64,000 nucleotides of DNA from Wenzhouxiangella sediminis (GTDB taxonomy: Bacteria > Pseudomonadota > Gammaproteobacteria > Xanthomonadales > Wenzhouxiangellaceae). The position numbers were made by a program, and so were the translations under genes. How positions within the stretch are numbered: position 1 is the stretch's first letter; each line of letters opens with the position of its first letter. The notes beneath the pieces are model-generated. The model saw only the letters and a list, made by a program, of their open reading frames with translations. It was not told where the DNA came from and did no database searches. The DNA lies in NCBI RefSeq assembly GCF_003410055.1, contig NZ_QUZK01000004.1, positions 1-64,000 of the forward strand, written 5' to 3'. Below are positions 1 through 64,000 of the stretch, piece after piece.

Positions 1-61
1 AAGGGCGCTAACCCTTGCCGGTTTTCAAGACCGGTGCAATCAACCGCTCTGCCACCTCTCC
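1..61 (-). tRNA. tRNA-Ser(UGA), 3' part cut by window edge
   Basis: Read on the minus strand, the gene begins GGAGAGGTGGC at base 61. It shows the acceptor and D-arm of a class II tRNA and an anticodon loop CTTGAAA, giving anticodon UGA. The variable arm begins before the window ends at base 1, so the T-arm and 3' end are missing. It lies downstream of the tRNA-Ser(GGA) gene and may be co-transcribed with it, although two terminator-like hairpins lie between them. Confidence 0.9.
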
Positions 62-122
62 GTCTTGGAGGCTGAATTGTAAACGCTCGCATCCAATTCT
101 GCGAAGGCCGTTTCGATTTCAC

Positions 123-150
123 AAAAAACCCCGCTCGGGGCGGGGTTTTT
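123..150 (-). terminator. Rho-independent terminator-like hairpin
   Basis: The stem CCCCGC / GCGGGG is flanked by an A run (123-128) and a T run (146-150), so it could act on either strand. It is the second of two near-identical hairpins below tRNA-Ser(GGA) on the minus strand. Confidence 0.65.
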
Positions 151-175
151 CAATGATGGCGGAGAGGGAGGGATT
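123..175 (-). repeat. Direct repeat copy 1: terminator hairpin plus tRNA-Ser 3' end
   Basis: This 53-base block differs from bases 290-342 at a single position (base 151 against 318). It contains the GC hairpin with A and T runs and then the last ~18 bases of a tRNA-Ser including the encoded CCA. No tRNA body follows at this copy: the sequence runs into unrelated DNA at base 176. This is what a duplicated tRNA 3' end or attachment-site core looks like, but the period is only 167 bases. Confidence 0.8.
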
Positions 176-289
176 GACTGCGCGCCTGACGGCGCTTGCC
201 CTTCGCTTCGCTACGGGTAGCTGCGCATCGTCCTCGCTTCGCTCGGGTCGAACCGGGGCTCAAATCCGTAGTCCCCCTCCCCGATCATT
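176..289. other. Spacer between the duplicated tRNA-Ser 3' ends
   Basis: These 114 bases lie between the two direct repeats and contain no gene. Two CTTCGCT-type motifs recur inside (about 205 and 236). A stretch near 249-267 loosely resembles a T-arm (GAACCGGGGCTCAAATCC). It may be a decayed tRNA copy or the remains of a very small integrated element; I cannot decide from the sequence. Confidence 0.4.
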
Positions 290-414
<125 letters not shown>

Positions 415-476
415 AAAACACGTTTTCCAGATCGACCCAGGGTCTCTTGTGAAGGCGATCCTGGATCAAGCCGGGC

Positions 477-506
477 ATTGTACCCAATCGCTGCAGGATA
501 AGCCAA
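477..506 (-). promoter_or_regulatory. Candidate sigma-70 promoter for tRNA-Ser(GGA)
   Basis: On the minus strand TTGGCT (bases 501-506) is followed 18 bases later by TACAAT (477-482), about 63 bases before the tRNA 5' end. The match is moderate. No other good promoter is visible in the 116-base gap between the tRNA and the methyltransferase gene. Confidence 0.4.
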
Positions 507-530
507 GCCCGGCCGGCCCAACGGACCGGT

Positions 531-1376
531 TCAGTCCGGCTTCCGGAAAAGGAAGATGCCCCACTCCAGGTCGCCGCGCTTGCCGCCGTCAACCCAGTGT
601 TGCAGGCCGGCCTTCATTTTCCGGATGTAGTCGTCGCTGACGCCGCGTTCACGGAGGGCCTCTTCGTTGGCTTCGAGTTCCCGCCTGACTCGAGCGTAAT
701 GACGTGGCAACTGGTCACCGTGGTCCTCCCAGGTGACCTCTTCGAGCCCCAGCGCCTCCAGGGTCCGCCGGTAGAAGCCGGGCGAGCCAAGGGAATCGAG
801 GTGAATCCGGTCGTAGATCGGTTGGAGCCGCTCGGGATCGGCGTCGTCGGACTGCATCGGATCGGTGAAGATCAGGCGCCCGCCCGGTTTGAGCACGCGG
901 GCGGCCTCGGCGCAGACGCGGGCCCGGTCGCCGGAATGCAGGATGGCGTCCTGCGACCACACGACATCGAAGCTGCCGTCCTCGTACGGCAGGTTGGTAA
1001 AGTCGCCGTCCACGACTTCGATGAGCTTGTCGAGGCCCTGTTCGGCATTCTTCTCTCGATCCCGGGCGTTCTCGACCTCGCTCAGGTTGAGCGCAACGCA
1101 GCGGCAGCCGAACTCGCGCGCCAGGTAGCGCATCGAACCGCCGTATCCGGCGCCCAGGTCCAGGACGCGAGCGCTCTCGTCCAGGGGGCCGAGCACCTCG
1201 CTCATCCGCTGAACGGTCCGTCGGCTGGCGGCGGCAATGGGTTCCTCGTCGGAGTCGTAGAGACCGACGTGGATATCCTCGCCGCCCCAGACGTGAAAGT
1301 AGAAATTGTCGGCGTCGTCACTGTTGTAGTAGTCCCGGGCCGTCTGGACGACCCGTGAGTAAGCCTGGCTGCTCAT
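531..1376 (-). CDS. Sarcosine/dimethylglycine N-methyltransferase
   Basis: This 281-residue SAM-dependent class I methyltransferase carries motif I VLDLGAGYGG (about residues 70-79) and the motif-IV/post-IV regions DVVWSQDAILH and VLKPGGRLIFTDPM. Sequence style and context match the bacterial sarcosine/dimethylglycine methyltransferases that perform the last two methylations from glycine to betaine. It directly abuts the glycine/sarcosine methyltransferase gene (stop TGA then ATG with no gap), so the two are almost certainly translated together. Betaine is a compatible solute, which points to a salt-stressed habitat. The exact substrate split between the two enzymes is inferred from the family. 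Confidence 0.88.
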   Translation of the reverse strand: MSSQAYSRVVQTARDYYNSDDADNFYFHVWGGEDIHVGLYDSDEEPIAAASRRTVQRMSEVLGPLDESARVLDLGAGYGGSMRYLAREFGCRCVALNLSEVENARDREKNAEQGLDKLIEVVDGDFTNLPYEDGSFDVVWSQDAILHSGDRARVCAEAARVLKPGGRLIFTDPMQSDDADPERLQPIYDRIHLDSLGSPGFYRRTLEALGLEEVTWEDHGDQLPRHYARVRRELEANEEALRERGVSDDYIRKMKAGLQHWVDGGKRGDLEWGIFLFRKPD

Positions 1377-2228
1377 TCAGTCCTCCTGGTCCGTAGCTTC
1401 AGAAGCTTCCGGGTTGCGGTAACGCTTCTCGGCGACGTGGATGAAGAAGTCCGGCTCTTCGCCGTCCGTCCCCGAGTCCTCTTCGAAATCGGCATAGGTC
1501 GTAACGTCCTGAAAGCCCACTTCCTTCATGAGGCTGCGCGTGTAATCGCGCCTGAGCGGGAACATGTTGAGGTGAAACACCGAATCGTCGGGAAAGGAGT
1601 AGCGAAAACGCGCCAGGCCCTCGTCGACGTACTCCGGTTCCGCGCTGACCTGGCGCCCGCAGTAGTAGTACTTGTGGGAGCTGGAGGCACCGTGATCGAG
1701 AATTGCGTCGTAGTTGCGCTGGTCGAGAATCAGGCAACCGTCGTGCTTGAGCGTGGCGTAGAACTCGGCCAGGGTCTTGCGCCGATCGTGCTCGGTGTGG
1801 AGGTGCGTGAACGAATTACCCAGGCAGATCACGGCGTCGTAGGTCGCGTGCACATCACGATTGAGCCAGCGCCAGTCCGCCTGGATCGTGCGCAGGATAT
1901 GCCCTCTTCGTCGGCCATTTTCAAAGGCCTTGGCCAGCATTTCCGCCGAGCCGTCGACGCTACAGACTTCGAAGCCTTCCTCGATCAACCGGACCGAATG
2001 GAAGCCGGTACCCGCGGCGACGTCGAGTACCCGCTTGGCCCCGCGCTCCTTCAGCAACTGGACGAAAAAGTCCCCTTCGCTGCGATAGCGCGCGTCCCAG
2101 TCGATCAATTCGTCCCACTTGTCGACGAAACGATGGACGTATTCCTTCTGGTAGTGGTCGGTATCCCGGACATCGACGGGATCGCGTCCGAAATCCTGCT
2201 TTTCGGGTGAAAATGCCTGATGCGACAT
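1377..2228 (-). CDS. Glycine/sarcosine N-methyltransferase
   Basis: This 283-residue SAM-dependent methyltransferase has motif I VLDVAAGTGFHS and the family features FVDKWDELIDWDAR and CLGNSFTHLH typical of bacterial glycine/sarcosine methyltransferases. It methylates glycine to sarcosine and dimethylglycine, feeding the downstream enzyme. I chose the ATG at 2228 (MSHQAF) over an in-frame start 19 codons upstream because homologous proteins begin near it and an AGGAGA sequence lies about 12 bases ahead. It is the first gene of a two-gene operon. No transporter or regulator accompanies the pair. Confidence 0.88.
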   Translation of the reverse strand: MSHQAFSPEKQDFGRDPVDVRDTDHYQKEYVHRFVDKWDELIDWDARYRSEGDFFVQLLKERGAKRVLDVAAGTGFHSVRLIEEGFEVCSVDGSAEMLAKAFENGRRRGHILRTIQADWRWLNRDVHATYDAVICLGNSFTHLHTEHDRRKTLAEFYATLKHDGCLILDQRNYDAILDHGASSSHKYYYCGRQVSAEPEYVDEGLARFRYSFPDDSVFHLNMFPLRRDYTRSLMKEVGFQDVTTYADFEEDSGTDGEEPDFFIHVAEKRYRNPEASEATDQED

Positions 2229-2798
2229 GAATCTGGCTTTCTCCTGAATGATTGCTCTGCGAATCCACCGCCAACGGTGCGGCATTCGTGATGCCGAGGC
2301 GCGATCGGTCTGTCGCTCGATACGTCGGTCGCGACGAGGTCGGGCGCCGAAGCCAGCGGAACGGCAGCGATACTAACAAGGGGCCCCGGAAGTTGCAGGC
2401 CGTGGCGGCGGATTCGTTGACATCCGTGATTGCCCGCAGAATTTGTCGGTGCCCGTCAATTGCTCCAGGACACTGACGACCTCCTCCCGGACAAACATGT
2501 GACGCAACACACACACCCGGACCCCACGAGCCAACTGCCGCAAGACTTTTGCGCTCAAGGCACATGTCTTGTAGAAATAGTGACAGTTTCAATGCTTCAA
2601 ACTGCACTGCATGTCGAACAGAGCAATTGACCGATGCCCGGGGTTGCGATACATTTCACAGCCTGATCAATCAGTTGCAAAACCTTTATCACAAGAGTCT
2701 TTGCAGCCGATCCCTGCCGAACCAGCAGCTCCTGGCGGGCTCGAATCGGTACGCGATGCGCCACACGGCCCGATAACGACAATAAAGGGGACAGACAA
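2229..2798. other. 570-base divergent intergenic region (betaine operon / msh locus)
   Basis: This region lies between the divergent betaine operon and mshI. No reading frame in it has convincing coding character. A sigma-70-like promoter toward mshI is visible at 2627-2655. I found no clear promoter for the betaine operon and no recognisable glycine riboswitch. The length leaves room for regulatory sites for both operons. Confidence 0.6.
2627..2655 (+). promoter_or_regulatory. Candidate sigma-70 promoter of the msh operon
   Basis: TTGACC (2627-2632) and TACATT (2650-2655) are separated by exactly 17 bases, about 145 bases ahead of the mshI start. It matches the consensus at 5/6 and 4/6 positions. 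Confidence 0.45.
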
Positions 2799-3722
2799 TT
2801 GAAACTGTTTCGGAAGCGTGCGCGAAACCAGGCCATTACCGGCCTGTACCTGACTCCGCGTGTCCTCGCCACGGCAGCGGTGGATCACCAGCGGGGCCGC
2901 AAGCCGCGCCTGGTGTCTGCGCAATGCCTGGAACTGGGCGGAGACAGGGAGCTCGAACGCGTCGTACAACAGGCCGTCCCCGACCGTGGTTCGCTGGTCA
3001 ACCTGGTGATGGCGGAAGGCCAGTATGAGCTGCTTCTCGTGGAGGCGCCACGCGTCGATCCATCGGAGCTGCGGGCCGCGGTTCGATGGAAGGTTCGCAA
3101 CCTGATCGACTTTCATATCGATGACGCCGTCATCGACGTTTTCGAGATCCCCGGCCAGAACAACCGTCCGCAGGGGCAGGCCATGATGTATGCCGTCGCC
3201 GCACGGGCGCGCGAGGTTCGGGAATACATCGACCTGGTCGAGAACGCCGACCTGGACCTGCGCGTCATCGATATCACCGAGATGGCGCTGCGCAACCTGG
3301 CGGCACAGCTAGAAGAGGACGTGCGCGGCGTCGCCATGCTCTACTTCAGCGACGACCACGGCATCATATCCATCACGCGTCAGGGCAGCCTGTACCTGAG
3401 CCGCAGCCTGGCCACCGGCACCGAACAGCTACTCGATGATCCCGACGCTTCGTATGACCAGATCGCCCTGGAGGTCCAGCGCTCTCTCGACTACTACGAC
3501 AGCCATTTCGGCCAGCCGCCGGTCGCTGCCCTCCGCGTGTTGCCCGGCTTTGCAGCCCACGAAGGCCTGGTCGAGTCCCTCGGCGATGCACTGAGCATTC
3601 CGGTCGACGGCTACCGCAGCGAAGAAGTCGTGTCCAGCGATCTCGAGCTGCCGGACGCATTTCTCTCCGAGTTCCTGATCGCCCTCGGCGGCGCGCTGCG
3701 GCATGAGGAGGTCAGCCTGTGA
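2799..3722 (+). CDS. mshI: MSHA biogenesis protein MshI (PilM-like)
   Basis: This 307-residue protein has the actin-fold character of the PilM/MshI family, a cytoplasmic part of the pilus inner-membrane alignment complex. The start is an unusual TTG at 2799, preceded by AGGGG 8 bases upstream; the first residues MKLFRKRARN are typical for the family. It is the first gene of the cluster. Its stop overlaps the GTG start of the next gene (GTGA), indicating translational coupling. The function is inferred from family and operon order. Confidence 0.85.
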   Translation: MKLFRKRARNQAITGLYLTPRVLATAAVDHQRGRKPRLVSAQCLELGGDRELERVVQQAVPDRGSLVNLVMAEGQYELLLVEAPRVDPSELRAAVRWKVRNLIDFHIDDAVIDVFEIPGQNNRPQGQAMMYAVAARAREVREYIDLVENADLDLRVIDITEMALRNLAAQLEEDVRGVAMLYFSDDHGIISITRQGSLYLSRSLATGTEQLLDDPDASYDQIALEVQRSLDYYDSHFGQPPVAALRVLPGFAAHEGLVESLGDALSIPVDGYRSEEVVSSDLELPDAFLSEFLIALGGALRHEEVSL

Positions 3723-4324
3723 ATCAGCAGATCAACCTCTACCAGCCGATCTTCCGCAAGGAAAGGATCGTTTTCTCTGCGCAGACGATCGCCTGGCTCT
3801 CACTGGGGCTCGTGGTGCTGCTCGTGCTGTGGTCCGTTCTCGTCGGTCAGCGTGTTTCCAGTCTCGAGCAAGAACTGCAGCGCCAGCAGGAGGCCGAGCA
3901 GCGCGCAGTCGAGCAGGTTGCCGAACTGCAGGCGAACATGCCGCCCGAGGAACCCGACGCCGCGCTCGTGGCACAAGTCGAGAATCTTCGCGAGCGGCGC
4001 GAAGGGCTTCGCGAAAGCCTGGCGGCCCTCGATCGCCGAATGCCGGCCGCGGAGCTCGACCTGCTCGCCAGGCTGGACGCGCTGGCCGGAGAAGTTCCCG
4101 CCGGGCTCTGGCTGACCGAGCTCTACATGGCCGACCAGGGAGAGACGCTCACGGCCGAGGGCAACGCCCTCGAAGCGCGATTGATTCCCGCCTGGCTGTC
4201 GCAGCTCTCGGAGCTCGAGCAGTTCTCCGGGCTCGGCTTCCGACAGGTTCGCCTGTCGGAGCGCGGCGATGGACAGCCCGGCATCGACTTCACCATCTCC
4301 ACGACCGCGAGGGAAGCCGAATGA
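3719..4324 (+). CDS. MSHA biogenesis protein, PilN-like (MshI2 type)
   Basis: This 201-residue protein begins with the PilN-like sequence MNQQINLYQP, followed by one membrane helix at about residues 25-45 (LSLGLVVLLVLWSVLVG). A coiled-coil-rich region (residues 48-105) and a small alpha/beta domain come next. PilN-type proteins bridge the PilM-like protein to the periplasmic PilO-like subunit. GTG start; it overlaps mshI at its start and mshJ at its end (ATGA). Some annotations give such a gene as mshI2; I leave the symbol blank. Confidence 0.8.
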   Translation: MNQQINLYQPIFRKERIVFSAQTIAWLSLGLVVLLVLWSVLVGQRVSSLEQELQRQQEAEQRAVEQVAELQANMPPEEPDAALVAQVENLRERREGLRESLAALDRRMPAAELDLLARLDALAGEVPAGLWLTELYMADQGETLTAEGNALEARLIPAWLSQLSELEQFSGLGFRQVRLSERGDGQPGIDFTISTTAREAE

Positions 4325-4974
4325 GCATGCGTGCGCGAGTGGGAAAGATCGCCGAACGCATCAACGGCCTGAGCCTGCGTGAACGGGCGCTCCTGATGCT
4401 GGCCGTATTCGCGGTCATCTTCCTCATCTGGGATTTCTCCACCATGCAAGCGCTGGGGCAGCGCCAGGAGACGGTTCGGACCGAACTCGAGAACGTTCGC
4501 GAGCGCGTCGCGACCCTCACCCAGAACCTTCAGCAACTGGCGAGCGAACGAGGGCGCGATCCGAATCGCGAGCTCGAAGCCGAGCGCGATGCCCTGCGGG
4601 AAGAAATCGACGCGCTGGAAGTCCGCCTGGCCGAGCGTCACGGCGGCATCGCCACGCCGAGGGAGTCGGTTTCGGTTCTGGCCGGGCTCCTCGCGCGGCG
4701 CGCCGGAGTCGACATCGTGGCACTGGAAAACCTGCCACCGGGCCGGCTGGAGAGCGCCTCCGGCAACCCCGTACCCGGGCTGTTCGTTCACCGCGTCCGT
4801 GTGGTCATCGAGAGCGATTTCAACGGAATCCGGAACTACCTCGACCGAACCGCGGAGCTGCCCCGCGGCGTTTTCTGGGAATCGCTGCGACTGACGGTCG
4901 ATGAATGGCCGACCAATCGTGTGGAGCTCATGCTCTACAGCGTCACCCTCGACGATCGCTGGCTGGGAGTCTGA
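4321..4974 (+). CDS. mshJ: MSHA biogenesis protein MshJ (PilO-like)
   Basis: This 217-residue protein has one N-terminal membrane helix (about residues 22-40, ALLMLAVFAVIFLIWDF), a coiled-coil to about residue 105 and a C-terminal ferredoxin-like domain, the PilO/GspM-type layout. It would partner the PilN-like protein in the inner membrane and periplasm. The ATG at 4321 overlaps the preceding stop by four bases. Its position between the PilN-like gene and mshK fits the canonical order. Confidence 0.82.
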   Translation: MSMRARVGKIAERINGLSLRERALLMLAVFAVIFLIWDFSTMQALGQRQETVRTELENVRERVATLTQNLQQLASERGRDPNRELEAERDALREEIDALEVRLAERHGGIATPRESVSVLAGLLARRAGVDIVALENLPPGRLESASGNPVPGLFVHRVRVVIESDFNGIRNYLDRTAELPRGVFWESLRLTVDEWPTNRVELMLYSVTLDDRWLGV

Positions 4975-4975
4975 C

Positions 4976-5320
4976 ATGCGAATGATCCCGCTGATGTTCA
5001 CGCTTGCCCTGGCGAGTACCGCGTTCGCGCAAGGCGAAACGCGCGACCCCACCCGCCCGCCGACAGACGCGGAAATCGCCGCCTGGTTCGGCAACGGGTC
5101 GGGCGAAGAGCAACGCGCACCCTTCCGGCTGCAGTCGATCCTGCTGGCGCCGGAGCGCCGCATCGCCATCATCGATGGCCAGCGCCTGCGCGAGGGAGAG
5201 CGCCTCGGCGACGCCGAAATCCGCGTCATCGAGCCCGGCCGCGTGGTGCTCGTTCGCGCCGGCGAAACGATCGAGTTGAACATCGACACGCACCTGACAA
5301 ACGACAACGACGGATTCTGA
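4976..5320 (+). CDS. mshK: MSHA biogenesis protein MshK (PilP-like)
   Basis: This small periplasmic protein of 114 residues has a signal peptide ending at TAFAQG (about residue 18) and then the motif RDPTRPP characteristic of MshK/GspC-like HR domains (FRLQSILLAPERRIAIIDGQ). It probably links the inner-membrane complex to the MshL secretin. It starts one base after the mshJ stop. Confidence 0.78.
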   Translation: MRMIPLMFTLALASTAFAQGETRDPTRPPTDAEIAAWFGNGSGEEQRAPFRLQSILLAPERRIAIIDGQRLREGERLGDAEIRVIEPGRVVLVRAGETIELNIDTHLTNDNDGF

Positions 5321-5325
5321 GACCG

Positions 5326-7029
5326 ATGCTGCCCATGGACAACACGCCAACACGATTCCTGACCGCTGCAGCGCTCGTCGCGGGCCTGGCGGCCTGCGCC
5401 GCGACCAGCGACCGGGCCGCGGAAATCGACCGCAACATACGCAGCGAGCTCGAAGCCGCGGCCACGCGCGAGGCGCCGGACGTCGAGGAAACGAAAGACA
5501 TCCTGATGCCCGAAGCCGCGCCCGCCTTCGAGCCGCCGCCGGAAGAGCGTTTCCACGTCACGGTGGAAAACGCGCCGGCGCGTCAGTTCCTGATGAGCCT
5601 GGTGGCCGATGCCGACCTGAACATGGTGGTCCACCCCGACGTGGAGCAGACCATTTCCCTGGAGCTGCGGGACGTGACCATCGGTGAGGTCATGCGCATC
5701 GTGCGGGAAGTCTACGGACTCGAGTACAAGCGCACGGAAACCGGCTACATCGTGCGCCCGCCCCGACTGCAGAACCGCATCTACGAGGTCAGCTACCTCG
5801 ACGTCAACCGCAAGGGTTCCTCTCGAACGCGCGTCAGTTCCGGGCAGTCCACGGACAACCCCGACGCCCTGCAGGACGAGTTCGGCGGCCAGGGGTCGAC
5901 GCAGCACCTGCCCGGACAGAACGGCGACGACATTTCCACCGGCACGCGCATCGAGACCGAGAGCGAGTCGGACTTCTGGGCGCAGCTCGAGACGGCCATC
6001 GAAGGCATCTTCGACAGCCCCGAGGGCCGCAACGTGATGCTCAACCCGATCTCCGGCGTGGTCGCCGTTCGCGCCATGCCGCACGAACAGCGGGCCGTGG
6101 CCGAACTGCTCGAGGCCATCCAGGGCAGCGTGCAGCGCCAGGTCATCCTCGAGGCCAAGATCGTCGAGGTGGAGTTGCGCGATGCGTATCGCTCGGGCAT
6201 CAACTGGCAGGCGCTCGAGGACGTCGACGGCCGCCTGCTCGGCTTCGGCCAGGTCGCCGGCCCCAATGTGTTCGGCGACGGGCGATCGGCCATCAGTGAG
6301 CAGCCTTATGCCGTCAGTCCCGGGGAAGTCGTCCAGGGCTTCGAGACCCAGGCCTTCGGCGGCAGCACTGTCCTGACAGCCGATACCGGCAGCTTCAACG
6401 CTTTCATCGAGCTGCTCGAGACCCAAGGCGTCACGCGGGTGCTGTCGAGCCCGCGGGTAGCCACCATCAACAACCAGAAGGCGGTCATCAAAGTCGGCAC
6501 CGACGAGTTCTTCGTCACCGGGGTGACCGGCCGCACGGCCACGGGCGGGGCCAGCACCACCGCCGCCAGTTCGGTCGAACTGACGCCCTTCTTCTCGGGC
6601 ATCGCCCTCGACGTCACGCCGCAGATCAGCCGCCAGGGCGACATCATCCTGCACGTCCACCCGACCGTCTCGGAAGTGCAGGACCAGACCAAGACCTTCA
6701 CCGTCGGCGGTGAACAGGAATCCCTGCCCCTCGCCTTTTCGAGCGTTCGCCAGTCCGACAGCATCATCCGGGCGCGCAACGGCCAGGTGGTCGTCATCGG
6801 CGGACTCATGCGCGAGTCCTCGGAACAAAAGCGCTTCGGCACGCCGGGCCTGAGCCGGATTCCCCTGCTGGGCCAGGCCTTTGGCAGCCGGCAGGAACAG
6901 ACCGTCAAGACCGAACTGGTCATCCTGCTGCGACCGATCGTCATCGACTCGCCGCGCACCTGGGCCCGTGAGGCCGAAGGGGCGCTCGACCGGCTCGGCG
7001 AGATGGGCGACGACACCTGGCCGCGCTGA
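5326..7029 (+). CDS. mshL: Pilus secretin MshL
   Basis: This 567-residue outer-membrane secretin has a lipoprotein-type signal with lipobox LAAC (about residue 24) and a secretin N-domain near residues 65-145 (LMSLVADADLNMVVHP). The C-terminal secretin domain contains VILEAKIVEVELRDAYRSG, VLSSPRVATINNQKAVIKVG and QVVVIGGLMRE. It forms the gated pore through which the MSHA pilus leaves the cell. An in-frame ATG three codons later (5335) is an alternative start. Confidence 0.92.
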   Translation: MLPMDNTPTRFLTAAALVAGLAACAATSDRAAEIDRNIRSELEAAATREAPDVEETKDILMPEAAPAFEPPPEERFHVTVENAPARQFLMSLVADADLNMVVHPDVEQTISLELRDVTIGEVMRIVREVYGLEYKRTETGYIVRPPRLQNRIYEVSYLDVNRKGSSRTRVSSGQSTDNPDALQDEFGGQGSTQHLPGQNGDDISTGTRIETESESDFWAQLETAIEGIFDSPEGRNVMLNPISGVVAVRAMPHEQRAVAELLEAIQGSVQRQVILEAKIVEVELRDAYRSGINWQALEDVDGRLLGFGQVAGPNVFGDGRSAISEQPYAVSPGEVVQGFETQAFGGSTVLTADTGSFNAFIELLETQGVTRVLSSPRVATINNQKAVIKVGTDEFFVTGVTGRTATGGASTTAASSVELTPFFSGIALDVTPQISRQGDIILHVHPTVSEVQDQTKTFTVGGEQESLPLAFSSVRQSDSIIRARNGQVVVIGGLMRESSEQKRFGTPGLSRIPLLGQAFGSRQEQTVKTELVILLRPIVIDSPRTWAREAEGALDRLGEMGDDTWPR

Positions 7030-7039
7030 TCGCTACGCT

Positions 7040-7957
7040 ATGTACCTGGAGCATTTCGGACTCGACCAGCGACCGTTCCGGCTTACGCCGCACCTGGCCT
7101 TCCGCTACCCCGAACCCAGCCAGGTCGACGCGCTGACCACGCTGCGGGTGGCCCTGGAACAGGGCGAGGGCTTCATCAAGGTCGTCGGCGAAGTGGGACT
7201 GGGCAAGACCCTGCTCTGCCGGACCCTGCTCGACCAGCTCGAATCCCCGTTCGTGACGGCCTGGCTTCCGGACCCGCACTTGTCGCCCGGCACGCTGCGC
7301 ACCGCCCTGGCGCGCGACTTGGGTATCGAACTGCCCGCTCGCCCGACCCAGCAGGTCGTTCACGAGCGGCTCCAGGAGGAGCTCGCCGCCATGGCCGCGC
7401 GCGGCCTCCGGCCGGTGCTCCTGATCGACGAGGCCCAGGCGCTCCCGGCCAGCACCCTGGAAACCGTGCGCCTGCTGACCAACCTCGAGACCGAGCAGCG
7501 CAAGCTCCTTCAGGTGGTGCTTTTCGGACAGCCCGAACTCGATCGCCGGCTGGCGATGCCGCAGTTCCGGCAACTGAGGCAGCGCATCACCTACTCCTGC
7601 CGGCTCGAAGCGCTCGATCACGACGGCGTGGCCGACTACATCGCTCACCGACTCGAGCGCGCCGGCGGCAGCGAGCGCCTGTTTTCGCCCCGCTCGGTCG
7701 CGCGGATCGCCCGCGCCAGCGGCGGGGTGCCCCGGCTGGTCAACGTGCTCGCCGACAAGGCCCTGCTCTCCGCCTGGGGCCGCGGCAGGGCCGAAGTGAC
7801 GCCGCTCGACGTGCGGCGTGCCGTTGCCGACACCGAAGACACCGCCGGACAGCTCTGGTGGCCCCGACTCGCACCCGCCGCCCGGGTGGCGGCGTTCAGC
7901 CTGGTCGCCTTCGGCGCCTTCCTGGCCCTGGAAATGCTCGCGGGAGGTGGGGGATGA
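7040..7957 (+). CDS. mshM: MSHA biogenesis ATPase MshM (ExeA-like)
   Basis: This 305-residue AAA-type ATPase of the ExeA/MshM family has Walker A GEVGLGKT (residues 50-57) and Walker B PVLLIDEAQAL (about 131-141), with a C-terminal hydrophobic helix (FSLVAFGAFLALEML) that may anchor it. The start MYLEHFGLDQRPF is a signature of the family. In related systems such ATPases help place the secretin through the cell wall. It overlaps mshN by four bases (ATGA). Confidence 0.88.
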   Translation: MYLEHFGLDQRPFRLTPHLAFRYPEPSQVDALTTLRVALEQGEGFIKVVGEVGLGKTLLCRTLLDQLESPFVTAWLPDPHLSPGTLRTALARDLGIELPARPTQQVVHERLQEELAAMAARGLRPVLLIDEAQALPASTLETVRLLTNLETEQRKLLQVVLFGQPELDRRLAMPQFRQLRQRITYSCRLEALDHDGVADYIAHRLERAGGSERLFSPRSVARIARASGGVPRLVNVLADKALLSAWGRGRAEVTPLDVRRAVADTEDTAGQLWWPRLAPAARVAAFSLVAFGAFLALEMLAGGGG

Positions 7958-9075
7958 GCCTGATCAACGACGTGCTCAAGGACCTGGAACGGCGCAAGGC
8001 GACAGAGGGGGCGCATGCGCCCCGCTCGACCGAACAGCCCCGGGCGCGGCGCGCTCGACGCCGCTCTCCCCGCTGGACGCTCTGGCTACTGGCCGCCATT
8101 GCCGTGGGCGCCGTCCTGCACCTGAGCCTGGAAGACACCTCGCCGATCGGCGACGGCCGCAAACCGCAAACGCTGACCGCCCGCGCCGGCACGACCCCGG
8201 CACCCGACGCCGTATTGGATGCCGGAAAGCCCGAGACGCAAAGCGACGCCCCGTCACAACGCAAGCCGGCCGAACTCGGGTCCGAAGAAACGCCGTCGCG
8301 CTCGACGAGCGACGCGGAAAGCACCGACGCCACTGCGCAGCGCCGGGTCGACCCGGAGCGTCCAAGGGGCGGTCCTTCACGGCAGGAGCCCGTACAGCCC
8401 GAACCCCCCGAGCCCCTCGAGAGCACGCCGGCCCGGGAGACCGAACCGGCGCCGAAGCCGGAACCGAATATCTCGATTCGCCGCGCCGACGGCGAGGCCG
8501 GGCAGGAGGATCTCCTGGCAACGGCCAAGCGCATGCTCTCGCGCGGCCAGTACCAGCGCGCCGAGTCGCGGCTTCGGCAACTGACCGAAGACCGCCCGGA
8601 GCTCACCGAACCCTACGAGCTGCTGGCGGGAGCGCTGATGCGCCGGGGCCGTCACGATTCGGCCATGCGGGTTCTCGACGACGGACTCGGCCGGGCAAGC
8701 GAGCCCGCGCCGTTGGCCGCCCTGCTCGGCCGGCAACTGCTCGAGCGCGGCGAAATCGCCCGCGCCCGCGACATCCTGCGCCACCACGCGCCGGCGATGG
8801 CCGAGGCGCCGGAATACCACCTGCTGCTGGCCGCCACGCACCGCCAGGCCGGCGATCACGCCGCCGCAGCCGAGCACTACCGCGCGTTGACCGGCATACT
8901 TCCGCGAAGCGGCGCGGCCTGGATCGGTCTGGGCGCCTCCCTCGAGTCGCTGGAGCATCCGGCCGAAGCCGCGAAGGCCTACAATCGGGCCCTCGAAGGC
9001 GACGACGACCGGGCGGCCCGCTTCGCGCGCCAGCGCCTGGCCGCGCTCGCCCCCATCACCGGAGAGCCGCAATGA
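7954..9075 (+). CDS. mshN: MSHA biogenesis protein MshN (TPR)
   Basis: This 373-residue protein starts with MSLINDVLKDLE, the conserved N-terminus of MshN. One membrane helix (about residues 37-54, WLLAAIAVGAVLHLSL) follows, then a proline/glutamate-rich low-complexity linker (about 60-175) and C-terminal TPR-like repeats (about 185-370, such as AKRMLSRGQYQRAESRLRQL and GDHAAAAEHYRAL). It is probably a bitopic scaffold reaching into the periplasm. ATGA overlaps link it to mshM and mshE. Confidence 0.85.
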   Translation: MSLINDVLKDLERRKATEGAHAPRSTEQPRARRARRRSPRWTLWLLAAIAVGAVLHLSLEDTSPIGDGRKPQTLTARAGTTPAPDAVLDAGKPETQSDAPSQRKPAELGSEETPSRSTSDAESTDATAQRRVDPERPRGGPSRQEPVQPEPPEPLESTPARETEPAPKPEPNISIRRADGEAGQEDLLATAKRMLSRGQYQRAESRLRQLTEDRPELTEPYELLAGALMRRGRHDSAMRVLDDGLGRASEPAPLAALLGRQLLERGEIARARDILRHHAPAMAEAPEYHLLLAATHRQAGDHAAAAEHYRALTGILPRSGAAWIGLGASLESLEHPAEAAKAYNRALEGDDDRAARFARQRLAALAPITGEPQ

Positions 9076-10835
9076 GCAACGTGCGCAAGCCGCGACAGAA
9101 GATCCGCCTGGGCGACCTGCTGGTCAAGCACAAGATGATCTCCGAGCGCCAGCTCGAGGACGCCCTGGGCGAACAGAAGCGCTCCGGCCACAAGCTCGGC
9201 CGGGTACTGGTGCAGATGGGGCACGTCACCGAGGACGACCTGCTCGATTTCCTCGGCCGGCAGCTCGACATCCCGGTGATCGACCTCAAGCACTACAACT
9301 TCAAGCCGCAGACCGTGCGGCTCCTGCCGGAAACCCACGCCCGCCGCTACCGCGCCATCGTACTGGCCGAAAAGGACGATGAACTGACCGTCGGCATGGC
9401 CGACCCGACCGACATCTTCGGCTTCGACGCGCTCAGGAGCATCCTCAAGAAGCCCATCAACATCGTCCTGGTGCGCGAGTCCGACCTGCTCCGCACCATC
9501 GACATCGTCTACCGTCGCACCGAGGAGATTTCCTCGCTGGCCGAGGAGCTCGGTGAAGAGCTCTCGGAGAGCGACTACGACATCTCCCAGCTCGAGGACG
9601 ACGAGGGCCAGGTCGACGCCCCGGTCATCAAGCTGCTGCAGTCGATGTTCGAGGATGCGGTGCAGATCGGCGCCTCCGACATCCACATCGAGCCCGACGA
9701 ATCCGTCCTGCGCATCCGCCAGCGCGTCGACGGCGAACTCCAGGAACAGGTCATCGAGGGCCGCCGCGTCGCCTCCGCGCTGGTCACGCGCCTGAAACTG
9801 ATGGCCTCGCTCAACATCAGCGAAAAGCGCCTGCCCCAGGACGGTCGCTTCTCGGTGCGCGTGAAGGACCACAACATCGACGTGCGCCTGTCGACCATGC
9901 CCATCCAGTACGGCGAATCGATGGTGATGCGCCTGCTCGACCAGTCCGCCGGCCTGCTCGAGCTCGACCGGCTCGGCATCCCGCCCGAGATGGAGTCGCG
10001 CATCCGCCGGCTGATCAGCCGGCCCTCCGGCATGGTGCTGGTCACCGGGCCGACGGGTTCGGGCAAGACCACCACCCTTTACGCGGCGCTCAATCACATC
10101 AACCAGTCGCGTCGCAAGGTCATCACCGTCGAGGACCCGGTCGAGTACCGGCTGCCGCGCATCAACCAGGTGCAGGTCAATCGCAAGATCGGCCTGGATT
10201 TCGCCCGCGTGTTGCGCACCGCGCTGCGCCAGGACCCGGACATCATCATGGTCGGCGAGATGCGCGATCGCGAAACGGCCGAGATCGGCCTGCGCGCCGC
10301 CATGACCGGGCACCTGGTGCTTTCGACCCTGCACACCAACTCCGCGCCGGCGACCGTCATGCGCCTGGTCGACATGGGCGCCCAGGGCTTCATGGTGGCC
10401 GCCGCGCTCGACGGCGTCATCGCCCAGCGCCTGGTGCGTCGAGTCTGCGATTCCTGCGGCGAGGAAACCGAGCCCGACCACGGGCAGCTGGCCTGGGTTC
10501 GCGCGCGCCTGGGCGACCAGGCGGCCGATGGCATCCGCTTCCGCGCCGGCCGCGGCTGTGCCTACTGCTCCAACACCGGCTACCGCGGGCGCATCGGCGT
10601 CTACGAGCTGCTGGAAATGGACGACGAGCTCACCGACGCGCTGCGGCGCATGGATACCTCGGCCTTCTCCTCGCTGGCGCGCAACCGCAAGGGCTACCGC
10701 CCCCTGCTCGACTGCGCCCTGGACTATGCGCGGGAAGGCATCACCTCGCTGGAGGAAGTCATCCGCCTGGCCGGGGGGCTGGACGAGTTGCTCGACAGCC
10801 GGATGGACACCACCATCGGTGATGAGGTGTCCTGA
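9072..10835 (+). CDS. mshE: Pilus extension ATPase MshE with c-di-GMP-binding N-domain
   Basis: This 587-residue GspE/PilB-type hexameric ATPase powers pilus assembly. Two tandem MshEN-type motifs lie at the N-terminus (RLGDLLVKHKMISERQLEDA and KLGRVLVQMGHVTEDDLLD, about residues 12-66), the element that binds cyclic-di-GMP in Vibrio MshE. The first motif has Lys where Gly is usual (HKM). Walker A is GPTGSGKT (326-333), followed by the Asp and His boxes and a zinc-binding set CDSC / CAYC. The neighbouring diguanylate cyclase makes local c-di-GMP control likely (inference). Confidence 0.94.
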   Translation: MSNVRKPRQKIRLGDLLVKHKMISERQLEDALGEQKRSGHKLGRVLVQMGHVTEDDLLDFLGRQLDIPVIDLKHYNFKPQTVRLLPETHARRYRAIVLAEKDDELTVGMADPTDIFGFDALRSILKKPINIVLVRESDLLRTIDIVYRRTEEISSLAEELGEELSESDYDISQLEDDEGQVDAPVIKLLQSMFEDAVQIGASDIHIEPDESVLRIRQRVDGELQEQVIEGRRVASALVTRLKLMASLNISEKRLPQDGRFSVRVKDHNIDVRLSTMPIQYGESMVMRLLDQSAGLLELDRLGIPPEMESRIRRLISRPSGMVLVTGPTGSGKTTTLYAALNHINQSRRKVITVEDPVEYRLPRINQVQVNRKIGLDFARVLRTALRQDPDIIMVGEMRDRETAEIGLRAAMTGHLVLSTLHTNSAPATVMRLVDMGAQGFMVAAALDGVIAQRLVRRVCDSCGEETEPDHGQLAWVRARLGDQAADGIRFRAGRGCAYCSNTGYRGRIGVYELLEMDDELTDALRRMDTSAFSSLARNRKGYRPLLDCALDYAREGITSLEEVIRLAGGLDELLDSRMDTTIGDEVS

Positions 10836-12058
10836 TGAGCGCTTTCCAGTGGCGAGGACGCAATGCCCGCGGGCAACTGGTCGACGGCCGAGTCGAGGCC
10901 GACTCGACCGATGCGGTCGCCCAGCAGTTGATGCGTCTCGATATCACGCCGATCGAGATCGAGTCGGCGCCCAGTGTCGAAACCGAGAGCGTTTCCCTGA
11001 GTCAGCGCCTGGGCATGGACAAGCCCGGCATCAACGACCTGATCCTGTTCACGCGCCAGATGTACACCTTGAGCAAGGCCGGGGTGCCGATCATTCACGG
11101 CCTGCGCAACGTCGGCGAGTCGACCCGCAACCCCCAGCTTCGCCACGCCATCGAGGATGTCGTCGACGCCCTGGAGTCCGGCCGCGACCTGGCCAGCGGC
11201 ATGGCGCAGAACCCCAAGGTCTTCCCGACCATGTTCGTCAGCATCGTGCGCGTCGGCGAGAGCTCGGGCAATCTCGAGCAGGCCTTCTCGCAGCTGACCG
11301 ACTACCTGGAGCTCGAACGCGACTTCCGCGCCAAGCTCAAACAGGCCCTGCGCTACCCCATCATGGTGATCACGGCCATGTTCATCGCCGTGGCCATCCT
11401 GATGACCTTCGTCATCCCCACCTTCGCCGAGTTCTTCGACCGCTTCGACGCCGAGCTGCCCCTGCCGACGCGCATCATCATCGGCGCGTCGAACTTCACG
11501 GCCGACTGGTGGTGGGTGATCCTGCTGGCGATCGGCGCGGCGCTCCTGGGCTTCAGGGCCTGGATCCGCACCGAGAACGGGCGCTATCGCTGGGACCGGC
11601 TCAAACTCCGCTTCCCCGTGGTCGGCAAGATCCTGTTCCAGGGCACGATGGCGCGCTTTGCCCGCACTTTCTCGATGACCTACCGCTCCGGCGTGCCGCT
11701 CATCCAGGGCCTGACCCTGACCGCCCGTGCGGTCGAGAACGAGTACATCGGCCAGGCGGTCAACGACATGCGCACCGGCATCGAGCGCGGCGAGTCGCTT
11801 TCGCGAACGGCGGCCGCGACCGGCCTGTTCTCGCCGCTGGTTCTGCAGATGCTCGGCATCGGCGAAGAGACCGGCGACGTCGACAGCATGCTGACCGAAA
11901 CCGCCGAGTACTACGAACGCGAGGTCGACTACGACCTGAACAACCTCAGCGCCTACATCGAACCGATCCTGCTGATCTTCCTGGCCATCCTGGTGTTGGT
12001 GCTGGCGCTGGGCGTCTTCCTCCCGATGTGGGACCTTGGCCGTGCCGCGCTGGGCTGA
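10835..12058 (+). CDS. mshG: Inner-membrane platform protein MshG
   Basis: This 407-residue PilC/GspF-type polytopic protein has an N-terminal cytoplasmic domain (FQWRGRNARGQLVDGRVEA), two GspF domains, and membrane helices near residues 170-190, 220-240 and the C-terminus. The repeated signature TMFVSIVRVGESSGNLEQAF is present. It forms the platform beneath which MshE turns. The start TGATG overlaps the mshE stop by one base. Confidence 0.92.
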   Translation: MSAFQWRGRNARGQLVDGRVEADSTDAVAQQLMRLDITPIEIESAPSVETESVSLSQRLGMDKPGINDLILFTRQMYTLSKAGVPIIHGLRNVGESTRNPQLRHAIEDVVDALESGRDLASGMAQNPKVFPTMFVSIVRVGESSGNLEQAFSQLTDYLELERDFRAKLKQALRYPIMVITAMFIAVAILMTFVIPTFAEFFDRFDAELPLPTRIIIGASNFTADWWWVILLAIGAALLGFRAWIRTENGRYRWDRLKLRFPVVGKILFQGTMARFARTFSMTYRSGVPLIQGLTLTARAVENEYIGQAVNDMRTGIERGESLSRTAAATGLFSPLVLQMLGIGEETGDVDSMLTETAEYYEREVDYDLNNLSAYIEPILLIFLAILVLVLALGVFLPMWDLGRAALG

Positions 12059-12632
12059 GGTCTCGACGCCTTCCAGCGAGCAGTCCGGCTTTACCCTGTT
12101 CGAACTGATCATCGTCATCGTCCTGGTAGGCCTGCTGTTCCTGATCGCCTCCTGGCGCCTGCTGCCGTTGCGCGGCGACGCCGAAGCCGCCCACGTCGCA
12201 AACACTGTCGGCGCCCTGCGTTCCGCACTCGGCCTGGAAGTGACCGAGCGGATCGTCGAAGACAGTCTCGAAAGCGCCGCTGAACTGGACCGGGGCAACC
12301 CGATGGACCTGCTGGCCCAGGTGCCGGCAGGATATATTGGCGAAGTCCCGTCCGCCGGGGACGCTGACATTCCCGCCGGGAGCTGGTACTACGACCAAAG
12401 CACCCGGCAGTTACGTTACCGCGTCCGATTTCCGCAGTATCTGGCTCACCAACCGCAGGGCGATCCCGTCGAACTGTCCTGGCAGGTTCGCTTGCGTTAT
12501 CTTGATAATGACGGCGACGAACGGTATAACGCGCAGGCCGATTCACTGCGCGGCATCGCCCTGGAGGCGATGGACAATCCGCAATGGCCCGACCCCGAGG
12601 ACAACATTCCCGAAGTGCTGGAGACCCCATGA
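12042..12632 (+). CDS. Prepilin-like protein at the mshF position
   Basis: This 196-residue protein has a class III prepilin signal: SG followed by FTLFELIIVIVLVGLLFLIA, with cleavage after Gly16 and Glu at +5. The rest is soluble and ends RGIALEAMDNPQWPDPEDN. It occupies the place of mshF in Vibrio clusters, but I cannot confirm homology to MshF, so no symbol is given. I chose GTG at 12042; an in-frame TTG at 12036 is possible. It overlaps mshG and the next gene (ATGA). Confidence 0.7.
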   Translation: MPRWAEVSTPSSEQSGFTLFELIIVIVLVGLLFLIASWRLLPLRGDAEAAHVANTVGALRSALGLEVTERIVEDSLESAAELDRGNPMDLLAQVPAGYIGEVPSAGDADIPAGSWYYDQSTRQLRYRVRFPQYLAHQPQGDPVELSWQVRLRYLDNDGDERYNAQADSLRGIALEAMDNPQWPDPEDNIPEVLETP

Positions 12633-13771
12633 AGCAGGCGGCCGGACCGCGCCACGACGCTGCGAACCGCGAGGCGGAGCGTCGCCGGGTTCGTCTCCGG
12701 CGCCTGCAGCTGGCCACCCTGGCCTGGTTCGTGTCGATCCTGCTGACCGGCGCCGCCTGGGCACTGGGCATCCTCGAAGTGGGCTTTCTCGAAATGGGCC
12801 TGCTGGTGCTGATCGTGCTGATCAGTCTGCTGTTCTTCCACCTGGCCTTGCGCAGCGGCTGGTCGCGCCGGTTCCGCGACCCCAGCATGACGCTGGTCCA
12901 TATCCTCTTTGCCATCTTCATCGGTCTGTGGATCATCGCCAAGGCCGGCGAAGGCCGCACCATCCTCTTGACGCTTTTCATCATGGCTGCGTTCTTCGGT
13001 GCGTTCCAGCTCAGGCAGCGGGAATTCATGCTGGTGGCGCTGGTCGCCGTGACCGGTTACACGGCCATCGTGGTGCACGACATCGCCACGCAACAGATCA
13101 CGACCTCGACCCAGGTGGTGGTGCTCGAACTGGCCGGCTTCGCCACCCTGATGGTCTGGCTGGCCTGGTTCGGCAGCTACATGGCCAACCTGCGCCGCGC
13201 GCTGAGCCGTCGCAACCGCGAACTGCACGAAGCCACCGAACGGCTACGCCACCTGGCCGAGCACGACGAACTGACCGGGCTGCCCAATCGCCGGCGGCTG
13301 ATCGCACGGCTGGAAGCGGCGGCTCAGAAATCCTCCCGGGACGGTTCGGGATTCTGCATCGCGGTGCTTGACCTCGATCACTTCAAGCTGGTCAACGACC
13401 GCCACGGCCACCAGGCCGGCGACGACGTCCTCTCGGAGTTCGCCCGGCGTGCCACCACCGTGCTGCGGGGCGCGGACTGGCTCGTTCGCGTGGACGACAC
13501 GGTGGCCGACATCGGGCGTTTCGGCGGCGAGGAATTCCTCGCGATCCTGCCGGACACCGACCTGTCCGGGGCCGGGCTGGCCGCCGAGAGACTGCGCAAG
13601 GCAATGGCCGACCAGCCCTTCACCACCTGCGACGGCCCCATCGAATGCACGGTCTCGATCGGCCTGGCCGAGCACCAGCCCGGCGAAGGAATCCATCGCA
13701 CCATCGCCCGCGCCGACGAAGCGCTCTACGCGGCCAAGAGCGGCGGCCGCAACCGGGTCAAGACGGCATGA
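12629..13771 (+). CDS. Membrane diguanylate cyclase inside the msh operon
   Basis: This 380-residue protein has about five or six membrane helices in residues 27-190, followed by a GGDEF domain with active-site GGEEF at 299-303, substrate motif DLDHFKLVNDRHGHQAGDD and DELTGLPNRR at the domain start. It should make cyclic-di-GMP from two GTP at the membrane. An RGAD sequence (280-283) resembles an I-site, but ten extra residues (VDDTVADIGR, 288-297) separate it from GGEEF. The gene is locked into the operon by ATGA overlaps on both sides, next to the pilus genes whose ATPase MshE carries a c-di-GMP-binding domain. Confidence 0.9.
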   Translation: MKQAAGPRHDAANREAERRRVRLRRLQLATLAWFVSILLTGAAWALGILEVGFLEMGLLVLIVLISLLFFHLALRSGWSRRFRDPSMTLVHILFAIFIGLWIIAKAGEGRTILLTLFIMAAFFGAFQLRQREFMLVALVAVTGYTAIVVHDIATQQITTSTQVVVLELAGFATLMVWLAWFGSYMANLRRALSRRNRELHEATERLRHLAEHDELTGLPNRRRLIARLEAAAQKSSRDGSGFCIAVLDLDHFKLVNDRHGHQAGDDVLSEFARRATTVLRGADWLVRVDDTVADIGRFGGEEFLAILPDTDLSGAGLAAERLRKAMADQPFTTCDGPIECTVSIGLAEHQPGEGIHRTIARADEALYAAKSGGRNRVKTA

Positions 13772-14310
13772 GCGCGTCTACCATTCTCGTCTCCACCGTG
13801 CTCGTCGTCCTGCTCGTGCTGGCCATCGGCCTGTTGACCGGCGCGCTGGCGCTTCTCGCCGGCGTCGAAGACCCCAACGAGCGTCGGGGCGGACTGACGG
13901 CGGCCCTCCGCCTGCTCGACCGACAGTGGCGAATCGAACGGCTGGTCTATCGCCACCACCGCATATTCGGCCTTCTTATGATTGCGGCCGGGTCCTTCTG
14001 TCTTTGGCAATTGACCCGCGCGGAAATGTCAGCGGTTCTCGACGGCGGTTCTTCCGCCTCGATCCTGCTATGGGCCCTGTTGCTCGGCCAGGCTTTCACC
14101 CTTCTGGTCGGACTGGTCGTCCTCCTCCGTCCGAGCCTGCTGAAGCCCCTGGAGGCCATCAGCAACCGCTGGCACGATCTGGACGTCTCGGGCCAGGACC
14201 GTCCGTCCAAGGGGCGCTGGGCCGCAATCTTGCTCGCGCTGGTCGGACTGGTGGTCCTGCTCGCCTCGACCACACTGCTCATGCAGCAGATTGCACCGGT
14301 TTTCGGCTGA
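13768..14310 (+). CDS. Four-helix membrane protein, unknown
   Basis: This 180-residue protein has about four predicted membrane helices (residues 5-28, 66-84, 96-120, 150-172) and a charged cytoplasmic segment between helices 1 and 2 (VEDPNERRGGLTAALRLLDR). I do not recognise a family. The ATGA overlap with the diguanylate cyclase gene suggests it works with the cyclase or its signal, but that is inference. It is the last gene before the mshA promoter region. Confidence 0.75.
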   Translation: MSASTILVSTVLVVLLVLAIGLLTGALALLAGVEDPNERRGGLTAALRLLDRQWRIERLVYRHHRIFGLLMIAAGSFCLWQLTRAEMSAVLDGGSSASILLWALLLGQAFTLLVGLVVLLRPSLLKPLEAISNRWHDLDVSGQDRPSKGRWAAILLALVGLVVLLASTTLLMQQIAPVFG

Positions 14311-14417
14311 ATCCCGGCGCAGAATCTGACAAATCCCGTCACCCCGGTCTTTGCCGAGTCCCCGAAACCTTTCCGAAACCCCCCGTTTTTCGCCGATTTT
14401 TGACCTGAAGAAGAAAT

Positions 14418-14433
14418 TGGCATGGATAATGCA
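14418..14433 (+). promoter_or_regulatory. Sigma-54-like promoter before mshA
   Basis: TGGCATGGATAATGCA places GG and GC exactly 12 bases apart, as in the -24/-12 consensus TGGCAC-N5-TTGCA. It lies about 135 bases before the mshA start. An overlapping sigma-70 reading (TTGACC at 14400, GATAAT at 14425, spacer 19) is weaker because of spacing. Sigma-54 control of pilin genes is known in pseudomonads; for this gene it is inference. Confidence 0.55.
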
Positions 14434-14571
14434 TTACATTGACTGTGGGTTGTCACCCCCGACGCAGTACCGAGACGGCTGCGGCCGGTTCGACAACTGC
14501 TGGGACAACCCGGAAATTCGACCAGGGCCGCGGCCCCAGTCGGAACAATCAACCGAAAGGAGATCTGACCA

Positions 14572-14946
14572 ATGCAAAACATCAATATTCAGAAGACCCA
14601 GGGCGGCTTTACCCTGATCGAACTCGTGATCGTGATCGTGATCCTCGGCATCCTGGCCGCCGTGGCCGTGCCGCGCTATGTTGACCTGACTTCCGAGGCC
14701 CAGACGGCTACCTGCGAAGGCATCGAAGGCGCGCTCTACAGTTCCGCGGCTATCCTGATTGCCGAAGACACTGTTACGAACCGCGGGGTGCCCGGAACGG
14801 CCACTGAAATCCTGAACAACACCGATCTGGGCAATGCATCTGCTAGCGCCACCGATGCCTCTTGCACGATCGATGTCACTCTTTCCGATGGCTTCAGTTG
14901 CACGACGGTCGACTTCAGCGCATCCGGCCTGTGTTCCACTCCGTAA
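14572..14946 (+). CDS. mshA: MSHA major pilin MshA
   Basis: This 124-residue type IV pilin has a short leader ending GG (cleavage after Gly12) followed by FTLIELVIVIVILGILAAVA with Glu at +5. It has the MshA-like body AVPRYVDLTSEAQTATCEG and C-terminal cysteines (SFSCTTVD-type region, GLC) that could form the disulfide loop. A very strong ribosome-binding site AAAGGAGAT (14556-14564) sits 7 bases before the ATG, unlike the weaker sites of the other msh genes. A strong hairpin directly follows, as expected for a highly expressed subunit. Confidence 0.93.
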   Translation: MQNINIQKTQGGFTLIELVIVIVILGILAAVAVPRYVDLTSEAQTATCEGIEGALYSSAAILIAEDTVTNRGVPGTATEILNNTDLGNASASATDASCTIDVTLSDGFSCTTVDFSASGLCSTP

Positions 14947-14968
14947 TACTCGGATAGGTGAACACACG

Positions 14969-15005
14969 AAGCAGGCTCCCGTTTTTCCGGGAGCCTGCTT
15001 GTCTT
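14969..15005 (+). terminator. Strong hairpin after mshA (terminator or attenuator)
   Basis: A perfect 13-base stem AAGCAGGCTCCCG / CGGGAGCCTGCTT with a short T-rich loop is followed by GTCTT. The weak T tail suggests partial termination. That would make much mshA mRNA and less of the downstream minor pilin genes, which have no obvious promoter of their own. Confidence 0.7.
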
Positions 15006-15069
15006 GGACCATCCAAGAACCAGATCTTGTGCGACAGTCAGACGCGAAACAAGTCGATGGACTAGCGCA

Positions 15070-15543
15070 ATGAGCATTTCTAGGCTTTATCCAAGAAGCG
15101 CCATCAGGCAAACCTCAGAGCCAGGAATTGCGTACAGCCGGGGTTTTACTCTTATTGAGTTCATAGTGGCTCTGGTGCTAATAGGATTTGGTGCCGCCAT
15201 CCTTACGACATTTGTTACTCCCACTGCCAAGAGTTCCGACCCCATGATCCAGGCCCAGGCCCGCGCCATTGCCACGGGCTACATGGACGAAATCCTGCTG
15301 CGCAAGCACGACCAGGATGCCGGTGACTGCACCGGCGGCCGCGGCAACTGGGCCTCGATCCGCTGCTATGACGGCTTGAACGAATCCCCCACCGACCAGT
15401 TCGGCAACGCCATTGCCGCGCTGAACGACTATCAGGTTGCCGTGAGCGTAAGCGGCAATGCACCGGCCGGCATCACCGTCAACGTTTCCCACGCCTCCGG
15501 CAGCGTCAACTACTCGCTTCAAAGCCAGCGAGGAGCCTATTGA
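15070..15543 (+). CDS. mshD: Minor prepilin MshD-like
   Basis: This 157-residue prepilin has RG followed by FTLIEFIVALVLIGFGAAIL (cleavage after Gly25, Glu at +5). The sequence SSDPMIQAQARAIATGYMDE after the helix is the hallmark of MshD. It probably sits in the pilus tip or priming complex. It comes before mshC here, whereas Vibrio has mshC first. Start ATG at 15070. Confidence 0.78.
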   Translation: MSISRLYPRSAIRQTSEPGIAYSRGFTLIEFIVALVLIGFGAAILTTFVTPTAKSSDPMIQAQARAIATGYMDEILLRKHDQDAGDCTGGRGNWASIRCYDGLNESPTDQFGNAIAALNDYQVAVSVSGNAPAGITVNVSHASGSVNYSLQSQRGAY

Positions 15544-15544
15544 G

Positions 15545-15997
15545 ATGCCCGGCCACGGCCAACAAGGCTTCACCCTGACCGAACTCGTGATCATTCTCGT
15601 GCTCGTGGGTGTGCTGGCGGCCTTCGTGGCACCTCGCATCGATATCCAGGGCTTCGAGCGGCAGGCCTTTGCCTCGGAGTTGATCAACGCCCTGCGCTAC
15701 GCCCAGAAGACCGCCATCGGTTCGGGCTGCCACGTGCAGGCGACCATCAACGCTGCGGCCGACAGCTACAGCCTGGCATACAACGGTGCGGGCGGCAGTG
15801 GCGGCGTTTGCGGGAGCGGATCGACGCCCCTGCCCCATCCCACCCGCGGCGGCGCGTTTACGGGCAATGGGGAGATCGACGCCGGCGGCGCAGTTATCTT
15901 CGACGCCATGGGGCGAACGGCCGCCGGACTGAACATCACGCTGGCCAGCGGCGAGGTCATCATCGTGGAACCGGGGACTGGCTATGTTCACGACTAG
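15545..15997 (+). CDS. mshC: Minor prepilin MshC-like
   Basis: This 150-residue prepilin has QG followed by FTLTELVIILVLVGVLAAFV (cleavage after Gly8), then the GspH/MshC-like segment ELINALRYAQKTAIGSGCHV. It starts one base after the mshD stop with GAGGAG upstream. The assignment to MshC rests on the post-helix motif and gene order. Confidence 0.75.
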   Translation: MPGHGQQGFTLTELVIILVLVGVLAAFVAPRIDIQGFERQAFASELINALRYAQKTAIGSGCHVQATINAAADSYSLAYNGAGGSGGVCGSGSTPLPHPTRGGAFTGNGEIDAGGAVIFDAMGRTAAGLNITLASGEVIIVEPGTGYVHD

Positions 15998-16988
15998 CCC
16001 GCATATTGCCCCCACGAGCTACTGCACCGGCCCAATGGCACGCCCTGGCGGCCTTTCGCTCGGTCGGCGTGCTCAACGTATCGGCCAATACGCTTGCGCG
16101 CACCTCGGTCGCGAAAGCCCACCAGGACGCACCCTTGAACCGGTTCGCTACGCACGCGGGGGCAATATACGGGCCAGGTCGCGCGGCTTCACCCTCATCG
16201 AGCTGATCCTGGTGATCGTGCTGGTCGGCATTCTTGCCGTCGTCGCCACGGTCTTCATCCTGCCACCCTTCCAGGCCGCCGCGGACATCGAACGCCGCGC
16301 CATGCTGGTCGACGCCGCCGACCTGGCCGTCAACCGCATCACCCGCGAAGTGCGCAACGCCCTGCCGAACAGCCTGGTGGTTTCTGGCAACCGGATCGAG
16401 TTCATCTCGACGGTGACCAGCGGACGATACCGCAGGCTACCCGCGCCCGGCGGCGGAAGCGATATCTTCGTGCCGGCACAGTCATCGGGTTCCTTCGACG
16501 TGCTCGGCGGACTGCTGGATGCGGGCGCCGTGCAAACCCGAAGCGCAGGCACAGACTGCGGCACGAACGCAGGCCACTGCCTGTCGGTCTACAACACGGG
16601 CCAGCCCGGTTACGATGCCTGGACTGGTGGCAACATCGCGGCCATCACGGCTGTGAGCGGCAGCTCGATCAGCTATGACAGCGGCGGCAGCGGACCGCCC
16701 TTCGCCACGCATTCGCCGCAGCAACGCTTCCACGTGATAAGCCGCACGGTGCGCTATTCCTGTGGCGGCGGCCAATTGCGCCGGTGGTCGGGGTACGCTC
16801 TGAGCCAGCTGGGTAACCCCCTCTCGGGCGCCGGAAACCTGGTCGCCGACAATGTGACCAGTTGCCAGTTCGCCTACAACCCCGGCACTTCGGCCCGCCG
16901 CGGCCTGCTGACCGTCAGGCTCGACCTGGCCGACGAAGGCGAGTCGATCTTCCTGCTGGGACAGGCACAGGTACTGAACACGCCATGA
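15984..16988 (+). CDS. mshO: Minor prepilin MshO with unusually long leader
   Basis: This is a GspJ/MshO-type minor pilin of 334 residues from the first ATG. The prepilin site RG followed by FTLIELILVIVLVGILAVVA lies near residue 68, giving a leader of about 67 residues; the next in-frame ATG (16035) still leaves about 50. Typical leaders are 5-30 residues and I found no closer in-frame ATG, GTG or TTG. The start overlaps mshC by 14 bases. The leader segment is Arg/Gly-rich and unlike a secretion signal. The C-terminal part matches MshO (TVRLDLADEGESIFLLGQAQ). Confidence 0.8.
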   Translation: MFTTSPHIAPTSYCTGPMARPGGLSLGRRAQRIGQYACAHLGRESPPGRTLEPVRYARGGNIRARSRGFTLIELILVIVLVGILAVVATVFILPPFQAAADIERRAMLVDAADLAVNRITREVRNALPNSLVVSGNRIEFISTVTSGRYRRLPAPGGGSDIFVPAQSSGSFDVLGGLLDAGAVQTRSAGTDCGTNAGHCLSVYNTGQPGYDAWTGGNIAAITAVSGSSISYDSGGSGPPFATHSPQQRFHVISRTVRYSCGGGQLRRWSGYALSQLGNPLSGAGNLVADNVTSCQFAYNPGTSARRGLLTVRLDLADEGESIFLLGQAQVLNTP

Positions 16989-17374
16989 TCAAGATCAGAC
17001 AACAACGCGGCGCCGCCCTGTTCGTCGGGATCTTCCTGATCACGGTCGTCGTGCTGTTCGCCGCGGTCGTGGCGCTGACTTCCAGCACCCAGCATCTCAG
17101 CCAGGCGCGCGCCGGCCTGGCGGAACAGGCCTGGTATGCGGCGGTTGCTCGAATAGAAACGGCTATTCAGTCGATTACACTGAACCACGCGTGTCCCGCC
17201 GGAGGCTCCGCTAACGTCCTGGGCTACGAGACCTTTCTTGCCTGTTCCGAGACGACCGTGGACGAGGGCGGAAACAGCTACGAAATCTATGCGCTCGAAG
17301 TGACGGCGTCTCGGGGAAGCCTGAGTGATCCGGTATTCGTGAGACGCTCGGTACGTGCCCAGGTGGTCGACTAG
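16985..17374 (+). CDS. mshP: MSHA biogenesis protein MshP
   Basis: This 129-residue protein begins with MIKIRQQRGAALFVGIFLIT, the PilX/MshP-type N-terminus that lacks the FTLIE prepilin motif, with one membrane helix (residues 12-32). The rest is small and periplasmic with two cysteines (HACPAG, FLACSE). The start overlaps the mshO stop by four bases. Confidence 0.82.
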   Translation: MIKIRQQRGAALFVGIFLITVVVLFAAVVALTSSTQHLSQARAGLAEQAWYAAVARIETAIQSITLNHACPAGGSANVLGYETFLACSETTVDEGGNSYEIYALEVTASRGSLSDPVFVRRSVRAQVVD

Positions 17375-17385
17375 GAGGGATCAGC

Positions 17386-20300
17386 ATGCGCATTTCAGCA
17401 ATTCCGCTCTTCCTGCTGGCGCTCGGCTGGAGCACTCTCGGCCAAGCACAGCTCATCTCCGAGTGGCGGATGGACGAATCCTCCTGGAGCGGATCTTACG
17501 GCGAAGTCGTCGACAGCGCCGGGGGCAACAACGGCACCGCGCGCACGGCCGCGAACGACAATTCGCTGCCTGATACCGAGCCGGCCCAGGTTTGCCGGGG
17601 CGGCCGGTTTCGCGGCCAGGGCTTCAACCTGGACGAATGGCCCTGGTATGTCAACGCGGAACACTACGTCCGCGTACCGGATGACGGCTCCCTGTCACCG
17701 CTGAATAGTGTTGAATCAATGAGCGTCGGTGGATGGTTCCGGATGTCCTCGAGCGGCGGCACACTCATTCACAAGGGCGACGGCAACGCGTCCCAGGAGT
17801 ATCGCGTTCACGTCTCCGGAAATCGCCTGAGGATGGAGCTCTGGAATCGCTGGGGCGGCGACACTTCCGTAACCCTTTCCAATCAATCACTGCAGATTGA
17901 CACGTGGTATTTCTTCACGGCCACGTTGGAACGACTAGGCAACTCGGACAATGTCCGGGTGCAAGGTTATCTGTTCGATGAAAGTGGTCAGATCGGCGGA
18001 GTTTCGCAAGACGTCGTTTCGCTCGACTACACCAACAAGAACACATCGGGCGACCTGTATTTCGGTGCTGTGAGCTACGGCTCGAGTCCGGTCGGTTTCT
18101 TCGACGGCACTCTCGACGAGTTCCGCCTCTACGCCGATGTCCGATCTTCATCCGACGTCGCCGCACATTGGGGCGCCACCAGGACCTGCAATGGCGGTGG
18201 AAGCGGCGCGATCTTTTCCTATTTCATGGAAGAATCCCAATGGACCGGTGCTAGCGGAGAGGTGACAGACTCCAGTGGTAACGCCCTCGACGCGACTTCA
18301 GTCGGCGGCGCCGATACCGACGACAATGAACCCGCCATTGCGGGTAGCCCAGGGACTTGTGGTTACGCCGACATGAGCAACTCCGGCCAGCGCGTGGTCG
18401 CACCGAGCTCTTCCCTGGTCAACAACGCCGATACGTTCTCCCTGGCCGGTTGGGTCAGGATGCCGGATCAATGGCAAACCAACAGCACGCCTTCCATCAT
18501 GGCCTACGGCAATACCGTGGGCGGCCAATGGCCAGAACGCTATGAAGTCTACATGGATCGCAACTACACCTGGAGCTGGCCCTATGGATTCATCGACGCC
18601 TGGGTCTTCATCATCAGGAAGTCGAACGGCAATTTGCAGTCGCTTCGCGTGCCCGTTGCACCCGATGCGTCCAATAATCCCCTGAGCGGAGAGTGGGTGC
18701 ACTTCGTAGCCACCTACGATTCGGGCACGGATGACGCGCAGCTCTACATCAATGGCTCATTCGCGGACGATACCGGCTTTTCCGGCCCGAACGCGCTCGA
18801 AGACGCGTCGGGAGGTTTGAGCCTGATGGCTCATCCAGGTGGCCAGTACAACGCCGAAGGCTTCATCGACGAGGTCTACATGTTCGGCAATGTTCTGGAT
18901 GCCGGAGAAGTCAGCGATCTCTACCAGAACACCCGGCCCTGCGATACGGGCTACGACCACATCCGGCTGATTCATCCGGCGACTGGGCTGACCTGCTCGG
19001 AAAGCACGATCACGGTGCAGGCCTGTGCCGACGTCGATTGCACGTCGCTGTACCCCGACCCTGTCGAAATCGATCTCACGTCGCCTGCAGCCAACTGGAT
19101 CCCCGATCCCGTGACGTTTACGGGCAGCACCCAGGTCTCGTTGCAGTACACCCCGGGCGGCGTCGTAACGCTGGGAGCCGCCGCGGTCGATCCGGCGGCA
19201 GCCAATCCGACTCGCTGCTTCACGGCCGGCGGCGTGGAGACGAACTGCGAGATGGAGTTCTTCGACTCCGGATTCGTGATCGACATTGCCGACCACGTGG
19301 CGGATTCGCTGGTCAACGGCACTATTGCGGCCGTACGCAGCGACCCCAACAATCCCGAACAATGCGTGCCCGGCTTCGACAACGAGACCAAGGACTTGGA
19401 CTTCTGGTCGCAGTACTTCAATCCGGGCAGCGGCAGCCTGCAGGTGGAAATCGACGGCAGCCTCATCGCCACGGCATCACCGGGAACCACCATCCCGATC
19501 GCTTTCGACGGCAACGGCGTGGGCCAGTTCCAACTCCGCTACCCCGATGTCGGCAACGTGGCGATGAACGCGGAGTACGTCGGCAGCGGTGACGAGGCCG
19601 GGCTGGTCATGACCGGCCAGGGTCAGTTCGTGGCGCGCCCTGCCCGTTTCACGCTGGACATCCCGGACAACCCGGCGGCTACCGACGAGACCGGAGACGT
19701 CTTCATCGCGGCCGGCAGAGACTTCGAGATCACGGTCGCCGCGCGCAACGCCAGCGGCGGCATCACGCCCAACTTCGGGCAGGAATCGACTCCGGAAGGC
19801 GTGGACCTGGAGCTCGACCTGTTTGCTCCTTCGGGCGGTGTCGAGCCCGGCCTGGTCGGCGGCTTCGGTAACTTCGCAACCGACTGCAACGGCAACAGCG
19901 CGACCGCCGGCACGGCCTGCGGCGAGTTCTCGTGGCCCGAAGTGGGCATCGTCTCGCTCAATCCTCGCCTGGCCAGCGGTGCCTACCTGGGAACCGCAGA
20001 TGTCGTCGGCACCCAGGTCGATCACGTCGGGCGCTTCATTCCCGATCATTTCGAGCTGGGCAGCGGCGATATCATCGACCGTGCCGGCCTCAGTGGATGC
20101 AGCAGCGACTTCACCTATATCGGTGAGCGCTTCGATACCACGTTCACGCTGTATGCCCGCAACGCCGGCGGCAACACGACCGGCAACTACGAAGGCGCCT
20201 TCGCATTCCTCGGCGGAGGCGACCTGAACCTTTCCGCCACGCCGACACCCGACATCAACGGCGAGACCGTCGGCTGGGTGATGGGTGTTGGCGATGCAAG

Positions 20301-20886
20301 CGCCCAACTCTCGCTGCCGCGATCGAGCCCTGAAGGCCCTTATCCAGACTACGAGGTCACAACCGCACCCGTCGACAGCGACGGCGTATCGCTTGCCGGC
20401 AGCGGGCTGATCGATTCGACCGAACTGCGATTCGGTCGCGTCGTCATCGACAATGCGATCGGTTCCGAACTGGGTCCGCTCGAGCTCCCCTGGCGCACCG
20501 AGTACTGGGACGGCTCGACCTGGCTGGTCAACGGAGACGACAACTGCACCGCGCTCGACCTGACCGCCGACGTGTCGCTCGCCAGTTCCGGAGGCGATGT
20601 GGGGGACGGCACGACCTCGGTCTCGCTGGGCGGCGGCACGACTTCGATCGATGTGGCCGAAAGCGATCTCACTCTGGCGTCGGGAATCGGTTCGATCCAC
20701 TTCACCACACCGGGCTCACCCGGCTGGGTGGATGTCTTCCTGGGACTGGATCCCGACTGGTCGTTCCTGCGCGACGACCTCGACGACGATGGCGACTACG
20801 GTGACGACCCGCAGGCCCGCGCGTCCTTCGGACTGTTCGACGGCAACAGCCAGCGCATCTATATCCGGGAAATAGCGCCGCAATAG
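17386..20886 (+). CDS. mshQ: MSHA biogenesis protein MshQ with two LamG-like domains
   Basis: This very large secreted protein of 1166 residues has a signal peptide ending GQAQ (about residue 21). Two concanavalin-like LamG domains lie at about residues 25-265 and 275-525; each ends with an (F/Y)xDGTLDEFRLY or FIDEVYMF segment. A long C-terminal MshQ-specific region follows, rich in beta strands, with cysteine pairs. It is the last pilus gene and is probably the tip or surface adhesin subunit. The LamG domains could bind sugars, which is inference. Confidence 0.85.
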   Translation: MRISAIPLFLLALGWSTLGQAQLISEWRMDESSWSGSYGEVVDSAGGNNGTARTAANDNSLPDTEPAQVCRGGRFRGQGFNLDEWPWYVNAEHYVRVPDDGSLSPLNSVESMSVGGWFRMSSSGGTLIHKGDGNASQEYRVHVSGNRLRMELWNRWGGDTSVTLSNQSLQIDTWYFFTATLERLGNSDNVRVQGYLFDESGQIGGVSQDVVSLDYTNKNTSGDLYFGAVSYGSSPVGFFDGTLDEFRLYADVRSSSDVAAHWGATRTCNGGGSGAIFSYFMEESQWTGASGEVTDSSGNALDATSVGGADTDDNEPAIAGSPGTCGYADMSNSGQRVVAPSSSLVNNADTFSLAGWVRMPDQWQTNSTPSIMAYGNTVGGQWPERYEVYMDRNYTWSWPYGFIDAWVFIIRKSNGNLQSLRVPVAPDASNNPLSGEWVHFVATYDSGTDDAQLYINGSFADDTGFSGPNALEDASGGLSLMAHPGGQYNAEGFIDEVYMFGNVLDAGEVSDLYQNTRPCDTGYDHIRLIHPATGLTCSESTITVQACADVDCTSLYPDPVEIDLTSPAANWIPDPVTFTGSTQVSLQYTPGGVVTLGAAAVDPAAANPTRCFTAGGVETNCEMEFFDSGFVIDIADHVADSLVNGTIAAVRSDPNNPEQCVPGFDNETKDLDFWSQYFNPGSGSLQVEIDGSLIATASPGTTIPIAFDGNGVGQFQLRYPDVGNVAMNAEYVGSGDEAGLVMTGQGQFVARPARFTLDIPDNPAATDETGDVFIAAGRDFEITVAARNASGGITPNFGQESTPEGVDLELDLFAPSGGVEPGLVGGFGNFATDCNGNSATAGTACGEFSWPEVGIVSLNPRLASGAYLGTADVVGTQVDHVGRFIPDHFELGSGDIIDRAGLSGCSSDFTYIGERFDTTFTLYARNAGGNTTGNYEGAFAFLGGGDLNLSATPTPDINGETVGWVMGVGDASAQLSLPRSSPEGPYPDYEVTTAPVDSDGVSLAGSGLIDSTELRFGRVVIDNAIGSELGPLELPWRTEYWDGSTWLVNGDDNCTALDLTADVSLASSGGDVGDGTTSVSLGGGTTSIDVAESDLTLASGIGSIHFTTPGSPGWVDVFLGLDPDWSFLRDDLDDDGDYGDDPQARASFGLFDGNSQRIYIREIAPQ

Positions 20887-20936
20887 AGCAAGTTGCACGG
20901 CAGCGCGCGTTGGCGCAGAATGGTTCGACCGAGGGA

Positions 20937-20951
20937 GACGGCTTCGCCGTC
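20937..20951 (+). other. Small hairpin before the response-regulator gene
   Basis: GACGGC-TTC-GCCGTC forms a 6-base stem about 24 bases ahead of the next start, inside the 88-base gap after mshQ. It has no T tail, so it is not a clear terminator. I tested it mentally against the c-di-GMP riboswitch consensus and saw no match. Confidence 0.35.
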
Positions 20952-20974
20952 AAAGTGGGCTGGCAGGGAACCCC

Positions 20975-21931
20975 ATGCTACAGGCGATCGATAATTCCAA
21001 CCGGCATCGGCGTGTGCTGTTTGTCGACGACTCCAGGCTGATGCGCTACGCGGGCAGCAAGTTCCTGCACGGGCATTGCGAAGTCGTTCTCGCCGAAAAC
21101 GGGCGCGACGCCTGGCGCATACTCACGCACGACGACCAGATCGATCTCGTCTTCACCGACCTGATGATGCCGATCATGGACGGCCACGAACTGATTCGCC
21201 GCATTCGTCAGTCTTCGGATCAGCGCATCCGGCAACTGCCGGTACTCGTCGTGACCGGCGATGACGAGTCCAGTGCACGCGAACTCGCGATCAGCGAAGG
21301 GGCCAGCGACTTCATCGCCAAGCCGTTCAGCCCCGATGATCTTCGACATGCCCTGGCGGCGGGCAACCGGGCAAAGGCCGAGCGGGTTCCGCGAATCCAC
21401 GGCCTGCCCTCGCAGCTCGCACCGCGCCCGGCAACACCCAATCCGTTCCAGCAGCCCGAGGAACCGGCCAACTACTGCCGCCGGCTCCAGCAGACGATCA
21501 GCTTCCACCAGCGACAGCAGCTCGATCTCTCCTTGCTCCACGTCCAGTTCCAGGGTTACTGGCAGCTCAACAACCGCTTCGGCCGCCACTGGGCCGATGC
21601 CGTAATGCGCAACCTCGATCGCATCCTGGTCGACGTGCTGCGCGACGAAGACAGTGTGCATCGCACCGCCGACGACCTGTTCAGCGTCATCCTCATGGCG
21701 ACGGGCCGCGAAGGAGCGAGAATTCTCACCCGGCGCCTGCGACAGCGCCTGGTCGGAACGCGGATGCGTTTTTCCAGCATGGAAGTCCCCATCGACGTGC
21801 GATTCGCCGTGCAGTTCCCCGATCTCAACCAGGAGGACGACCCCGAGATCCTTCTCGACGAGGCCCTGCGCCTTGTACACTGGCGAACCTCCCACGACAA
21901 CGCTGCCCCCCTCAAACCGGTGGACGGCTGA
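20975..21931 (+). CDS. Response regulator with degenerate GGDEF domain
   Basis: This 318-residue protein has a receiver domain at residues 12-128 with acidic pair D18/D19, phospho-acceptor D62 (FTDLMMP), T94 and K116, so it should be phosphorylatable. Residues 155-310 have a GGDEF-domain layout, but the active-site motif reads ADDLF (232-236), so cyclase activity is not expected. It may act as a protein-protein switch or a GTP/c-di-GMP sensor. No histidine kinase is nearby. It is followed 30 bases later by the FHA gene and may be transcribed with it. Confidence 0.8.
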   Translation: MLQAIDNSNRHRRVLFVDDSRLMRYAGSKFLHGHCEVVLAENGRDAWRILTHDDQIDLVFTDLMMPIMDGHELIRRIRQSSDQRIRQLPVLVVTGDDESSARELAISEGASDFIAKPFSPDDLRHALAAGNRAKAERVPRIHGLPSQLAPRPATPNPFQQPEEPANYCRRLQQTISFHQRQQLDLSLLHVQFQGYWQLNNRFGRHWADAVMRNLDRILVDVLRDEDSVHRTADDLFSVILMATGREGARILTRRLRQRLVGTRMRFSSMEVPIDVRFAVQFPDLNQEDDPEILLDEALRLVHWRTSHDNAAPLKPVDG

Positions 21932-21961
21932 CAAGGAATCGGCAGCGAACGGGCGACAGAC

Positions 21962-22903
21962 ATGATCCGATCACTTGTCCTTCAGCCGATCGACGAAACG
22001 AGGAAGGAAACCGGCGCCATCCGGCTGAGCCGCTTCCCCTGTATCATCGGCCGGAGCCATGAATGCGAACCACGGCTCAACCTCCACCGGATCTCTCGCC
22101 GCCACTTCAAACTCGAGCTCGACGGCGATCATGTTCTGATCGAGGACCTGGGCAGCACCAACGGCACCTTCGTGAACGAGGAACGCATTACCGGCCCGTC
22201 CGAACTGCGGCCCGGCGATCGCCTGCACATCGCCGACTACGCATTTCGCGTCGAGAGTTTCGCGGAAATCGAGCAGCAGACGAGCAGCCGGGCCGGTCGG
22301 CCTGACACCCTGGCAGGACAGACGATCGCCGGTTTCACCGAAGACCCCACCGGTTTTCCCGTGCAGGCACCGCAGCTCTACGAGCTACTCAATGATTCGA
22401 TGCTCGAGCCCATGGCCGTCGAAGTGCGCCTCGAAGGCGGTCCGTCCGATGCCTTGCTGGTGTTCGGCCGCAGCACGCACGCGACCCTGACGGCCGGCCA
22501 CGACCGCCTCGCCCGCATGGCGCGCCAGCTCGGCGAGGAAGCCCGCTACAACGGCATCCTGCGCGAACTGGCGGTGGTGGCGGCCGACCGAGCGGACCTG
22601 GACAACCGCCTGGTCATCCTGCCGGTCGATGCCTTCGAAGTGGAGGACGCCGCCGTGCTTCTCAACGAACTCGCCGAACTCTCCCGCCGGTTCCGCCGCC
22701 TGCGGCTGGGCTGCCGCGTCGATACCGCCGAACTCGACGTCACCACGCTCAAGCAGCTGCGCAAGAGCCTGGAGAAGACCGGCATTACCCTGGCCGACCG
22801 CCCGGAAAGCCGCGAAGCCGAGCAGAACTGCCGCGCGGCCGGCATCGCCGTGCTCGAAATGGCCAACGAGGTTGCGGCCAAGCCGCTCGAAGACTACTTC
22901 TGA
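21962..22903 (+). CDS. FHA-domain protein with EAL-like C-terminal region
   Basis: This 313-residue protein has a clear FHA domain (about residues 15-100) with CIIGRS, ISRRH and DLGSTNGTFVNEE, a phosphothreonine-binding module. The region from residue 140 to 300 follows the pattern of an EAL fold (ALLVFGRS, DNRLVILPVD, LRKSLEKTGITLA) but lacks recognisable catalytic EAL residues, so it would be inactive; this assignment is weak. It ends convergent with the next gene, overlapping by 10 bases. Confidence 0.72.
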   Translation: MIRSLVLQPIDETRKETGAIRLSRFPCIIGRSHECEPRLNLHRISRRHFKLELDGDHVLIEDLGSTNGTFVNEERITGPSELRPGDRLHIADYAFRVESFAEIEQQTSSRAGRPDTLAGQTIAGFTEDPTGFPVQAPQLYELLNDSMLEPMAVEVRLEGGPSDALLVFGRSTHATLTAGHDRLARMARQLGEEARYNGILRELAVVAADRADLDNRLVILPVDAFEVEDAAVLLNELAELSRRFRRLRLGCRVDTAELDVTTLKQLRKSLEKTGITLADRPESREAEQNCRAAGIAVLEMANEVAAKPLEDYF

Positions 22904-23628
22904 ACGGACTCGGGCCCGCGCCCGATCCACGGCTCGAATGGCCAGTCCTCGCCGGCCTGCATCGCTTCCAGGGCCTGGGTCTCACGCTGCTTGATGGTCG
23001 CCAGGAACGCCTCCGCGCCCTTCATCCTCGCGAAGGAACCCAGCCCACGCTCGAGGAAATTCTGGAGCAGCCCGACGCCGCCCACCTCGGCCGGGCGCCG
23101 CATGATGCGGACCAGGCGACGGACCATCGTGCGCCGCACCGTTTCATCCAGTAACTCGCCCAGGCTGTGGATCAGGGCGATCTGTTCGCGCCGCGCCGCC
23201 CACTCGCCGTGCCGGCGATAGGCCCGCGCGTAATCGGGCTGGCCAATCTCGGGCACGTCGACCAACAGGCCGGCCAGCTCGAAGTCGAACTCAAGGCTGA
23301 CGGCCTGCAGCCGCATCGCCTCGCCGGTGGCGTGAAGCAGATGATCGGGCAGGAATCGCCGCATGACCGGCAGGACGCGCTTGAGCTGGCGATCGCGGGC
23401 GTGCACGTCCCGCCCGCCGTAGAGCTCATCCAGGAAAAACTCGCACGCCGGGCGAAAACGCGGCTGTGCCGCCAGGTCGGCATAGGTTTCGTCCAGTCGC
23501 GCCCGCTGCCAGCGCTGAAGGCGATCGAGCGCGTCGCGCAGCGGACCCTCATCGGGAATTCGATGCGCGATCCGCAGGTTCCGGTCGACCTGCTCCTCGA
23601 GATGGCGATCGGCCCGGGAGCGGCTCAT
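22894..23628 (-). CDS. FFLEELY-motif protein, function unknown
   Basis: This 244-residue, mostly helical soluble protein contains FFLDELYG (about residue 64), a variant of the motif that names this gammaproteobacterial family. It is rich in Arg and has no membrane segment. I took the ATG at 23628 (MSRSRADRHLEEQ). The start overlaps the end of the peroxiredoxin gene by four bases, implying one operon. No biochemical role is known to me. Confidence 0.75.
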   Translation of the reverse strand: MSRSRADRHLEEQVDRNLRIAHRIPDEGPLRDALDRLQRWQRARLDETYADLAAQPRFRPACEFFLDELYGGRDVHARDRQLKRVLPVMRRFLPDHLLHATGEAMRLQAVSLEFDFELAGLLVDVPEIGQPDYARAYRRHGEWAARREQIALIHSLGELLDETVRRTMVRRLVRIMRRPAEVGGVGLLQNFLERGLGSFARMKGAEAFLATIKQRETQALEAMQAGEDWPFEPWIGRGPESVQK

Positions 23629-24074
23629 TCGAGGTGCTGGATGACCTCGATGAGTTCGTCCCGGCTGCGCCGGAACACCGCCACCGATTCGACGTGCGCG
23701 TAGCGAACGACACGCTCTTCGTCGAGCAGGAAGACGCCGCGCTTCATGCCGAGCAGGCCCTTGCAGCCGTATTCCGCGGCCACGGTCATGTCCGGATCGC
23801 TCAGCAAGGTGAACGGGAGACCGTGCTTTTCGCGGAACTGGCGGTGCGAACCCGCGTCGTCCCGGCTGATACCGACCACCTCGACCCCGAGATCGGAGAA
23901 CTGCTCGATCCCGTCGCGGTAATCGCACATCTGCCGCGTGCAGACCGGGGTGTCGTCGCCGGGGTAGAAAACCAGCAGCACGCGCCTTCCGGCGTGCGCG
24001 GAGAGGGTGAATTCCCGACCGTCCTGGTCGGGCAGCGAAAAGTCGGGGGCGGTGTCGCCGATTCGAATCGTCAT
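23625..24074 (-). CDS. bcp: Bcp/PrxQ-type peroxiredoxin
   Basis: This 149-residue thiol peroxidase of the AhpC/TSA family has peroxidatic Cys45 in PGDDTPVCT and a second Cys50 five residues on, the atypical two-cysteine PrxQ spacing. It reduces hydroperoxides in the cytoplasm using thioredoxin. The start is ATG at 24074 (MTIRIGD); MQRMTI at 24083 is an alternative. It diverges from the patatin gene with only 21 bases between them. Confidence 0.9.
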   Translation of the reverse strand: MTIRIGDTAPDFSLPDQDGREFTLSAHAGRRVLLVFYPGDDTPVCTRQMCDYRDGIEQFSDLGVEVVGISRDDAGSHRQFREKHGLPFTLLSDPDMTVAAEYGCKGLLGMKRGVFLLDEERVVRYAHVESVAVFRRSRDELIEVIQHLE

Positions 24075-24081
24075 GCGCTGC

Positions 24082-24089
24082 ATTATAAT
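24082..24089. promoter_or_regulatory. Palindromic -10 box shared by bcp and patatin gene
   Basis: ATTATAAT is its own reverse complement and gives TATAAT on both strands. It lies 6 bases before the patatin ATG and 7 before the bcp ATG. If used, both mRNAs would be leaderless or almost so. No clear -35 box is seen on either strand (TTCGAA at 24062 is a weak candidate for the plus strand). Confidence 0.5.
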
Positions 24090-24095
24090 GTCCGC

Positions 24096-25319
24096 ATGCT
24101 CAAGCTGACTCCCGCACGTTCGCCCCGCGAAAACAGCCGCCACCCGACCATCGCCCTGGCCATCGCCGGTGGCGGTCCGCTCGGCGCCATTTACGAACTG
24201 GGCGCTCTCCAGGCGCTCGACGAGGCGCTCGACGGCGTGCACATGCACGACCTGGACGTCTACGTCGGGGTCAGCTCGGGCGCGGTGCTTTCGGCCAACC
24301 TGGCCAACCGCATCACCATCAGCCAGATGGCGCGCGTGTTCATGAGCACGCCCGACGCGGAGTTCGCCTTCCACCCGGAGAAATTCCTGCGCCCGGCGCT
24401 CAGGGAGTATTTCAACCGCGCGGCCAGCGTTCCCTCCGTGATTCTCGACCTGGTGACCGAGATCATCCGTCACCCCCAGCGCCTGACCAGTCTCGAGAGC
24501 ATCGAGAGCCTCAGCCGGCTGGTTCCCAACGGGATTTTCGACAACCAGAGCATCCACCGCTTCCTGGCCCAGGTGCTCGACAAGCCGGGTCGCACAAACG
24601 ACTTCCGCGAACTCACCGCCAAGTTGCGCGTGGTGGCGGTCGAACTGGAATCGGGGCAAGCCGTTCGCTTCGGGGAACCGGGCTACGACGATGTCCCCAT
24701 TTCCCAGGCCGTGCAGGCCTCGGCCGCCCTGCCCGGCCTCTACCCGCCCGTCGAGATCGGCGGCAGTTACTATGTCGACGGTGCGCTGCGGCGCACCCTG
24801 CACGCGTCGGCGGCGCTGAAGGAAGGCGCCGATCTACTGTTCGCCATCAACCCCCTGGTGCCCTACGATGCCGACAGCGACGCGACCAACCTGGCGCGCG
24901 CCCGCGAGCGAATGATCAAGGGCGGCCTGCCGGTCGTGCTTTCGCAGACCTTCCGCTCGCTCATCCAGTCGAGAATGCAGATCGGGATGCGCAAGTACGA
25001 GACCAGCTACCCGGAGGCGGCCATCATGCTCGTCGAGCCCAATCGCAACGACGAGAAGATGTTCTACACCAATGTCTTCAGCTATTCCTCGCGCAACGAG
25101 CTGGCCGAGCACGCCTTCCAGGTGACGCGAGCCGAGCTGTTGGCGCGCGCCGACGACCTGGACACGTTTCTGGATCCGTTCGGGCTTTCCATCAACCGCG
25201 AAATCCTCGCGGCCCGGCGCAGCTTCGCCGACAGCCTCAAGCGCGAGAAACCGCACTACGCCCCGGTGGGCAATACGCTGGATCGCACACTCGACAGCCT
25301 GGAACGACTGCTCAAATAG
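24096..25319 (+). CDS. Patatin-like phospholipase
   Basis: This 407-residue patatin-family lipid acyl hydrolase has an oxyanion loop GGGPLG (residues 25-30), nucleophile elbow GVSSG with Ser60, and catalytic Asp228 in VDGA. All parts of the Ser-Asp dyad are intact. It has no signal peptide, so it is probably cytoplasmic or a membrane-surface enzyme. The ATG at 24096 follows a TATAAT box by only six bases with no Shine-Dalgarno, suggesting leaderless translation. Confidence 0.88.
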   Translation: MLKLTPARSPRENSRHPTIALAIAGGGPLGAIYELGALQALDEALDGVHMHDLDVYVGVSSGAVLSANLANRITISQMARVFMSTPDAEFAFHPEKFLRPALREYFNRAASVPSVILDLVTEIIRHPQRLTSLESIESLSRLVPNGIFDNQSIHRFLAQVLDKPGRTNDFRELTAKLRVVAVELESGQAVRFGEPGYDDVPISQAVQASAALPGLYPPVEIGGSYYVDGALRRTLHASAALKEGADLLFAINPLVPYDADSDATNLARARERMIKGGLPVVLSQTFRSLIQSRMQIGMRKYETSYPEAAIMLVEPNRNDEKMFYTNVFSYSSRNELAEHAFQVTRAELLARADDLDTFLDPFGLSINREILAARRSFADSLKREKPHYAPVGNTLDRTLDSLERLLK

Positions 25320-25331
25320 CCGCTCCGCCCG

Positions 25332-26039
25332 TCAGTCGCTGTCCGCCAGGGCCGCGGCCACCGCTTCGACCAGGCCGGCCTTGGTTCCAGGCCAGTCCTC
25401 GGCGTCGACGAGGGCCTGGTTGACCTCGAGCTCGATGGTTACCAGGCGATCGGGGCCGAATACCCGGCGATGCTGCTGCCCGAGGCCGTTGGCGGTACCG
25501 CGGTAGGGGACGTTCATCCGCACGCGCAGGTCCGGCAGGCGTGAACTGATTTGCGCGGCCAGGCGCCGGCACAAGCGCTTCTCCGGCGCCCTCGAGGGGT
25601 CATAGAGGAGGCCGATGTCCACCCGGCGCTCCCGCCCTTCCAGAACGGGCGTGAAACTGTGGCAGGCAATGTGAACCACCCGGCCCGCCGCCCCTTCCAC
25701 GAACTCCCGGTAGGCCCGCCAGTGCGGCAGCCACCAGTCGCGCTCGATCCGTTCCCGCTCACCGGGCGGCAAGCCGCGCGTGAACTCGGAAAACCGATGC
25801 GGATGACTCGCCGACCGGTTGAGGTCGATCAACAGCCGGCTCGCCCGCCCGGCAAGCAGCGGCGCGTCGAGTCGCCGGGCCAGGGCGCGGCCCAGCTCCG
25901 CCGTTCCGGGATCCCAGCCCCGGTGCCCGGTCAGTTTCGATTCACTCCCCGCAAAGAACTGCGCGAACCGTCCCGGAATGCGCCGCGAGGCGTGCTCGCA
26001 GGTGATCAGGACCCGAACAGGCGGTTTTGATCCAGGCAT
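25332..26039 (-). CDS. N-formylglutamate amidohydrolase-like enzyme
   Basis: This 235-residue protein is of the N-formylglutamate deformylase/amidohydrolase fold, with VLITCEHASRRIP, HRGWDPGT, HIACHSFTPV and NVPYRGTANGLG, all containing predicted zinc ligands and active-site residues. No histidine-degradation genes are nearby. It is instead the last gene of a four-gene operon with two amide-forming ligases and a peptidase-like protein, so the real substrate is likely an N-acyl or amide conjugate of an acidic amino acid made by its neighbours (inference). It overlaps the preceding gene by 34 bases. Confidence 0.82.
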   Translation of the reverse strand: MPGSKPPVRVLITCEHASRRIPGRFAQFFAGSESKLTGHRGWDPGTAELGRALARRLDAPLLAGRASRLLIDLNRSASHPHRFSEFTRGLPPGERERIERDWWLPHWRAYREFVEGAAGRVVHIACHSFTPVLEGRERRVDIGLLYDPSRAPEKRLCRRLAAQISSRLPDLRVRMNVPYRGTANGLGQQHRRVFGPDRLVTIELEVNQALVDAEDWPGTKAGLVEAVAAALADSD

Positions 26040-27247
26040 TCGGCCAGCTCCCGGTAGCAGTCGACGACGGCCGCTCGCGCGGGCTGCTCCCCGAGGCGCT
26101 GGCGCAGAGCCTCGGCAAGCGTCCGCCTTTCCAGCATGGTCGACAGGGTCTCAGCAGCCGGCGCGGAGACGTCCAGGTCGGCAAGCAACTCGAGCCACAG
26201 GGCACGTCCGTCCTCAACGGCTTTCGACGTCAACAGCGACCGCCACGCCTCGTAGTCGAACGCCGCTCGACTGCCCTCGCGGGCGGCTGAGAACAACTGG
26301 CTCGACAAGGCCTCGGTCGACAGCGCCTGCCCGGCTTCCAGCGTTTCGTCGGACTCGTAGAGCCTTCGGACCAGGGCCAGCACCGCCTCGGCGACCGCCA
26401 GGTCGGCCGTTGGGCACTCCTGGATGTCGATGATGCGAATCTCGATCGTCTGTCGTTCGAAGCGCGCGATCGCACCGCGGGAGTTGAGCCAGTCGTCGGC
26501 CAGGATGCCCTCTGGATCGTACGGGCCGATCGCGCGGTAGATCGGCTGAAGAATGCGTTCCGAGTAGTCGCGGATCGAAGCAACCGGCTCGGGTACCACC
26601 AGGCCGGCTATTTCGGGAATTCGGCGCTGGTTGTCGCGGTAGAACTCCAATCGCGAGTCCATCCACCCCGACCACTCGCCCTCGACCAGCGGGGAAGCGG
26701 ACGAAAGCGCCGGAATCAGCGGCAGGACGAGTCGGATGGCGGCGTGCAGGCGCCGGAATTCCTCGTCGTCGAAGAACGGCAGGTTGATATGCATCGACTG
26801 CAGGTTCGACCAGCCGTGGCCCTGGCATGCGAAGATCCGGTCGTAGGCGGCGTAAATCTCGTTCTGACCATGCGGCCAGAGTCGTGTTTCCGCGGCCGGA
26901 TCGAAGAATGGATGCATGGCCGTGGGCAGCAGCATGGCACCCATCGGCGAGAGCTGTGCATTGATTTCGCGCACATCCTCGGCAAATGCCCCGTCGAGAC
27001 CGCGCAGCGAATCCGCCGGACCATTGGTCTTCAACTCGACGACGTGGAGCACCAGTTCGTTCGACCAGGCGAGCTTGTCCTTGACGACCTCGTTGACGAT
27101 CTCGCCGGCCTGCAAGGCAAGGAGTCGATCTGCCATCGGCGCGACCGCCAACGTTTCCCGGTCGACGATCATGTATTCCAGTTCGATGCCGAAGCCGGCA
27201 AAGGCGTGCAGGTGGGGCTGCGGTGTGACGGGTTCGATAGTCGGCAT
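26006..27247 (-). CDS. GCS2-family carboxylate-amine ligase
   Basis: This 413-residue protein belongs to the glutamate-cysteine ligase GCS2/YbdK family, with FGIELEYMIVD at the N-terminus, SMHINLPF, and a motif region ETIEIRIIDIQECP-like near residues 270-285 (QTIEIRIIDIQECP). Such enzymes join an amino group to a glutamate-type carboxylate with ATP. The usual glutathione synthetase partner (gshB) is absent and the neighbour is a RimK-type ligase, so glutathione synthesis is not the obvious role. It starts 5 bases after the ATP-grasp gene. Confidence 0.85.
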   Translation of the reverse strand: MPTIEPVTPQPHLHAFAGFGIELEYMIVDRETLAVAPMADRLLALQAGEIVNEVVKDKLAWSNELVLHVVELKTNGPADSLRGLDGAFAEDVREINAQLSPMGAMLLPTAMHPFFDPAAETRLWPHGQNEIYAAYDRIFACQGHGWSNLQSMHINLPFFDDEEFRRLHAAIRLVLPLIPALSSASPLVEGEWSGWMDSRLEFYRDNQRRIPEIAGLVVPEPVASIRDYSERILQPIYRAIGPYDPEGILADDWLNSRGAIARFERQTIEIRIIDIQECPTADLAVAEAVLALVRRLYESDETLEAGQALSTEALSSQLFSAAREGSRAAFDYEAWRSLLTSKAVEDGRALWLELLADLDVSAPAAETLSTMLERRTLAEALRQRLGEQPARAAVVDCYRELAECLDQNRLFGS

Positions 27248-27252
27248 GACGG

Positions 27253-28725
27253 CTACTGCAAAGAGGCACGCCCGAGCTTGCGCTCGGTGACGCGTTTGAA
27301 CATGACGCCCATGATGTCGCGATAGAGCGCGTCCTTGAGGACCGCGTCTTCGCAGCCGGCGTCGATGGAAGGGTTATCGTTGATCTCGATGACCAGCACG
27401 CGGCCGTCGACTTCCTTGAGATCCACGCCGTAGAGGCCGTTGCCGATCAGGCCGGCAGCCTTGACCGCGGTGTGAACCACGGACTCGGGGGCCTCCCCCA
27501 CTGTAAGCGTGTCGGCCATGCCCTCGTCACCGCCGCCCATTTCGTGGTTGATGATCTGCCAGTGACCCCGTGCCATGTGATAGCGGCACACGTACAGTGC
27601 GCGCCCGTCGATTACGCCGACGCGCCAATCGAAGGCCGTCGGCAGGTACTCCTGCGCCACGATCAATTCACTGCGGCGCAGCATCTGCCGCACCGTGCAT
27701 TCGAGCGTCTCGCGGTCCTCGATCTTCACCACGCCAAGCGAAAAGGCACTGTCGGGCTGCTTGAGCACCACGGGCAGACCCAGCCTCGACTCGATTTCGG
27801 CGGCATTGTCGCGGTGAACGAGCAGTGTTCGGGGCGCGGCGATCCCGTGACGCTGCAGCAATTCGGCGAGGTAGACCTTGTTGGTGCACTTGAGAATCGA
27901 ATCCGGGTCGTCGATCACCACCAGGCCTTCGGCCGCCGCCTTGCGCGCGAAGCGGAAGGTGTGGTGGTTGACCGCCGTGGTCTCGCGGATGAACAGCGCA
28001 TCGAACTCGGCCAGGCGCCCGATCTCGTCGGGGCCCACCCGTTCGACGTGAAAACCGACCGCTTCCCCGGCACGCTCGAAACGCGAAAGCGCCTTTTCAT
28101 CCGAGGGCGGGTGCGCTTCTTCAGCGTTGACGAGCATCGCCAGATCGAAGCGCGAGACCCTGGAACGCCCTGCTCGCGGTCGCTTGCCCGAAAAATACCG
28201 CCCGGCCGCTTCCCGGACGAAATCGAGATGCGTGTCGGGGATGTCGCTGAAAGAAATCGGGGCAATCCGCTTGAGCGCCCAACCTTCCGTCAGGCGCTGG
28301 AAGCGGGCGCGCAAGAGCGGCGCCGGAAACAGATTGAACAGCGCCCGGGAGAGTCGATCGTAGCGTCGCGCCAGGTTGCGGCCGAAATAGATCGAAAGCG
28401 TGAACTCGTCCGACTGCAGCGGCTTGAGCCCGGTCTCGATCAGCCGCGCCAGTTCCACACCGGTCATGCGAACGATGTTGGGCGCCTTGAAGTCCTGGAG
28501 CGTGGCCACCGACGGCAGGGGCTTGTGCCCGCGAGCGGCCGCCAACAGCGATACGTAGTAGCCGTTGGACTGGTAGCCGTAGCTGCGGCACAGGTTGTAG
28601 ACGCGGGTCGAACGGCGCTCGGACCAGCCCGGATCAGTGAGGTAGTCACGCGCCAGAACGCGCTCGACGCCCTCGATTTCCAGCGGCCAGTCCTCGGCTC
28701 GACTGACGACGATCAGTTGCTGCAT
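27253..28725 (-). CDS. RimK-family ATP-grasp ligase with N-terminal RLAN-type domain
   Basis: This 490-residue protein has an N-terminal domain (residues 1 to about 200; YNLCRSYGYQSNGYYVSLLA, PNIVRMTGVELARLIE) that is the RimK-like ATP-grasp N-terminal (RLAN) type. The ATP-grasp core spans about 230-480, with FIRETTAVNHHTFRFARKA, CTNKVYLAELLQRH, VVLKQPDSAFSLGV and VIEINDNPSIDAG (metal-binding E/N-x-N). RimK enzymes add glutamate or related residues to a peptide C-terminus. It overlaps the C39-like gene by 13 bases. The acceptor is unknown. Confidence 0.87.
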   Translation of the reverse strand: MQQLIVVSRAEDWPLEIEGVERVLARDYLTDPGWSERRSTRVYNLCRSYGYQSNGYYVSLLAAARGHKPLPSVATLQDFKAPNIVRMTGVELARLIETGLKPLQSDEFTLSIYFGRNLARRYDRLSRALFNLFPAPLLRARFQRLTEGWALKRIAPISFSDIPDTHLDFVREAAGRYFSGKRPRAGRSRVSRFDLAMLVNAEEAHPPSDEKALSRFERAGEAVGFHVERVGPDEIGRLAEFDALFIRETTAVNHHTFRFARKAAAEGLVVIDDPDSILKCTNKVYLAELLQRHGIAAPRTLLVHRDNAAEIESRLGLPVVLKQPDSAFSLGVVKIEDRETLECTVRQMLRRSELIVAQEYLPTAFDWRVGVIDGRALYVCRYHMARGHWQIINHEMGGGDEGMADTLTVGEAPESVVHTAVKAAGLIGNGLYGVDLKEVDGRVLVIEINDNPSIDAGCEDAVLKDALYRDIMGVMFKRVTERKLGRASLQ

Positions 28726-29423
28726 GGTCGAATCACCAACAGGTTGGCATCGTAGGTCAGGGCGCCCAGAAGGATTGCGCCGATGACGCGATCGATGTGC
28801 ACACTGTAAACCTGGCGACCCTGCGGATTGGGGCTGGTCGGGTCGGCCACGATCACCTCTCGCGTTTCGCGCCGGTAGCCCGCCAGCACCACGAAATGCC
28901 CGACCGGTTCGCCGCGGATATCGTCGTCGGCATCTTCCGGCCCCCACTCGCGCGCACCGCGGTAGAGATAGGTCGCGCTCAAGCCCGTGAGGACCGGATG
29001 TCCGTCCGACAGCAATCGGCGCAGCAACGCCCGGTTGAGGTCCTCGAAACGGATTCGACCGCCCGACTCGAGATACTGAAGATAGCCGTCGGTGGCGATG
29101 GAGAGCTTCTCACGCCGCTTGAAGGCGGCCTGACGCCGCAAACGCTCGCAGAGGTCGATCTTGGGTCCGGCGAACCAGGTCGGATCGAAGACCTCGAGGT
29201 TCCAGGTGTGGATAACGGCCCGATACCCGCGCGCCAGGGCATGATTGGCCAGGAACACGTCGAGTGTGCCGCCATGATCCAGCCGGTGAATCTCGTCGAT
29301 GACCCGCGTCAGCTCGATGTCGTCGCCGAAATGCCGATAGACGGCATGCAGGCAGGTGGGCCCGCAAGTCGTGGTATCGGGCTGGGCCTCGATCACCACG
29401 GGAGGGGAAACGGAAAAACTCAT
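28713..29423 (-). CDS. C39-like cysteine peptidase of the amidoligase operon
   Basis: This 236-residue protein has DTTTCGPTCLHAVYRHFG, a papain/C39-type catalytic Cys (Cys20) with preceding Gln14, then GHFVVLAGY carrying the likely His and VADPTSPN with the Asp. It has no ABC transporter domains and no signal peptide, so it is likely a cytoplasmic peptidase or transglutaminase-like enzyme. It is the first gene of the four-gene operon. The ATG at 29423 was chosen over a longer frame because conservation starts there. Confidence 0.82.
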   Translation of the reverse strand: MSFSVSPPVVIEAQPDTTTCGPTCLHAVYRHFGDDIELTRVIDEIHRLDHGGTLDVFLANHALARGYRAVIHTWNLEVFDPTWFAGPKIDLCERLRRQAAFKRREKLSIATDGYLQYLESGGRIRFEDLNRALLRRLLSDGHPVLTGLSATYLYRGAREWGPEDADDDIRGEPVGHFVVLAGYRRETREVIVADPTSPNPQGRQVYSVHIDRVIGAILLGALTYDANLLVIRPCSN

Positions 29424-29554
29424 GAGAAGCCACCCGCGGGCGACGGCGCTTAGCGCAACGCAGCTTAGATTATCGCTCCAAACGGCGGTTCCCGTCGGCA
29501 AAAAATATTGTTCAATCAGCTAAACTGCCCCATTGCCATTTTCGACTGGCCTCG
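29424..29554. other. Divergent promoter region
   Basis: This 131-base gap separates the amidoligase operon (minus) and the TraB-family gene (plus). It includes an AT-rich patch AAAAAATATTGTTCAATC near 29500-29517 where promoters for either side could lie. No single convincing -35/-10 pair was found. Confidence 0.4.
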
Positions 29555-30760
29555 ATGACCCCCGATCAACAGGAACTCTTCGGAGACGAGCCCGTACGCC
29601 ACGTCACGCGCGACGGCGTCGACTACGCCCTGCTCGGCACCGCTCACGTCTCGCGCACCAGCGCCGAGGCCGTCGAACGCCTGATCGACAGCGGTCACTA
29701 CGATGCCGTTGCCATCGAGCTTTGCGCACCGCGCTACCAGACCCTCACCCAGCGCGATGCCTGGCGGAACATGGACCTGTTCCAGGTCATTCGCCAGGGC
29801 AAGGCCGGCATGATGATGGCCTCGCTCGCCCTGGCCGCGTACCAGCGGCGCATCGCCGAACAGTTCGGTATCGAGCCGGGCGCCGAAATGAAAATGGCCA
29901 TCGAGGCCGCCCGGCGAGCCGAAGTGCCGGTACAGCTCGTCGATCGCGACATCGGCATCACCCTGCGTCGCGCCTCCCGTCGGCTTTCGTGGTGGAAGCG
30001 CTGGCTGATGCTCAACGGCCTGGTCATGTCGATGTTCTCGCGCCAGGAAGTCAGCGAGGAAGACATCGAGCGCCTCAAGCAGGGCGACCTGCTGACCGAG
30101 ACCTTCAGCGAGTTTTCCGAAACCGCTCCCGAGCTGTTCGAGTCGCTCATCGCCGAACGCGACCGCTTCATGGCCGCGCGCCTGCGCCAGGAAAACGAGG
30201 GCCGCGCGCCGCGCAAGGTACTCGCCGTCCTCGGTGCCGGGCACCTCGAGGGCACCGCAAAGGCCCTGGAAAGCGACGCCGACCCGGTCGAATCGGTCGA
30301 GCACCTGAATACCATGCCGCCGCGATCGCGATTCCTGAAATACCTGCCCTGGCTGATTCTCGGCCTGGTGGCGACGGGCTTCATCATCGGCTTCACGCGG
30401 TCGCCGGAACTGGGCTGGGCCCTGGTAACGACCTGGGTGGTGATCAACGGCACGCTCTCGGCCCTGGGCGCACTCATCGCAGGCGGCCATCCCCTGACGG
30501 TGGGCACCGCGCTGGTCGCCGCACCACTGACCTCGCTCAATCCGACGATCGGTGCCGGCATGGTCACAGGCGCAGTCGAAGCGGCCCTGAGGAAACCGAG
30601 AGTGGGTGACTTCGAAACCCTCCGCGACGATGTCGTCAAACTCTCGGGTTGGTGGAAGAATCGCGTTTCACGCGTCCTGCTGGTTTTCTTCCTGTCCAAC
30701 CTCGGTTCGGCGATCGGCACCTGGGTGGCCGGCTTCAGAATGGTCCAGCAGCTGTTCTAG
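29555..30760 (+). CDS. TraB-family membrane protein
   Basis: This 401-residue TraB/GumN-type protein has GTAHVS near residue 29, AIELCAPRY and GAGHLEG (about 228), the putative protease-like active-site motifs. Three or four membrane helices (about 265-395) follow. Homologues occur from archaea to plants; in Enterococcus TraB limits pheromone activity, but here the role is unknown. It stands alone with its own upstream region. Confidence 0.78.
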   Translation: MTPDQQELFGDEPVRHVTRDGVDYALLGTAHVSRTSAEAVERLIDSGHYDAVAIELCAPRYQTLTQRDAWRNMDLFQVIRQGKAGMMMASLALAAYQRRIAEQFGIEPGAEMKMAIEAARRAEVPVQLVDRDIGITLRRASRRLSWWKRWLMLNGLVMSMFSRQEVSEEDIERLKQGDLLTETFSEFSETAPELFESLIAERDRFMAARLRQENEGRAPRKVLAVLGAGHLEGTAKALESDADPVESVEHLNTMPPRSRFLKYLPWLILGLVATGFIIGFTRSPELGWALVTTWVVINGTLSALGALIAGGHPLTVGTALVAAPLTSLNPTIGAGMVTGAVEAALRKPRVGDFETLRDDVVKLSGWWKNRVSRVLLVFFLSNLGSAIGTWVAGFRMVQQLF

Positions 30761-30827
30761 GTCCCCGGTCTCGGGCATCGCGCACGGTCCCTATAATAGA
30801 AACGAGCAAGCAGCGGCAAGAGCAGAC

Positions 30828-33512
30828 ATGAGCATCAAGGCGAGACTTTTCGGCAAGCCCTGGCAGCAGAAGGATCCGGCAACCCGGGCACGCGCCGTCG
30901 CCAAAAGCGACGATCAGCAGCTGCGGCAGGAATTGGCGCGGATCGCCGAGCACGACGACTCCGCGACGGTTCGACTCGCCGCCCTGCAGCGCATCAACAC
31001 CGAGCCCTTCTGGCTCGACGCCCGCCTCCGCGAAACCGACAGCGCCATCCTACAAGCGGCCGACGCCTTTCTGGTCAAAGCCGTCATGCAGCGCCCCGAC
31101 GAACAGCTTCTCAAGGAACGCCTGGAGTGGTTCCGCCGCTTCCACGACGAGCAATTCGTCCGCCGCGCCGCCAGCCGCGCCCCCGATCGCGCCTTGCGCG
31201 CCGAGGCCCTGACGCGGATCGAATCCCCGGGCTTCCTGGGCGATCGCGCGATCGAGGAGCCAGACGAGGATATTGCGCTGACACTGATCGGCCGAATTGA
31301 CCAGGCATCGACGCTCGAACGGATTGCCGGCGCCCTGAAGCGCAAGAGCAAGCGGCGCGCACGCGCCGTCGTAACGCGCCTCCATGAAATCCAGGCCGCC
31401 AGCGGCGCTTACGATGCGGCGGCGGAATCCGCCTCCCGCCTGGTCGAACGCGCCGAGCGCCTGGCCCGGGGACAGTTCGATGGCGACCGCCGCCGGGAAC
31501 TGGCCGAGCTCGAGAGCCTGTGGCGCGACGTCGAGTCGCCGCCCGAGTCGCTCGACCGCAGGTTTGGCGGCGCCCTGGAGATCGTGCGCCGGTCGCTCGA
31601 ACCCCGGACCCGGCCGGCAGCGCCCGACGCGGACGCAGAGACGACCGCCGAGGCTGCGCCCGCGGATGCCCCCCTGGCCAGGGCGGTGGAGCGGATCGAA
31701 GCGATCAAGTCCATCGACTCACTGGCCCCGGAGCGCGCCGGCGAGCTGCTGGGCGAGTTCGACCGGGCCTGGCAGGGGCTCGAAGAACCCCGGGCTTCCG
31801 ACGAGGCCCTCCGCGAACGGGCCCTGCCCGTTCTCAAGGAACTGCAGAAGCGCCGTCAGCAAGCGAGCGGCAGCAACAAGCCGGCAGCACCCCCCCGTGA
31901 GCCCTCCGACACGACCGACTGGCAGGCGGAGCTCGATGCCGTGGCACGGCGCCTCGAGGCGGGCGAAATCGTGAAGGCCCAGGAGGGATTGCGCGAACTG
32001 CGCAGCCGCCTCGACCGGCTCAAACCCCGCCAGCGTCCCCGCGACGCGAGCGGACGCCTGGGGCGCCTGGAAGGCCGCCTGCGCGAGATGCGAAACTGGG
32101 AGCATTGGTCGAACAACAAACACCGAGACGAACTGATCGAACGCGTGGAGCAACTGGCCGGCTCCGAGCAGCACCCGGACGCCATCTCGGCGGCACTGAA
32201 GGAAGCCCGGCGGGAATGGCAGCATCTCGAGAACCTGGAAGTCCTGCCGGGCGACAAGCGGCAACACGCCGCACCCGCCGGCCAGTGGCGTCGCTTCCAG
32301 GCAGCCTGCAAGAGTGCCTTCGAACAGGCCCAGCCCTTCTTCGAGAAACGTCACGAAGTCCAGGCGGAGAACCTCGAGCAACTGGACGCATTCCTGGAGC
32401 GCGGACAGGCTCTTGCCGCCGACCAGGACAGCGATATCGAGACACTCAAGCAGTTCTCGAAAAGCGCGCGCCTGGCCATCCGCCGTCTCGACGATCTGCC
32501 GCCGAAAGCCCGCGGCAAGTCGGCCGCACGCTTGCGCGAGCTGCTGGATTCGCTTTCCAAACGAATTGATGCGTCCTTCGAATCCGTCGAGAACGCCAAG
32601 CGGCGCCTGATTCGAGAGGCGCAAGCGCTCGAACACGAACCCGACCTGAAGTCGGCGATCGAGAAGGCCAAGGCGCTTCAGGCCCGGTGGAAGGAGACGG
32701 GTACGGGCCGGCGGCGCATCGACCAGCAACTCTGGAAGGAATTCCGGGCGCCCATCGACCCGCTGTTCGAAAAGCTGCGCGGTGAGCACGACCAGCGACG
32801 CGAGGAACAGGAAGCCGAAGTCGCCGCCCTGCGCGAGTTGGCCGAGCAGGCCGAAGAACTGGCCAAGTGTGAAGACGCCGAGCTGGATCAGGCCGACGGT
32901 CGCATGAAGGCGCTTCGCGCTGAGTGGCAGTCGGCAGGCCGGCGCCCCGTGAAGCTGGCGGAGCGCTTCGAGAAGGCAGAACGCACACTGCAGGAACGCC
33001 TCAAGAACCGGCGCATCAAGGAACGCCGAAAGGCCCTGGAACAGCTCGACGAACTGGCCGCGAGCGTGCAGTCCGCCTGGCAGACCCGCCTGGGGGGCAG
33101 CAAGCCCGAGCTGGAAATCTCCGCACCCGATGGTGGAAGCGACGATCCCATCATGGCGTCACTGCTGGCTGCGGCCCGAACCGTCGCCGACGATGACGTC
33201 GACAAGGATACGCTCGCCCGGCAGGTGGCCGACAATGGCGACCGTGCACGGCAGGTGGTCGTCGAAATGGAGTTTCTCGCCGGCCTCGACTCTCCAGCCG
33301 AAGACCGCCAGGCACGCATGAATTTCCAGGTCGAACGACTGGCGCAACGCATGTCCGAACGCGGCGAGTCGCCCGGGCTTGCCGACGAGCTGGCGAGCCT
33401 GCGCAAGCGCTGGTACGCCAGTTTCCCGCAGCCGCTCGACCAGCACGAGGACATGGCAAAGCGCTTTCGGAAGTGCCAGAATGTGCTCGAGTCGATGTCG
33501 GGTACAGAATGA
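30828..33512 (+). CDS. DUF349-domain coiled-coil protein
   Basis: This 894-residue, strongly charged, almost entirely helical protein has several DUF349-type repeats, recognised by patterns such as ALQARWKETG, LRAEWQSAGRRP and LEKFRAPIDPLFEK-like helices (LWKEFRAPIDPLFEKLR). It has no signal or membrane segments, so it is cytoplasmic. A TATAAT box (30792-30797) lies about 30 bases upstream. It overlaps the NhaC gene by four bases (ATGA). The function is unknown; gammaproteobacterial homologues are of similar size. Confidence 0.78.
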   Translation: MSIKARLFGKPWQQKDPATRARAVAKSDDQQLRQELARIAEHDDSATVRLAALQRINTEPFWLDARLRETDSAILQAADAFLVKAVMQRPDEQLLKERLEWFRRFHDEQFVRRAASRAPDRALRAEALTRIESPGFLGDRAIEEPDEDIALTLIGRIDQASTLERIAGALKRKSKRRARAVVTRLHEIQAASGAYDAAAESASRLVERAERLARGQFDGDRRRELAELESLWRDVESPPESLDRRFGGALEIVRRSLEPRTRPAAPDADAETTAEAAPADAPLARAVERIEAIKSIDSLAPERAGELLGEFDRAWQGLEEPRASDEALRERALPVLKELQKRRQQASGSNKPAAPPREPSDTTDWQAELDAVARRLEAGEIVKAQEGLRELRSRLDRLKPRQRPRDASGRLGRLEGRLREMRNWEHWSNNKHRDELIERVEQLAGSEQHPDAISAALKEARREWQHLENLEVLPGDKRQHAAPAGQWRRFQAACKSAFEQAQPFFEKRHEVQAENLEQLDAFLERGQALAADQDSDIETLKQFSKSARLAIRRLDDLPPKARGKSAARLRELLDSLSKRIDASFESVENAKRRLIREAQALEHEPDLKSAIEKAKALQARWKETGTGRRRIDQQLWKEFRAPIDPLFEKLRGEHDQRREEQEAEVAALRELAEQAEELAKCEDAELDQADGRMKALRAEWQSAGRRPVKLAERFEKAERTLQERLKNRRIKERRKALEQLDELAASVQSAWQTRLGGSKPELEISAPDGGSDDPIMASLLAAARTVADDDVDKDTLARQVADNGDRARQVVVEMEFLAGLDSPAEDRQARMNFQVERLAQRMSERGESPGLADELASLRKRWYASFPQPLDQHEDMAKRFRKCQNVLESMSGTE

Positions 33513-35161
33513 ATAACAAGATCATCCCCGCACTGCGCGGCATCGCGCTGTGCGCAGCCCTGCTTGCCAGTCCCGCCCTGTTCGCCGCCGAAGACGCCAG
33601 CCACTACGGCTGGGTTTCGGTGCTGCCGCCGCTGCTGGCCATTGCGCTGGCACTGCTCCTGCGACAGGTCGTACCCGCCCTGTTCGTGGGCATCTGGATC
33701 GGTGCCTGGGCGCTCAACGACTTCTCCCTGATCGGGCTCTGGACCGGTCTGCTCGAGACCTTCGAAGTCCATATCGTCGATGCCCTGGCCAACCGCGACC
33801 ACGCCGCGGTGATCCTGTTTTCCATGATGGTCGGCGGCCTGGTCGGGATCATCTCCAAGAACGGCGGCCTGCTCGGAGTGGTCGAGCGAATCGTCGGTTT
33901 CGCCGATTCGGCCCGGCGAGCCAGCCTTGCCACCGTGGCGATGGGCCTGGCCATCTTCTTCGACGACTACGCCAACACACTGGTCGTCGGCAACACCATG
34001 CGACCGGTCACCGACCGCATGCAGATCTCGAGAGAGAAACTCGCCTACCTGGTCGACTCCACGGCCGCGCCCATCGCCTGCCTCGCGCTCGTGACCACCT
34101 GGATCGGCTACGAAGTCGGCCTGATCCGCAGTTCGATCGAGAACATCGCCGGCCTGGACGCCAACGCGTATTTCGTCTTCCTCAACTCGATCGCCTACAG
34201 TTTCTACCCGCTGTTCGCGCTGGTGCTGGTGTTCGCTATCGTCCTGTCCGGTCGCGACTTCGGACCGATGCACGCGGCCGAGCGTCGCGCTCGGCAGGAG
34301 GGTCGCGTCGCGCCGGAGGCCGTCAGCACGGCACTCGTCGACGACGACATGCAACAAGTGCAGCCGGCCGAGGGAACGCGCTGCCTGGCGCGCAACGCCG
34401 TCATCCCCGTCGCAGTGCTGATCGTGTCGGTGATCGCCGGGCTGTTCGCCAGCGGCGAGGGCGACACGCTGCAGGAAATCATCGGCAGCGCGGATGCCTA
34501 CAAGTCGCTCCTGTGGGGGTCGCTGCTGGGGGTTCTCGCAGCCGCCCTGATGTCGGTTCTGCACCGCAGCCTTTCCATGGCGGAGATCATGTCGGCCTGG
34601 TTCACCGGCGTGCGCAGCATGCTGCTGGCCGTCGTCATCCTGGTGCTGGCCTGGGCCCTGTCGGGCATGACCGGCGAGCTGGGCACCGCGGGATTCCTGG
34701 CCGAACTCCTGGGCGAACGCCTCCACCCCGGCCTGCTGCCGTCTCTGGTCTTCGTGCTCGCCGCCGGCACCGCCTTCGCCACCGGCTCGAGCTGGGGCAC
34801 CATGGGCATTCTCCTGCCCCTCATGCTGCCGCTTTCCTGGGTGCTGATGACCGCCAACGGAATGGCCGGCGCCGAGCACATGCCGATTCTCTACGGCACG
34901 GTCGCCGCCGTACTCGGCGGCGCGGTCTGGGGCGACCACTGCTCCCCCATCTCCGACACGACCATCCTGTCGTCCATGGCCAGCCAGTGCGACCACATCG
35001 AGCACGTCCGCACCCAGCTGCCCTACGCCCTGTTCGCCGGAATCATCGCCATCGTGCTGGGCACCCTGCCCGCCGGCTTCGGCGTGCCCTGGTGGATGTG
35101 CCTGCCCGTGGGGGCCATCGCGCTGGTCCTGGGGGTTCGTATGATGGGGCGGAAGATCTAG
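33509..35161 (+). CDS. NhaC-type Na+/H+ antiporter
   Basis: This 550-residue polytopic membrane protein of the NhaC family has GLAIFFDDYANTLVVGNTMRP in the core and GDHCSPISDTTILSS near the C-terminus, both characteristic of this family. The N-terminus (MNNKIIPALRGIALCAALL...ALFAAED) looks like a cleavable signal peptide, unusual but seen in some relatives. It exchanges Na+ or a Na+-coupled organic ion for protons, in line with a salty habitat. It is translationally coupled to the DUF349 gene. Confidence 0.85.
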   Translation: MNNKIIPALRGIALCAALLASPALFAAEDASHYGWVSVLPPLLAIALALLLRQVVPALFVGIWIGAWALNDFSLIGLWTGLLETFEVHIVDALANRDHAAVILFSMMVGGLVGIISKNGGLLGVVERIVGFADSARRASLATVAMGLAIFFDDYANTLVVGNTMRPVTDRMQISREKLAYLVDSTAAPIACLALVTTWIGYEVGLIRSSIENIAGLDANAYFVFLNSIAYSFYPLFALVLVFAIVLSGRDFGPMHAAERRARQEGRVAPEAVSTALVDDDMQQVQPAEGTRCLARNAVIPVAVLIVSVIAGLFASGEGDTLQEIIGSADAYKSLLWGSLLGVLAAALMSVLHRSLSMAEIMSAWFTGVRSMLLAVVILVLAWALSGMTGELGTAGFLAELLGERLHPGLLPSLVFVLAAGTAFATGSSWGTMGILLPLMLPLSWVLMTANGMAGAEHMPILYGTVAAVLGGAVWGDHCSPISDTTILSSMASQCDHIEHVRTQLPYALFAGIIAIVLGTLPAGFGVPWWMCLPVGAIALVLGVRMMGRKI

Positions 35162-35163
35162 GA

Positions 35164-35330
35164 GGGTTTCAGGGTTCAGGGTTTCAGGTTTCAGGCGGCA
35201 ACCGCGGCGGAATGCGGGGCGGCTAGGCCGCGATGGGTCGACGGCATCCCGGAACCCGGAACCCGGAACCCGGAACCCGGAACCCGGAACCCGGAAACCC
35301 GGAAACCCTGAAACCTGAAACCCGAAACCT
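35164..35330. repeat. REP-like element with GTTTCAG / GGAACCC arms, copy A
   Basis: The left arm of GTTTCAG-type units (35164-35194) leads into GCGGCAACCG, then a small hairpin GCGGC-TA-GGCCGC (35219-35232). The right arm has six perfect GGAACCC units (35251-35292) passing into CTGAAAC-type units. The arms are inverted relative to each other. Core and arms resemble copies at 47089-47332 and 63337-63507. It lies between nhaC and dnaE. Confidence 0.8.
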
Positions 35331-35361
35331 AGCCCCGGGCTCCCCCGCTTATAATCCCCCC

Positions 35362-38300
35362 ATGCCCGACGAAGTCGCCAAGACCCCACCCCAGTCTCCC
35401 TTCGTCCACCTGCGACTGCACACCGAGTACTCCCTCGAGGACGGCATGGTGCGCATCGGCGAGCTGATTGACCGGGCGGTCGAGCTGGGCATGCCCGCGG
35501 TGGCGATGACCGACTGGCACAACCTGTTCGGCCTGGTCAAGTTCTACCGCAAGGCGATGGCCAAAGGCATCAAGCCGATCGTCGGGGCCGACGTGCGCGT
35601 CCAGGATCCGGCCGACGCCGAGCAGTTCGGCGTCGTCACCCTGCTGGTGCAGGACCGCGGCGGCTATCTCAACCTCTGCCGCATCCTTTCGCGAAGCTTC
35701 CTGGAAGGTCGTTTCAGGGGCCAGCCGAGGGTTCACCCGGCCTGGCTGCGCGGCCACACCGACGGCCTGATCGCCCTGCTGGGCCGCCAATCCAACGTCG
35801 GCGAGGCCTTGTCCAACGGTCGCCGCAACCTGGCGCGAAACCGCCTGGAGGACTGGGAGGCTCACTTCCCCGACCGTCTCTACCTGACCCTGGAGCGCAT
35901 GGGTCGAGAAGACGAGCGCGTGATCGAGTCCGGGCTGCTCGACCTGGCCGTCCAGCGCCAGTGCCCCGTCGTGGCCAGCAACGACGTGCGCTTCCTGACC
36001 CGGGACGATTTCTTCGCGCACGAGGCGCGCGTGTGCATCCACCAGAGCCGGCTGCTCGACGACAAGCGCCGCCCGCGCGAATACGTCGACGAGCAATACC
36101 TCAAGAGCGGCGAGGAAATGGCCGAACGATTCGCCGACCTGCCGGTGGCGATCGAGAATACGCTCCACCTGGCCCGCCGCTGCAATCTCGAGCTGCGGCT
36201 TGGAGAGTACTTCCTGCCGGCTTTTCCGGTGCCGGAAGGCGAAACCGAGGACGACTTCGTCCGGCGCAAGGCCGCCGAGGGACTCGACAAGCGCCTGGAG
36301 CGCCACGGCCTGGCCGAAGGCGTGGAGCGTGCCGACTACGATCAGCGTCTCGAGCGCGAACTGGAAGTCATCGTCTCGATGGGGTTCTCGGGCTACTTCC
36401 TGATCGTGGCCGACTTCATCGCCTGGGCGCGCAACAACGGTGTCCCGGTCGGTCCGGGCCGCGGGTCCGGCGCGGGCTCGGTCGTGGCTTGGTGCCTGGG
36501 AATTACCGACGTGGATCCAATACGTTACGAGCTTCTGTTCGAGCGTTTTCTCAACCCAGAACGCGTCTCCATGCCCGACTTCGACGTCGACTTCTGCGTC
36601 GAGGGCCGCGACCGGGTGATCGAGTACGTGGCACAGCGCTACGGCCGCGACCAGGTCTCCCAGATCATCACTTACGGCACCATGGCGGCCAAGGCCGTGG
36701 TGCGCGACTGCGGCCGCGTGCTCGGGTACAACTACGGCTTCGTCGATTCCATCGCCAAGCTGATTCCGAACCAGCTCGACATGACGCTCGGCAAGGCGCT
36801 GGAAGATGAGCCCGAACTCAAGGCGCGCTACGAAAAGGAGGACGACACCCGCTCGATCCTCGACCTGGCCCGCTCGCTCGAGGGCCTGGCGCGCAACGCA
36901 GGCAAGCATGCCGGCGGCCTGGTCATCGCGCCCGGTCCACTGACGGACTACACCCCGCTATACACCGAGCCGGACGGGCACTCGGTGCTGACCCAGTTCG
37001 ACAAGAACGACGTCGAGGAGGTCGGGCTGGTCAAGTTCGACTTCCTGGGTCTGCGCAACCTCACGATCATCGACTGGGCGCTCAGGGCCGTGAACGAATC
37101 GCGCCGCAAGGCCGGCGAGGCACCGGTCGATCTCGACGACGTGCCACTAGACGACGGCAAGTCCTTCGAGCTGCTGAGGGCCGCGCACACGACCGCCGTC
37201 TTCCAGCTCGAGTCCCCGGGCATGAAGGAAATGCTGCGCAAGCTCAAGCCCGACAGCTTCGACGACATCGTCGCCGCCGTGGCGCTCTACCGTCCCGGGC
37301 CGCTGGATGCCGGCATGGTCGACGAATACATCGACCGCAAACACGGCAAGGCGCCGGTGCGCTACCCGCACCCGAGGTCCGAGCCCATTCTCAAGCCGAC
37401 CTACGGCGTGATCCTCTACCAGGAGCAGGTCATGCAGATCGCCCAGGAACTGGCCGGCTACAGCCTCGGCGGCGCCGACCTGCTGCGCCGCGCCATGGGC
37501 AAGAAGAAGGTCGAGGAAATGGAGCGCCAGCGCGAGCTGTTCGTCTCCGGCGCGGCCGACAAGGGCATCGACGAGGACCAGGCGCAATCCATCTTCAACC
37601 TGATGGAGACCTTCGCCCGCTACGGCTTCAACAAGTCGCACTCGGTCGCCTATGCTCTGGTGGCTTATCACACCGCCTGGCTGAAGGCCCACTACCCGGC
37701 GGAATTCATGGCCGCCGTTCTTTCGGCCGATCTCGACAAGACCGACAAGATCGCCAACCTGATCGAGGACTGCCGGCTGATGGGCCTCGAGATCCTCCCG
37801 CCCGACGTCAACCGCTCCGCCTACCGTTTCGAGGTCGAGGACGGTGCCATCCGCTACGGGCTCGGTGCGCTCAAGGGCGTGGGACGCGGTGCCGTGGAGA
37901 ACCTGGTGGCTGTGCGCGAGCGATGCGGGGAATTCACCTCGCTGGCGCACATGTGCCGCGAAGTCGATCTCTCGCGCCTCAATCGACGAACGCTCGAAAC
38001 CCTGGTCCGTTCGGGCGCCGCCGACAGCCTGAATCACAACCGCGCCGCCCTGATGCAAGGCCTGCCCGACATTCTGACCGAGGCCGAGCGCTTCCAGGCT
38101 GACCGGGAGGCCGGTCAGTCGAGCCTGTTCGGTGGCGGCTCTTCCGCCGGCGCAAGCACTCCCGAGGAGCGCCCGCTTCCCGACGTTCGCGACTGGACGC
38201 TTCGGCAGCGGCTGCGCGCGGAAAAGGAAACCCTGGGGCTGTATCTTTCCGGCCACCCGATGGACGAGCTGCGCGACGAACTCGCCGACACCACGACGAC

Positions 38301-38856
38301 CACGCTCGACAGGATCGAGGCCCTGCTGGGCAAGGGCGGCGGCGACGGCGGACGCCGCGGCCAGGGCAAGCCCATGACCCTGGCCGGCCTGATCGCCGCC
38401 ATTCGCCGGCGGCCCGGCAAGGGCGCTTTCATCGCGCTCGACGACGGCACGGCGCGCCTGGAAGTGGCCGTCTTCGACCGCCTGTTCCAGCAGGTCTCGG
38501 ATCGCCTGGTCGCCGACGAGATCGTCGTGGTCAAGGGACGGGTCGAGATCGACCGCTTCCGGGGCGGTTTCCGGATGGTGGCCGAGGAGGTCATGAGCGT
38601 CGACGAGGCGCGCTCGCAGTTCGCCCGGCGCGTGGAGGTCGAGATCAGCAAGCCGCCGGAAACGCTGGAACACGACCTGGCCGCGGCCCTGCAGCCCTAC
38701 CGGCCGGGGCGAACGCCGGTGGTCATCCAGTACCGCAACCAGTCGGCCCGGGCCGTTCTCCACCTGGGATCGAGTTGGCGCGTGACGCCGTCTACCGAAT
38801 TACTCGCCGCGCTGGGTGGCGTGACGGGGATCGGGGAAGTGAGGCTGAAGTACTAG
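35362..38856 (+). CDS. dnaE: DNA polymerase III alpha subunit
   Basis: This 1164-residue replicative polymerase is close to the E. coli DnaE length. The PHP domain is at residues 14-280 (HLRLHTEYSLEDG, AMTDWHN). The polymerase core carries GPGRGSGAGSVVAWCLGIT and PDFDVDFCVEGRD with the catalytic aspartates. Finger and tau-binding regions (GFNKSHSVAYALVAYHTAWL) and a C-terminal OB domain near residues 1010-1090 follow. The start is ATG at 35362; a TATAAT (35350-35355) just before it may be a promoter with a very short leader. Confidence 0.97.
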   Translation: MPDEVAKTPPQSPFVHLRLHTEYSLEDGMVRIGELIDRAVELGMPAVAMTDWHNLFGLVKFYRKAMAKGIKPIVGADVRVQDPADAEQFGVVTLLVQDRGGYLNLCRILSRSFLEGRFRGQPRVHPAWLRGHTDGLIALLGRQSNVGEALSNGRRNLARNRLEDWEAHFPDRLYLTLERMGREDERVIESGLLDLAVQRQCPVVASNDVRFLTRDDFFAHEARVCIHQSRLLDDKRRPREYVDEQYLKSGEEMAERFADLPVAIENTLHLARRCNLELRLGEYFLPAFPVPEGETEDDFVRRKAAEGLDKRLERHGLAEGVERADYDQRLERELEVIVSMGFSGYFLIVADFIAWARNNGVPVGPGRGSGAGSVVAWCLGITDVDPIRYELLFERFLNPERVSMPDFDVDFCVEGRDRVIEYVAQRYGRDQVSQIITYGTMAAKAVVRDCGRVLGYNYGFVDSIAKLIPNQLDMTLGKALEDEPELKARYEKEDDTRSILDLARSLEGLARNAGKHAGGLVIAPGPLTDYTPLYTEPDGHSVLTQFDKNDVEEVGLVKFDFLGLRNLTIIDWALRAVNESRRKAGEAPVDLDDVPLDDGKSFELLRAAHTTAVFQLESPGMKEMLRKLKPDSFDDIVAAVALYRPGPLDAGMVDEYIDRKHGKAPVRYPHPRSEPILKPTYGVILYQEQVMQIAQELAGYSLGGADLLRRAMGKKKVEEMERQRELFVSGAADKGIDEDQAQSIFNLMETFARYGFNKSHSVAYALVAYHTAWLKAHYPAEFMAAVLSADLDKTDKIANLIEDCRLMGLEILPPDVNRSAYRFEVEDGAIRYGLGALKGVGRGAVENLVAVRERCGEFTSLAHMCREVDLSRLNRRTLETLVRSGAADSLNHNRAALMQGLPDILTEAERFQADREAGQSSLFGGGSSAGASTPEERPLPDVRDWTLRQRLRAEKETLGLYLSGHPMDELRDELADTTTTTLDRIEALLGKGGGDGGRRGQGKPMTLAGLIAAIRRRPGKGAFIALDDGTARLEVAVFDRLFQQVSDRLVADEIVVVKGRVEIDRFRGGFRMVAEEVMSVDEARSQFARRVEVEISKPPETLEHDLAAALQPYRPGRTPVVIQYRNQSARAVLHLGSSWRVTPSTELLAALGGVTGIGEVRLKY

Positions 38857-38917
38857 AGAACCTCAATCCAGAGGCCGCCTGTCCCGGCGACTCCGGCTCG
38901 CCCGAGCCGAAACCCGC

Positions 38918-39841
38918 TCAGAATCCTGCCGCTTGCTGTGCTCGATTGACCAGGAGACGTCCGGTCGTGTAGCAGGCGTTGAGGAAAGCGGCGATGTTCT
39001 CCGGTGACTCGCCAGACTGGCGATGCAGCTCGTCGATGCCCAACGGCGCCCGGATGAGGATGCGCGCCAGTTGGGCGTAGCGTTCGTTCTTCATCGCCTC
39101 GCTCGGGGCCTGGGTCAGCATGAACTGAACATCGCCGAGCAGGTCCGGGTGCAGCCGGCCGCGGGACTGCGCCAGCCCGGCAAACCACTTCAGTTCGCTC
39201 AGCGGCCGGCGCACCACGTTCTCGACCTCGTCGACGAGATCAGCGCTGGAGACGGGCTTGCCGGCGGAGGCCGGCAGCGGACGAGCGAAGGTCTGGGGCT
39301 TCATGTCGCCGATGGAACCGTCGTAGAACCAGCTTCCGGAACCCGGATCGATGACCAGGCGCGGCCAGTCGGACAGTTCCAGCACGACCGGGCTGTTCCA
39401 GGTCTGCCGGCGGAGATGTTCGGCCAGCGTGGCGTATTCGGGATCGTCCGACTGCTCCAGCCCCAGCCACTCCGGGGTGCCGCCGCGATCGGGTTCCTCG
39501 ATGCGTTGCGAGCCGGGCGCCGGCACGTCCTCGGCGCTGACCCGCTCTAGCAGGTCAAGGAATTCGCGCGAACGAAGCGGCTTGTGAAGCACGTGTGTGG
39601 CGGCGAATTCGCGACGCCGCGTCAGGGCGATCGGGTTGTGGCCGGCCTCTCGCAATTCGAGCCAGCGCGACTCGCCCTCTTCCGAGTCGACATCGATGAT
39701 CGTGACGTCGCCACCGGGCTCTTCCATCACCTGCCAGGTCCCCCCACCATTGCGCACACCCGCCAGGTTCAGCAGCGACCGCATCACGGTGCGCTCCTTC
39801 TGGCCGGTTTCGAGTACTGAAAGGGTTGGGGTTTCGGGCAT
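38918..39841 (-). CDS. Unknown protein with receiver-like N-terminal domain
   Basis: This 307-residue protein's first ~125 residues alternate beta and alpha like a receiver domain (LSVLETGQ, DVTIIDVDSEEG, HNPIALTRR, THVLHKPLRSREFLDLLERV) with a conserved-looking Asp and a K-P pair, but the acidic pocket is incomplete. Residues 160-307 contain a winged-helix-like or helical C-terminus (LARILIRAPLGIDELHRQSG). It resembles proteins that use a pseudo-receiver to sense a partner. The ATG at 39841 is the first plausible start. I do not recognise the family. Confidence 0.65.
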   Translation of the reverse strand: MPETPTLSVLETGQKERTVMRSLLNLAGVRNGGGTWQVMEEPGGDVTIIDVDSEEGESRWLELREAGHNPIALTRRREFAATHVLHKPLRSREFLDLLERVSAEDVPAPGSQRIEEPDRGGTPEWLGLEQSDDPEYATLAEHLRRQTWNSPVVLELSDWPRLVIDPGSGSWFYDGSIGDMKPQTFARPLPASAGKPVSSADLVDEVENVVRRPLSELKWFAGLAQSRGRLHPDLLGDVQFMLTQAPSEAMKNERYAQLARILIRAPLGIDELHRQSGESPENIAAFLNACYTTGRLLVNRAQQAAGF

Positions 39842-39965
39842 GCCGTGATCCTCGCTGGCTGGTTCGGCAATGCTTAAAGGATAAGACGGCGCGGCCAGAA
39901 ACCCAAGAAGAATCAGGGAGAAACCGATCACAGTTTGGCCGCGGCAACCCAGCGGCGGCCGGCGA

Positions 39966-40703
39966 TCAGCCTTCTTTCGGGCGCTCGAAGGCCGCCAGAA
40001 TCGAGCGCACCCGACCCATCGCGCCGGCAAGCACCTCGTGGATCGCCTCTTCGGAAATGGGCTCCTCGTCCAGGCCGGCGGCGGCGTTGGCCACCACACA
40101 GAGGCTGGCGTAGTCCATGCCGGCTTCGCGCGCGAGCGACGCTTCCGGCATGGTGGTCATGCCCACCAGGCTGGCGCCGTCGCGCGCCATTCGGCGCACT
40201 TCGGCCGCCGTTTCGAGACGGGGACCCTGGGTGACGGCCACGCAGCCGCCGTCGGCACAGGACACTCCGGCGCGCTCGGCGGCGGCCAGCAGGGCCGCAC
40301 GGGTGGGTCCGGCAAAGGGTTCGGCGAACTCGATGTGCCTGAGGGGGCTGATGTCGTCGTCGCTGAAGCTGTGAGCGCGTCCCCAGGTGTAGTCGATGAG
40401 CTGGTCGGGGACGACCAGGGCGCCGGGACCCGCATTCGAGTCCATGCTGCCCACGGCGTTGATGGCGATGATGCGCTCGACGCCGACGCGATGCAAGGCA
40501 TCGATGTTGGCGCGGTAGTTGACCCGGTGCGGGGGCAAGCGGTGAGGCCGGCCGTGGCGGGCAAGAAACCAGCCGTCCAGGCCGCCGACGCGGATGCCAG
40601 CCAGCGCCGCGGAAGGACGACCATAGGGCGTATCCACCCGCCTTTCCTCGCGCACGTCGAACAGGTCGAGCGCCCCGGTGCCACCGATGATCGCCAGGCT
40701 CAT
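39966..40703 (-). CDS. S-methyl-5'-thioinosine phosphorylase (MTAP family)
   Basis: This 245-residue nucleoside phosphorylase has AIIGGTGALDLFD at the start, NAVGSM, TQGPRLETAAEVRRMARDGA and GMTTMPEASLAREAGMDYA. The length and the neighbouring hypoxanthine phosphoribosyltransferase match the Pseudomonas methylthioinosine phosphorylase arrangement, which recycles methylthioadenosine through hypoxanthine. A true MTAP or purine nucleoside phosphorylase cannot be excluded from sequence alone. It overlaps hpt by four bases. Confidence 0.82.
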   Translation of the reverse strand: MSLAIIGGTGALDLFDVREERRVDTPYGRPSAALAGIRVGGLDGWFLARHGRPHRLPPHRVNYRANIDALHRVGVERIIAINAVGSMDSNAGPGALVVPDQLIDYTWGRAHSFSDDDISPLRHIEFAEPFAGPTRAALLAAAERAGVSCADGGCVAVTQGPRLETAAEVRRMARDGASLVGMTTMPEASLAREAGMDYASLCVVANAAAGLDEEPISEEAIHEVLAGAMGRVRSILAAFERPKEG

Positions 40704-41254
40704 CGCGGCAAGGCCCAGATGCCGTCGAGCTGGCGCCACAGCCCCTGATAGTCCATGCCGCAGCCGAATACGTAGCGATCCGGCACCTCGAGCGCATGAT
40801 CGTCCACCCAGTCTCGATCAAGGCCGCGATCATGATGCTTGCGTACGAGGACAACGGTCGTGACCCGGTGAACGCCCTGCTGCCGCAATCGGTCGGCGAC
40901 GGCGGCCATGGTGTAGCCTTCGTCGAAGATGTCGTCGACCAGAACGACATGGTCACCCGGGGAAAAATCCTCAGGCCAGTGCGCCCAGTGAATCTCACCG
41001 CCGCTGGTGGCCTCCCGGTAGCGGGTGGCGTGGACGTAGTCCAGTCGCAGGGCGTTGTCCAGGCGGCGGGCCAACTCGATGGCCGGGTACATGCCGCCCT
41101 TCATCAAGGCAACGATCGAGAGCACCTCGTCGCGGCCCGCGATGCGGCCCAGGCGCTCGGCCTGGGCGTCGAGCGCGTCACCCACCTCTTCCGCCGAGAA
41201 CAGGCACTCGGCGCCCTGAGGCCAGTGCGGGTTGTCCGTCATCGAATCAGGCAT
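40700..41254 (-). CDS. hpt: Hypoxanthine-guanine phosphoribosyltransferase
   Basis: This phosphoribosyltransferase of about 184 residues has the PRPP loop VVLVDDIFDEGYTM and the KGGMYPAIELARRL region. It converts hypoxanthine or guanine to the nucleotide, consuming the product of the adjacent methylthioinosine phosphorylase. The start is uncertain: ATG at 41254 overlaps the mscS stop, ATG at 41242 is the alternative. Confidence 0.88.
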   Translation of the reverse strand: MPDSMTDNPHWPQGAECLFSAEEVGDALDAQAERLGRIAGRDEVLSIVALMKGGMYPAIELARRLDNALRLDYVHATRYREATSGGEIHWAHWPEDFSPGDHVVLVDDIFDEGYTMAAVADRLRQQGVHRVTTVVLVRKHHDRGLDRDWVDDHALEVPDRYVFGCGMDYQGLWRQLDGIWALPR

Positions 41255-42542
41255 CGTCTTCACTGTCTCCACCGACATCGCCTCCACGGGGCTCACGCGT
41301 GTCCCGTCCTTCGTCCGTCTTCACCCGCTTGCCTACCTTGCCGCTCCGGTCCGCCGGACCGGAGGACGAAGTCTCCTCGCCCGAATGATCCCCGCCGTCG
41401 TCGCGGCCGCCGCGCGAGCGCCGATCGGTCAGGATGCTTTCGCGAACCTCGTCGGCCAACTCCTCGGCCATGTCGACCTTGAGCGTGCGCGTCGGGAAGG
41501 CGATTTCTGCACCGTGCGATTCGATGATCTCTCCCACACCCATCAGCACGTCCTCGCGCACCTCGTGGTATTCGGTCCAGACCACCGTCTTGGTAAAGCA
41601 GTAGATCATGATGTCGAGAGAACTCGCCCCGAAGCGATCGAAGTGCACCATGGTGGTCTGGGTGGTATCGAGCGCATCGTGATTCATCACGTAATGGCGG
41701 ATATCCTCGACGACCTTGCGCAGCACGCCGAAGTCGTCGTAGCGCACACCGATGTGCTCGGCGATTCGCCGGTGGCTCATGCGCGAGGGGTTTTCCAGCG
41801 TGACCGTGGTGAAAGTCGCATTGGGCACGTACATGGGGCGCTTGTCGAACTTGCGGATGGTGGTAATGCGCCAATCGATCTTCTCGACCACGCCCTCGAT
41901 CTCGCGGTCGGGCGAACGGACCCAGTCACCGACCGAGAACGGTCGGTCCATGAATACGGTGAAACCGCCGAAGAAATTGGCAAGCAGGTCGCGCGCAGCC
42001 AGGCCGACAGCGATACCACCGACACCGCCGGCGGCCAGAAAGCCGGAGATCGGAATCTCGAGGATGCTCAGACCGGTGAGCACGCCGGTGAGCACGAAGG
42101 CAATGCGCACGATACGACCCAGCACGGTCACCGTGGTGATGTCGACATGCTGGTCGCGCTTGCGACGCTCTTCCACGAAGGCCTTTTCGAAACCGGAAGT
42201 CAGGCGGAAGAAGAACCAGGTTGCGGCCACGACCAGACCCAGCTGCTGACCCATATCGAGCCATGTCGGGTCGAAGGCAAACATGTCGGTATTGGGCGCG
42301 ATGATGCGGGCGGCGATAATCACGCCCTGCCACCAGATCAGCAGCGACACCGGGCGCTTGCCCGCGTAGACCACCGCGTCGTCCCACATGTGGCCGCTCT
42401 TGCCGGCCAGGCGATCCAGGCGACTGATGAAGATGCGATAGATCAGCTCGAGCAGCAGCGCGCCGAGAATCACCGCGAAAGCCTTGAACGCCCAGGCGGG
42501 AATTCCAGCGAAGCCGTCCAGCGATTCGATCAGTTCCTGCAT
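41247..42542 (-). CDS. MscS-family mechanosensitive channel
   Basis: This 431-residue protein has about four N-terminal membrane helices and the MscS pore and beta domain: ISGFLAAGGVGGIAVGLAARDLLANFFGG, FSVGDWV and GVVEKIDWRITTIR. The last ~75 residues are a charged, disordered tail (RGGRDDGGDHSGEE). It opens under membrane tension to release solutes after dilution of the medium, which complements betaine accumulation. It overlaps hpt and lies 13 bases after nagZ. Confidence 0.92.
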   Translation of the reverse strand: MQELIESLDGFAGIPAWAFKAFAVILGALLLELIYRIFISRLDRLAGKSGHMWDDAVVYAGKRPVSLLIWWQGVIIAARIIAPNTDMFAFDPTWLDMGQQLGLVVAATWFFFRLTSGFEKAFVEERRKRDQHVDITTVTVLGRIVRIAFVLTGVLTGLSILEIPISGFLAAGGVGGIAVGLAARDLLANFFGGFTVFMDRPFSVGDWVRSPDREIEGVVEKIDWRITTIRKFDKRPMYVPNATFTTVTLENPSRMSHRRIAEHIGVRYDDFGVLRKVVEDIRHYVMNHDALDTTQTTMVHFDRFGASSLDIMIYCFTKTVVWTEYHEVREDVLMGVGEIIESHGAEIAFPTRTLKVDMAEELADEVRESILTDRRSRGGRDDGGDHSGEETSSSGPADRSGKVGKRVKTDEGRDTREPRGGDVGGDSEDDA

Positions 42543-42555
42543 GTCGGTCCTCTTG

Positions 42556-43572
42556 TCAGGTCAGGGCCCGCAAGGAATCGCGCCAGGCGCGAAACTCGGG
42601 CACCAGCAGTTGTTCCTCCAGAGCGGCCATCGCGCGGCCGTACAGGCCTTCGAGTGTTCCGGCCGACGGCAGGCGCCAGGCCCGCTCTTGAGCGAGCAGG
42701 GAGCGCGCCGATTCGGGCCGGCACACCAGCACGGCATCGCAGCCGGCATCCAGCGATCTCGAAACACGCTCGGAAAGCGAGCCGGCCGGCCCGGCGCCCG
42801 CCATGTCCAGATCATCGGAGATCACCACGCCGTCGAACCCCAGCCGCTGCCTCAGGGTATCGACCACCCAGGCGCGCGAATAGCCGGCGGGTTCCGGATC
42901 ACGGGCTGGATAGCAAACGTGCGCCATCATAACGCTGTCGAGCCGGCGAGCAAGCTCCGCGAACGGCACGAGGTCGTCTTCGAGCGCCTCGAGATCGCGA
43001 CAGTCGACGACGACCTCGTCGTGCGAGTCGGCTTCGACCGAACCGTGTCCGGGAAAGTGCTTGCCGCAACAACGCATGCCGGCGTCCTTCATGCCGGCGA
43101 TGTAGTGGGCGCCCAGGTCGGCCACTGCCTTCGGGTCGGCACTCATGCCCCGATCAGCGATGACCCGGCTGCCACGGTCGAGGTCGAGAACCGGGGCGAA
43201 GCTCAGGTCGACGCCGTGGCCCAGCACTTCCGCGGCCATGACGCGGCCATGGCGATAGGCCAGGTCCCGGGCCCGATCGGGATGCGAGGCATACCATCGC
43301 CCCAGCAATCCAAGGGGCGGCAAGGGCGTGAACCCCTCGCGGAAGCGCTGCACCCGACCGCCTTCCTGGTCCACCGCCAGAAGCAATCGCGGCGTGCGCA
43401 ACCCGCGAATCTCGTCGCTGAGCTCGCGGAGCTGCCGCGGCGATTCGTAATTCCGGGTAAACAGGATCACGCCGCCGACGGCCGGATGGCAGAGCAGGTC
43501 CGCGCTCGAGTCGTCCAGCGACGTTCCGTCGATGCCGACGATGAGGGGGCCCAGGGGCTGCTGCAGGCTCAT
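42556..43572 (-). CDS. nagZ: Beta-N-acetylhexosaminidase NagZ
   Basis: This 338-residue family 3 glycosidase has AVDQEGGRVQRF, the catalytic-loop motif KHFPGHGSVEADSH and the nucleophile Asp in VISDDLDMAG. It removes GlcNAc from anhydromuropeptides during cell-wall recycling in the cytoplasm. Stop and start overlap with rlmD by four bases. Confidence 0.95.
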   Translation of the reverse strand: MSLQQPLGPLIVGIDGTSLDDSSADLLCHPAVGGVILFTRNYESPRQLRELSDEIRGLRTPRLLLAVDQEGGRVQRFREGFTPLPPLGLLGRWYASHPDRARDLAYRHGRVMAAEVLGHGVDLSFAPVLDLDRGSRVIADRGMSADPKAVADLGAHYIAGMKDAGMRCCGKHFPGHGSVEADSHDEVVVDCRDLEALEDDLVPFAELARRLDSVMMAHVCYPARDPEPAGYSRAWVVDTLRQRLGFDGVVISDDLDMAGAGPAGSLSERVSRSLDAGCDAVLVCRPESARSLLAQERAWRLPSAGTLEGLYGRAMAALEEQLLVPEFRAWRDSLRALT

Positions 43573-44894
43573 GCGCGCTCGAACAGGGCGATGGATTCCA
43601 CGTGCGCGGTGTGCGGGAACATGTCCGCAATCCCGGCCCCGACCAGCCGGAAGCCGTGGTTCGAGACCAGTTCACCGGCGTCCCTCGCCAAAGTGCCGGG
43701 GTTGCACGACACATAAACGACGCGTTTGGCCCCGGAGCCTGCGATCATCGGCAGGATTTCCAGTGCACCGCTGCGCGGCGGGTCGATGAGCACCCCGTCG
43801 AAACCCGCCCGGTACCAGGGCCGCTGCGAGACGTCCTCGGTGAGGTCGGCGACCTCGAGCGTCACGTTGTCCAGGCCGTTGCGCCGCGCGTTGGCCTCGG
43901 CGGCTTCGATGAGTTCGGCCGCGCCTTCGACACCGGTGACATGACCGGCGCGCGTGGCCAGGGGCAGCGTGAAATTGCCCAGTCCGCAGAAAAGGTCCAG
44001 CACACGATCGTCCGGACCGGGGTCGAGCAATTCCATCGCGCGGGCGACCAGGGCGCGATTGATGGCCCCATTGACCTGGATGAAATGCTGCGGGTGGAAA
44101 GCCAGTTCCAGTCCGAAATCATCCAGGCGATACGTCAACTGGTGTTCCTCGGGCCAGAGCCGGTGCACCGTGTCCGGCCCCTTCGGCTGCAGGTAGACGG
44201 CGATGCCGTTTTCTTCGGACCAGCGCTTGAGCGACATCACGTCTTCGGCCGTGAGTTCACGCAGGTGACGAATGACGATGGCCGAAGCATCGTCGCCGCT
44301 GGCGGTCTCGATCTGCGGCACCGCGTCGTCGACCGAAAGCTGCCCGAGTAATTCGGACAGGCTCTGCAGGCGATCGCTGAAATCCGGGTGCAGGACGCGG
44401 CAGTCGCCGACATCGGCGACGAAGCGCCCCTGCGGCTCCCTGAAACCCACCAGTACGCGCCCCTTGCCCTTCACCAGGCGCGCACTCAGCCGGCTGCGGC
44501 GCCGGTAGTGCCAGGGTTCGGCCGAAATGGGCGTCCACCAGGATTCCGGTCGGACTTCGCCGATCCGCTCCAGGTTGTCGACCAGGCGCTTGTGCTTCCA
44601 TTCGACCTGCGCGGCATGATCGAGGTGCTGCAGCGCACAACCCCCGCAGCGATCGAACCAGGGGCAAGCCGGATCGACGCGCTGGGGCGAGGGCTCGATG
44701 ACTTCCTCGCAGAGCGCCTCGTCGAAGCGGCGATTGCGCCCGATCAGCTTCGCCGAGACGGTCTCACCGGGCAACGCGCCGTGCACGAAAACGGCCTTGT
44801 CGCCGTGCCGTCCCACGCCCCGCCCGTCGTGCGAGAGGTCGCTGATTTCGATCGTGATCGGTTCGGTCGGCAACCGACGACGTCTTCTACCCAT
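43569..44894 (-). CDS. rlmD: 23S rRNA (uracil-1939-C5)-methyltransferase RlmD
   Basis: This 441-residue protein has an N-terminal TRAM domain (residues 11-70) and Fe-S cysteines in ACPWFDRCGGCALQHL. A SAM-binding region (VLDLFCGLGNFTLPLA) and catalytic motifs DPPRSGA and YVSCNPGTLARD follow. It is the first gene of the minus-strand group with nagZ, mscS, hpt and the phosphorylase. Confidence 0.95.
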   Translation of the reverse strand: MGRRRRRLPTEPITIEISDLSHDGRGVGRHGDKAVFVHGALPGETVSAKLIGRNRRFDEALCEEVIEPSPQRVDPACPWFDRCGGCALQHLDHAAQVEWKHKRLVDNLERIGEVRPESWWTPISAEPWHYRRRSRLSARLVKGKGRVLVGFREPQGRFVADVGDCRVLHPDFSDRLQSLSELLGQLSVDDAVPQIETASGDDASAIVIRHLRELTAEDVMSLKRWSEENGIAVYLQPKGPDTVHRLWPEEHQLTYRLDDFGLELAFHPQHFIQVNGAINRALVARAMELLDPGPDDRVLDLFCGLGNFTLPLATRAGHVTGVEGAAELIEAAEANARRNGLDNVTLEVADLTEDVSQRPWYRAGFDGVLIDPPRSGALEILPMIAGSGAKRVVYVSCNPGTLARDAGELVSNHGFRLVGAGIADMFPHTAHVESIALFERA

Positions 44895-44910
44895 GAGGAT
44901 TGGTTCTTTC

Positions 44911-45016
44911 GTTTTTTGGTTTTTTGGTTGCTCGGGCTGGCCGTGCTTACGGGATTGGACAGGAGGCGAAGGCGCCTGCGCTCACCAAAACACTAAAACA
45001 CCAAAGCACCAAAACA
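44911..45016. repeat. Inverted-repeat element with CCAAAACA-type arms
   Basis: The left arm (44911-44929) is TTTTTTGG units; the right arm (44984-45016) has ACCAAAAC, ACTAAAAC, ACCAAAGC and ACCAAAAC in tandem with period 8. The arms are inverted and enclose about 55 bases including a small GGCG/CGCC hairpin. It fills the gap between rlmD and the YdbL-like gene and ends at the latter's stop codon. Confidence 0.65.
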
Positions 45017-45598
45017 CTATTTCTGCGTCCAGCCGCCGTCGGCTTGCTGGTAATACCAGCCCGAACGGGCATTGGCGATCCACTGCCGGGCGAAGGTCTC
45101 GCGGATGTCGTCTTCCCACTCGGGGTGGCCGTTGGCGATCGCGATCTCGCGATAGACCGCATTGCGGTCGGCGTTCTCCTCGTTGACCACGCGCTCTAGA
45201 TTGCGCCGCTCGGCCAGGCTGACCGCCGAACGGTCGCGAATCTCGACCAGGCCGTCGCGGGCGAAGCCGATGGCCCCGGCGTCGAACCAGGCGGCCAGGT
45301 GCTCGCGCTGACGCTGCGCCATGCGCTCCTTGATCGCCTGAATCTGCGGGGTGTTGATGTCGATGTCCGGGCTCTGGGCATGCGCCGTTCCCACCGGGGA
45401 CAGCGCATGCCACCAGGAGCTGCGCGCCGCCTGCGGCTCGCCGGAGGGCGCGGCAGGCACATCCTCGCCCAGCACGTCCCTGATGAACCGGTCGGCGGCG
45501 CGCTCGGCGGCCGCTTCCGGGAAATAGACGTTGATCGTCACGCAGGCGGCCAGCATCATCACGCTGGCGACGGCGGTCATGGAAATGAATCGGTGCAT
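45017..45598 (-). CDS. YdbL/DUF1318-family lipoprotein
   Basis: This 193-residue protein has a lipoprotein signal with lipobox LAAC (Cys19) followed by VTINVYFPEAAAERAAD, a hallmark of the YdbL family. The C-terminal DUF1318 part includes IREQMAQRQREH-like helices and AIANGHPEWEDDIRETFARQ. YdbL relatives often accompany a YdbH/YnbE outer-membrane system; no such neighbours are present here, so this copy may act elsewhere. Confidence 0.85.
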   Translation of the reverse strand: MHRFISMTAVASVMMLAACVTINVYFPEAAAERAADRFIRDVLGEDVPAAPSGEPQAARSSWWHALSPVGTAHAQSPDIDINTPQIQAIKERMAQRQREHLAAWFDAGAIGFARDGLVEIRDRSAVSLAERRNLERVVNEENADRNAVYREIAIANGHPEWEDDIRETFARQWIANARSGWYYQQADGGWTQK

Positions 45599-45687
45599 GG
45601 TGCCTTCTCCTGGCTGGAATCTCGACGCTGGCAGATTGTCACGCCAAGCCTGAATTCGATCTGAATAGTGTAAGGGATCGCGCGCTT

Positions 45688-47055
45688 TCAGATCGCGTCC
45701 AGGGCCTGCGCGAGCGTTCGGCAGCCCCGGGCCGTGATACGGGCCTTCACGCCCTTGAGGTTGGCGTCGGGCACCAGCGCCTGGTCAAAGCCCTGGCCTG
45801 CCGCCTCTCGCAGACGCTCCTCCCCGTTGTAGACCGGCCTGAGCTCGCCGGCCAGGCCGACCTCCCCGAACGCCACCAGCCCCTTGGGCAGGGGCTTCTC
45901 GCGCAGCGAGGATTTCAGCGCCAGCGCGATGGCCAGGTCGCTGGCGGTCTCGGAGATCCGCATGCCGCCGGCCACGTTGACGAACACGTCCTGGTCGCCG
46001 ACGACGATGCCGGCGTGGCGGTTCATCACCGCCAGCAGCATGGCCAGCCGGTTGGGATCGACGCCCACGGCCACACGGCGGGGATTGGACAGGTTCGACG
46101 GCGCCACCAGAGCCTGGACTTCGACCATCATCGGACGCGTGCCTTCGCGCGTGACCAGCACGCAGCTGCCCGCTGCAGGCTCTTCCTGGCCGGAGAGAAA
46201 GATCGCCGAAGGGTTGGCCACGGCCTTGAGCCCCTTGTCGGTCATGGCGAACACGCCCAGTTCGTTGGCCGCGCCGAAGCGATTCTTCACGGCGCGGACC
46301 AGTCGATAGCGGCTGCCGGAATCCGACTCGAAGTAGAGCACGGCATCGACCATGTGCTCGAGCACGCGCGGGCCCGCCAGGGCGCCCTCCTTGGTGACGT
46401 GGCCGACCAGGACCACGGCGCAACCGGTCTGCTTGGCGAACTGCACCAGCCGGGCCGCGCATTCGCGCACCTGGGCCACCGCGCCCGGCGCGGACTGCAG
46501 CGCTTCGGTCCAGAGCGTCTGGATGGAGTCGACCACCATGAAGGCCGGCCGGCGCTCGGCCGCCGTGGCCAGGATGACTTCCAGGCTGGTTTCGGTCAGG
46601 CAGTCCAGGCGCCCGGGATCCAGCCCCAGCCGGCGTGCCCGCATGGCGACCTGCGCCGCGGACTCCTCGCCCGTCACGTACAGGCTGCCGTGACCGGCCG
46701 CCAGGGCGTCCTGGGCCTGCAGCAACAGCGTGGACTTGCCGATGCCGGGGTCACCGCCAAGCAGCACCACCGAGCCCGGCACCAGGCCGCCGCCGAGCAC
46801 GCGGTCGAGCTCGCTCAGCCCCGAGGGCAGTCGGTCGGAAGCCGCCTCGGCGCGCACTTCGGCCAGGTTGCTGACCGTCGCCGATGCCGTCCCGGACCAG
46901 TTGCCGCGCCCCTTGGGTCCCTTGCCGGCCGCCGCCGATTCGGCGACGCCTTCTTCCATGGAATTCCACGCCTGGCAGTCCGGGCACTGTCCGGACCACT
47001 TGGGAAAGCTCGCGCCGCATTCGCGGCAGGTGTAGGTCGTTTTCGCCTTGGCCAT
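45688..47055 (-). CDS. radA: DNA repair protein RadA
   Basis: This 455-residue protein has an N-terminal C4 zinc finger (CREC, CPDC), RecA-like ATPase core with Walker A GGDPGIGKSTLL, the RadA-specific KNRFG motif, and a C-terminal Lon-like domain (about residues 290-455). It drives branch migration in recombination. It diverges from pspF with repeat element C between them. Confidence 0.96.
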   Translation of the reverse strand: MAKAKTTYTCRECGASFPKWSGQCPDCQAWNSMEEGVAESAAAGKGPKGRGNWSGTASATVSNLAEVRAEAASDRLPSGLSELDRVLGGGLVPGSVVLLGGDPGIGKSTLLLQAQDALAAGHGSLYVTGEESAAQVAMRARRLGLDPGRLDCLTETSLEVILATAAERRPAFMVVDSIQTLWTEALQSAPGAVAQVRECAARLVQFAKQTGCAVVLVGHVTKEGALAGPRVLEHMVDAVLYFESDSGSRYRLVRAVKNRFGAANELGVFAMTDKGLKAVANPSAIFLSGQEEPAAGSCVLVTREGTRPMMVEVQALVAPSNLSNPRRVAVGVDPNRLAMLLAVMNRHAGIVVGDQDVFVNVAGGMRISETASDLAIALALKSSLREKPLPKGLVAFGEVGLAGELRPVYNGEERLREAAGQGFDQALVPDANLKGVKARITARGCRTLAQALDAI

Positions 47056-47399
47056 TGGGGGATTGTACGGCGTAGCGTCCGCGTGGGAGGTTTCAGTATT
47101 CAGGTTTCAGGTTTCAGGCGGCAACCGAATTCATTGCGGGGCGGCTTTGCCGCGACACTCCCTTGCCCGACTTGAGGGCCGGCTCTTCTTCTAGCACAAA
47201 GCAATCGCGGCAAAGCCGCCCACCACACCGTAGCAGCTGTGGACTGCCCCCGAACCCCGAACTCTGAAACCTGAAACCTGAAACCTGAAACCTGAAACCT
47301 GAAACCTGAAACCCATAACCTGAAACCTTCGCCCCCCCCAAACGCCGATTGCTGCCGGTAAGATACGCTCAGGGCACAGCATCCAATTCAAGCCAGACC
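47056..47399. other. 344-base gap between radA and pspF
   Basis: This gap holds the large repeat element at 47089-47332 and little else. The 67 bases before pspF include TAAGAT (47360-47365), a possible -10 box, without a clear -35 box. Confidence 0.6.
47089..47332. repeat. REP doublet with GTTTCAG / CTGAAAC arms, copy C
   Basis: The left arm has GTTTCAG units (47089-47117) then GCGGCAACCG. Two inverted copies of GCGGCTTTGCCGCG (47141-47154) and CGCGGCAAAGCCGC (47206-47219) follow, each able to fold into a hairpin. The right arm has seven perfect CTGAAAC units (47264-47312) and one more partial group. It is the most complete of the three copies. Confidence 0.88.
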
Positions 47400-48419
47400 A
47401 TGAACCGCGTCGAGCAACCCATCATCGGTGAGTCACAGGCCTTCCTGGGCGTGCTCGAGGAAGTCTCGCGCGCGGCCGAGCTCAATCGGCCGGTGCTGAT
47501 CGTGGGCGAGCGCGGCACGGGCAAGGAGGTGGTCGCCGAGCGCCTCCACTTTCTCTCGCCGCGATGGGATCAGCCGCTGGTCAAGGTCAACTGCGCAGCC
47601 ATCAGCGAATCGCTTCTCGAGTCCGAGCTCTTCGGCCACGAGGCCGGCGCCTTCACCGATGCCGCCAGGCAGCGCGCCGGTCGCTTCGAGCGTGCCGACG
47701 GCGGCACGCTTTTTCTCGACGAACTCGCCAGCACCTCGCTTGCCGTGCAGGAGAAGATCCTGCGCGTGATCGAGTACGGCCAGTTCGAACGACTGGGGTC
47801 CACGAGAACTCTGGAGATCGATGTGCGGCTGGTCGGTGCCAGCAACGTCGACCTGCCCGATCTGGCCGCCCAAGGCCGGTTCCGCGCGGACCTGCTCGAT
47901 CGCCTGGCCTTCGACGTCATCACGCTGCCCCCCTTGCGCGAACGACGCGAGGACATCCTGCCGCTGGCCGAGCATTTCGCGATGCGCATGACCCGGGAAC
48001 TCGGACGCGAGCTTTTCGCCGGATTCGCCCCGGCCGTCGTGGATGCCATGCTGGCCCACCCCTGGCCCGGCAACGTGCGCGAACTCAAGAACGTCGTCGA
48101 GCGGGCGGTCTATCGACTTCCCGAGGCGGACACCCCAGTCGACACGATCGAATTCGACCCCTTCGCTTCGCCCTGGCGCCCCGTGCGTCCTTCGAGCGAT
48201 GCAGAGGGAATGCCGGATCCCACCGTCGAGCCGATCGATCTGCGCGCCTGGCTCGATGCGCAGGAAAAGCGCCTCACCGAGGCCGCGCTGGCGGCCGCCG
48301 GGGGACATCAGGGCAAGGCGGCCGAAAGACTGGGGCTGAGCTACGACCAGTTGCGCGGCATCCTGCGCAAGCACGGTATCGGAGCAAAGGGCGTGCGGAC
48401 GTCGCCTCATTCCGGCTGA
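47400..48419 (+). CDS. pspF: Sigma-54 activator PspF
   Basis: This 339-residue enhancer-binding protein without a receiver or sensor domain has Walker A GERGTGKE, Walker B GGTLFLDELAS, arginine-finger region and FRADLLDRLAFDVITLPPLRERREDI, all close to PspF. A Fis-type helix-turn-helix is at the C-terminus (KAAERLGLSYDQLRGILRKHGI). The sigma-54 contact loop reads GAFTDA, not the usual GAFTGA. No pspA/B/C genes are adjacent. It overlaps the next gene tail-to-tail by 13 bases. Confidence 0.88.
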   Translation: MNRVEQPIIGESQAFLGVLEEVSRAAELNRPVLIVGERGTGKEVVAERLHFLSPRWDQPLVKVNCAAISESLLESELFGHEAGAFTDAARQRAGRFERADGGTLFLDELASTSLAVQEKILRVIEYGQFERLGSTRTLEIDVRLVGASNVDLPDLAAQGRFRADLLDRLAFDVITLPPLRERREDILPLAEHFAMRMTRELGRELFAGFAPAVVDAMLAHPWPGNVRELKNVVERAVYRLPEADTPVDTIEFDPFASPWRPVRPSSDAEGMPDPTVEPIDLRAWLDAQEKRLTEAALAAAGGHQGKAAERLGLSYDQLRGILRKHGIGAKGVRTSPHSG

Positions 48420-49591
48420 TCGGCGACCTCGATCCGATTCCGCCCTCCCCGCTTGGCGGCATAGAGGGCATCGTCGGCGCGCTTGAACAGCTCGTTGAGG
48501 GCCTGCATGCCGGGCGTGGACACGGCCGCGCCGATACTGACGCTCAGGGTCAGGTCCCCGGCACTGGTCTGGACTGGAGTCGAATCAACCGCCTCGCGAA
48601 GCTTTTCGGCCAGGCGGCCGGCTTGTTCCGACCCGGTGTCCGGCAACAGCACCCCGAATTCCTCGCCGCCTGTTCGGCCGATCAGATCGTCGTCCCGCAA
48701 CACGCCCCGACAGATCCGGGCGAAGGCCACCAGGGCTTCGTCCCCGGCCGGATGACCGTATTGATCGTTGACAGCCTTGAACTGGTCAAGGTCCATGATC
48801 ATCAGCGCGAGCCCATTGCTGCCGCGGCTCGCTTCTTCGAACATCGCCCGCCCGCGCTCCAGAAACGCGCGACGCGAGCTCAGCCCCGTAAGCGAGTCGG
48901 TACTCACCAGGTGGCGAAGCTCCTCGTCGGCACGCATGCTGCGGATGGCACCGCCGATCGTGCCGGCGGCGATCCGCAGCGCATTGATTTCCGCCTGCTC
49001 CCAGTGCCTGCGGCTCGAGCAGTCGTCGAAACCGATCAGACCCCAGAACTCGCCGTCGAGGAAGACAGGAACGATCAGGATAGACAATACCTCCTGGGGC
49101 TCAAGCAACTCGCGCTCCAGCGGCGGCATCTCCTCGACCAGCCCGACGACCGGTTCGCGGGCCAGGAATCGGTCGCGCCAGTTGGGGATCAATCGATCGT
49201 AGGACATACCCTGCATGCCGGGTTCGTCGATCAGCGCGCGAATGCCGGGCCGACACCATTCGTAGCGCTGGCTGGCGAGGAGTTCGCCGGTCTCCGGATC
49301 GCGATGGTTCTCAAACACGTACACCCGGTCAGCGCCCACCGCCTCACCGAGCACCTGCAGGGCCTTTGGCATGACCTGGTCGTTGCCCTCGGCACCGAAC
49401 AGGATGCGCGCCGCGTGCGCCAGGGCGCTCAGAATGGCGTCTCGGGAATGCCGCTCGCGTTCCTCGCGCTGCCAGCGTTCGGAGCGATCAGAAGCCCGCG
49501 GCAATGCCCCTGGAATCGACCGCCCCACAAACAAGCCGATCGCCAGCCCGGCGACCACTCCGATACCGATTTGAGCAAGCCATTGGGTCAT
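48407..49591 (-). CDS. GAF-GGDEF diguanylate cyclase
   Basis: This 394-residue protein has one N-terminal membrane helix (about residues 5-25), a GAF-type sensor domain (about 55-215; ADRVYVFENHRD, GEFWGLIGFDDC) and a GGDEF domain with intact GGEEF. The inhibitory I-site RDDD is placed exactly five residues before GGEEF. It is expected to make c-di-GMP and to be product-inhibited. ATG at 49591 chosen (MTQWLAQIG). Confidence 0.9.
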   Translation of the reverse strand: MTQWLAQIGIGVVAGLAIGLFVGRSIPGALPRASDRSERWQREERERHSRDAILSALAHAARILFGAEGNDQVMPKALQVLGEAVGADRVYVFENHRDPETGELLASQRYEWCRPGIRALIDEPGMQGMSYDRLIPNWRDRFLAREPVVGLVEEMPPLERELLEPQEVLSILIVPVFLDGEFWGLIGFDDCSSRRHWEQAEINALRIAAGTIGGAIRSMRADEELRHLVSTDSLTGLSSRRAFLERGRAMFEEASRGSNGLALMIMDLDQFKAVNDQYGHPAGDEALVAFARICRGVLRDDDLIGRTGGEEFGVLLPDTGSEQAGRLAEKLREAVDSTPVQTSAGDLTLSVSIGAAVSTPGMQALNELFKRADDALYAAKRGGRNRIEVADQPE

Positions 49592-49662
49592 GGGCTTAAA
49601 CCCCGAATTCCGAATGCCGGGGACTGATGTGCAAGAATGATGCCCAATCCGCTGGAGCACCT

Positions 49663-50445
49663 ATGGGCCGGAAAACCTGCCACGATACCGAGAGCATACC
49701 CGAGGAACTTCTGGCCTGCCTGTCCGATGCCTCGAAGGTGGTGGTTCTGACCGGCGCGGGCGTCTCCGCCGAATCCGGCATCCCCACCTTCCGCGAGGCG
49801 CACACCGGTCTGTGGGCCCGCTACGACCCGATGGAGTTGGCCTCGCCCGCGGCATTCGATCGCGATCCCGCCACGGTCTGGGCCTGGTACCAGTGGCGGC
49901 GCGAACTCATCGCCCGCGCGCGACCGAACCCGGGGCACCATGCCCTGGCCCAACTGCAGCACCGGGTTGCAGAGCTCGTCACCATCACGCAGAACGTCGA
50001 CGGCTTTCACGCCCTGGCGGGGTCGGACGACGTACTCGAACTTCACGGCAACATCCAGCGCAATGTGTGTTCGCGCACCGGCCGCCCCATCGATGCGGCG
50101 TGGCTGGAACGTCATTCCGAGCACCAGCCGCCACCGTCGCCCCATCATCAGCAAGGCCTGGCTCGCCCCGACGTCGTCTGGTTCGGCGAGGCGCTCGACG
50201 CCGGAGTGATCGAAAAGGCGTTCTCGGCAGCCGAATCTTGCGACGTCGTGATCACGGCGGGCACCAGCGGCGCGGTGCAACCGGCTGCGAGCATCCCCGT
50301 CGCCGCCGTGCGGGCCGGCGCCGTGATGATCGACGTCAATCCCGAACCCAACGAACTCAGCCGCTTAGCCCGCTGGCACCTCGCCGGGCCCTCGGCCACC
50401 TGGTTGCCGGCGCTCGTGAAGGCGCTGGGCGGACGGCCAGCCTGA
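49663..50445 (+). CDS. Sirtuin (NAD-dependent protein deacylase) lacking zinc cysteines
   Basis: This 260-residue SIR2-family protein has [27 protein letters not shown] and RPDVVWFGE. The Tyr-x-x-Arg pair WYQWRR fits class III deacylases that remove succinyl or malonyl groups. In the zinc-ribbon position only one cysteine is seen ([10 protein letters not shown]) and the second pair is replaced by PPPSPHHQQ, so the structural zinc is probably absent. ATG at 49663 is preceded by GGAG. Confidence 0.86.
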
Positions 50446-50503
50446 GCGGAGCATCGCTTCGGTCGACTATAATGGCGGACTTCACTTCAAGCGGAGTCTC
50501 CAC

Positions 50504-51550
50504 ATGACGAGCACCATGCGCGCGCTGGTCAAGCCCGAAGCCGCTCCCGGCCTGGAGTTGCGCGAGGTACCCGTGCCGACGCCGGGGCCGAACGAGGTCC
50601 TGATCGAACTCGAGAAGACCTCCATTTGCGGCACCGATCTCCACATCTACCAGTGGGACGAGTGGTCCCAGCGAACGATCCGCCCGCCGCTGGTTCTCGG
50701 TCATGAGTTCGTCGGCCGCATCAAGGAGCTCGGCTCGAGCGTTCAGGGCTACGAGCAAGGCCAGCGGGTTTCGGCCGAAGGGCATGTGGTCTGCGGGGTA
50801 TGCCGCAACTGCCGCGCGGGCAAGCCGCATCTGTGCCCCAACACCGAGGGCATCGGCGTCAATCGCGACGGCGGCTTCGCCGAGTATGTCGTAGTGCCCG
50901 CCACCAACCTGTGGCCGATCCCGGACGAGATTCCCTCGGAGCTGGCGGCGTTCTTCGACCCCTTCGGCAATGCCGCACACTGCGCACTGCAGTTCGACCT
51001 CGTGGGCGAGGACGTGCTCATCACCGGCGCCGGGCCGATCGGCATCATCGCTGCCGGCATCGCCAAGCACGTCGGTGCGCGGCATATCGTCATCAGCGAC
51101 GTCAACGACTACCGCCTGCAGCTCGCCCGCGACATGGGCGCCACGCGAACCGTAAACGTCAAGGACGAAAGCCTGCTGGACGTGCGCAAGGAGTTGGGCA
51201 TCGACGGCTTCGACGTGGGCATGGAGATGTCGGGCAACCCGCATGCCTTCGGCGACCTGCTCAAGCTGATGTACAACGGCGGCAAGGTCGCTCTGCTCGG
51301 CCTGCTGCCCAAGGACGCCGGCGTCGATTGGGATCAGGTGATCTTCAAGGGTCTCGAGGTCCACGGCATCTATGGCCGGCGCATGTACGAGACCTGGTAC
51401 AAGATCACCCAGATGGTGCTCACCGGCTTTCCGCTGCACAAGGTACTCACCCACCAGATCGCCATCGACGACTTCGAGACCGGCTTCGAGTTGATGGCCT
51501 CGGGCCAGTGCGGCAAGATCGTCTGCGACTGGACCGGCAAGATCGAATAA
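50504..51550 (+). CDS. tdh: L-threonine 3-dehydrogenase
   Basis: This 348-residue zinc-dependent medium-chain dehydrogenase has [23 protein letters not shown], the structural zinc cluster [15 protein letters not shown] and NAD motif [15 protein letters not shown]. It oxidises threonine to 2-amino-3-ketobutyrate, the substrate of Kbl. A TATAAT (50468-50473) lies about 30 bases upstream. It is separated from kbl by a 230-base gap with a repeat element, unlike the usual tight operon. Confidence 0.96.
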
Positions 51551-51782
51551 GTGCGGAGATAGTTCAAGAAGAAAATTAGTCCACAGATGAACACAGATGC
51601 ACACAGATAAAACCCAAAAGAAAAAGGAAAATGGAAATAAGGGAAAAGGATGGTTCATTGTGTGATTGACCAAGCGCCAAGCAATACTCCATCGCCAGCC
51701 AGACTCTCGGTCCGTTTTTGTTTTTCATCTGTGTTTATCTGTGTTCATCTGTGGACACAAAGGTTTTAAAAGGAATCAGGCA
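51551..51782. other. Gap between tdh and kbl, mostly repeat element
   Basis: These 232 bases separate two genes that normally adjoin. Apart from the element at 51579-51756 there is only the kbl ribosome-binding site (AAAAGGAAT, about 51769-51777). The interior (51605-51650) is unusually A-rich for this genome. Confidence 0.6.
51579..51756. repeat. Inverted-repeat element with ACACAGATGA-type arms
   Basis: Left arm 51579-51609: GTCCACAGATGA, ACACAGATGC, ACACAGATAA, period 10. Right arm 51726-51756: the inverted units CATCTGTGTT, TATCTGTGTT, CATCTGTGGAC. Between them lies about 115 bases of A-rich then mixed sequence. It sits inside the tdh-kbl pair. Confidence 0.85.
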
Positions 51783-52976
51783 ATGAGCGACCAAGCGACT
51801 CTTCAAAGACTTCGCGACGAGCTGGCCAAAATCAAGGCCGATGGGCTTTACAAGCGCGAGCGGCAGATCACCACGCCGCAGCGCGTGGAGATCGAGACGC
51901 TCGAGGGCGGCAAGGTGCTGAACTTCTGCGCCAACAACTACCTGGGCCTGGCCGACCACCCCGACATCATCGCCGCGGCCAAGGCTGCGCTGGACGATCA
52001 CGGTTTCGGCCTGGCATCGGTGCGCTTCATCTGCGGCACGCAGGACCTGCACAAGCAGCTCGAGAAGACCATCGCCGAGTACTTCGGAAAGGATGACGCG
52101 ATCCTCTACGCGGCCTGCTTCGACGCCAACGGCGGCCTGTTCGAACCCTTGCTGGGGCCGGAAGACGCGATCATCTCCGACCAGCTCAATCACGCCTCGA
52201 TCATCGACGGCATCCGCCTGTGCAAGGCCGAGCGCCATCGCTACCCCAACTCGGACATGGACGCGCTCGAGGACATCCTGAAGAAGACCCAGGACAAGCG
52301 CACGCGCATGATCGCCACCGACGGGGTGTTCTCGATGGACGGCTTCGTCGCCAAGCTCGACGAGATCACCGCCCTCGCTGAAAAATACGACGCCCTGGTG
52401 ATGGTCGACGACTGCCACGCCACCGGCTTCTTCGGACCGACCGGCCGGGGTTCGGCCGAGCATCACGGCGTGATGGACAAGGTCGACATCTTCACTTCCA
52501 CCCTCGGCAAGGCCCTCGGCGGCGGCATGGGCGGCTTCACCGTGGCCAGCCAGCCGGTCATCGACATGCTGCGCCAGCGCTCGCGCCCCTACCTGTTTTC
52601 GAACTCCCTGGCACCGCACCTGGTGGCGGCGAGCCTGCGAGTTTTCGAGATGCTGCACGAGTCGAGCGAATTGCGCGACCGCGTGGCGGAAAACACGCGC
52701 TTCTTCCGCCAGGCCATGACCGAGGCCGGCTTCGAGCTGCTCCCGGGCGAGCACCCGATCGTTCCGGTCATGCTGCACGACGCGCCGCTGGCCCAGAAGA
52801 TGGCCGACGAGCTCCTGGAAGAAGGCATCTACGTGATCGGCTTCTTCTACCCCGTCGTGCCGAAAGGCCAGGCCCGTATCCGCACGCAGATCTCGGCCGC
52901 ACACACCCGCGAACATCTCGAGCAGGCCGTCGACGCTTTCACGCGCGTGGGCAAGCGCCTGGGCTTGATCGACTGA
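51783..52976 (+). CDS. kbl: Glycine C-acetyltransferase (2-amino-3-ketobutyrate CoA ligase)
   Basis: This 397-residue PLP enzyme of the alpha-oxoamine synthase family has [35 protein letters not shown] and the PLP lysine in [14 protein letters not shown]. It splits 2-amino-3-ketobutyrate to glycine and acetyl-CoA, the second step after Tdh. The ATG at 51783 has AAAAGGAA upstream; the in-frame extension over the repeat element is not coding. Confidence 0.97.
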
Positions 52977-52977
52977 T

Positions 52978-53460
52978 GTGATCTCGCTCGGCAGCGCAGA
53001 ATGGACCATCGTGCTGACCACCGCGCTGGTGGTCATGCTCGCGGTGGTGCTGCACTTCGAGGTCATTTTCGGACTCAATCGCTGGGGCGCCGGTCGGCGG
53101 ATTGCCAGCCGGGGGCGCAATCATCACCATCGCCCCACGCTGCTGCTGGTCATGTTCGCCCTGCTACTCGCCCACGTGGCCGAAATCTGGTTGTTCGGCC
53201 TGGCCTACAGCGTCCTGCTCTCAGACCCGTCCTATGGCGGGATTGAAGGTTACGAATCGCTCGATTTTCTCGACTGCGTATATTTCTCGGCCACCACCTA
53301 CACCACGGTGGGCTGGGGAGACCTTTTTGCAACCGGGCCGATTCGCTTTCTGGCCGGCACCGAGGCGCTGGTGGGCTTCATGCTGATCACCTGGTCGGCG
53401 TCCTTCGTCTACCTGATTATGGCGCGGACCTGGGGCCAGGAGGACAAGAGCGGGCTCTAA
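52978..53460 (+). CDS. Two-helix K+ channel-like protein
   Basis: This 160-residue protein has membrane helices near residues 10-30, 53-75 and 130-150. A pore loop TTYTTVGWGDL (about 108-118) matches the selectivity filter TVGYGD with Trp in place of Tyr. It has no cytoplasmic RCK domain. It starts at GTG one base after the kbl stop, so it is probably co-transcribed with kbl. Ion choice is inferred from the filter only. Confidence 0.8.
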   Translation: MISLGSAEWTIVLTTALVVMLAVVLHFEVIFGLNRWGAGRRIASRGRNHHHRPTLLLVMFALLLAHVAEIWLFGLAYSVLLSDPSYGGIEGYESLDFLDCVYFSATTYTTVGWGDLFATGPIRFLAGTEALVGFMLITWSASFVYLIMARTWGQEDKSGL

Positions 53461-53477
53461 GGCTGCACAACAAAGCC

Positions 53478-54278
53478 TCAGCGCTTGCGTTGCATGGCCT
53501 TGCGTACGCCGCGCACCAGCATCCGGTGGTAGAGATTCGGGAAGAAGCGTTTGAGACGCCATAGCCAGCGCGTGTTGCCGTGCGTGAGCAGCAGGAAGCG
53601 CGGCTTCTCCACCGCCCCGAAGACGATTTCCGACACGTCTTCGGCGCTCACCCCGGAGTTGTCCATCCAGCGCTCCACGCGCTTGTGGTAGCTGTTGTCG
53701 GGTGCCCGCATGGTCTCGGTCAGGCGCGTCCTGACAAAGGCCGGGCAAAGCGCGGAGACGTGGACGCCTGCATCGGCCAGTTCAATCCTGAGCATTTCCG
53801 ACATCGCGATCACCCCGGCCTTTGCCGTGCCGTAGGCGTTGATTTGCGGCGCGCCGGCCAGGCCGGCGAAGGACGCAACATTGATGATGTGGCCGCTGCC
53901 ACGCTCGCGCATCGACGGCGCGAAGGCCTTGCAGCCGGCCACCACGCCCATCAAGTCGATATCCATGACCCAGCGCCAGTCTTCCAGGGAGGTCTCCTCG
54001 AGTGAGCCGCCGACGGCCACGCCGGCGTTGTTCACCAAGACATCGGGCGCGCCGTGCTCTTCCCGGACCCGTTCCCAGTCCGCCCAGCGGGTGACGTCCA
54101 TTTCGACTGCACAGGCCCGATCCCCCAGTTCTCCGGAAAGTGACTGCGCCCCCTTTTCGTCGCGGTCGGCAATCAACACGCGCCATCCCGAGCGGTAAAA
54201 GCGTCGGGCCATGGCAGCCCCCAGGCCGGAGGCCGCCCCGGTGATCAGCACGGTTCGGTGTTCGTTCGAGTCGTTCAT
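53478..54278 (-). CDS. Short-chain dehydrogenase/reductase
   Basis: This 266-residue classical SDR has TGAASGLGAAMA (nucleotide loop), NNAG, Ser in NVASFAG and the catalytic YGTAK. The C-terminal tail (residues 215-266) is basic and hydrophobic (RWLWRLKRFFPNLYHRMLVRGVRKAM), suggesting a membrane-surface or lipid substrate. The substrate is unknown. Confidence 0.88.
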   Translation of the reverse strand: MNDSNEHRTVLITGAASGLGAAMARRFYRSGWRVLIADRDEKGAQSLSGELGDRACAVEMDVTRWADWERVREEHGAPDVLVNNAGVAVGGSLEETSLEDWRWVMDIDLMGVVAGCKAFAPSMRERGSGHIINVASFAGLAGAPQINAYGTAKAGVIAMSEMLRIELADAGVHVSALCPAFVRTRLTETMRAPDNSYHKRVERWMDNSGVSAEDVSEIVFGAVEKPRFLLLTHGNTRWLWRLKRFFPNLYHRMLVRGVRKAMQRKR

Positions 54279-54323
54279 CGCAACGGTCTCCCTTCATGCA
54301 AGCGGCGCTTCCACGCCACACTG

Positions 54324-54662
54324 TCATTGTCTTCGTTCGGCCTCGCTGGCACAGGCCAGGCAGCGTGTGGTGGCGGGATCGGCGCGCAGGCGGGCGTCGG
54401 CGATCATTTCCCCGCACTCCTGACACTCTCCGAATTCGCCGCGTTCGAGCCGGGCCAGCGCGACCTTGAGGCGGCTTACCTGAACCGCGCGCCTCCGCTC
54501 GGCATCCTTGGCCATCGCCTGCCCCTGCAACGCATCCATACGGCTGAGTCGCCCCTGGCGCGTCTGGTCGAGCTCGACCGTTGCCGTGGCCGCCCGGCTG
54601 GCTTCGGCCAGATCCTCGAGCTCGGCAATGCGTTCACGGATGAGGTGTTCAAAATCGCTCAT
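54324..54662 (-). CDS. DksA/TraR-type zinc-finger protein
   Basis: This 112-residue protein has an N-terminal coiled coil (residues 1-65) and a C-terminal C4 zinc finger (CQEC and CLAC). It lacks a clear acidic pair at the coiled-coil tip like that of DksA, so a role in RNA polymerase control is plausible but not certain. It lies 45 bases from the SDR gene on the same strand. Confidence 0.85.
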   Translation of the reverse strand: MSDFEHLIRERIAELEDLAEASRAATATVELDQTRQGRLSRMDALQGQAMAKDAERRRAVQVSRLKVALARLERGEFGECQECGEMIADARLRADPATTRCLACASEAERRQ

Positions 54663-54741
54663 GACCCGATTGTAAGGGGTTGTGACCCTTCGAGGCTTCA
54701 TTCGGTTACCCTCATCCCAACCCAGCAGGAGCCCGTCACCC

Positions 54742-56085
54742 GTGGTCACCCGAAAACGCGCGCCGGCGAAGGAGATCTTCGGCTGGGCGATGTTCGACTT
54801 CGCCAACCAGGCCTACACGCTGTTGATCATCACGGTGGTTTTCGGCGACCTGTTCACCCGGGTCATCGTCGGCGACGGTCCCGACTACCGCCTTGGCAAC
54901 CTGCTGTGGAGCATCGCCCTGGCGGTCTCCTACGCATTGGTCGTGGTGGCCAACCCCGTCTGCGGTGCGATCATGGATCACGGCCGCCGGCGCAAGGCCT
55001 TCCTGTTCGCGAGTTATCTCCTGACGGTCGTTGCCACCGCCCTGCTCTGGTTCGTCGAGCCCGGCTGGATCTTTACCGCGATGGCGCTGATCGTCGTTTC
55101 CAACTTTGCCTATGCCATCGGCGAAGGCTTTATCGCCAGCTTCCTGCCCGGCCTGGGCCCACGCAAGGACCTTGGGTGGATATCGGGCCTGGGCTGGTCG
55201 CTGGGCTACGTCGGCGGACTGGTCTCGACGGCCTTTGCACTGCTGTTTCTCGGCGAAGTCAGCCTGGCCAACTACGACAGCGTGCGCTGGGTCGGCCCCT
55301 TCGCCGCTGTGTTCTTCCTCGTTACGGCGCTGCCCACCTTCCTCTGGGTCAGGGACCGGGGAGCGCGACGGACGCTGGCCCCGGGCGACACCCCCGTCCG
55401 GGCGGGATTCCGACGCCTGCTCAGCACCTTCGAGCACGTCCGGCATTTTCACGACATGCGCTGGCTGCTCGCCTCGATCTTCTTCAAGATGGCCGGTATC
55501 TACATCGTCATCAGCTTCGCCTTCATCTACGGTGCACAGGTCATCGGCTGGGACGAGTCGATCCGCGTGGCCATGTTCGTGACCGTGCAGGTCACCGCCG
55601 CGCTCGGCGCGGTGTTTTTCGGCCTGGCACAGGAACGGATCGGCGCCCGGCGCACCTACCTCGCCACCCTGACGCTCTGGTTGCTGGCCATCGCGGCCAT
55701 CTGGCAGACCCCGGCCGTCGCGGAACTGGCCAGAGAGTGGCTGGGCGTGAACTGGGAAGCCCAGCACGTCTTCCTCGGCGCAGGCCTGCTTTCGGGCCTG
55801 AGCCTGGGATCGTCGCAGTCGGCCGGGCGTGCCCTGGTCGGCGCACTCACGCCGCGCGGAAAGTCCGCGGAGTTCTTCGGTTTCTGGGGCACGGCCGGCA
55901 AGCTCGCCGCCATCTTCGGTATCCTCGGTCTGGGCCTGCTCCAGGCGTGGCTGGGCCTGGCCACGGCCATCGTCTTCTGCCTGATCCTGTTCGCGGCCGC
56001 CATCGCCTGCGCCTGGCCCATCGACGAGGCCCGAGGCCACCGTGCAGCGGACACCTGGCGGGAGCGGGCACCAAAAGGCGCGTAG
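54742..56085 (+). CDS. MFS transporter, UMF1/Atg22-like family
   Basis: This 447-residue protein has about twelve membrane helices. The start EIFGWAMFDFANQAYTLLI is the signature of the UMF1 family related to fungal vacuolar amino-acid effluxer Atg22, with the MFS loop MDHGRRRKAFLFASY. The start is taken as GTG 54742 with AGGAG about 10 bases upstream; a longer frame from 54682 exists. The substrate is unknown. Confidence 0.83.
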   Translation: MVTRKRAPAKEIFGWAMFDFANQAYTLLIITVVFGDLFTRVIVGDGPDYRLGNLLWSIALAVSYALVVVANPVCGAIMDHGRRRKAFLFASYLLTVVATALLWFVEPGWIFTAMALIVVSNFAYAIGEGFIASFLPGLGPRKDLGWISGLGWSLGYVGGLVSTAFALLFLGEVSLANYDSVRWVGPFAAVFFLVTALPTFLWVRDRGARRTLAPGDTPVRAGFRRLLSTFEHVRHFHDMRWLLASIFFKMAGIYIVISFAFIYGAQVIGWDESIRVAMFVTVQVTAALGAVFFGLAQERIGARRTYLATLTLWLLAIAAIWQTPAVAELAREWLGVNWEAQHVFLGAGLLSGLSLGSSQSAGRALVGALTPRGKSAEFFGFWGTAGKLAAIFGILGLGLLQAWLGLATAIVFCLILFAAAIACAWPIDEARGHRAADTWRERAPKGA

Positions 56086-56096
56086 AGACAAACCAT

Positions 56097-56172
56097 GGAA
56101 CCACGGATTGCACGGAAAACACGGAATGTGCGTATTCTGCATTTCCGTGAATTCAGTGAGTTCCGTGGTTCC
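56097..56172. repeat. Inverted-repeat element with CCACGGAA-type arms
   Basis: Left arm 56097-56126 (GGAACCACGGA, TTGCACGGA, AAACACGGA) and inverted right arm 56142-56172 (TTTCCGTGA ... TTCCGTGGTTCC) share an identical outer 11 bases. It fills most of the gap between the MFS gene and the cobalamin-binding-like gene. Confidence 0.75.
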
Positions 56173-56203
56173 TGATTTTCCTGAATTGAACAGGCGTGCA
56201 AAG

Positions 56204-56983
56204 ATGCGAATCGTCAGCCACACCTGCTCGAACACCGAGATCGTCTGCGCCCTGGGCCGGGCGGACTGTCTGGTGGGGGTGGACGATCACTCCGACTATC
56301 CCGCCGAGGTAGTCGAAAAGCTACCGCGCATCGGACCGGACCTGGATGTGGACGTCGAGCGGATCCTGGCCCTCGAACCCGACCTGGTGATCACCTCCCT
56401 GACGGTTCCGGGACATGAGCGATGCCTGGAGAAGCTCGAAGCGGCCGGGCTGCCGCTGCTGGTGACCCGGCCTCATACGCTGGCCGACGTCGCGGCGGAT
56501 ATTCGCCGCATCGGCGGCGAGATCGATGCCCGGGCATCCGCCGAGCGGCTGGCATCTCGCTTCAAAGCCGCAATGGATGCCGGGCCACCCGACGGTGACC
56601 CGGTGCCGATCCTGGTGGAGTGGTGGCCCAAGCCGGTGATCGTTCCGGGCCGTCATTCATGGGTCAACGAAATGCTGCGGCTGGCGGGCGGCATCAATCC
56701 CTGGCGCGACCTCGATGCAGAGAGCCTGGAGGTCACCGCGGACATGGCCCGTTCAGCGGCGCCCGAGGCGGTGGTCATGAGCTGGTGCGGCGTGGACGAA
56801 GCCAAGTACCGCCCGCACGTGGTTCGGCGCCGGCAAGGCTGGAAGCGCGTCCCGGCCATTGCCAACGATCGAATCTACGCCGTCAGCGAAGCCTGGCTGG
56901 GCAGACCCGGGCCGCGATTACTCGACGGCATCGTGAAACTGCGTGAAGTCGTGGATAGCGTGCATGGGCGCGGTAAACGGTAG
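56204..56983 (+). CDS. Cobalamin-binding-like periplasmic-binding-fold protein without signal peptide
   Basis: This 259-residue protein of the BtuF-type binding fold has [36 protein letters not shown] and a C-terminal [13 protein letters not shown]. The mature fold begins at residue 1 ([12 protein letters not shown]), so no export signal is seen and the protein may be cytoplasmic. No BtuCD transporter is nearby. Annotated relatives are called cobalamin-binding proteins; the ligand is not proven. Confidence 0.75.
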
Positions 56984-56994
56984 AATACGCGCCC

Positions 56995-58356
56995 ATGACG
57001 CAACCTGACCCCGACAAGCGGCCCTCCGTGGGCCTGGTATCACTGGGATGCCCCAAGGCCCTGGTCGATTCCGAGGACATCGTCTCCCGCCTCCGCTCGG
57101 AGGGCTACGACATCGCTCCCAGCTACGAGGACGCCGACCTGGTCGTGGTCAATACCTGCGGCTTTATCGACTCGGCCAAGGCGGAATCGCTCGAGAGCAT
57201 CGGGGAGGCCCTGTCGACCAACGGCAAGGTCCTGGTGACCGGCTGCATGGGCGCCAAGCCCGAGGACATCACGCGCATCCATCCGAAGGTGCTGGACGTG
57301 ACCGGCCCCCACCAAGGAGAGGCCGTCGTGCGCTCGGTCAATCGCCACCTGCCCCGGCCCCACGATCCGCGCTTCGACCTTGTTCCGCCCGGCGGGCTCA
57401 AGCTCACGCCCCAGCATTACGCTTATCTAAAGATTTCAGAAGGTTGCAACCACAAGTGCAGTTTCTGCATCATTCCTTCGATGCGCGGCCGCCTGGTCAG
57501 TCGCCCCCTCGGATTGGTGATGCGAGAGGCCGAGCAACTGGCCGAGCGAGGCGTGCAGGAGCTGCTGGTCATCAGCCAGGACACCAGCGCGTACGGCGTC
57601 GACCTGAAGTACCAGACCGACTTCTGGCGAGACCGCGAGTGGCAAACCCGCCTCTACGACCTCTGCGACGCACTGGGCGAACTGGGCATCTGGGTGCGGC
57701 TCCACTACGTCTACCCTTACCCTCATGTCGACAACATCATCGGCCTGATGAACGCCGGGCGCATTCTGCCCTACCTGGACATCCCCTTTCAGCACGCCAG
57801 CCGATCGGTCCTCAAGGCCATGCGCCGCCCGGCCGCGGCCGAGAACACGCTCGAGAGAATCCGGGCCTGGCGAGCGGAATGCCCCGACCTGGTCATCCGC
57901 TCGACCTTCATCGTCGGATTTCCGGGTGAGACCGAAGCCGATTTCCAGGAACTACTCGAGTGGCTCGACGAAGCCCAGCTCGACCGCGTGGGCTGCTTCA
58001 AGTATTCGCCGGTCGAAGGCGCGTCTGCCAACGAGCTGCACGGGGCCGTGCCGGAAGAAGTGGCCGAAGAACGCTGGCACCGCTTCATGCAGCACCAGGC
58101 CGGCATCAGCGCCCGCCGCCTGGAGCGGCGTGTGGGCGGCATCGAGCCGGTCCTCGTGGACTCCGTCGAAGGCACGACCGCCATCGCCCGCAGCTACGGA
58201 GACGCTCCCGAAATCGACGGCCAGGTCATCGTGTCCGGCGCCGCCTCCCCTCGGCCGGGAGACGCGCTGATGGTACGCGTCACCCGCGCCGACCAGTACG
58301 ACCTGCACGCCGAGGTGGTGGACGATTCGGAACTGAGCCATTCTGCGACCATCTAA
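56995..58356 (+). CDS. rimO: Ribosomal protein S12 methylthiotransferase RimO
   Basis: This 453-residue radical-SAM methylthiotransferase has N-terminal UPF0004 cysteines (SLGCPK, VNTCGFI, VTGCMG), the radical-SAM cluster CNHKCSFC and a C-terminal TRAM domain. It adds a methylthio group to Asp89 of S12. A TAGAAT box (56981-56986) overlaps the previous stop. Confidence 0.96.
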
Positions 58357-58400
58357 GCAGCTTGCAGGTTTCCCTTTTGACAAAACCCATGGAGAACACA

Positions 58401-58883
58401 GTGAAAAAGACCATCTGCATTCTGAGCGTTGCCTTCCTGGCGATCGGTTGCGGTTCCGAGGAACCGGCACCTGCCGAGGAAACCCAGCAGGCCGCGCAAG
58501 AGCAGCCTGCCGAGAACGAACGCCAAGTGGTTCGCCGCAGCGAGCGGCAGCAGGAATCGCAGCCACTGCCCCGTCGGGATACCCAGGACCCGGAGAAGAA
58601 GGTGCCCAGGATCGAAGGCCAGGCCCAGGAAGAAGGCTATGGCCTGACCATGATCGTGGACGGCTCGAGTCCTGAGGCCTTTGCCGAGAGTCTGGAACTG
58701 ATCGCGATGGACACGACTGAAGAGCAGTATCGCGACCTGGATTCCGCTCTGCGGTTCCTGGCCACTTACGATACGGCGGCCTGGTCGGGGCTCCCCAACC
58801 TGTACAAGACGCTCGACGGGATGACCGGCGAAGAGATCATCGAGCGCGCCAGGGAAATGCGCGCGGAACGCCGCAGCCGCTAA
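58401..58883 (+). CDS. DUF6694-like lipoprotein
   Basis: This lipoprotein of about 160 residues has signal KKTICILSVAFLAIGC (lipobox AIGC), a Glu/Gln-rich low-complexity linker (residues 18-75) and a small helical C-terminal domain (YGLTMIVDGSSPEAFAESLE; MTGEEIIERAREM). I take GTG at 58401, with GGAGA five bases upstream, over ATG at 58389. The family name is tentative. Confidence 0.72.
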   Translation: MKKTICILSVAFLAIGCGSEEPAPAEETQQAAQEQPAENERQVVRRSERQQESQPLPRRDTQDPEKKVPRIEGQAQEEGYGLTMIVDGSSPEAFAESLELIAMDTTEEQYRDLDSALRFLATYDTAAWSGLPNLYKTLDGMTGEEIIERAREMRAERRSR

Positions 58884-58898
58884 GCTGCCTTGGATAGA

Positions 58899-58922
58899 CC
58901 CCGCCGGCGGGTGCCGGCGGGG
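58899..58922. terminator. Bidirectional hairpin between convergent genes
   Basis: A perfect 10-base stem CCCCGCCGGC / GCCGGCGGGG with a 4-base loop lies between the lipoprotein gene and the convergent amidohydrolase gene. It has no T run on either side, so it is a terminator by position more than by sequence. Confidence 0.55.
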
Positions 58923-58932
58923 TGGCCGTCAC

Positions 58933-61900
58933 TCAGTGGTGCGTCCAGCCGTGCTCCCGCCCCAGGCTGTCGATGTACTCCATCGTTTCGGGCACCCAGG
59001 CATCACCGCCCTCCTTCTCGAAGAAGAAAGCCGCTCGATCGACTGACTCCGGCGCGACCTGGTCCATGCTGGCCGAATCGTACAGTCGACCGTTGAGCAT
59101 GGTGTAGACCAGGTTCTGGCTCTGCTCGATGTCTTCGAGGACATCGCCGTCGACAACGATCATGTCGGCCAGCTTTCCGGCCTCGATCGAGCCGATGTCG
59201 TCCCCCATCCCGAAATACTCGGCGCCGTCGATCGTCGCGCCGCGAAGCGCTTCCCACGGCGAGAAACCGCCCTGCACCATCGCCCACATTTCCCAGTGCG
59301 CGCCCAGACCGGCCAACTGGCCGTGAGCACCGATGACGACCGGAATGCCCAGCTCGTTGAACGCCTTGGCCTGTTCGGCCACGAAAACGTGGTTGTAGTG
59401 GCCGTCGGGTGCCGTCTGGCGTCGGATCGAACGCGGATAGACGATGAACTTTGGCACGAAATCGAGCAGACGTTCGTTCTTCCATACCTCGTGGCGATCG
59501 TAGAAGTACTCCTCACCCATCAGCCCGCCGTAGGCCACGACGAAAGTCGGCGAGTGCACGACTTCGGTCTGGCTCCACAGCTGGCGGATGTCTTCGTAGG
59601 CGGTCTTGATCGACAGGCTGTGCTCGATGCCGGTATGCCCGTCGACAATCTGGCTGAGATTCTGCTCCAGGCGCATGCCGCCCTCGGGTACGACCATCAC
59701 ATCCAGGTTGCGACCCGCCTCGAGTACCTGCTGGCGCTGGTCGCGCCTGAGATAGTTGTAGCTCTTGACCGAGATCGCACCCAGCTCCTTCTGGCGACGC
59801 ACGTGAAACTCGGCGTCCTGGTAGGAGTTCACCTTCGCAGTTGCACCCGGCGCAATCGCCCCGTAGAGGATGCGGCCGGTCGACCAGATGCGCGGCGCCA
59901 ACACCTTGCCGGCACGCTGCAGCTCGGCCATCGAGAAGATGGCGGCGTTGTCGTTGGACGGATCGTGGATGCTGGTGACGCCGAATGCCAGGTTGGCGAT
60001 CTGCGACCAGTTCTGCTGCGGCGTGATCTGCCGGCTGCTCATCGGTCCGTGCGCATGGGCGTCGAACAGGCCCGGCAGGACAGTCTTGCCGCTCACGTCG
60101 ATGGTCTCGTAGCCGTCCGGCACGTCGATCTCGTCGGCCGAGCCGACCGACTCGATGCGGTGGCCGTCGACCAGCACCACCCCGTTGTCGATGACTTCAC
60201 GCTCCTGGTGGGCGTTGCGCATGGTCACGATCCTGCCGCCGACCAGGGCGATGCGGCCGTCGTGGCGGTCCGATTCGACCTCGAAGCCCAGCTCGATGCC
60301 CTCAGTCTCCGGCTCGGGCAACTCCTCGGGGGCGCCTTCCAGGAAGGCGAACGCATCGGTCAATTCACGCTGGTAGAGCGTTGCACCGTGCGACCAGCCG
60401 ATGGCATCACCCTGTGCGGTGAAGTGCAGGTGGTCGCCGGCGCGCGCGGAAACCTGGCGCACCGGAAAGGCGCTGACACTGCCGCCGAGGGTCACCTTGC
60501 CGCCGGTCGGGAAAAAGGGCGCGACGTAGGCGTTGTAGTGCTCGGTGAAAGCGACCCAGCGGCCGTCGGGAGAGACGCGGTATTCGGTCACCCACTCGCC
60601 GGCCAGGTGCTCGCGCGCATCGTGACCCTGGAGGTTGACGCTGTTGAGCGCCAGGCCCGATTCGCTGCCCTGGGAAAACAGGATCCGCTCGCCGTCGGCG
60701 GAGAACTGCGGGTTGCCGCCCGAATCGTGCACGCGGCGCATGCCGTCGCCACCGGCATCGGCGACGTAGATTCCGGTCCGCTCCGACCAGGCCGGTGACG
60801 TCAAGTAGCCGCCGGTGGTACGCACGAACACGACGCGCTCGCCGTCCGGCGAGAAGGAAGGTTCGATGTAGTGGCCCGGCTCGTCGCTGATCACCCGGCT
60901 GCGGCCGCGGCCGACCGGCGCGATTCGCACCGAGCCCAGCGCTTCGTCGTGCCAGGTCGTATAGACCACGTGGCTGGAATCAGGTGAAAAGCGCGGGTAG
61001 AACTCCCAGTGTTCGTCCTGGTCGGTGAGCCTGCGGCGACGGTCTCGCTCGAGATCGTGCAACCACAGGTAGCCCAGCGCCTGGTAGATCGCGTAGCGTC
61101 CGTCGGGGCTGCGCTGCGTCCAGCGCGCCATCCGTACCGGGAAGGTGTCGGGAGAAACCTCGACCGTGCGCTGCAGTGCCGGATGGATCTTCTTCTCGGC
61201 GACGACGTGGACTTCGATGGGCTCGTGCGAGCCGTCCGTGCCGATGCGGTGGAAACGGCCGCCGGTCCAGACGACGATCGACTCCCCATCCGGCGTCCAG
61301 GCAAAGCCGGGAAAATTGCCCATGTCGCCGGAGGTTTCCTGCATGTCGCGCTCCAGCTCGGAGAACAGCGTGCGCTCGATGCCGGACTCCAGGTCCTTGA
61401 CCATCAGGCGCGAAGTCAGCTCGGTGGGATTGCGCCGCACGAAGGCCAACTGGCTGCCGTCGGGCGAGAGGACCGGCCGCACCGCGCCGCCGGGACCGGA
61501 GACGACGGTCTCCGTCTCCCCGGTTTCGCGATCGAGGCGGCGAATGGCAAAGATGCCCTGGTTGGCGTCCTTGTTGTATTCCCAGACGCGGCCGGAAGTC
61601 ATGTCCTGGCTGAAGTAGACATAACGGCCGTCGGTCGAGAACTCCGGCTCGGCGATGTTCTTCTGCGATTGCTCGCCGTGCAGGCGGTCGACCAGCATCA
61701 CGCCCTGGCCGCCGCCCCGGTGGTACATCCAGATGGAGCCGGCCGGAATCGAGCGCTGTGAAACGTAGCCCTTGCGCGCGGCGATGTAGTCGCCGTCAGG
61801 CGACCAGGCGGGGTTGTGCAACAGATGCTCGCTCTCGTCGCTGACCTGCTGGAGGTCGGATCCGTCGGCGTCCATGGTCCAGATGTTCTCAGCGCCGTCG

Positions 61901-62247
61901 CGGTCCGAGACGAAGGCGATCCTCGATCCGTCCGGGCTGTAGCGCGGCTGGAAGTTCCAGGCCAGGTCGCCGGTCAGCGCCGTGGCTTCGCCGCCGTCGA
62001 TCGGCACCGTGTAGATGTCGCCCAGCATGTGAAAGACGAGCGTCTTGCCATCGGGGCTGACATCCACGTCCGACCAGGTGACTTCATCGGTGTCGATCGT
62101 GATCGTCTCCCAGTCGCCCGGCGGTTCGGTCACCGACCAATCGGCATACGGGCCCTTATCGGCGTCATCGCTCTCCCCGTTCTCCTGAGCTAGTACAGGC
62201 ATGGTCAGAACGAGCAGGAACAGCGTCAGTAGCAATCTATGCAACAT
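58933..62247 (-). CDS. Secreted beta-propeller/amidohydrolase fusion
   Basis: This 1104-residue protein has a signal peptide (MLHRLLLTLFLLVLTMPVLAQ). Residues 40-650 form WD40/PD40-type blades repeating SPDG (such as YSPDGSRIAFVSDRDG and FSPDSSHVVYTTW). Residues 680-1080 form an amidohydrolase domain with DAHAHG, a central metal-ligand lysine or equivalent (VKSYNYL), EHSLS, AHGQLAG and ADMIVVDGD. Similar two-domain proteins are annotated as imidazolonepropionase-like peptidases. It is probably periplasmic; the substrate is unknown. Confidence 0.85.
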   Translation of the reverse strand: MLHRLLLTLFLLVLTMPVLAQENGESDDADKGPYADWSVTEPPGDWETITIDTDEVTWSDVDVSPDGKTLVFHMLGDIYTVPIDGGEATALTGDLAWNFQPRYSPDGSRIAFVSDRDGAENIWTMDADGSDLQQVSDESEHLLHNPAWSPDGDYIAARKGYVSQRSIPAGSIWMYHRGGGQGVMLVDRLHGEQSQKNIAEPEFSTDGRYVYFSQDMTSGRVWEYNKDANQGIFAIRRLDRETGETETVVSGPGGAVRPVLSPDGSQLAFVRRNPTELTSRLMVKDLESGIERTLFSELERDMQETSGDMGNFPGFAWTPDGESIVVWTGGRFHRIGTDGSHEPIEVHVVAEKKIHPALQRTVEVSPDTFPVRMARWTQRSPDGRYAIYQALGYLWLHDLERDRRRRLTDQDEHWEFYPRFSPDSSHVVYTTWHDEALGSVRIAPVGRGRSRVISDEPGHYIEPSFSPDGERVVFVRTTGGYLTSPAWSERTGIYVADAGGDGMRRVHDSGGNPQFSADGERILFSQGSESGLALNSVNLQGHDAREHLAGEWVTEYRVSPDGRWVAFTEHYNAYVAPFFPTGGKVTLGGSVSAFPVRQVSARAGDHLHFTAQGDAIGWSHGATLYQRELTDAFAFLEGAPEELPEPETEGIELGFEVESDRHDGRIALVGGRIVTMRNAHQEREVIDNGVVLVDGHRIESVGSADEIDVPDGYETIDVSGKTVLPGLFDAHAHGPMSSRQITPQQNWSQIANLAFGVTSIHDPSNDNAAIFSMAELQRAGKVLAPRIWSTGRILYGAIAPGATAKVNSYQDAEFHVRRQKELGAISVKSYNYLRRDQRQQVLEAGRNLDVMVVPEGGMRLEQNLSQIVDGHTGIEHSLSIKTAYEDIRQLWSQTEVVHSPTFVVAYGGLMGEEYFYDRHEVWKNERLLDFVPKFIVYPRSIRRQTAPDGHYNHVFVAEQAKAFNELGIPVVIGAHGQLAGLGAHWEMWAMVQGGFSPWEALRGATIDGAEYFGMGDDIGSIEAGKLADMIVVDGDVLEDIEQSQNLVYTMLNGRLYDSASMDQVAPESVDRAAFFFEKEGGDAWVPETMEYIDSLGREHGWTHH

Positions 62248-62291
62248 TATTACTCTCTCAGACAGTAGATGTGTTGAATCAAAACCTTGCT

Positions 62292-62366
62292 AAACGCAAA
62301 GACGCCAAGACGCAAAGTTGTTAAGGAGCTTTTTGGAATTCTTTGCGTCTTCGCGTCTTTGCGTTT
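62292..62366. repeat. Inverted-repeat element with GCAAAGAC-type arms
   Basis: Left arm 62292-62317 and right arm 62341-62366 are inverted copies of 26 bases with one mismatch (units GCAAAGAC, GCCAAGAC, GCAAAG), with a 23-base loop. The element ends 8 bases before the 5'-nucleotidase stop codon and could form a long hairpin in its mRNA. Confidence 0.88.
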
Positions 62367-62374
62367 CAAGATTT

Positions 62375-63307
62375 TCAGGTTTTTTTCTCGTTGGCGACAC
62401 CGTGAGGCACGTGACCGGTGGCGACTTCTCGGCTGGCGGCGTCGGTGTGCAGGGTCTGGTCGTCGAAGAAGATGTCGGCGCCGAAGGAGCGCAGGAAGGG
62501 CGCCTTCTCGCGTCCGCCCAGGAACATCGCTTCGTCGATCCGGATCCCCCAGGCGCGCAGGGTCAGGATCACGCGCTTGTGCGCCGGCGCGGAACGCGCC
62601 GTGATCAGGGCCGTGCGGATGGGGTTCTCTTCGAGCGGATAAGCGGCCTGGATGCGCTGGATGCCCTCGAGCACCCGCTTGAACGGGCCTGCCGCCAGGG
62701 GGCTGGCCGCCTGGGCGCGCTCGCTCGTGGAGAAGGCCTCCAGGCCCTGCTCCTTGTAGATTCGCTCAGCCTCGTCGGAAAAGATCACGGCGTCGCCGTC
62801 GAAGGCCAGTTTGAGCTGCTCTGAGCGATTCTCGCGTATGGCCGAAGGCAGGATCGTCGCCGCGGCATAGCCGGCCATCAGGACGCGCCGGACGTCGTCC
62901 TCGTTGGCCGACAGGAACAGCTGCGCGCCGGAAGGCTCGATATAGTCGGCCGGACTGGCACCGTTGGTGAACACCGCCCGCTCGATATTGAGCCCGTAGT
63001 GCTCGATCGAGTTGAAGATGCGCAGCCCCGTATCTGCACTGTTGCGCGACATCAGCACGACTTCCACACCCGGGTGGTCCATGCCGTCGTTGTTGAGCCG
63101 CAGCAGCTTCTCGGCCAGGTGAAAAGCCACGCCCTTGCCGAGAATCTCGTCTTCGCGCTCGCGCTGGTAGGCCATGTAGCGCTCGAGACCGTGCTCCTCG
63201 AAGACCTTGTGGGATTCGTCAAGGTCGAACAGGGCCCGGGACGAAATCCCGATGATCAGGGGACCCGGATGGTCGGCTTCGGACGTCTTTTTGGGATTTT
63301 CGGGCAT
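62375..63307 (-). CDS. Cytosolic 5'-nucleotidase (NT5C1-like)
   Basis: This 310-residue protein of the 5'-nucleotidase family has SSRALFDLDESH near the N-terminus, EVVLMSRNSADTGLRIFNS, AFDGDAVIFSDEAE and FGADIFFDDQTLH (HAD-type Asp motifs). It dephosphorylates nucleoside monophosphates in the cytoplasm. It stands alone between two repeat elements, 63337-63507 upstream and 62292-62366 downstream. Confidence 0.87.
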   Translation of the reverse strand: MPENPKKTSEADHPGPLIIGISSRALFDLDESHKVFEEHGLERYMAYQREREDEILGKGVAFHLAEKLLRLNNDGMDHPGVEVVLMSRNSADTGLRIFNSIEHYGLNIERAVFTNGASPADYIEPSGAQLFLSANEDDVRRVLMAGYAAATILPSAIRENRSEQLKLAFDGDAVIFSDEAERIYKEQGLEAFSTSERAQAASPLAAGPFKRVLEGIQRIQAAYPLEENPIRTALITARSAPAHKRVILTLRAWGIRIDEAMFLGGREKAPFLRSFGADIFFDDQTLHTDAASREVATGHVPHGVANEKKT

Positions 63308-63336
63308 TGGGGGGATTATAACGGGCCGGAGTTGAA

Positions 63337-63507
63337 GGGTTCAGTGTTCAGGTTTCAGGTTTCAGGCGGCAACCGAAATCAGCGCGGGGCGGCTTTGCCG
63401 CGAGACCCTGTGCCAAGCCTGAGGTACTGCCCCCTTTCGGATGGCACATGAGCATCGCGGCAAAGCCGCTCACCTAGACTCGACGGATGCCGCCTGAAAC
63501 CTGAACA
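63337..63507. repeat. REP doublet with GTTTCAG / CTGAAAC arms, copy G
   Basis: The left arm has GTTCAG/GTTTCAG units (63337-63365). GCGGCAACCG follows, then inverted hairpins GCGGCTTTGCCGCG (63389-63402) and CGCGGCAAAGCCGC (63456-63469), then GCCGCCTGAAAC (63489-63500). Outer TTTCAGGCGGCA and TGCCGCCTGAAA are exact inverted copies. It lies between the 5'-nucleotidase and nadK. Confidence 0.85.
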
Positions 63508-63516
63508 CTTTCCCAT

Positions 63517-64000
63517 TTACTGGAAGAACTGCTCCGACAGAATCCGCTCTTCCAGCGAATGCTCCGGGTCGAACAGCAGGCGATGGGTGATGTCGCGTTG
63601 CTGGCGGACGTCGACGCGGGCCACGTTGCGCACTTCGTCGTAGTCGGCCGTGGCGCTGACCGGACGGCGCTCTGGCTGGAGCACCTCGAAGCGGACTTCG
63701 GCCGAGGCCGGCAGGATGGCGCCCTGCCAGCGCCGCGGGCGGAAGGGGCTGATCGGGGTGAGCACCACTGCCTCGGTGCCCAGGGGCAGGATCGGACCGT
63801 GCGCGGAGAGGTTGTAGGCGGTCGAACCGGCGGCAGTGGCCAGGAGGACGCCGTCGGCGACCAGGCGCTCGACGCGCTCACGGCCGTTGACCAGGATGCG
63901 GATATGGGCAGCCTGGTTGGTCTGGCGCAGCAGAGCGACTTCGTTGATCGCCACGGCGCGGTGGGTCTCACCGTCCTGGTCGACGGCATGCATCTGCAGG
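63517..64000 (-). CDS. nadK: NAD kinase, C-terminal part (continues past window)
   Basis: At least 161 residues of the C-terminal half of NAD kinase are present. [20 protein letters not shown] is the conserved substrate and NAD-binding motif, followed by [15 protein letters not shown]. The N-terminal half with the GGDG motif lies beyond base 64000. The enzyme makes NADP from NAD and ATP in the cytoplasm. The gene ends 10 bases from repeat copy G. Confidence 0.93.

Follow-up and report, generated by a model that had tools for sequence, protein, structure and literature searches.

A conserved RLAN amidoligase operon in Wenzhouxiangella sediminis may encode a pathway for making and recycling a small amide conjugate

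What might a bacterium make, and then take apart, with two amide-forming ligases, an amide-cleaving hydrolase and a papain-like cysteine enzyme encoded side by side? The question is raised by four genes of Wenzhouxiangella sediminis within a 64,000-nucleotide stretch of contig NZ_QUZK01000004.1 (the window). A sequence-only reading of the window had described them as a compact operon at 25332-29423 on the minus strand, with successive genes separated by a 13-base overlap, a 5-base gap and a 34-base overlap, and had proposed a cycle that builds and removes an amino-acid conjugate or peptide tag. All four reading frames are open at that place, each protein exceeds its own Pfam gathering score, and the junctions computed from the ORF coordinates agree. 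In transcription order the genes encode a C39-like enzyme, an RLAN plus ATP-grasp ligase, a GCS2 ligase and an FGase-like hydrolase. The 131 bases that separate the operon from its divergent neighbour (29424..29554) leave no space for a gene of more than ~40 codons and presumably hold putative promoters, and the neighbour itself, starting at 29555 on the plus strand, is TraB/PrgY-like to judge by its counterpart in a related locus (L003), for which Pfam gave the match.

The four proteins also appear to retain intact catalytic motifs, as had been supposed: the likely catalytic residues, whose roles we assume from their families, are invariant among aligned relatives of each. The C39-like gene (28713..29423, minus strand) encodes a papain-fold cysteine enzyme of 236 residues (Peptidase_C39_2, PF13529, 46.3 bits) in which C20, H176 and D194 are invariant across 54 sequences and Gln14 is nearly so, consistent with the Cys-His-Asp triad of papain-fold C39-like enzymes. 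The second gene (27253..28725, minus) specifies a RimK-like ATP-grasp carboxylate-amine ligase of 490 residues (PF08443, 43.6 bits) fused to an RLAN domain (PF14401, 161.1 bits; 28207..28653, minus), a domain content that makes it a member of the RLAN (PF14401) RimK-like amidoligases, and its residues K283, K322, E447 and N449 are invariant in an alignment of 56 sequences. The GCS2-family carboxylate-amine ligase (26006..27247, minus; 413 residues; PF04107, 93.7 bits) has invariant E22, E24, E71, E269, R271 and D274 among 52 sequences, several of the invariant positions being common to YbdK. Finally, the accessory FGase-family amidohydrolase (25332..26039, minus; 235 residues; PF05013, 98.3 bits) carries the putative active-site residues E15, H16, H39, H127 and E205, invariant in an alignment of 39 relatives, and belongs to a family that we take to consist of zinc enzymes. 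Its nearest solved relative is Atu2144 (2odf; E 6.5e-43 with an alignment profile). Glu203 of the operon enzyme is invariant in 39 of 39 relatives at a position occupied by Gln in HutG and by Met in Atu2144, and four arginines, likewise invariant, would suit an anionic substrate.

The kind of system is already known through prediction, as amidoligase neighborhoods with RLAN RimK-like ligases, making peptides or peptide modifications, were reportedly foreseen by Iyer et al. in 2009. No paper on this operon was recognized in the literature searched on RLAN, RimK/GCS2/C39 and amidoligase combinations, nor was a characterized product of such operons found in that literature, outside of which most subscription papers lie, in line with the sequence-only reading. 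The present analysis contributes a comparison of two branches of these systems, the co-inheritance of the operon genes and the case against textbook roles.

Conservation was assessed with the RLAN protein of the window, which yielded 152 relatives; the best 80 of them supplied the loci compared here, so that the set favors this branch. Their record titles, mostly those of metagenome bins, name about a dozen phyla; one locus (L019) is titled Acidobacteriota but falls inside planctomycete tree rows and may be mislabelled. The order C39-RLAN-GCS2(-FGase) is kept in most of these best 80 of 152 loci. Where there was room for the gene, C39 precedes the RLAN ligase in 72 of 75 loci, GCS2 follows it in 64 of 66, and FGase follows in 38 of 57 and is absent from 19 (5, 14 and 23 of the 80 loci, respectively, were left out for lack of room). 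With no room filter the counts are 76, 74 and 41 of 80, and the FGase counts take in one weak match (L042, 5e-36) and one gene lying 1.6 kb away (L033). The median gaps are, in order, 2, -4 and -4 bases, with starts chosen by script, and no fusions among the four families were found in the scanned ORFs. The possibility that these families are rarely adjacent, on which the earlier proposal would have foundered, finds no support in this set.

The earlier picture of a four-gene unit thus stands as a conserved amidoligase neighborhood but not as a fixed one: FGase is missing as counted above, a few lineages lack C39, and two loci are without GCS2. On an RLAN tree of 98 rows (80 from this branch, one incomplete row having been left out, and 18 from a sister branch), FGase changes ~14 times, a count made approximate by 32 unresolved inner branches out of 95, and no stand-in gene was seen by eye in the 22 FGase-less loci listed. 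C39 is absent from L064, L070 and L044 and, within Wenzhouxiangella, from the genomes G434 and G422, the latter of which retains C39 remnants as short stretches matching both ends of the gene. GCS2 is absent from L044 and L008. The second of these keeps C39, RLAN and FGase, and to the eye the stretch ahead of its FGase gene resembles the decayed beginning of a GCS2 gene, although the profile E value (1.4) is not significant. Any of the non-ligase parts can be lost, and FGase is the one lost most often.

Within the window's own family, Wenzhouxiangellaceae, RLAN was detected in 22 of 43 genomes, with a patchy distribution even in one genus (17 of 30 genomes, some of them incomplete). Strong GCS2 matches occur in 20 of the 22 RLAN-containing genomes and in none of the 21 that lack RLAN, C39 shows the same split (20/22 versus 0/21), and FGase follows closely (18/22 versus 1/21). 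The operon runs off the contig in each of the two RLAN-containing genomes without a strong GCS2 match and in each of the four without FGase. Weak matches in RLAN-lacking genomes (E above 1e-15; housekeeping GCS2, HutG-like and other proteins) were not counted as operon type. Fisher tests, which ignore relatedness, gave 3e-10 for GCS2, 3e-10 for C39 and 2e-7 for FGase. Across these 43 genomes the operon genes have largely been gained and lost together.

Membership of the GCS2 and FGase families invites the thought that the operon is a spare set of genes for glutathione or histidine metabolism. The sequence-only reading had argued against such roles from the lack of gshB and histidine-degradation genes nearby, which is correct for the locus but not for the genome. 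Other contigs encode a glutamate-cysteine ligase (645.6 bits with TIGR01436, whose cut-off is 463.15), a true HutG (341.8 bits with TIGR02017, cut-off 278.75), a GSH-S_ATP-family (glutathione-synthetase-family) protein (230.7 bits) and the hutU and hutH products; the protein encoded next to HutG may be HutF, by position and look. No glutamate-cysteine ligase of the gamma-proteobacterial type (PF04262) was detected in the genome. Dedicated paralogues elsewhere make a stronger case against textbook roles than absence would. In contrast to these proteins, none of the four operon proteins reaches any NCBIfam cut-off. Among glutamate-cysteine and carboxylate-amine ligase equivalogs the operon GCS2 scores best with NF010039 (62.9 bits versus 371), and it resembles the genome's housekeeping ligase only remotely; the RLAN ligase scores 24.7 against a glutathione synthase cut-off of 272 (NF003573); and the operon FGase has no NCBIfam match at E 0.001, TIGR02017 (HutG) included. 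Judged by these models, which the separate genes pass and the operon proteins fail, a role in glutathione or histidine metabolism appears unlikely and was rejected, and a spare copy of either pathway is very improbable.

The C39-like enzyme points in two directions. By sequence it is closest to leader peptidases (the ComA and PCAT1 peptidase domains), which counts against a small-molecule pathway and would suit a leader peptidase in RiPP or bacteriocin maturation. However, it is a stand-alone protein of 236 residues without an ABC transporter fusion, and the small ORFs within 1 kb of the operon include no widely shared family (none recurs in more than 5 loci, and the group that reaches 5 is antisense to an EgtC-like gene). 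Bacteriocin processing was rejected on these two grounds, and such maturation is hardly to be expected here. The predicted structure (pLDDT 91.9) superimposes on PCAT1 (8vp5; Z 16.2, rmsd 2.0, 137 residues aligned) and also on the phytochelatin synthase Alr0975 (2bu3; Z 14.9, rmsd 2.7, 160 aligned), with plant papain-like proteases at Z ~11. This likeness of the model to phytochelatin synthase as well as to C39 peptidases would support a pathway that acts on a small conjugate, and it is one of fold only, since no operon protein matches PF05023 (phytochelatin synthase) at E 0.001.

The ligase model (pLDDT 83.7) brings in the chief rival to such a pathway. Its ATP-grasp part, the span of ~residues 190-487 covered by the comparison with the RLAN domain lying outside, is nearest to LysX (3vpd; Z 27.6, rmsd 2.1, 265 aligned), ArgX (3vpb; Z 27.4, rmsd 2.4, 266 aligned) and RimK (7qys; Z 26.1, rmsd 2.8, 272 aligned), with all three matches spanning ~residues 190-480, followed by D-Ala-D-Ala ligases at Z 21-23; a Foldseek search of the ligase returned one joint match list in which the RLAN domain is not separated. 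LysX, ArgX and RimK act on protein C-termini, which counts against a small-molecule product and speaks for protein or peptide tagging, whereby an unlinked protein would receive residues at its C-terminus from the RLAN ligase, and the addition would be modified by GCS2 or a GNAT enzyme and taken off again by C39 and FGase. The extra RLAN domain could be a protein-binding part. To our knowledge, characterized GCS2 and FGase enzymes use small molecules, which weighs on the other side, as does the finding that no adjoining family of at least 80 residues extends beyond one clade or two among the best 80 of 152 loci; the scarcity of shared small ORFs described above tells against a tagged partner as well. 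A pairing of ligase and remover has a precedent in RimK and RimB, the latter counteracting the former as stated in an excerpt of one paper (PMC12239564). The operon ligase shares its ATP-grasp fold class with RimK-RimB and LysX/ArgX-LysW, but it falls below the equivalog cut-offs of both (RimK S6-glutamate ligase NF007764, 41.7 versus 331; LysX TIGR02144, 73.1 versus 275.6), the operon peptidase is papain-like rather than retropepsin-like, and, unlike for LysX/ArgX-LysW, no carrier gene was seen beside the operon. We regard tagging as rather unlikely.

Neighboring genes offer few further clues, as no fifth conserved gene was found across these 80 loci, only clade-specific ones. Six planctomycete loci (two scanned) carry an upstream alpha/beta hydrolase and a VitK2_biosynth gene, and an EgtC-like amidohydrolase gene adjoins the operon, on the opposite strand, in five loci that form two separate groups. 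Two of the EgtC-like proteins were tested and score just below the EgtC cut-off of 218.65 (203.7 and 204.7), and no ergothioneine genes were found by Pfam as next neighbors of the five scanned. EgtC removes gamma-glutamate, and an EgtC-like gene beside the operon in two groups fits a gamma-glutamyl cap, although the adjacency may be chance. Two further families, at distances of up to 4.7 kb, look by eye symporter-like (3 loci) and ABC-ATPase-like (4 loci). The variety of accessory hydrolases (FGase, the alpha/beta hydrolase of the six planctomycete loci and the EgtC-like enzyme of the five) and the patchiness of RLAN in one genus would suit the handling of amines or xenobiotics, in which GCS2 would gamma-glutamylate either an amine or an amino acid of foreign origin, the product would be extended by the second ligase, and the hydrolases would free usable or harmless parts. 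Against this, no steady transporter or redox-enzyme neighbor appears among the best 25 of 117 neighbor families (the scan took in 114 of 116 proteins; the two left out come from L050, which is nearly identical to L049), and we consider it improbable.

A comparison with other Pseudomonadota separates the parts of the system further. RLAN occurs in 72 of 398 Pseudomonadota genomes, whereas operon-type GCS2 was found in just one, the window's own, with up to 4 candidates scored per genome. The other systems form a sister branch that falls apart from the window branch on the tree. In a six-frame search of 20 sister regions, RLAN was present in all, adjoined by a GNAT-C39 fusion in 14, by GNAT alone in 5 and by neither in 1 (L123), and neither GCS2 nor FGase was found in any of the 20. 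On the tree the GNAT label of four sister rows is assumed; three of their regions have a GNAT match and L123 does not. A Pfam check identified four of four fusions as GNAT plus DUF3335 and three of three sister ligases as RLAN plus RimK, and the frequent fusion of DUF3335 members to GNAT domains is described in an excerpt of a published study (PMC10318531). These systems therefore share the RLAN ligase family and, often, an adjacent C39-like domain with the window operon, but have GNAT in the place of GCS2. With GNAT in 19 of the 20 regions and the C39 half in only 14, the steady partner there is the capping enzyme and not C39; both branches commonly have C39, and both include lineages that have lost it. 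The constant pair looks to be an RLAN ligase plus a capping-type enzyme, either GCS2 or GNAT, with C39 common and FGase optional. The sister-branch counts favor this capping interpretation, and the GCS2-less locus L008 counts against it.

Overall, we favor, with a probability of about 0.42, a self-contained cytosolic pathway in which a small amide conjugate would be made, trimmed and recycled by glutathione-like logic. GCS2 would cap an amine or amino acid X with a carboxylate that it activates, for which the gamma-carboxylate of glutamate is the likeliest candidate; the RLAN/ATP-grasp ligase would then activate a carboxylate of the capped intermediate and join to it another amino acid, Y, to form Cap-X-Y. 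The papain-like C39 enzyme might form an acyl-enzyme with the conjugate, followed by hydrolysis or transfer, as phytochelatin synthase does with glutathione, and the FGase-like hydrolase, where present, would split an acyl-NH-glutamate-type amide so that the parts could be recycled. In the sister branch the role of GCS2 would fall to GNAT, in many cases as a fusion with a C39-like domain, and the cap would come from acyl-CoA. The order of steps is proposed by analogy with glutathione synthesis, where a GCS2 enzyme precedes an ATP-grasp ligase, and with phytochelatin synthase; the cap is suggested by ergothioneine and butirosin synthesis. In favor of the pathway speak the retained gene order, the co-inheritance, the separate glutathione and Hut genes and the steady presence of GNAT in the sister branch; beyond the gene set, the invariant residues and the exchange of GCS2 for GNAT between branches, its substrates, sequence of steps, place in the cytosol and small-molecule product are inferred. 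Against the conjugate pathway stand, beside the fold and sequence similarities noted above, the GCS2-less loci L008 and L044 and the fact that no substrate residue of GCS2 was paired with glutamate or cysteine. The absence of FGase from a third of the loci, and of C39 from a few lineages, indicates that trimming and recycling are not obligatory. The cycle of building and removal put forward by the sequence-only reading, for a conjugate or a tag, remains plausible.

Two known systems help to place this proposal. Glutathione synthesis combined with phytochelatin synthase resembles the operon in uniting a GCS2-type ligase, an ATP-grasp ligase and a papain-fold enzyme able to use the product, but the operon proteins fail the matching models and the genome has separate glutathione-type enzymes. 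In butirosin synthesis, BtrJ/BtrH/BtrG include an ATP-grasp ligase, and a gamma-glutamyl protecting group is used. The likeness to the operon lies in this ligase and in BtrH, whose N-terminal domain is described as a close relative of C39 in the excerpt cited above (PMC10318531). Unlike in butirosin synthesis, the immediate surroundings of the window operon showed neither an acyl carrier protein gene nor genes for aminoglycosides.

More speculatively, and with some doubt, the product could be a previously undescribed gamma-glutamyl-type conjugate of low molecular weight that parallels glutathione as a cofactor, buffer or protectant and is made by bacteria scattered over about a dozen phyla. 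Its pathway would be built around an RLAN ligase and a capping enzyme that can be either GCS2 or GNAT, together with a papain-like trimmer or transferase and recycling hydrolases that can likewise stand in for one another. The split between presence and absence within one genus, together with relatives that naturally lack C39 or GCS2, would allow a direct comparison of metabolites. The retention of this gene set from Wenzhouxiangella to Planctomycetota, Bacteroidota and Spirochaetota implies a product worth keeping.

The C39-like peptidase gene is absent or interrupted in several genomes, including two from the genus of the window genome. In G434 (locus L153), the RLAN ligase, GCS2 ligase and FGase-like hydrolase genes are kept and C39 is gone, with the interval between RLAN and the TraB-like gene (8496-8695) devoid of it. 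G422, another relative of the window genome, is likewise without C39; short stretches matching both ends of a C39 gene adjoin the RLAN gene on its upstream side (L155, about 1070-1200, minus strand). Genome G409 carries a C39 match with one internal stop codon (contig C9, 936-1625), reflecting either an error or decay. C39 is also absent from the planctomycete loci L064 and L070. These belong to a single clade (with L046, L071, L072 and L078) in which two same-strand genes lie upstream of the operon, identified by scans of L072 and L078 as a VitK2_biosynth-type gene and an alpha/beta hydrolase. Elsewhere (L010, L012, L019, L025 and L027), an EgtC-like class-II amidohydrolase adjoins the operon on the opposite strand.

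Among the regions encoding the sister-branch RLAN ligase, a GNAT protein without its C39 half adjoins the ligase in L120, L121, L124, L138 and L139, whereas the C39 half is seen in other sister regions. For the spirochaete RLAN ligase of L044, neither C39 nor GCS2 matches were found in its contig stretch.

GCS2 alone is absent from locus L008, where FGase follows RLAN; the interval between them (2580-2950, plus strand) looks like a decayed GCS2 start. Finally, G403, from the same family as the window genome, encodes an isolated operon-type FGase (L154, 6018-6740, minus strand), with RLAN, C39 and operon-type GCS2 matches all absent from the genome. This lone FGase represents either a leftover or an independent use.
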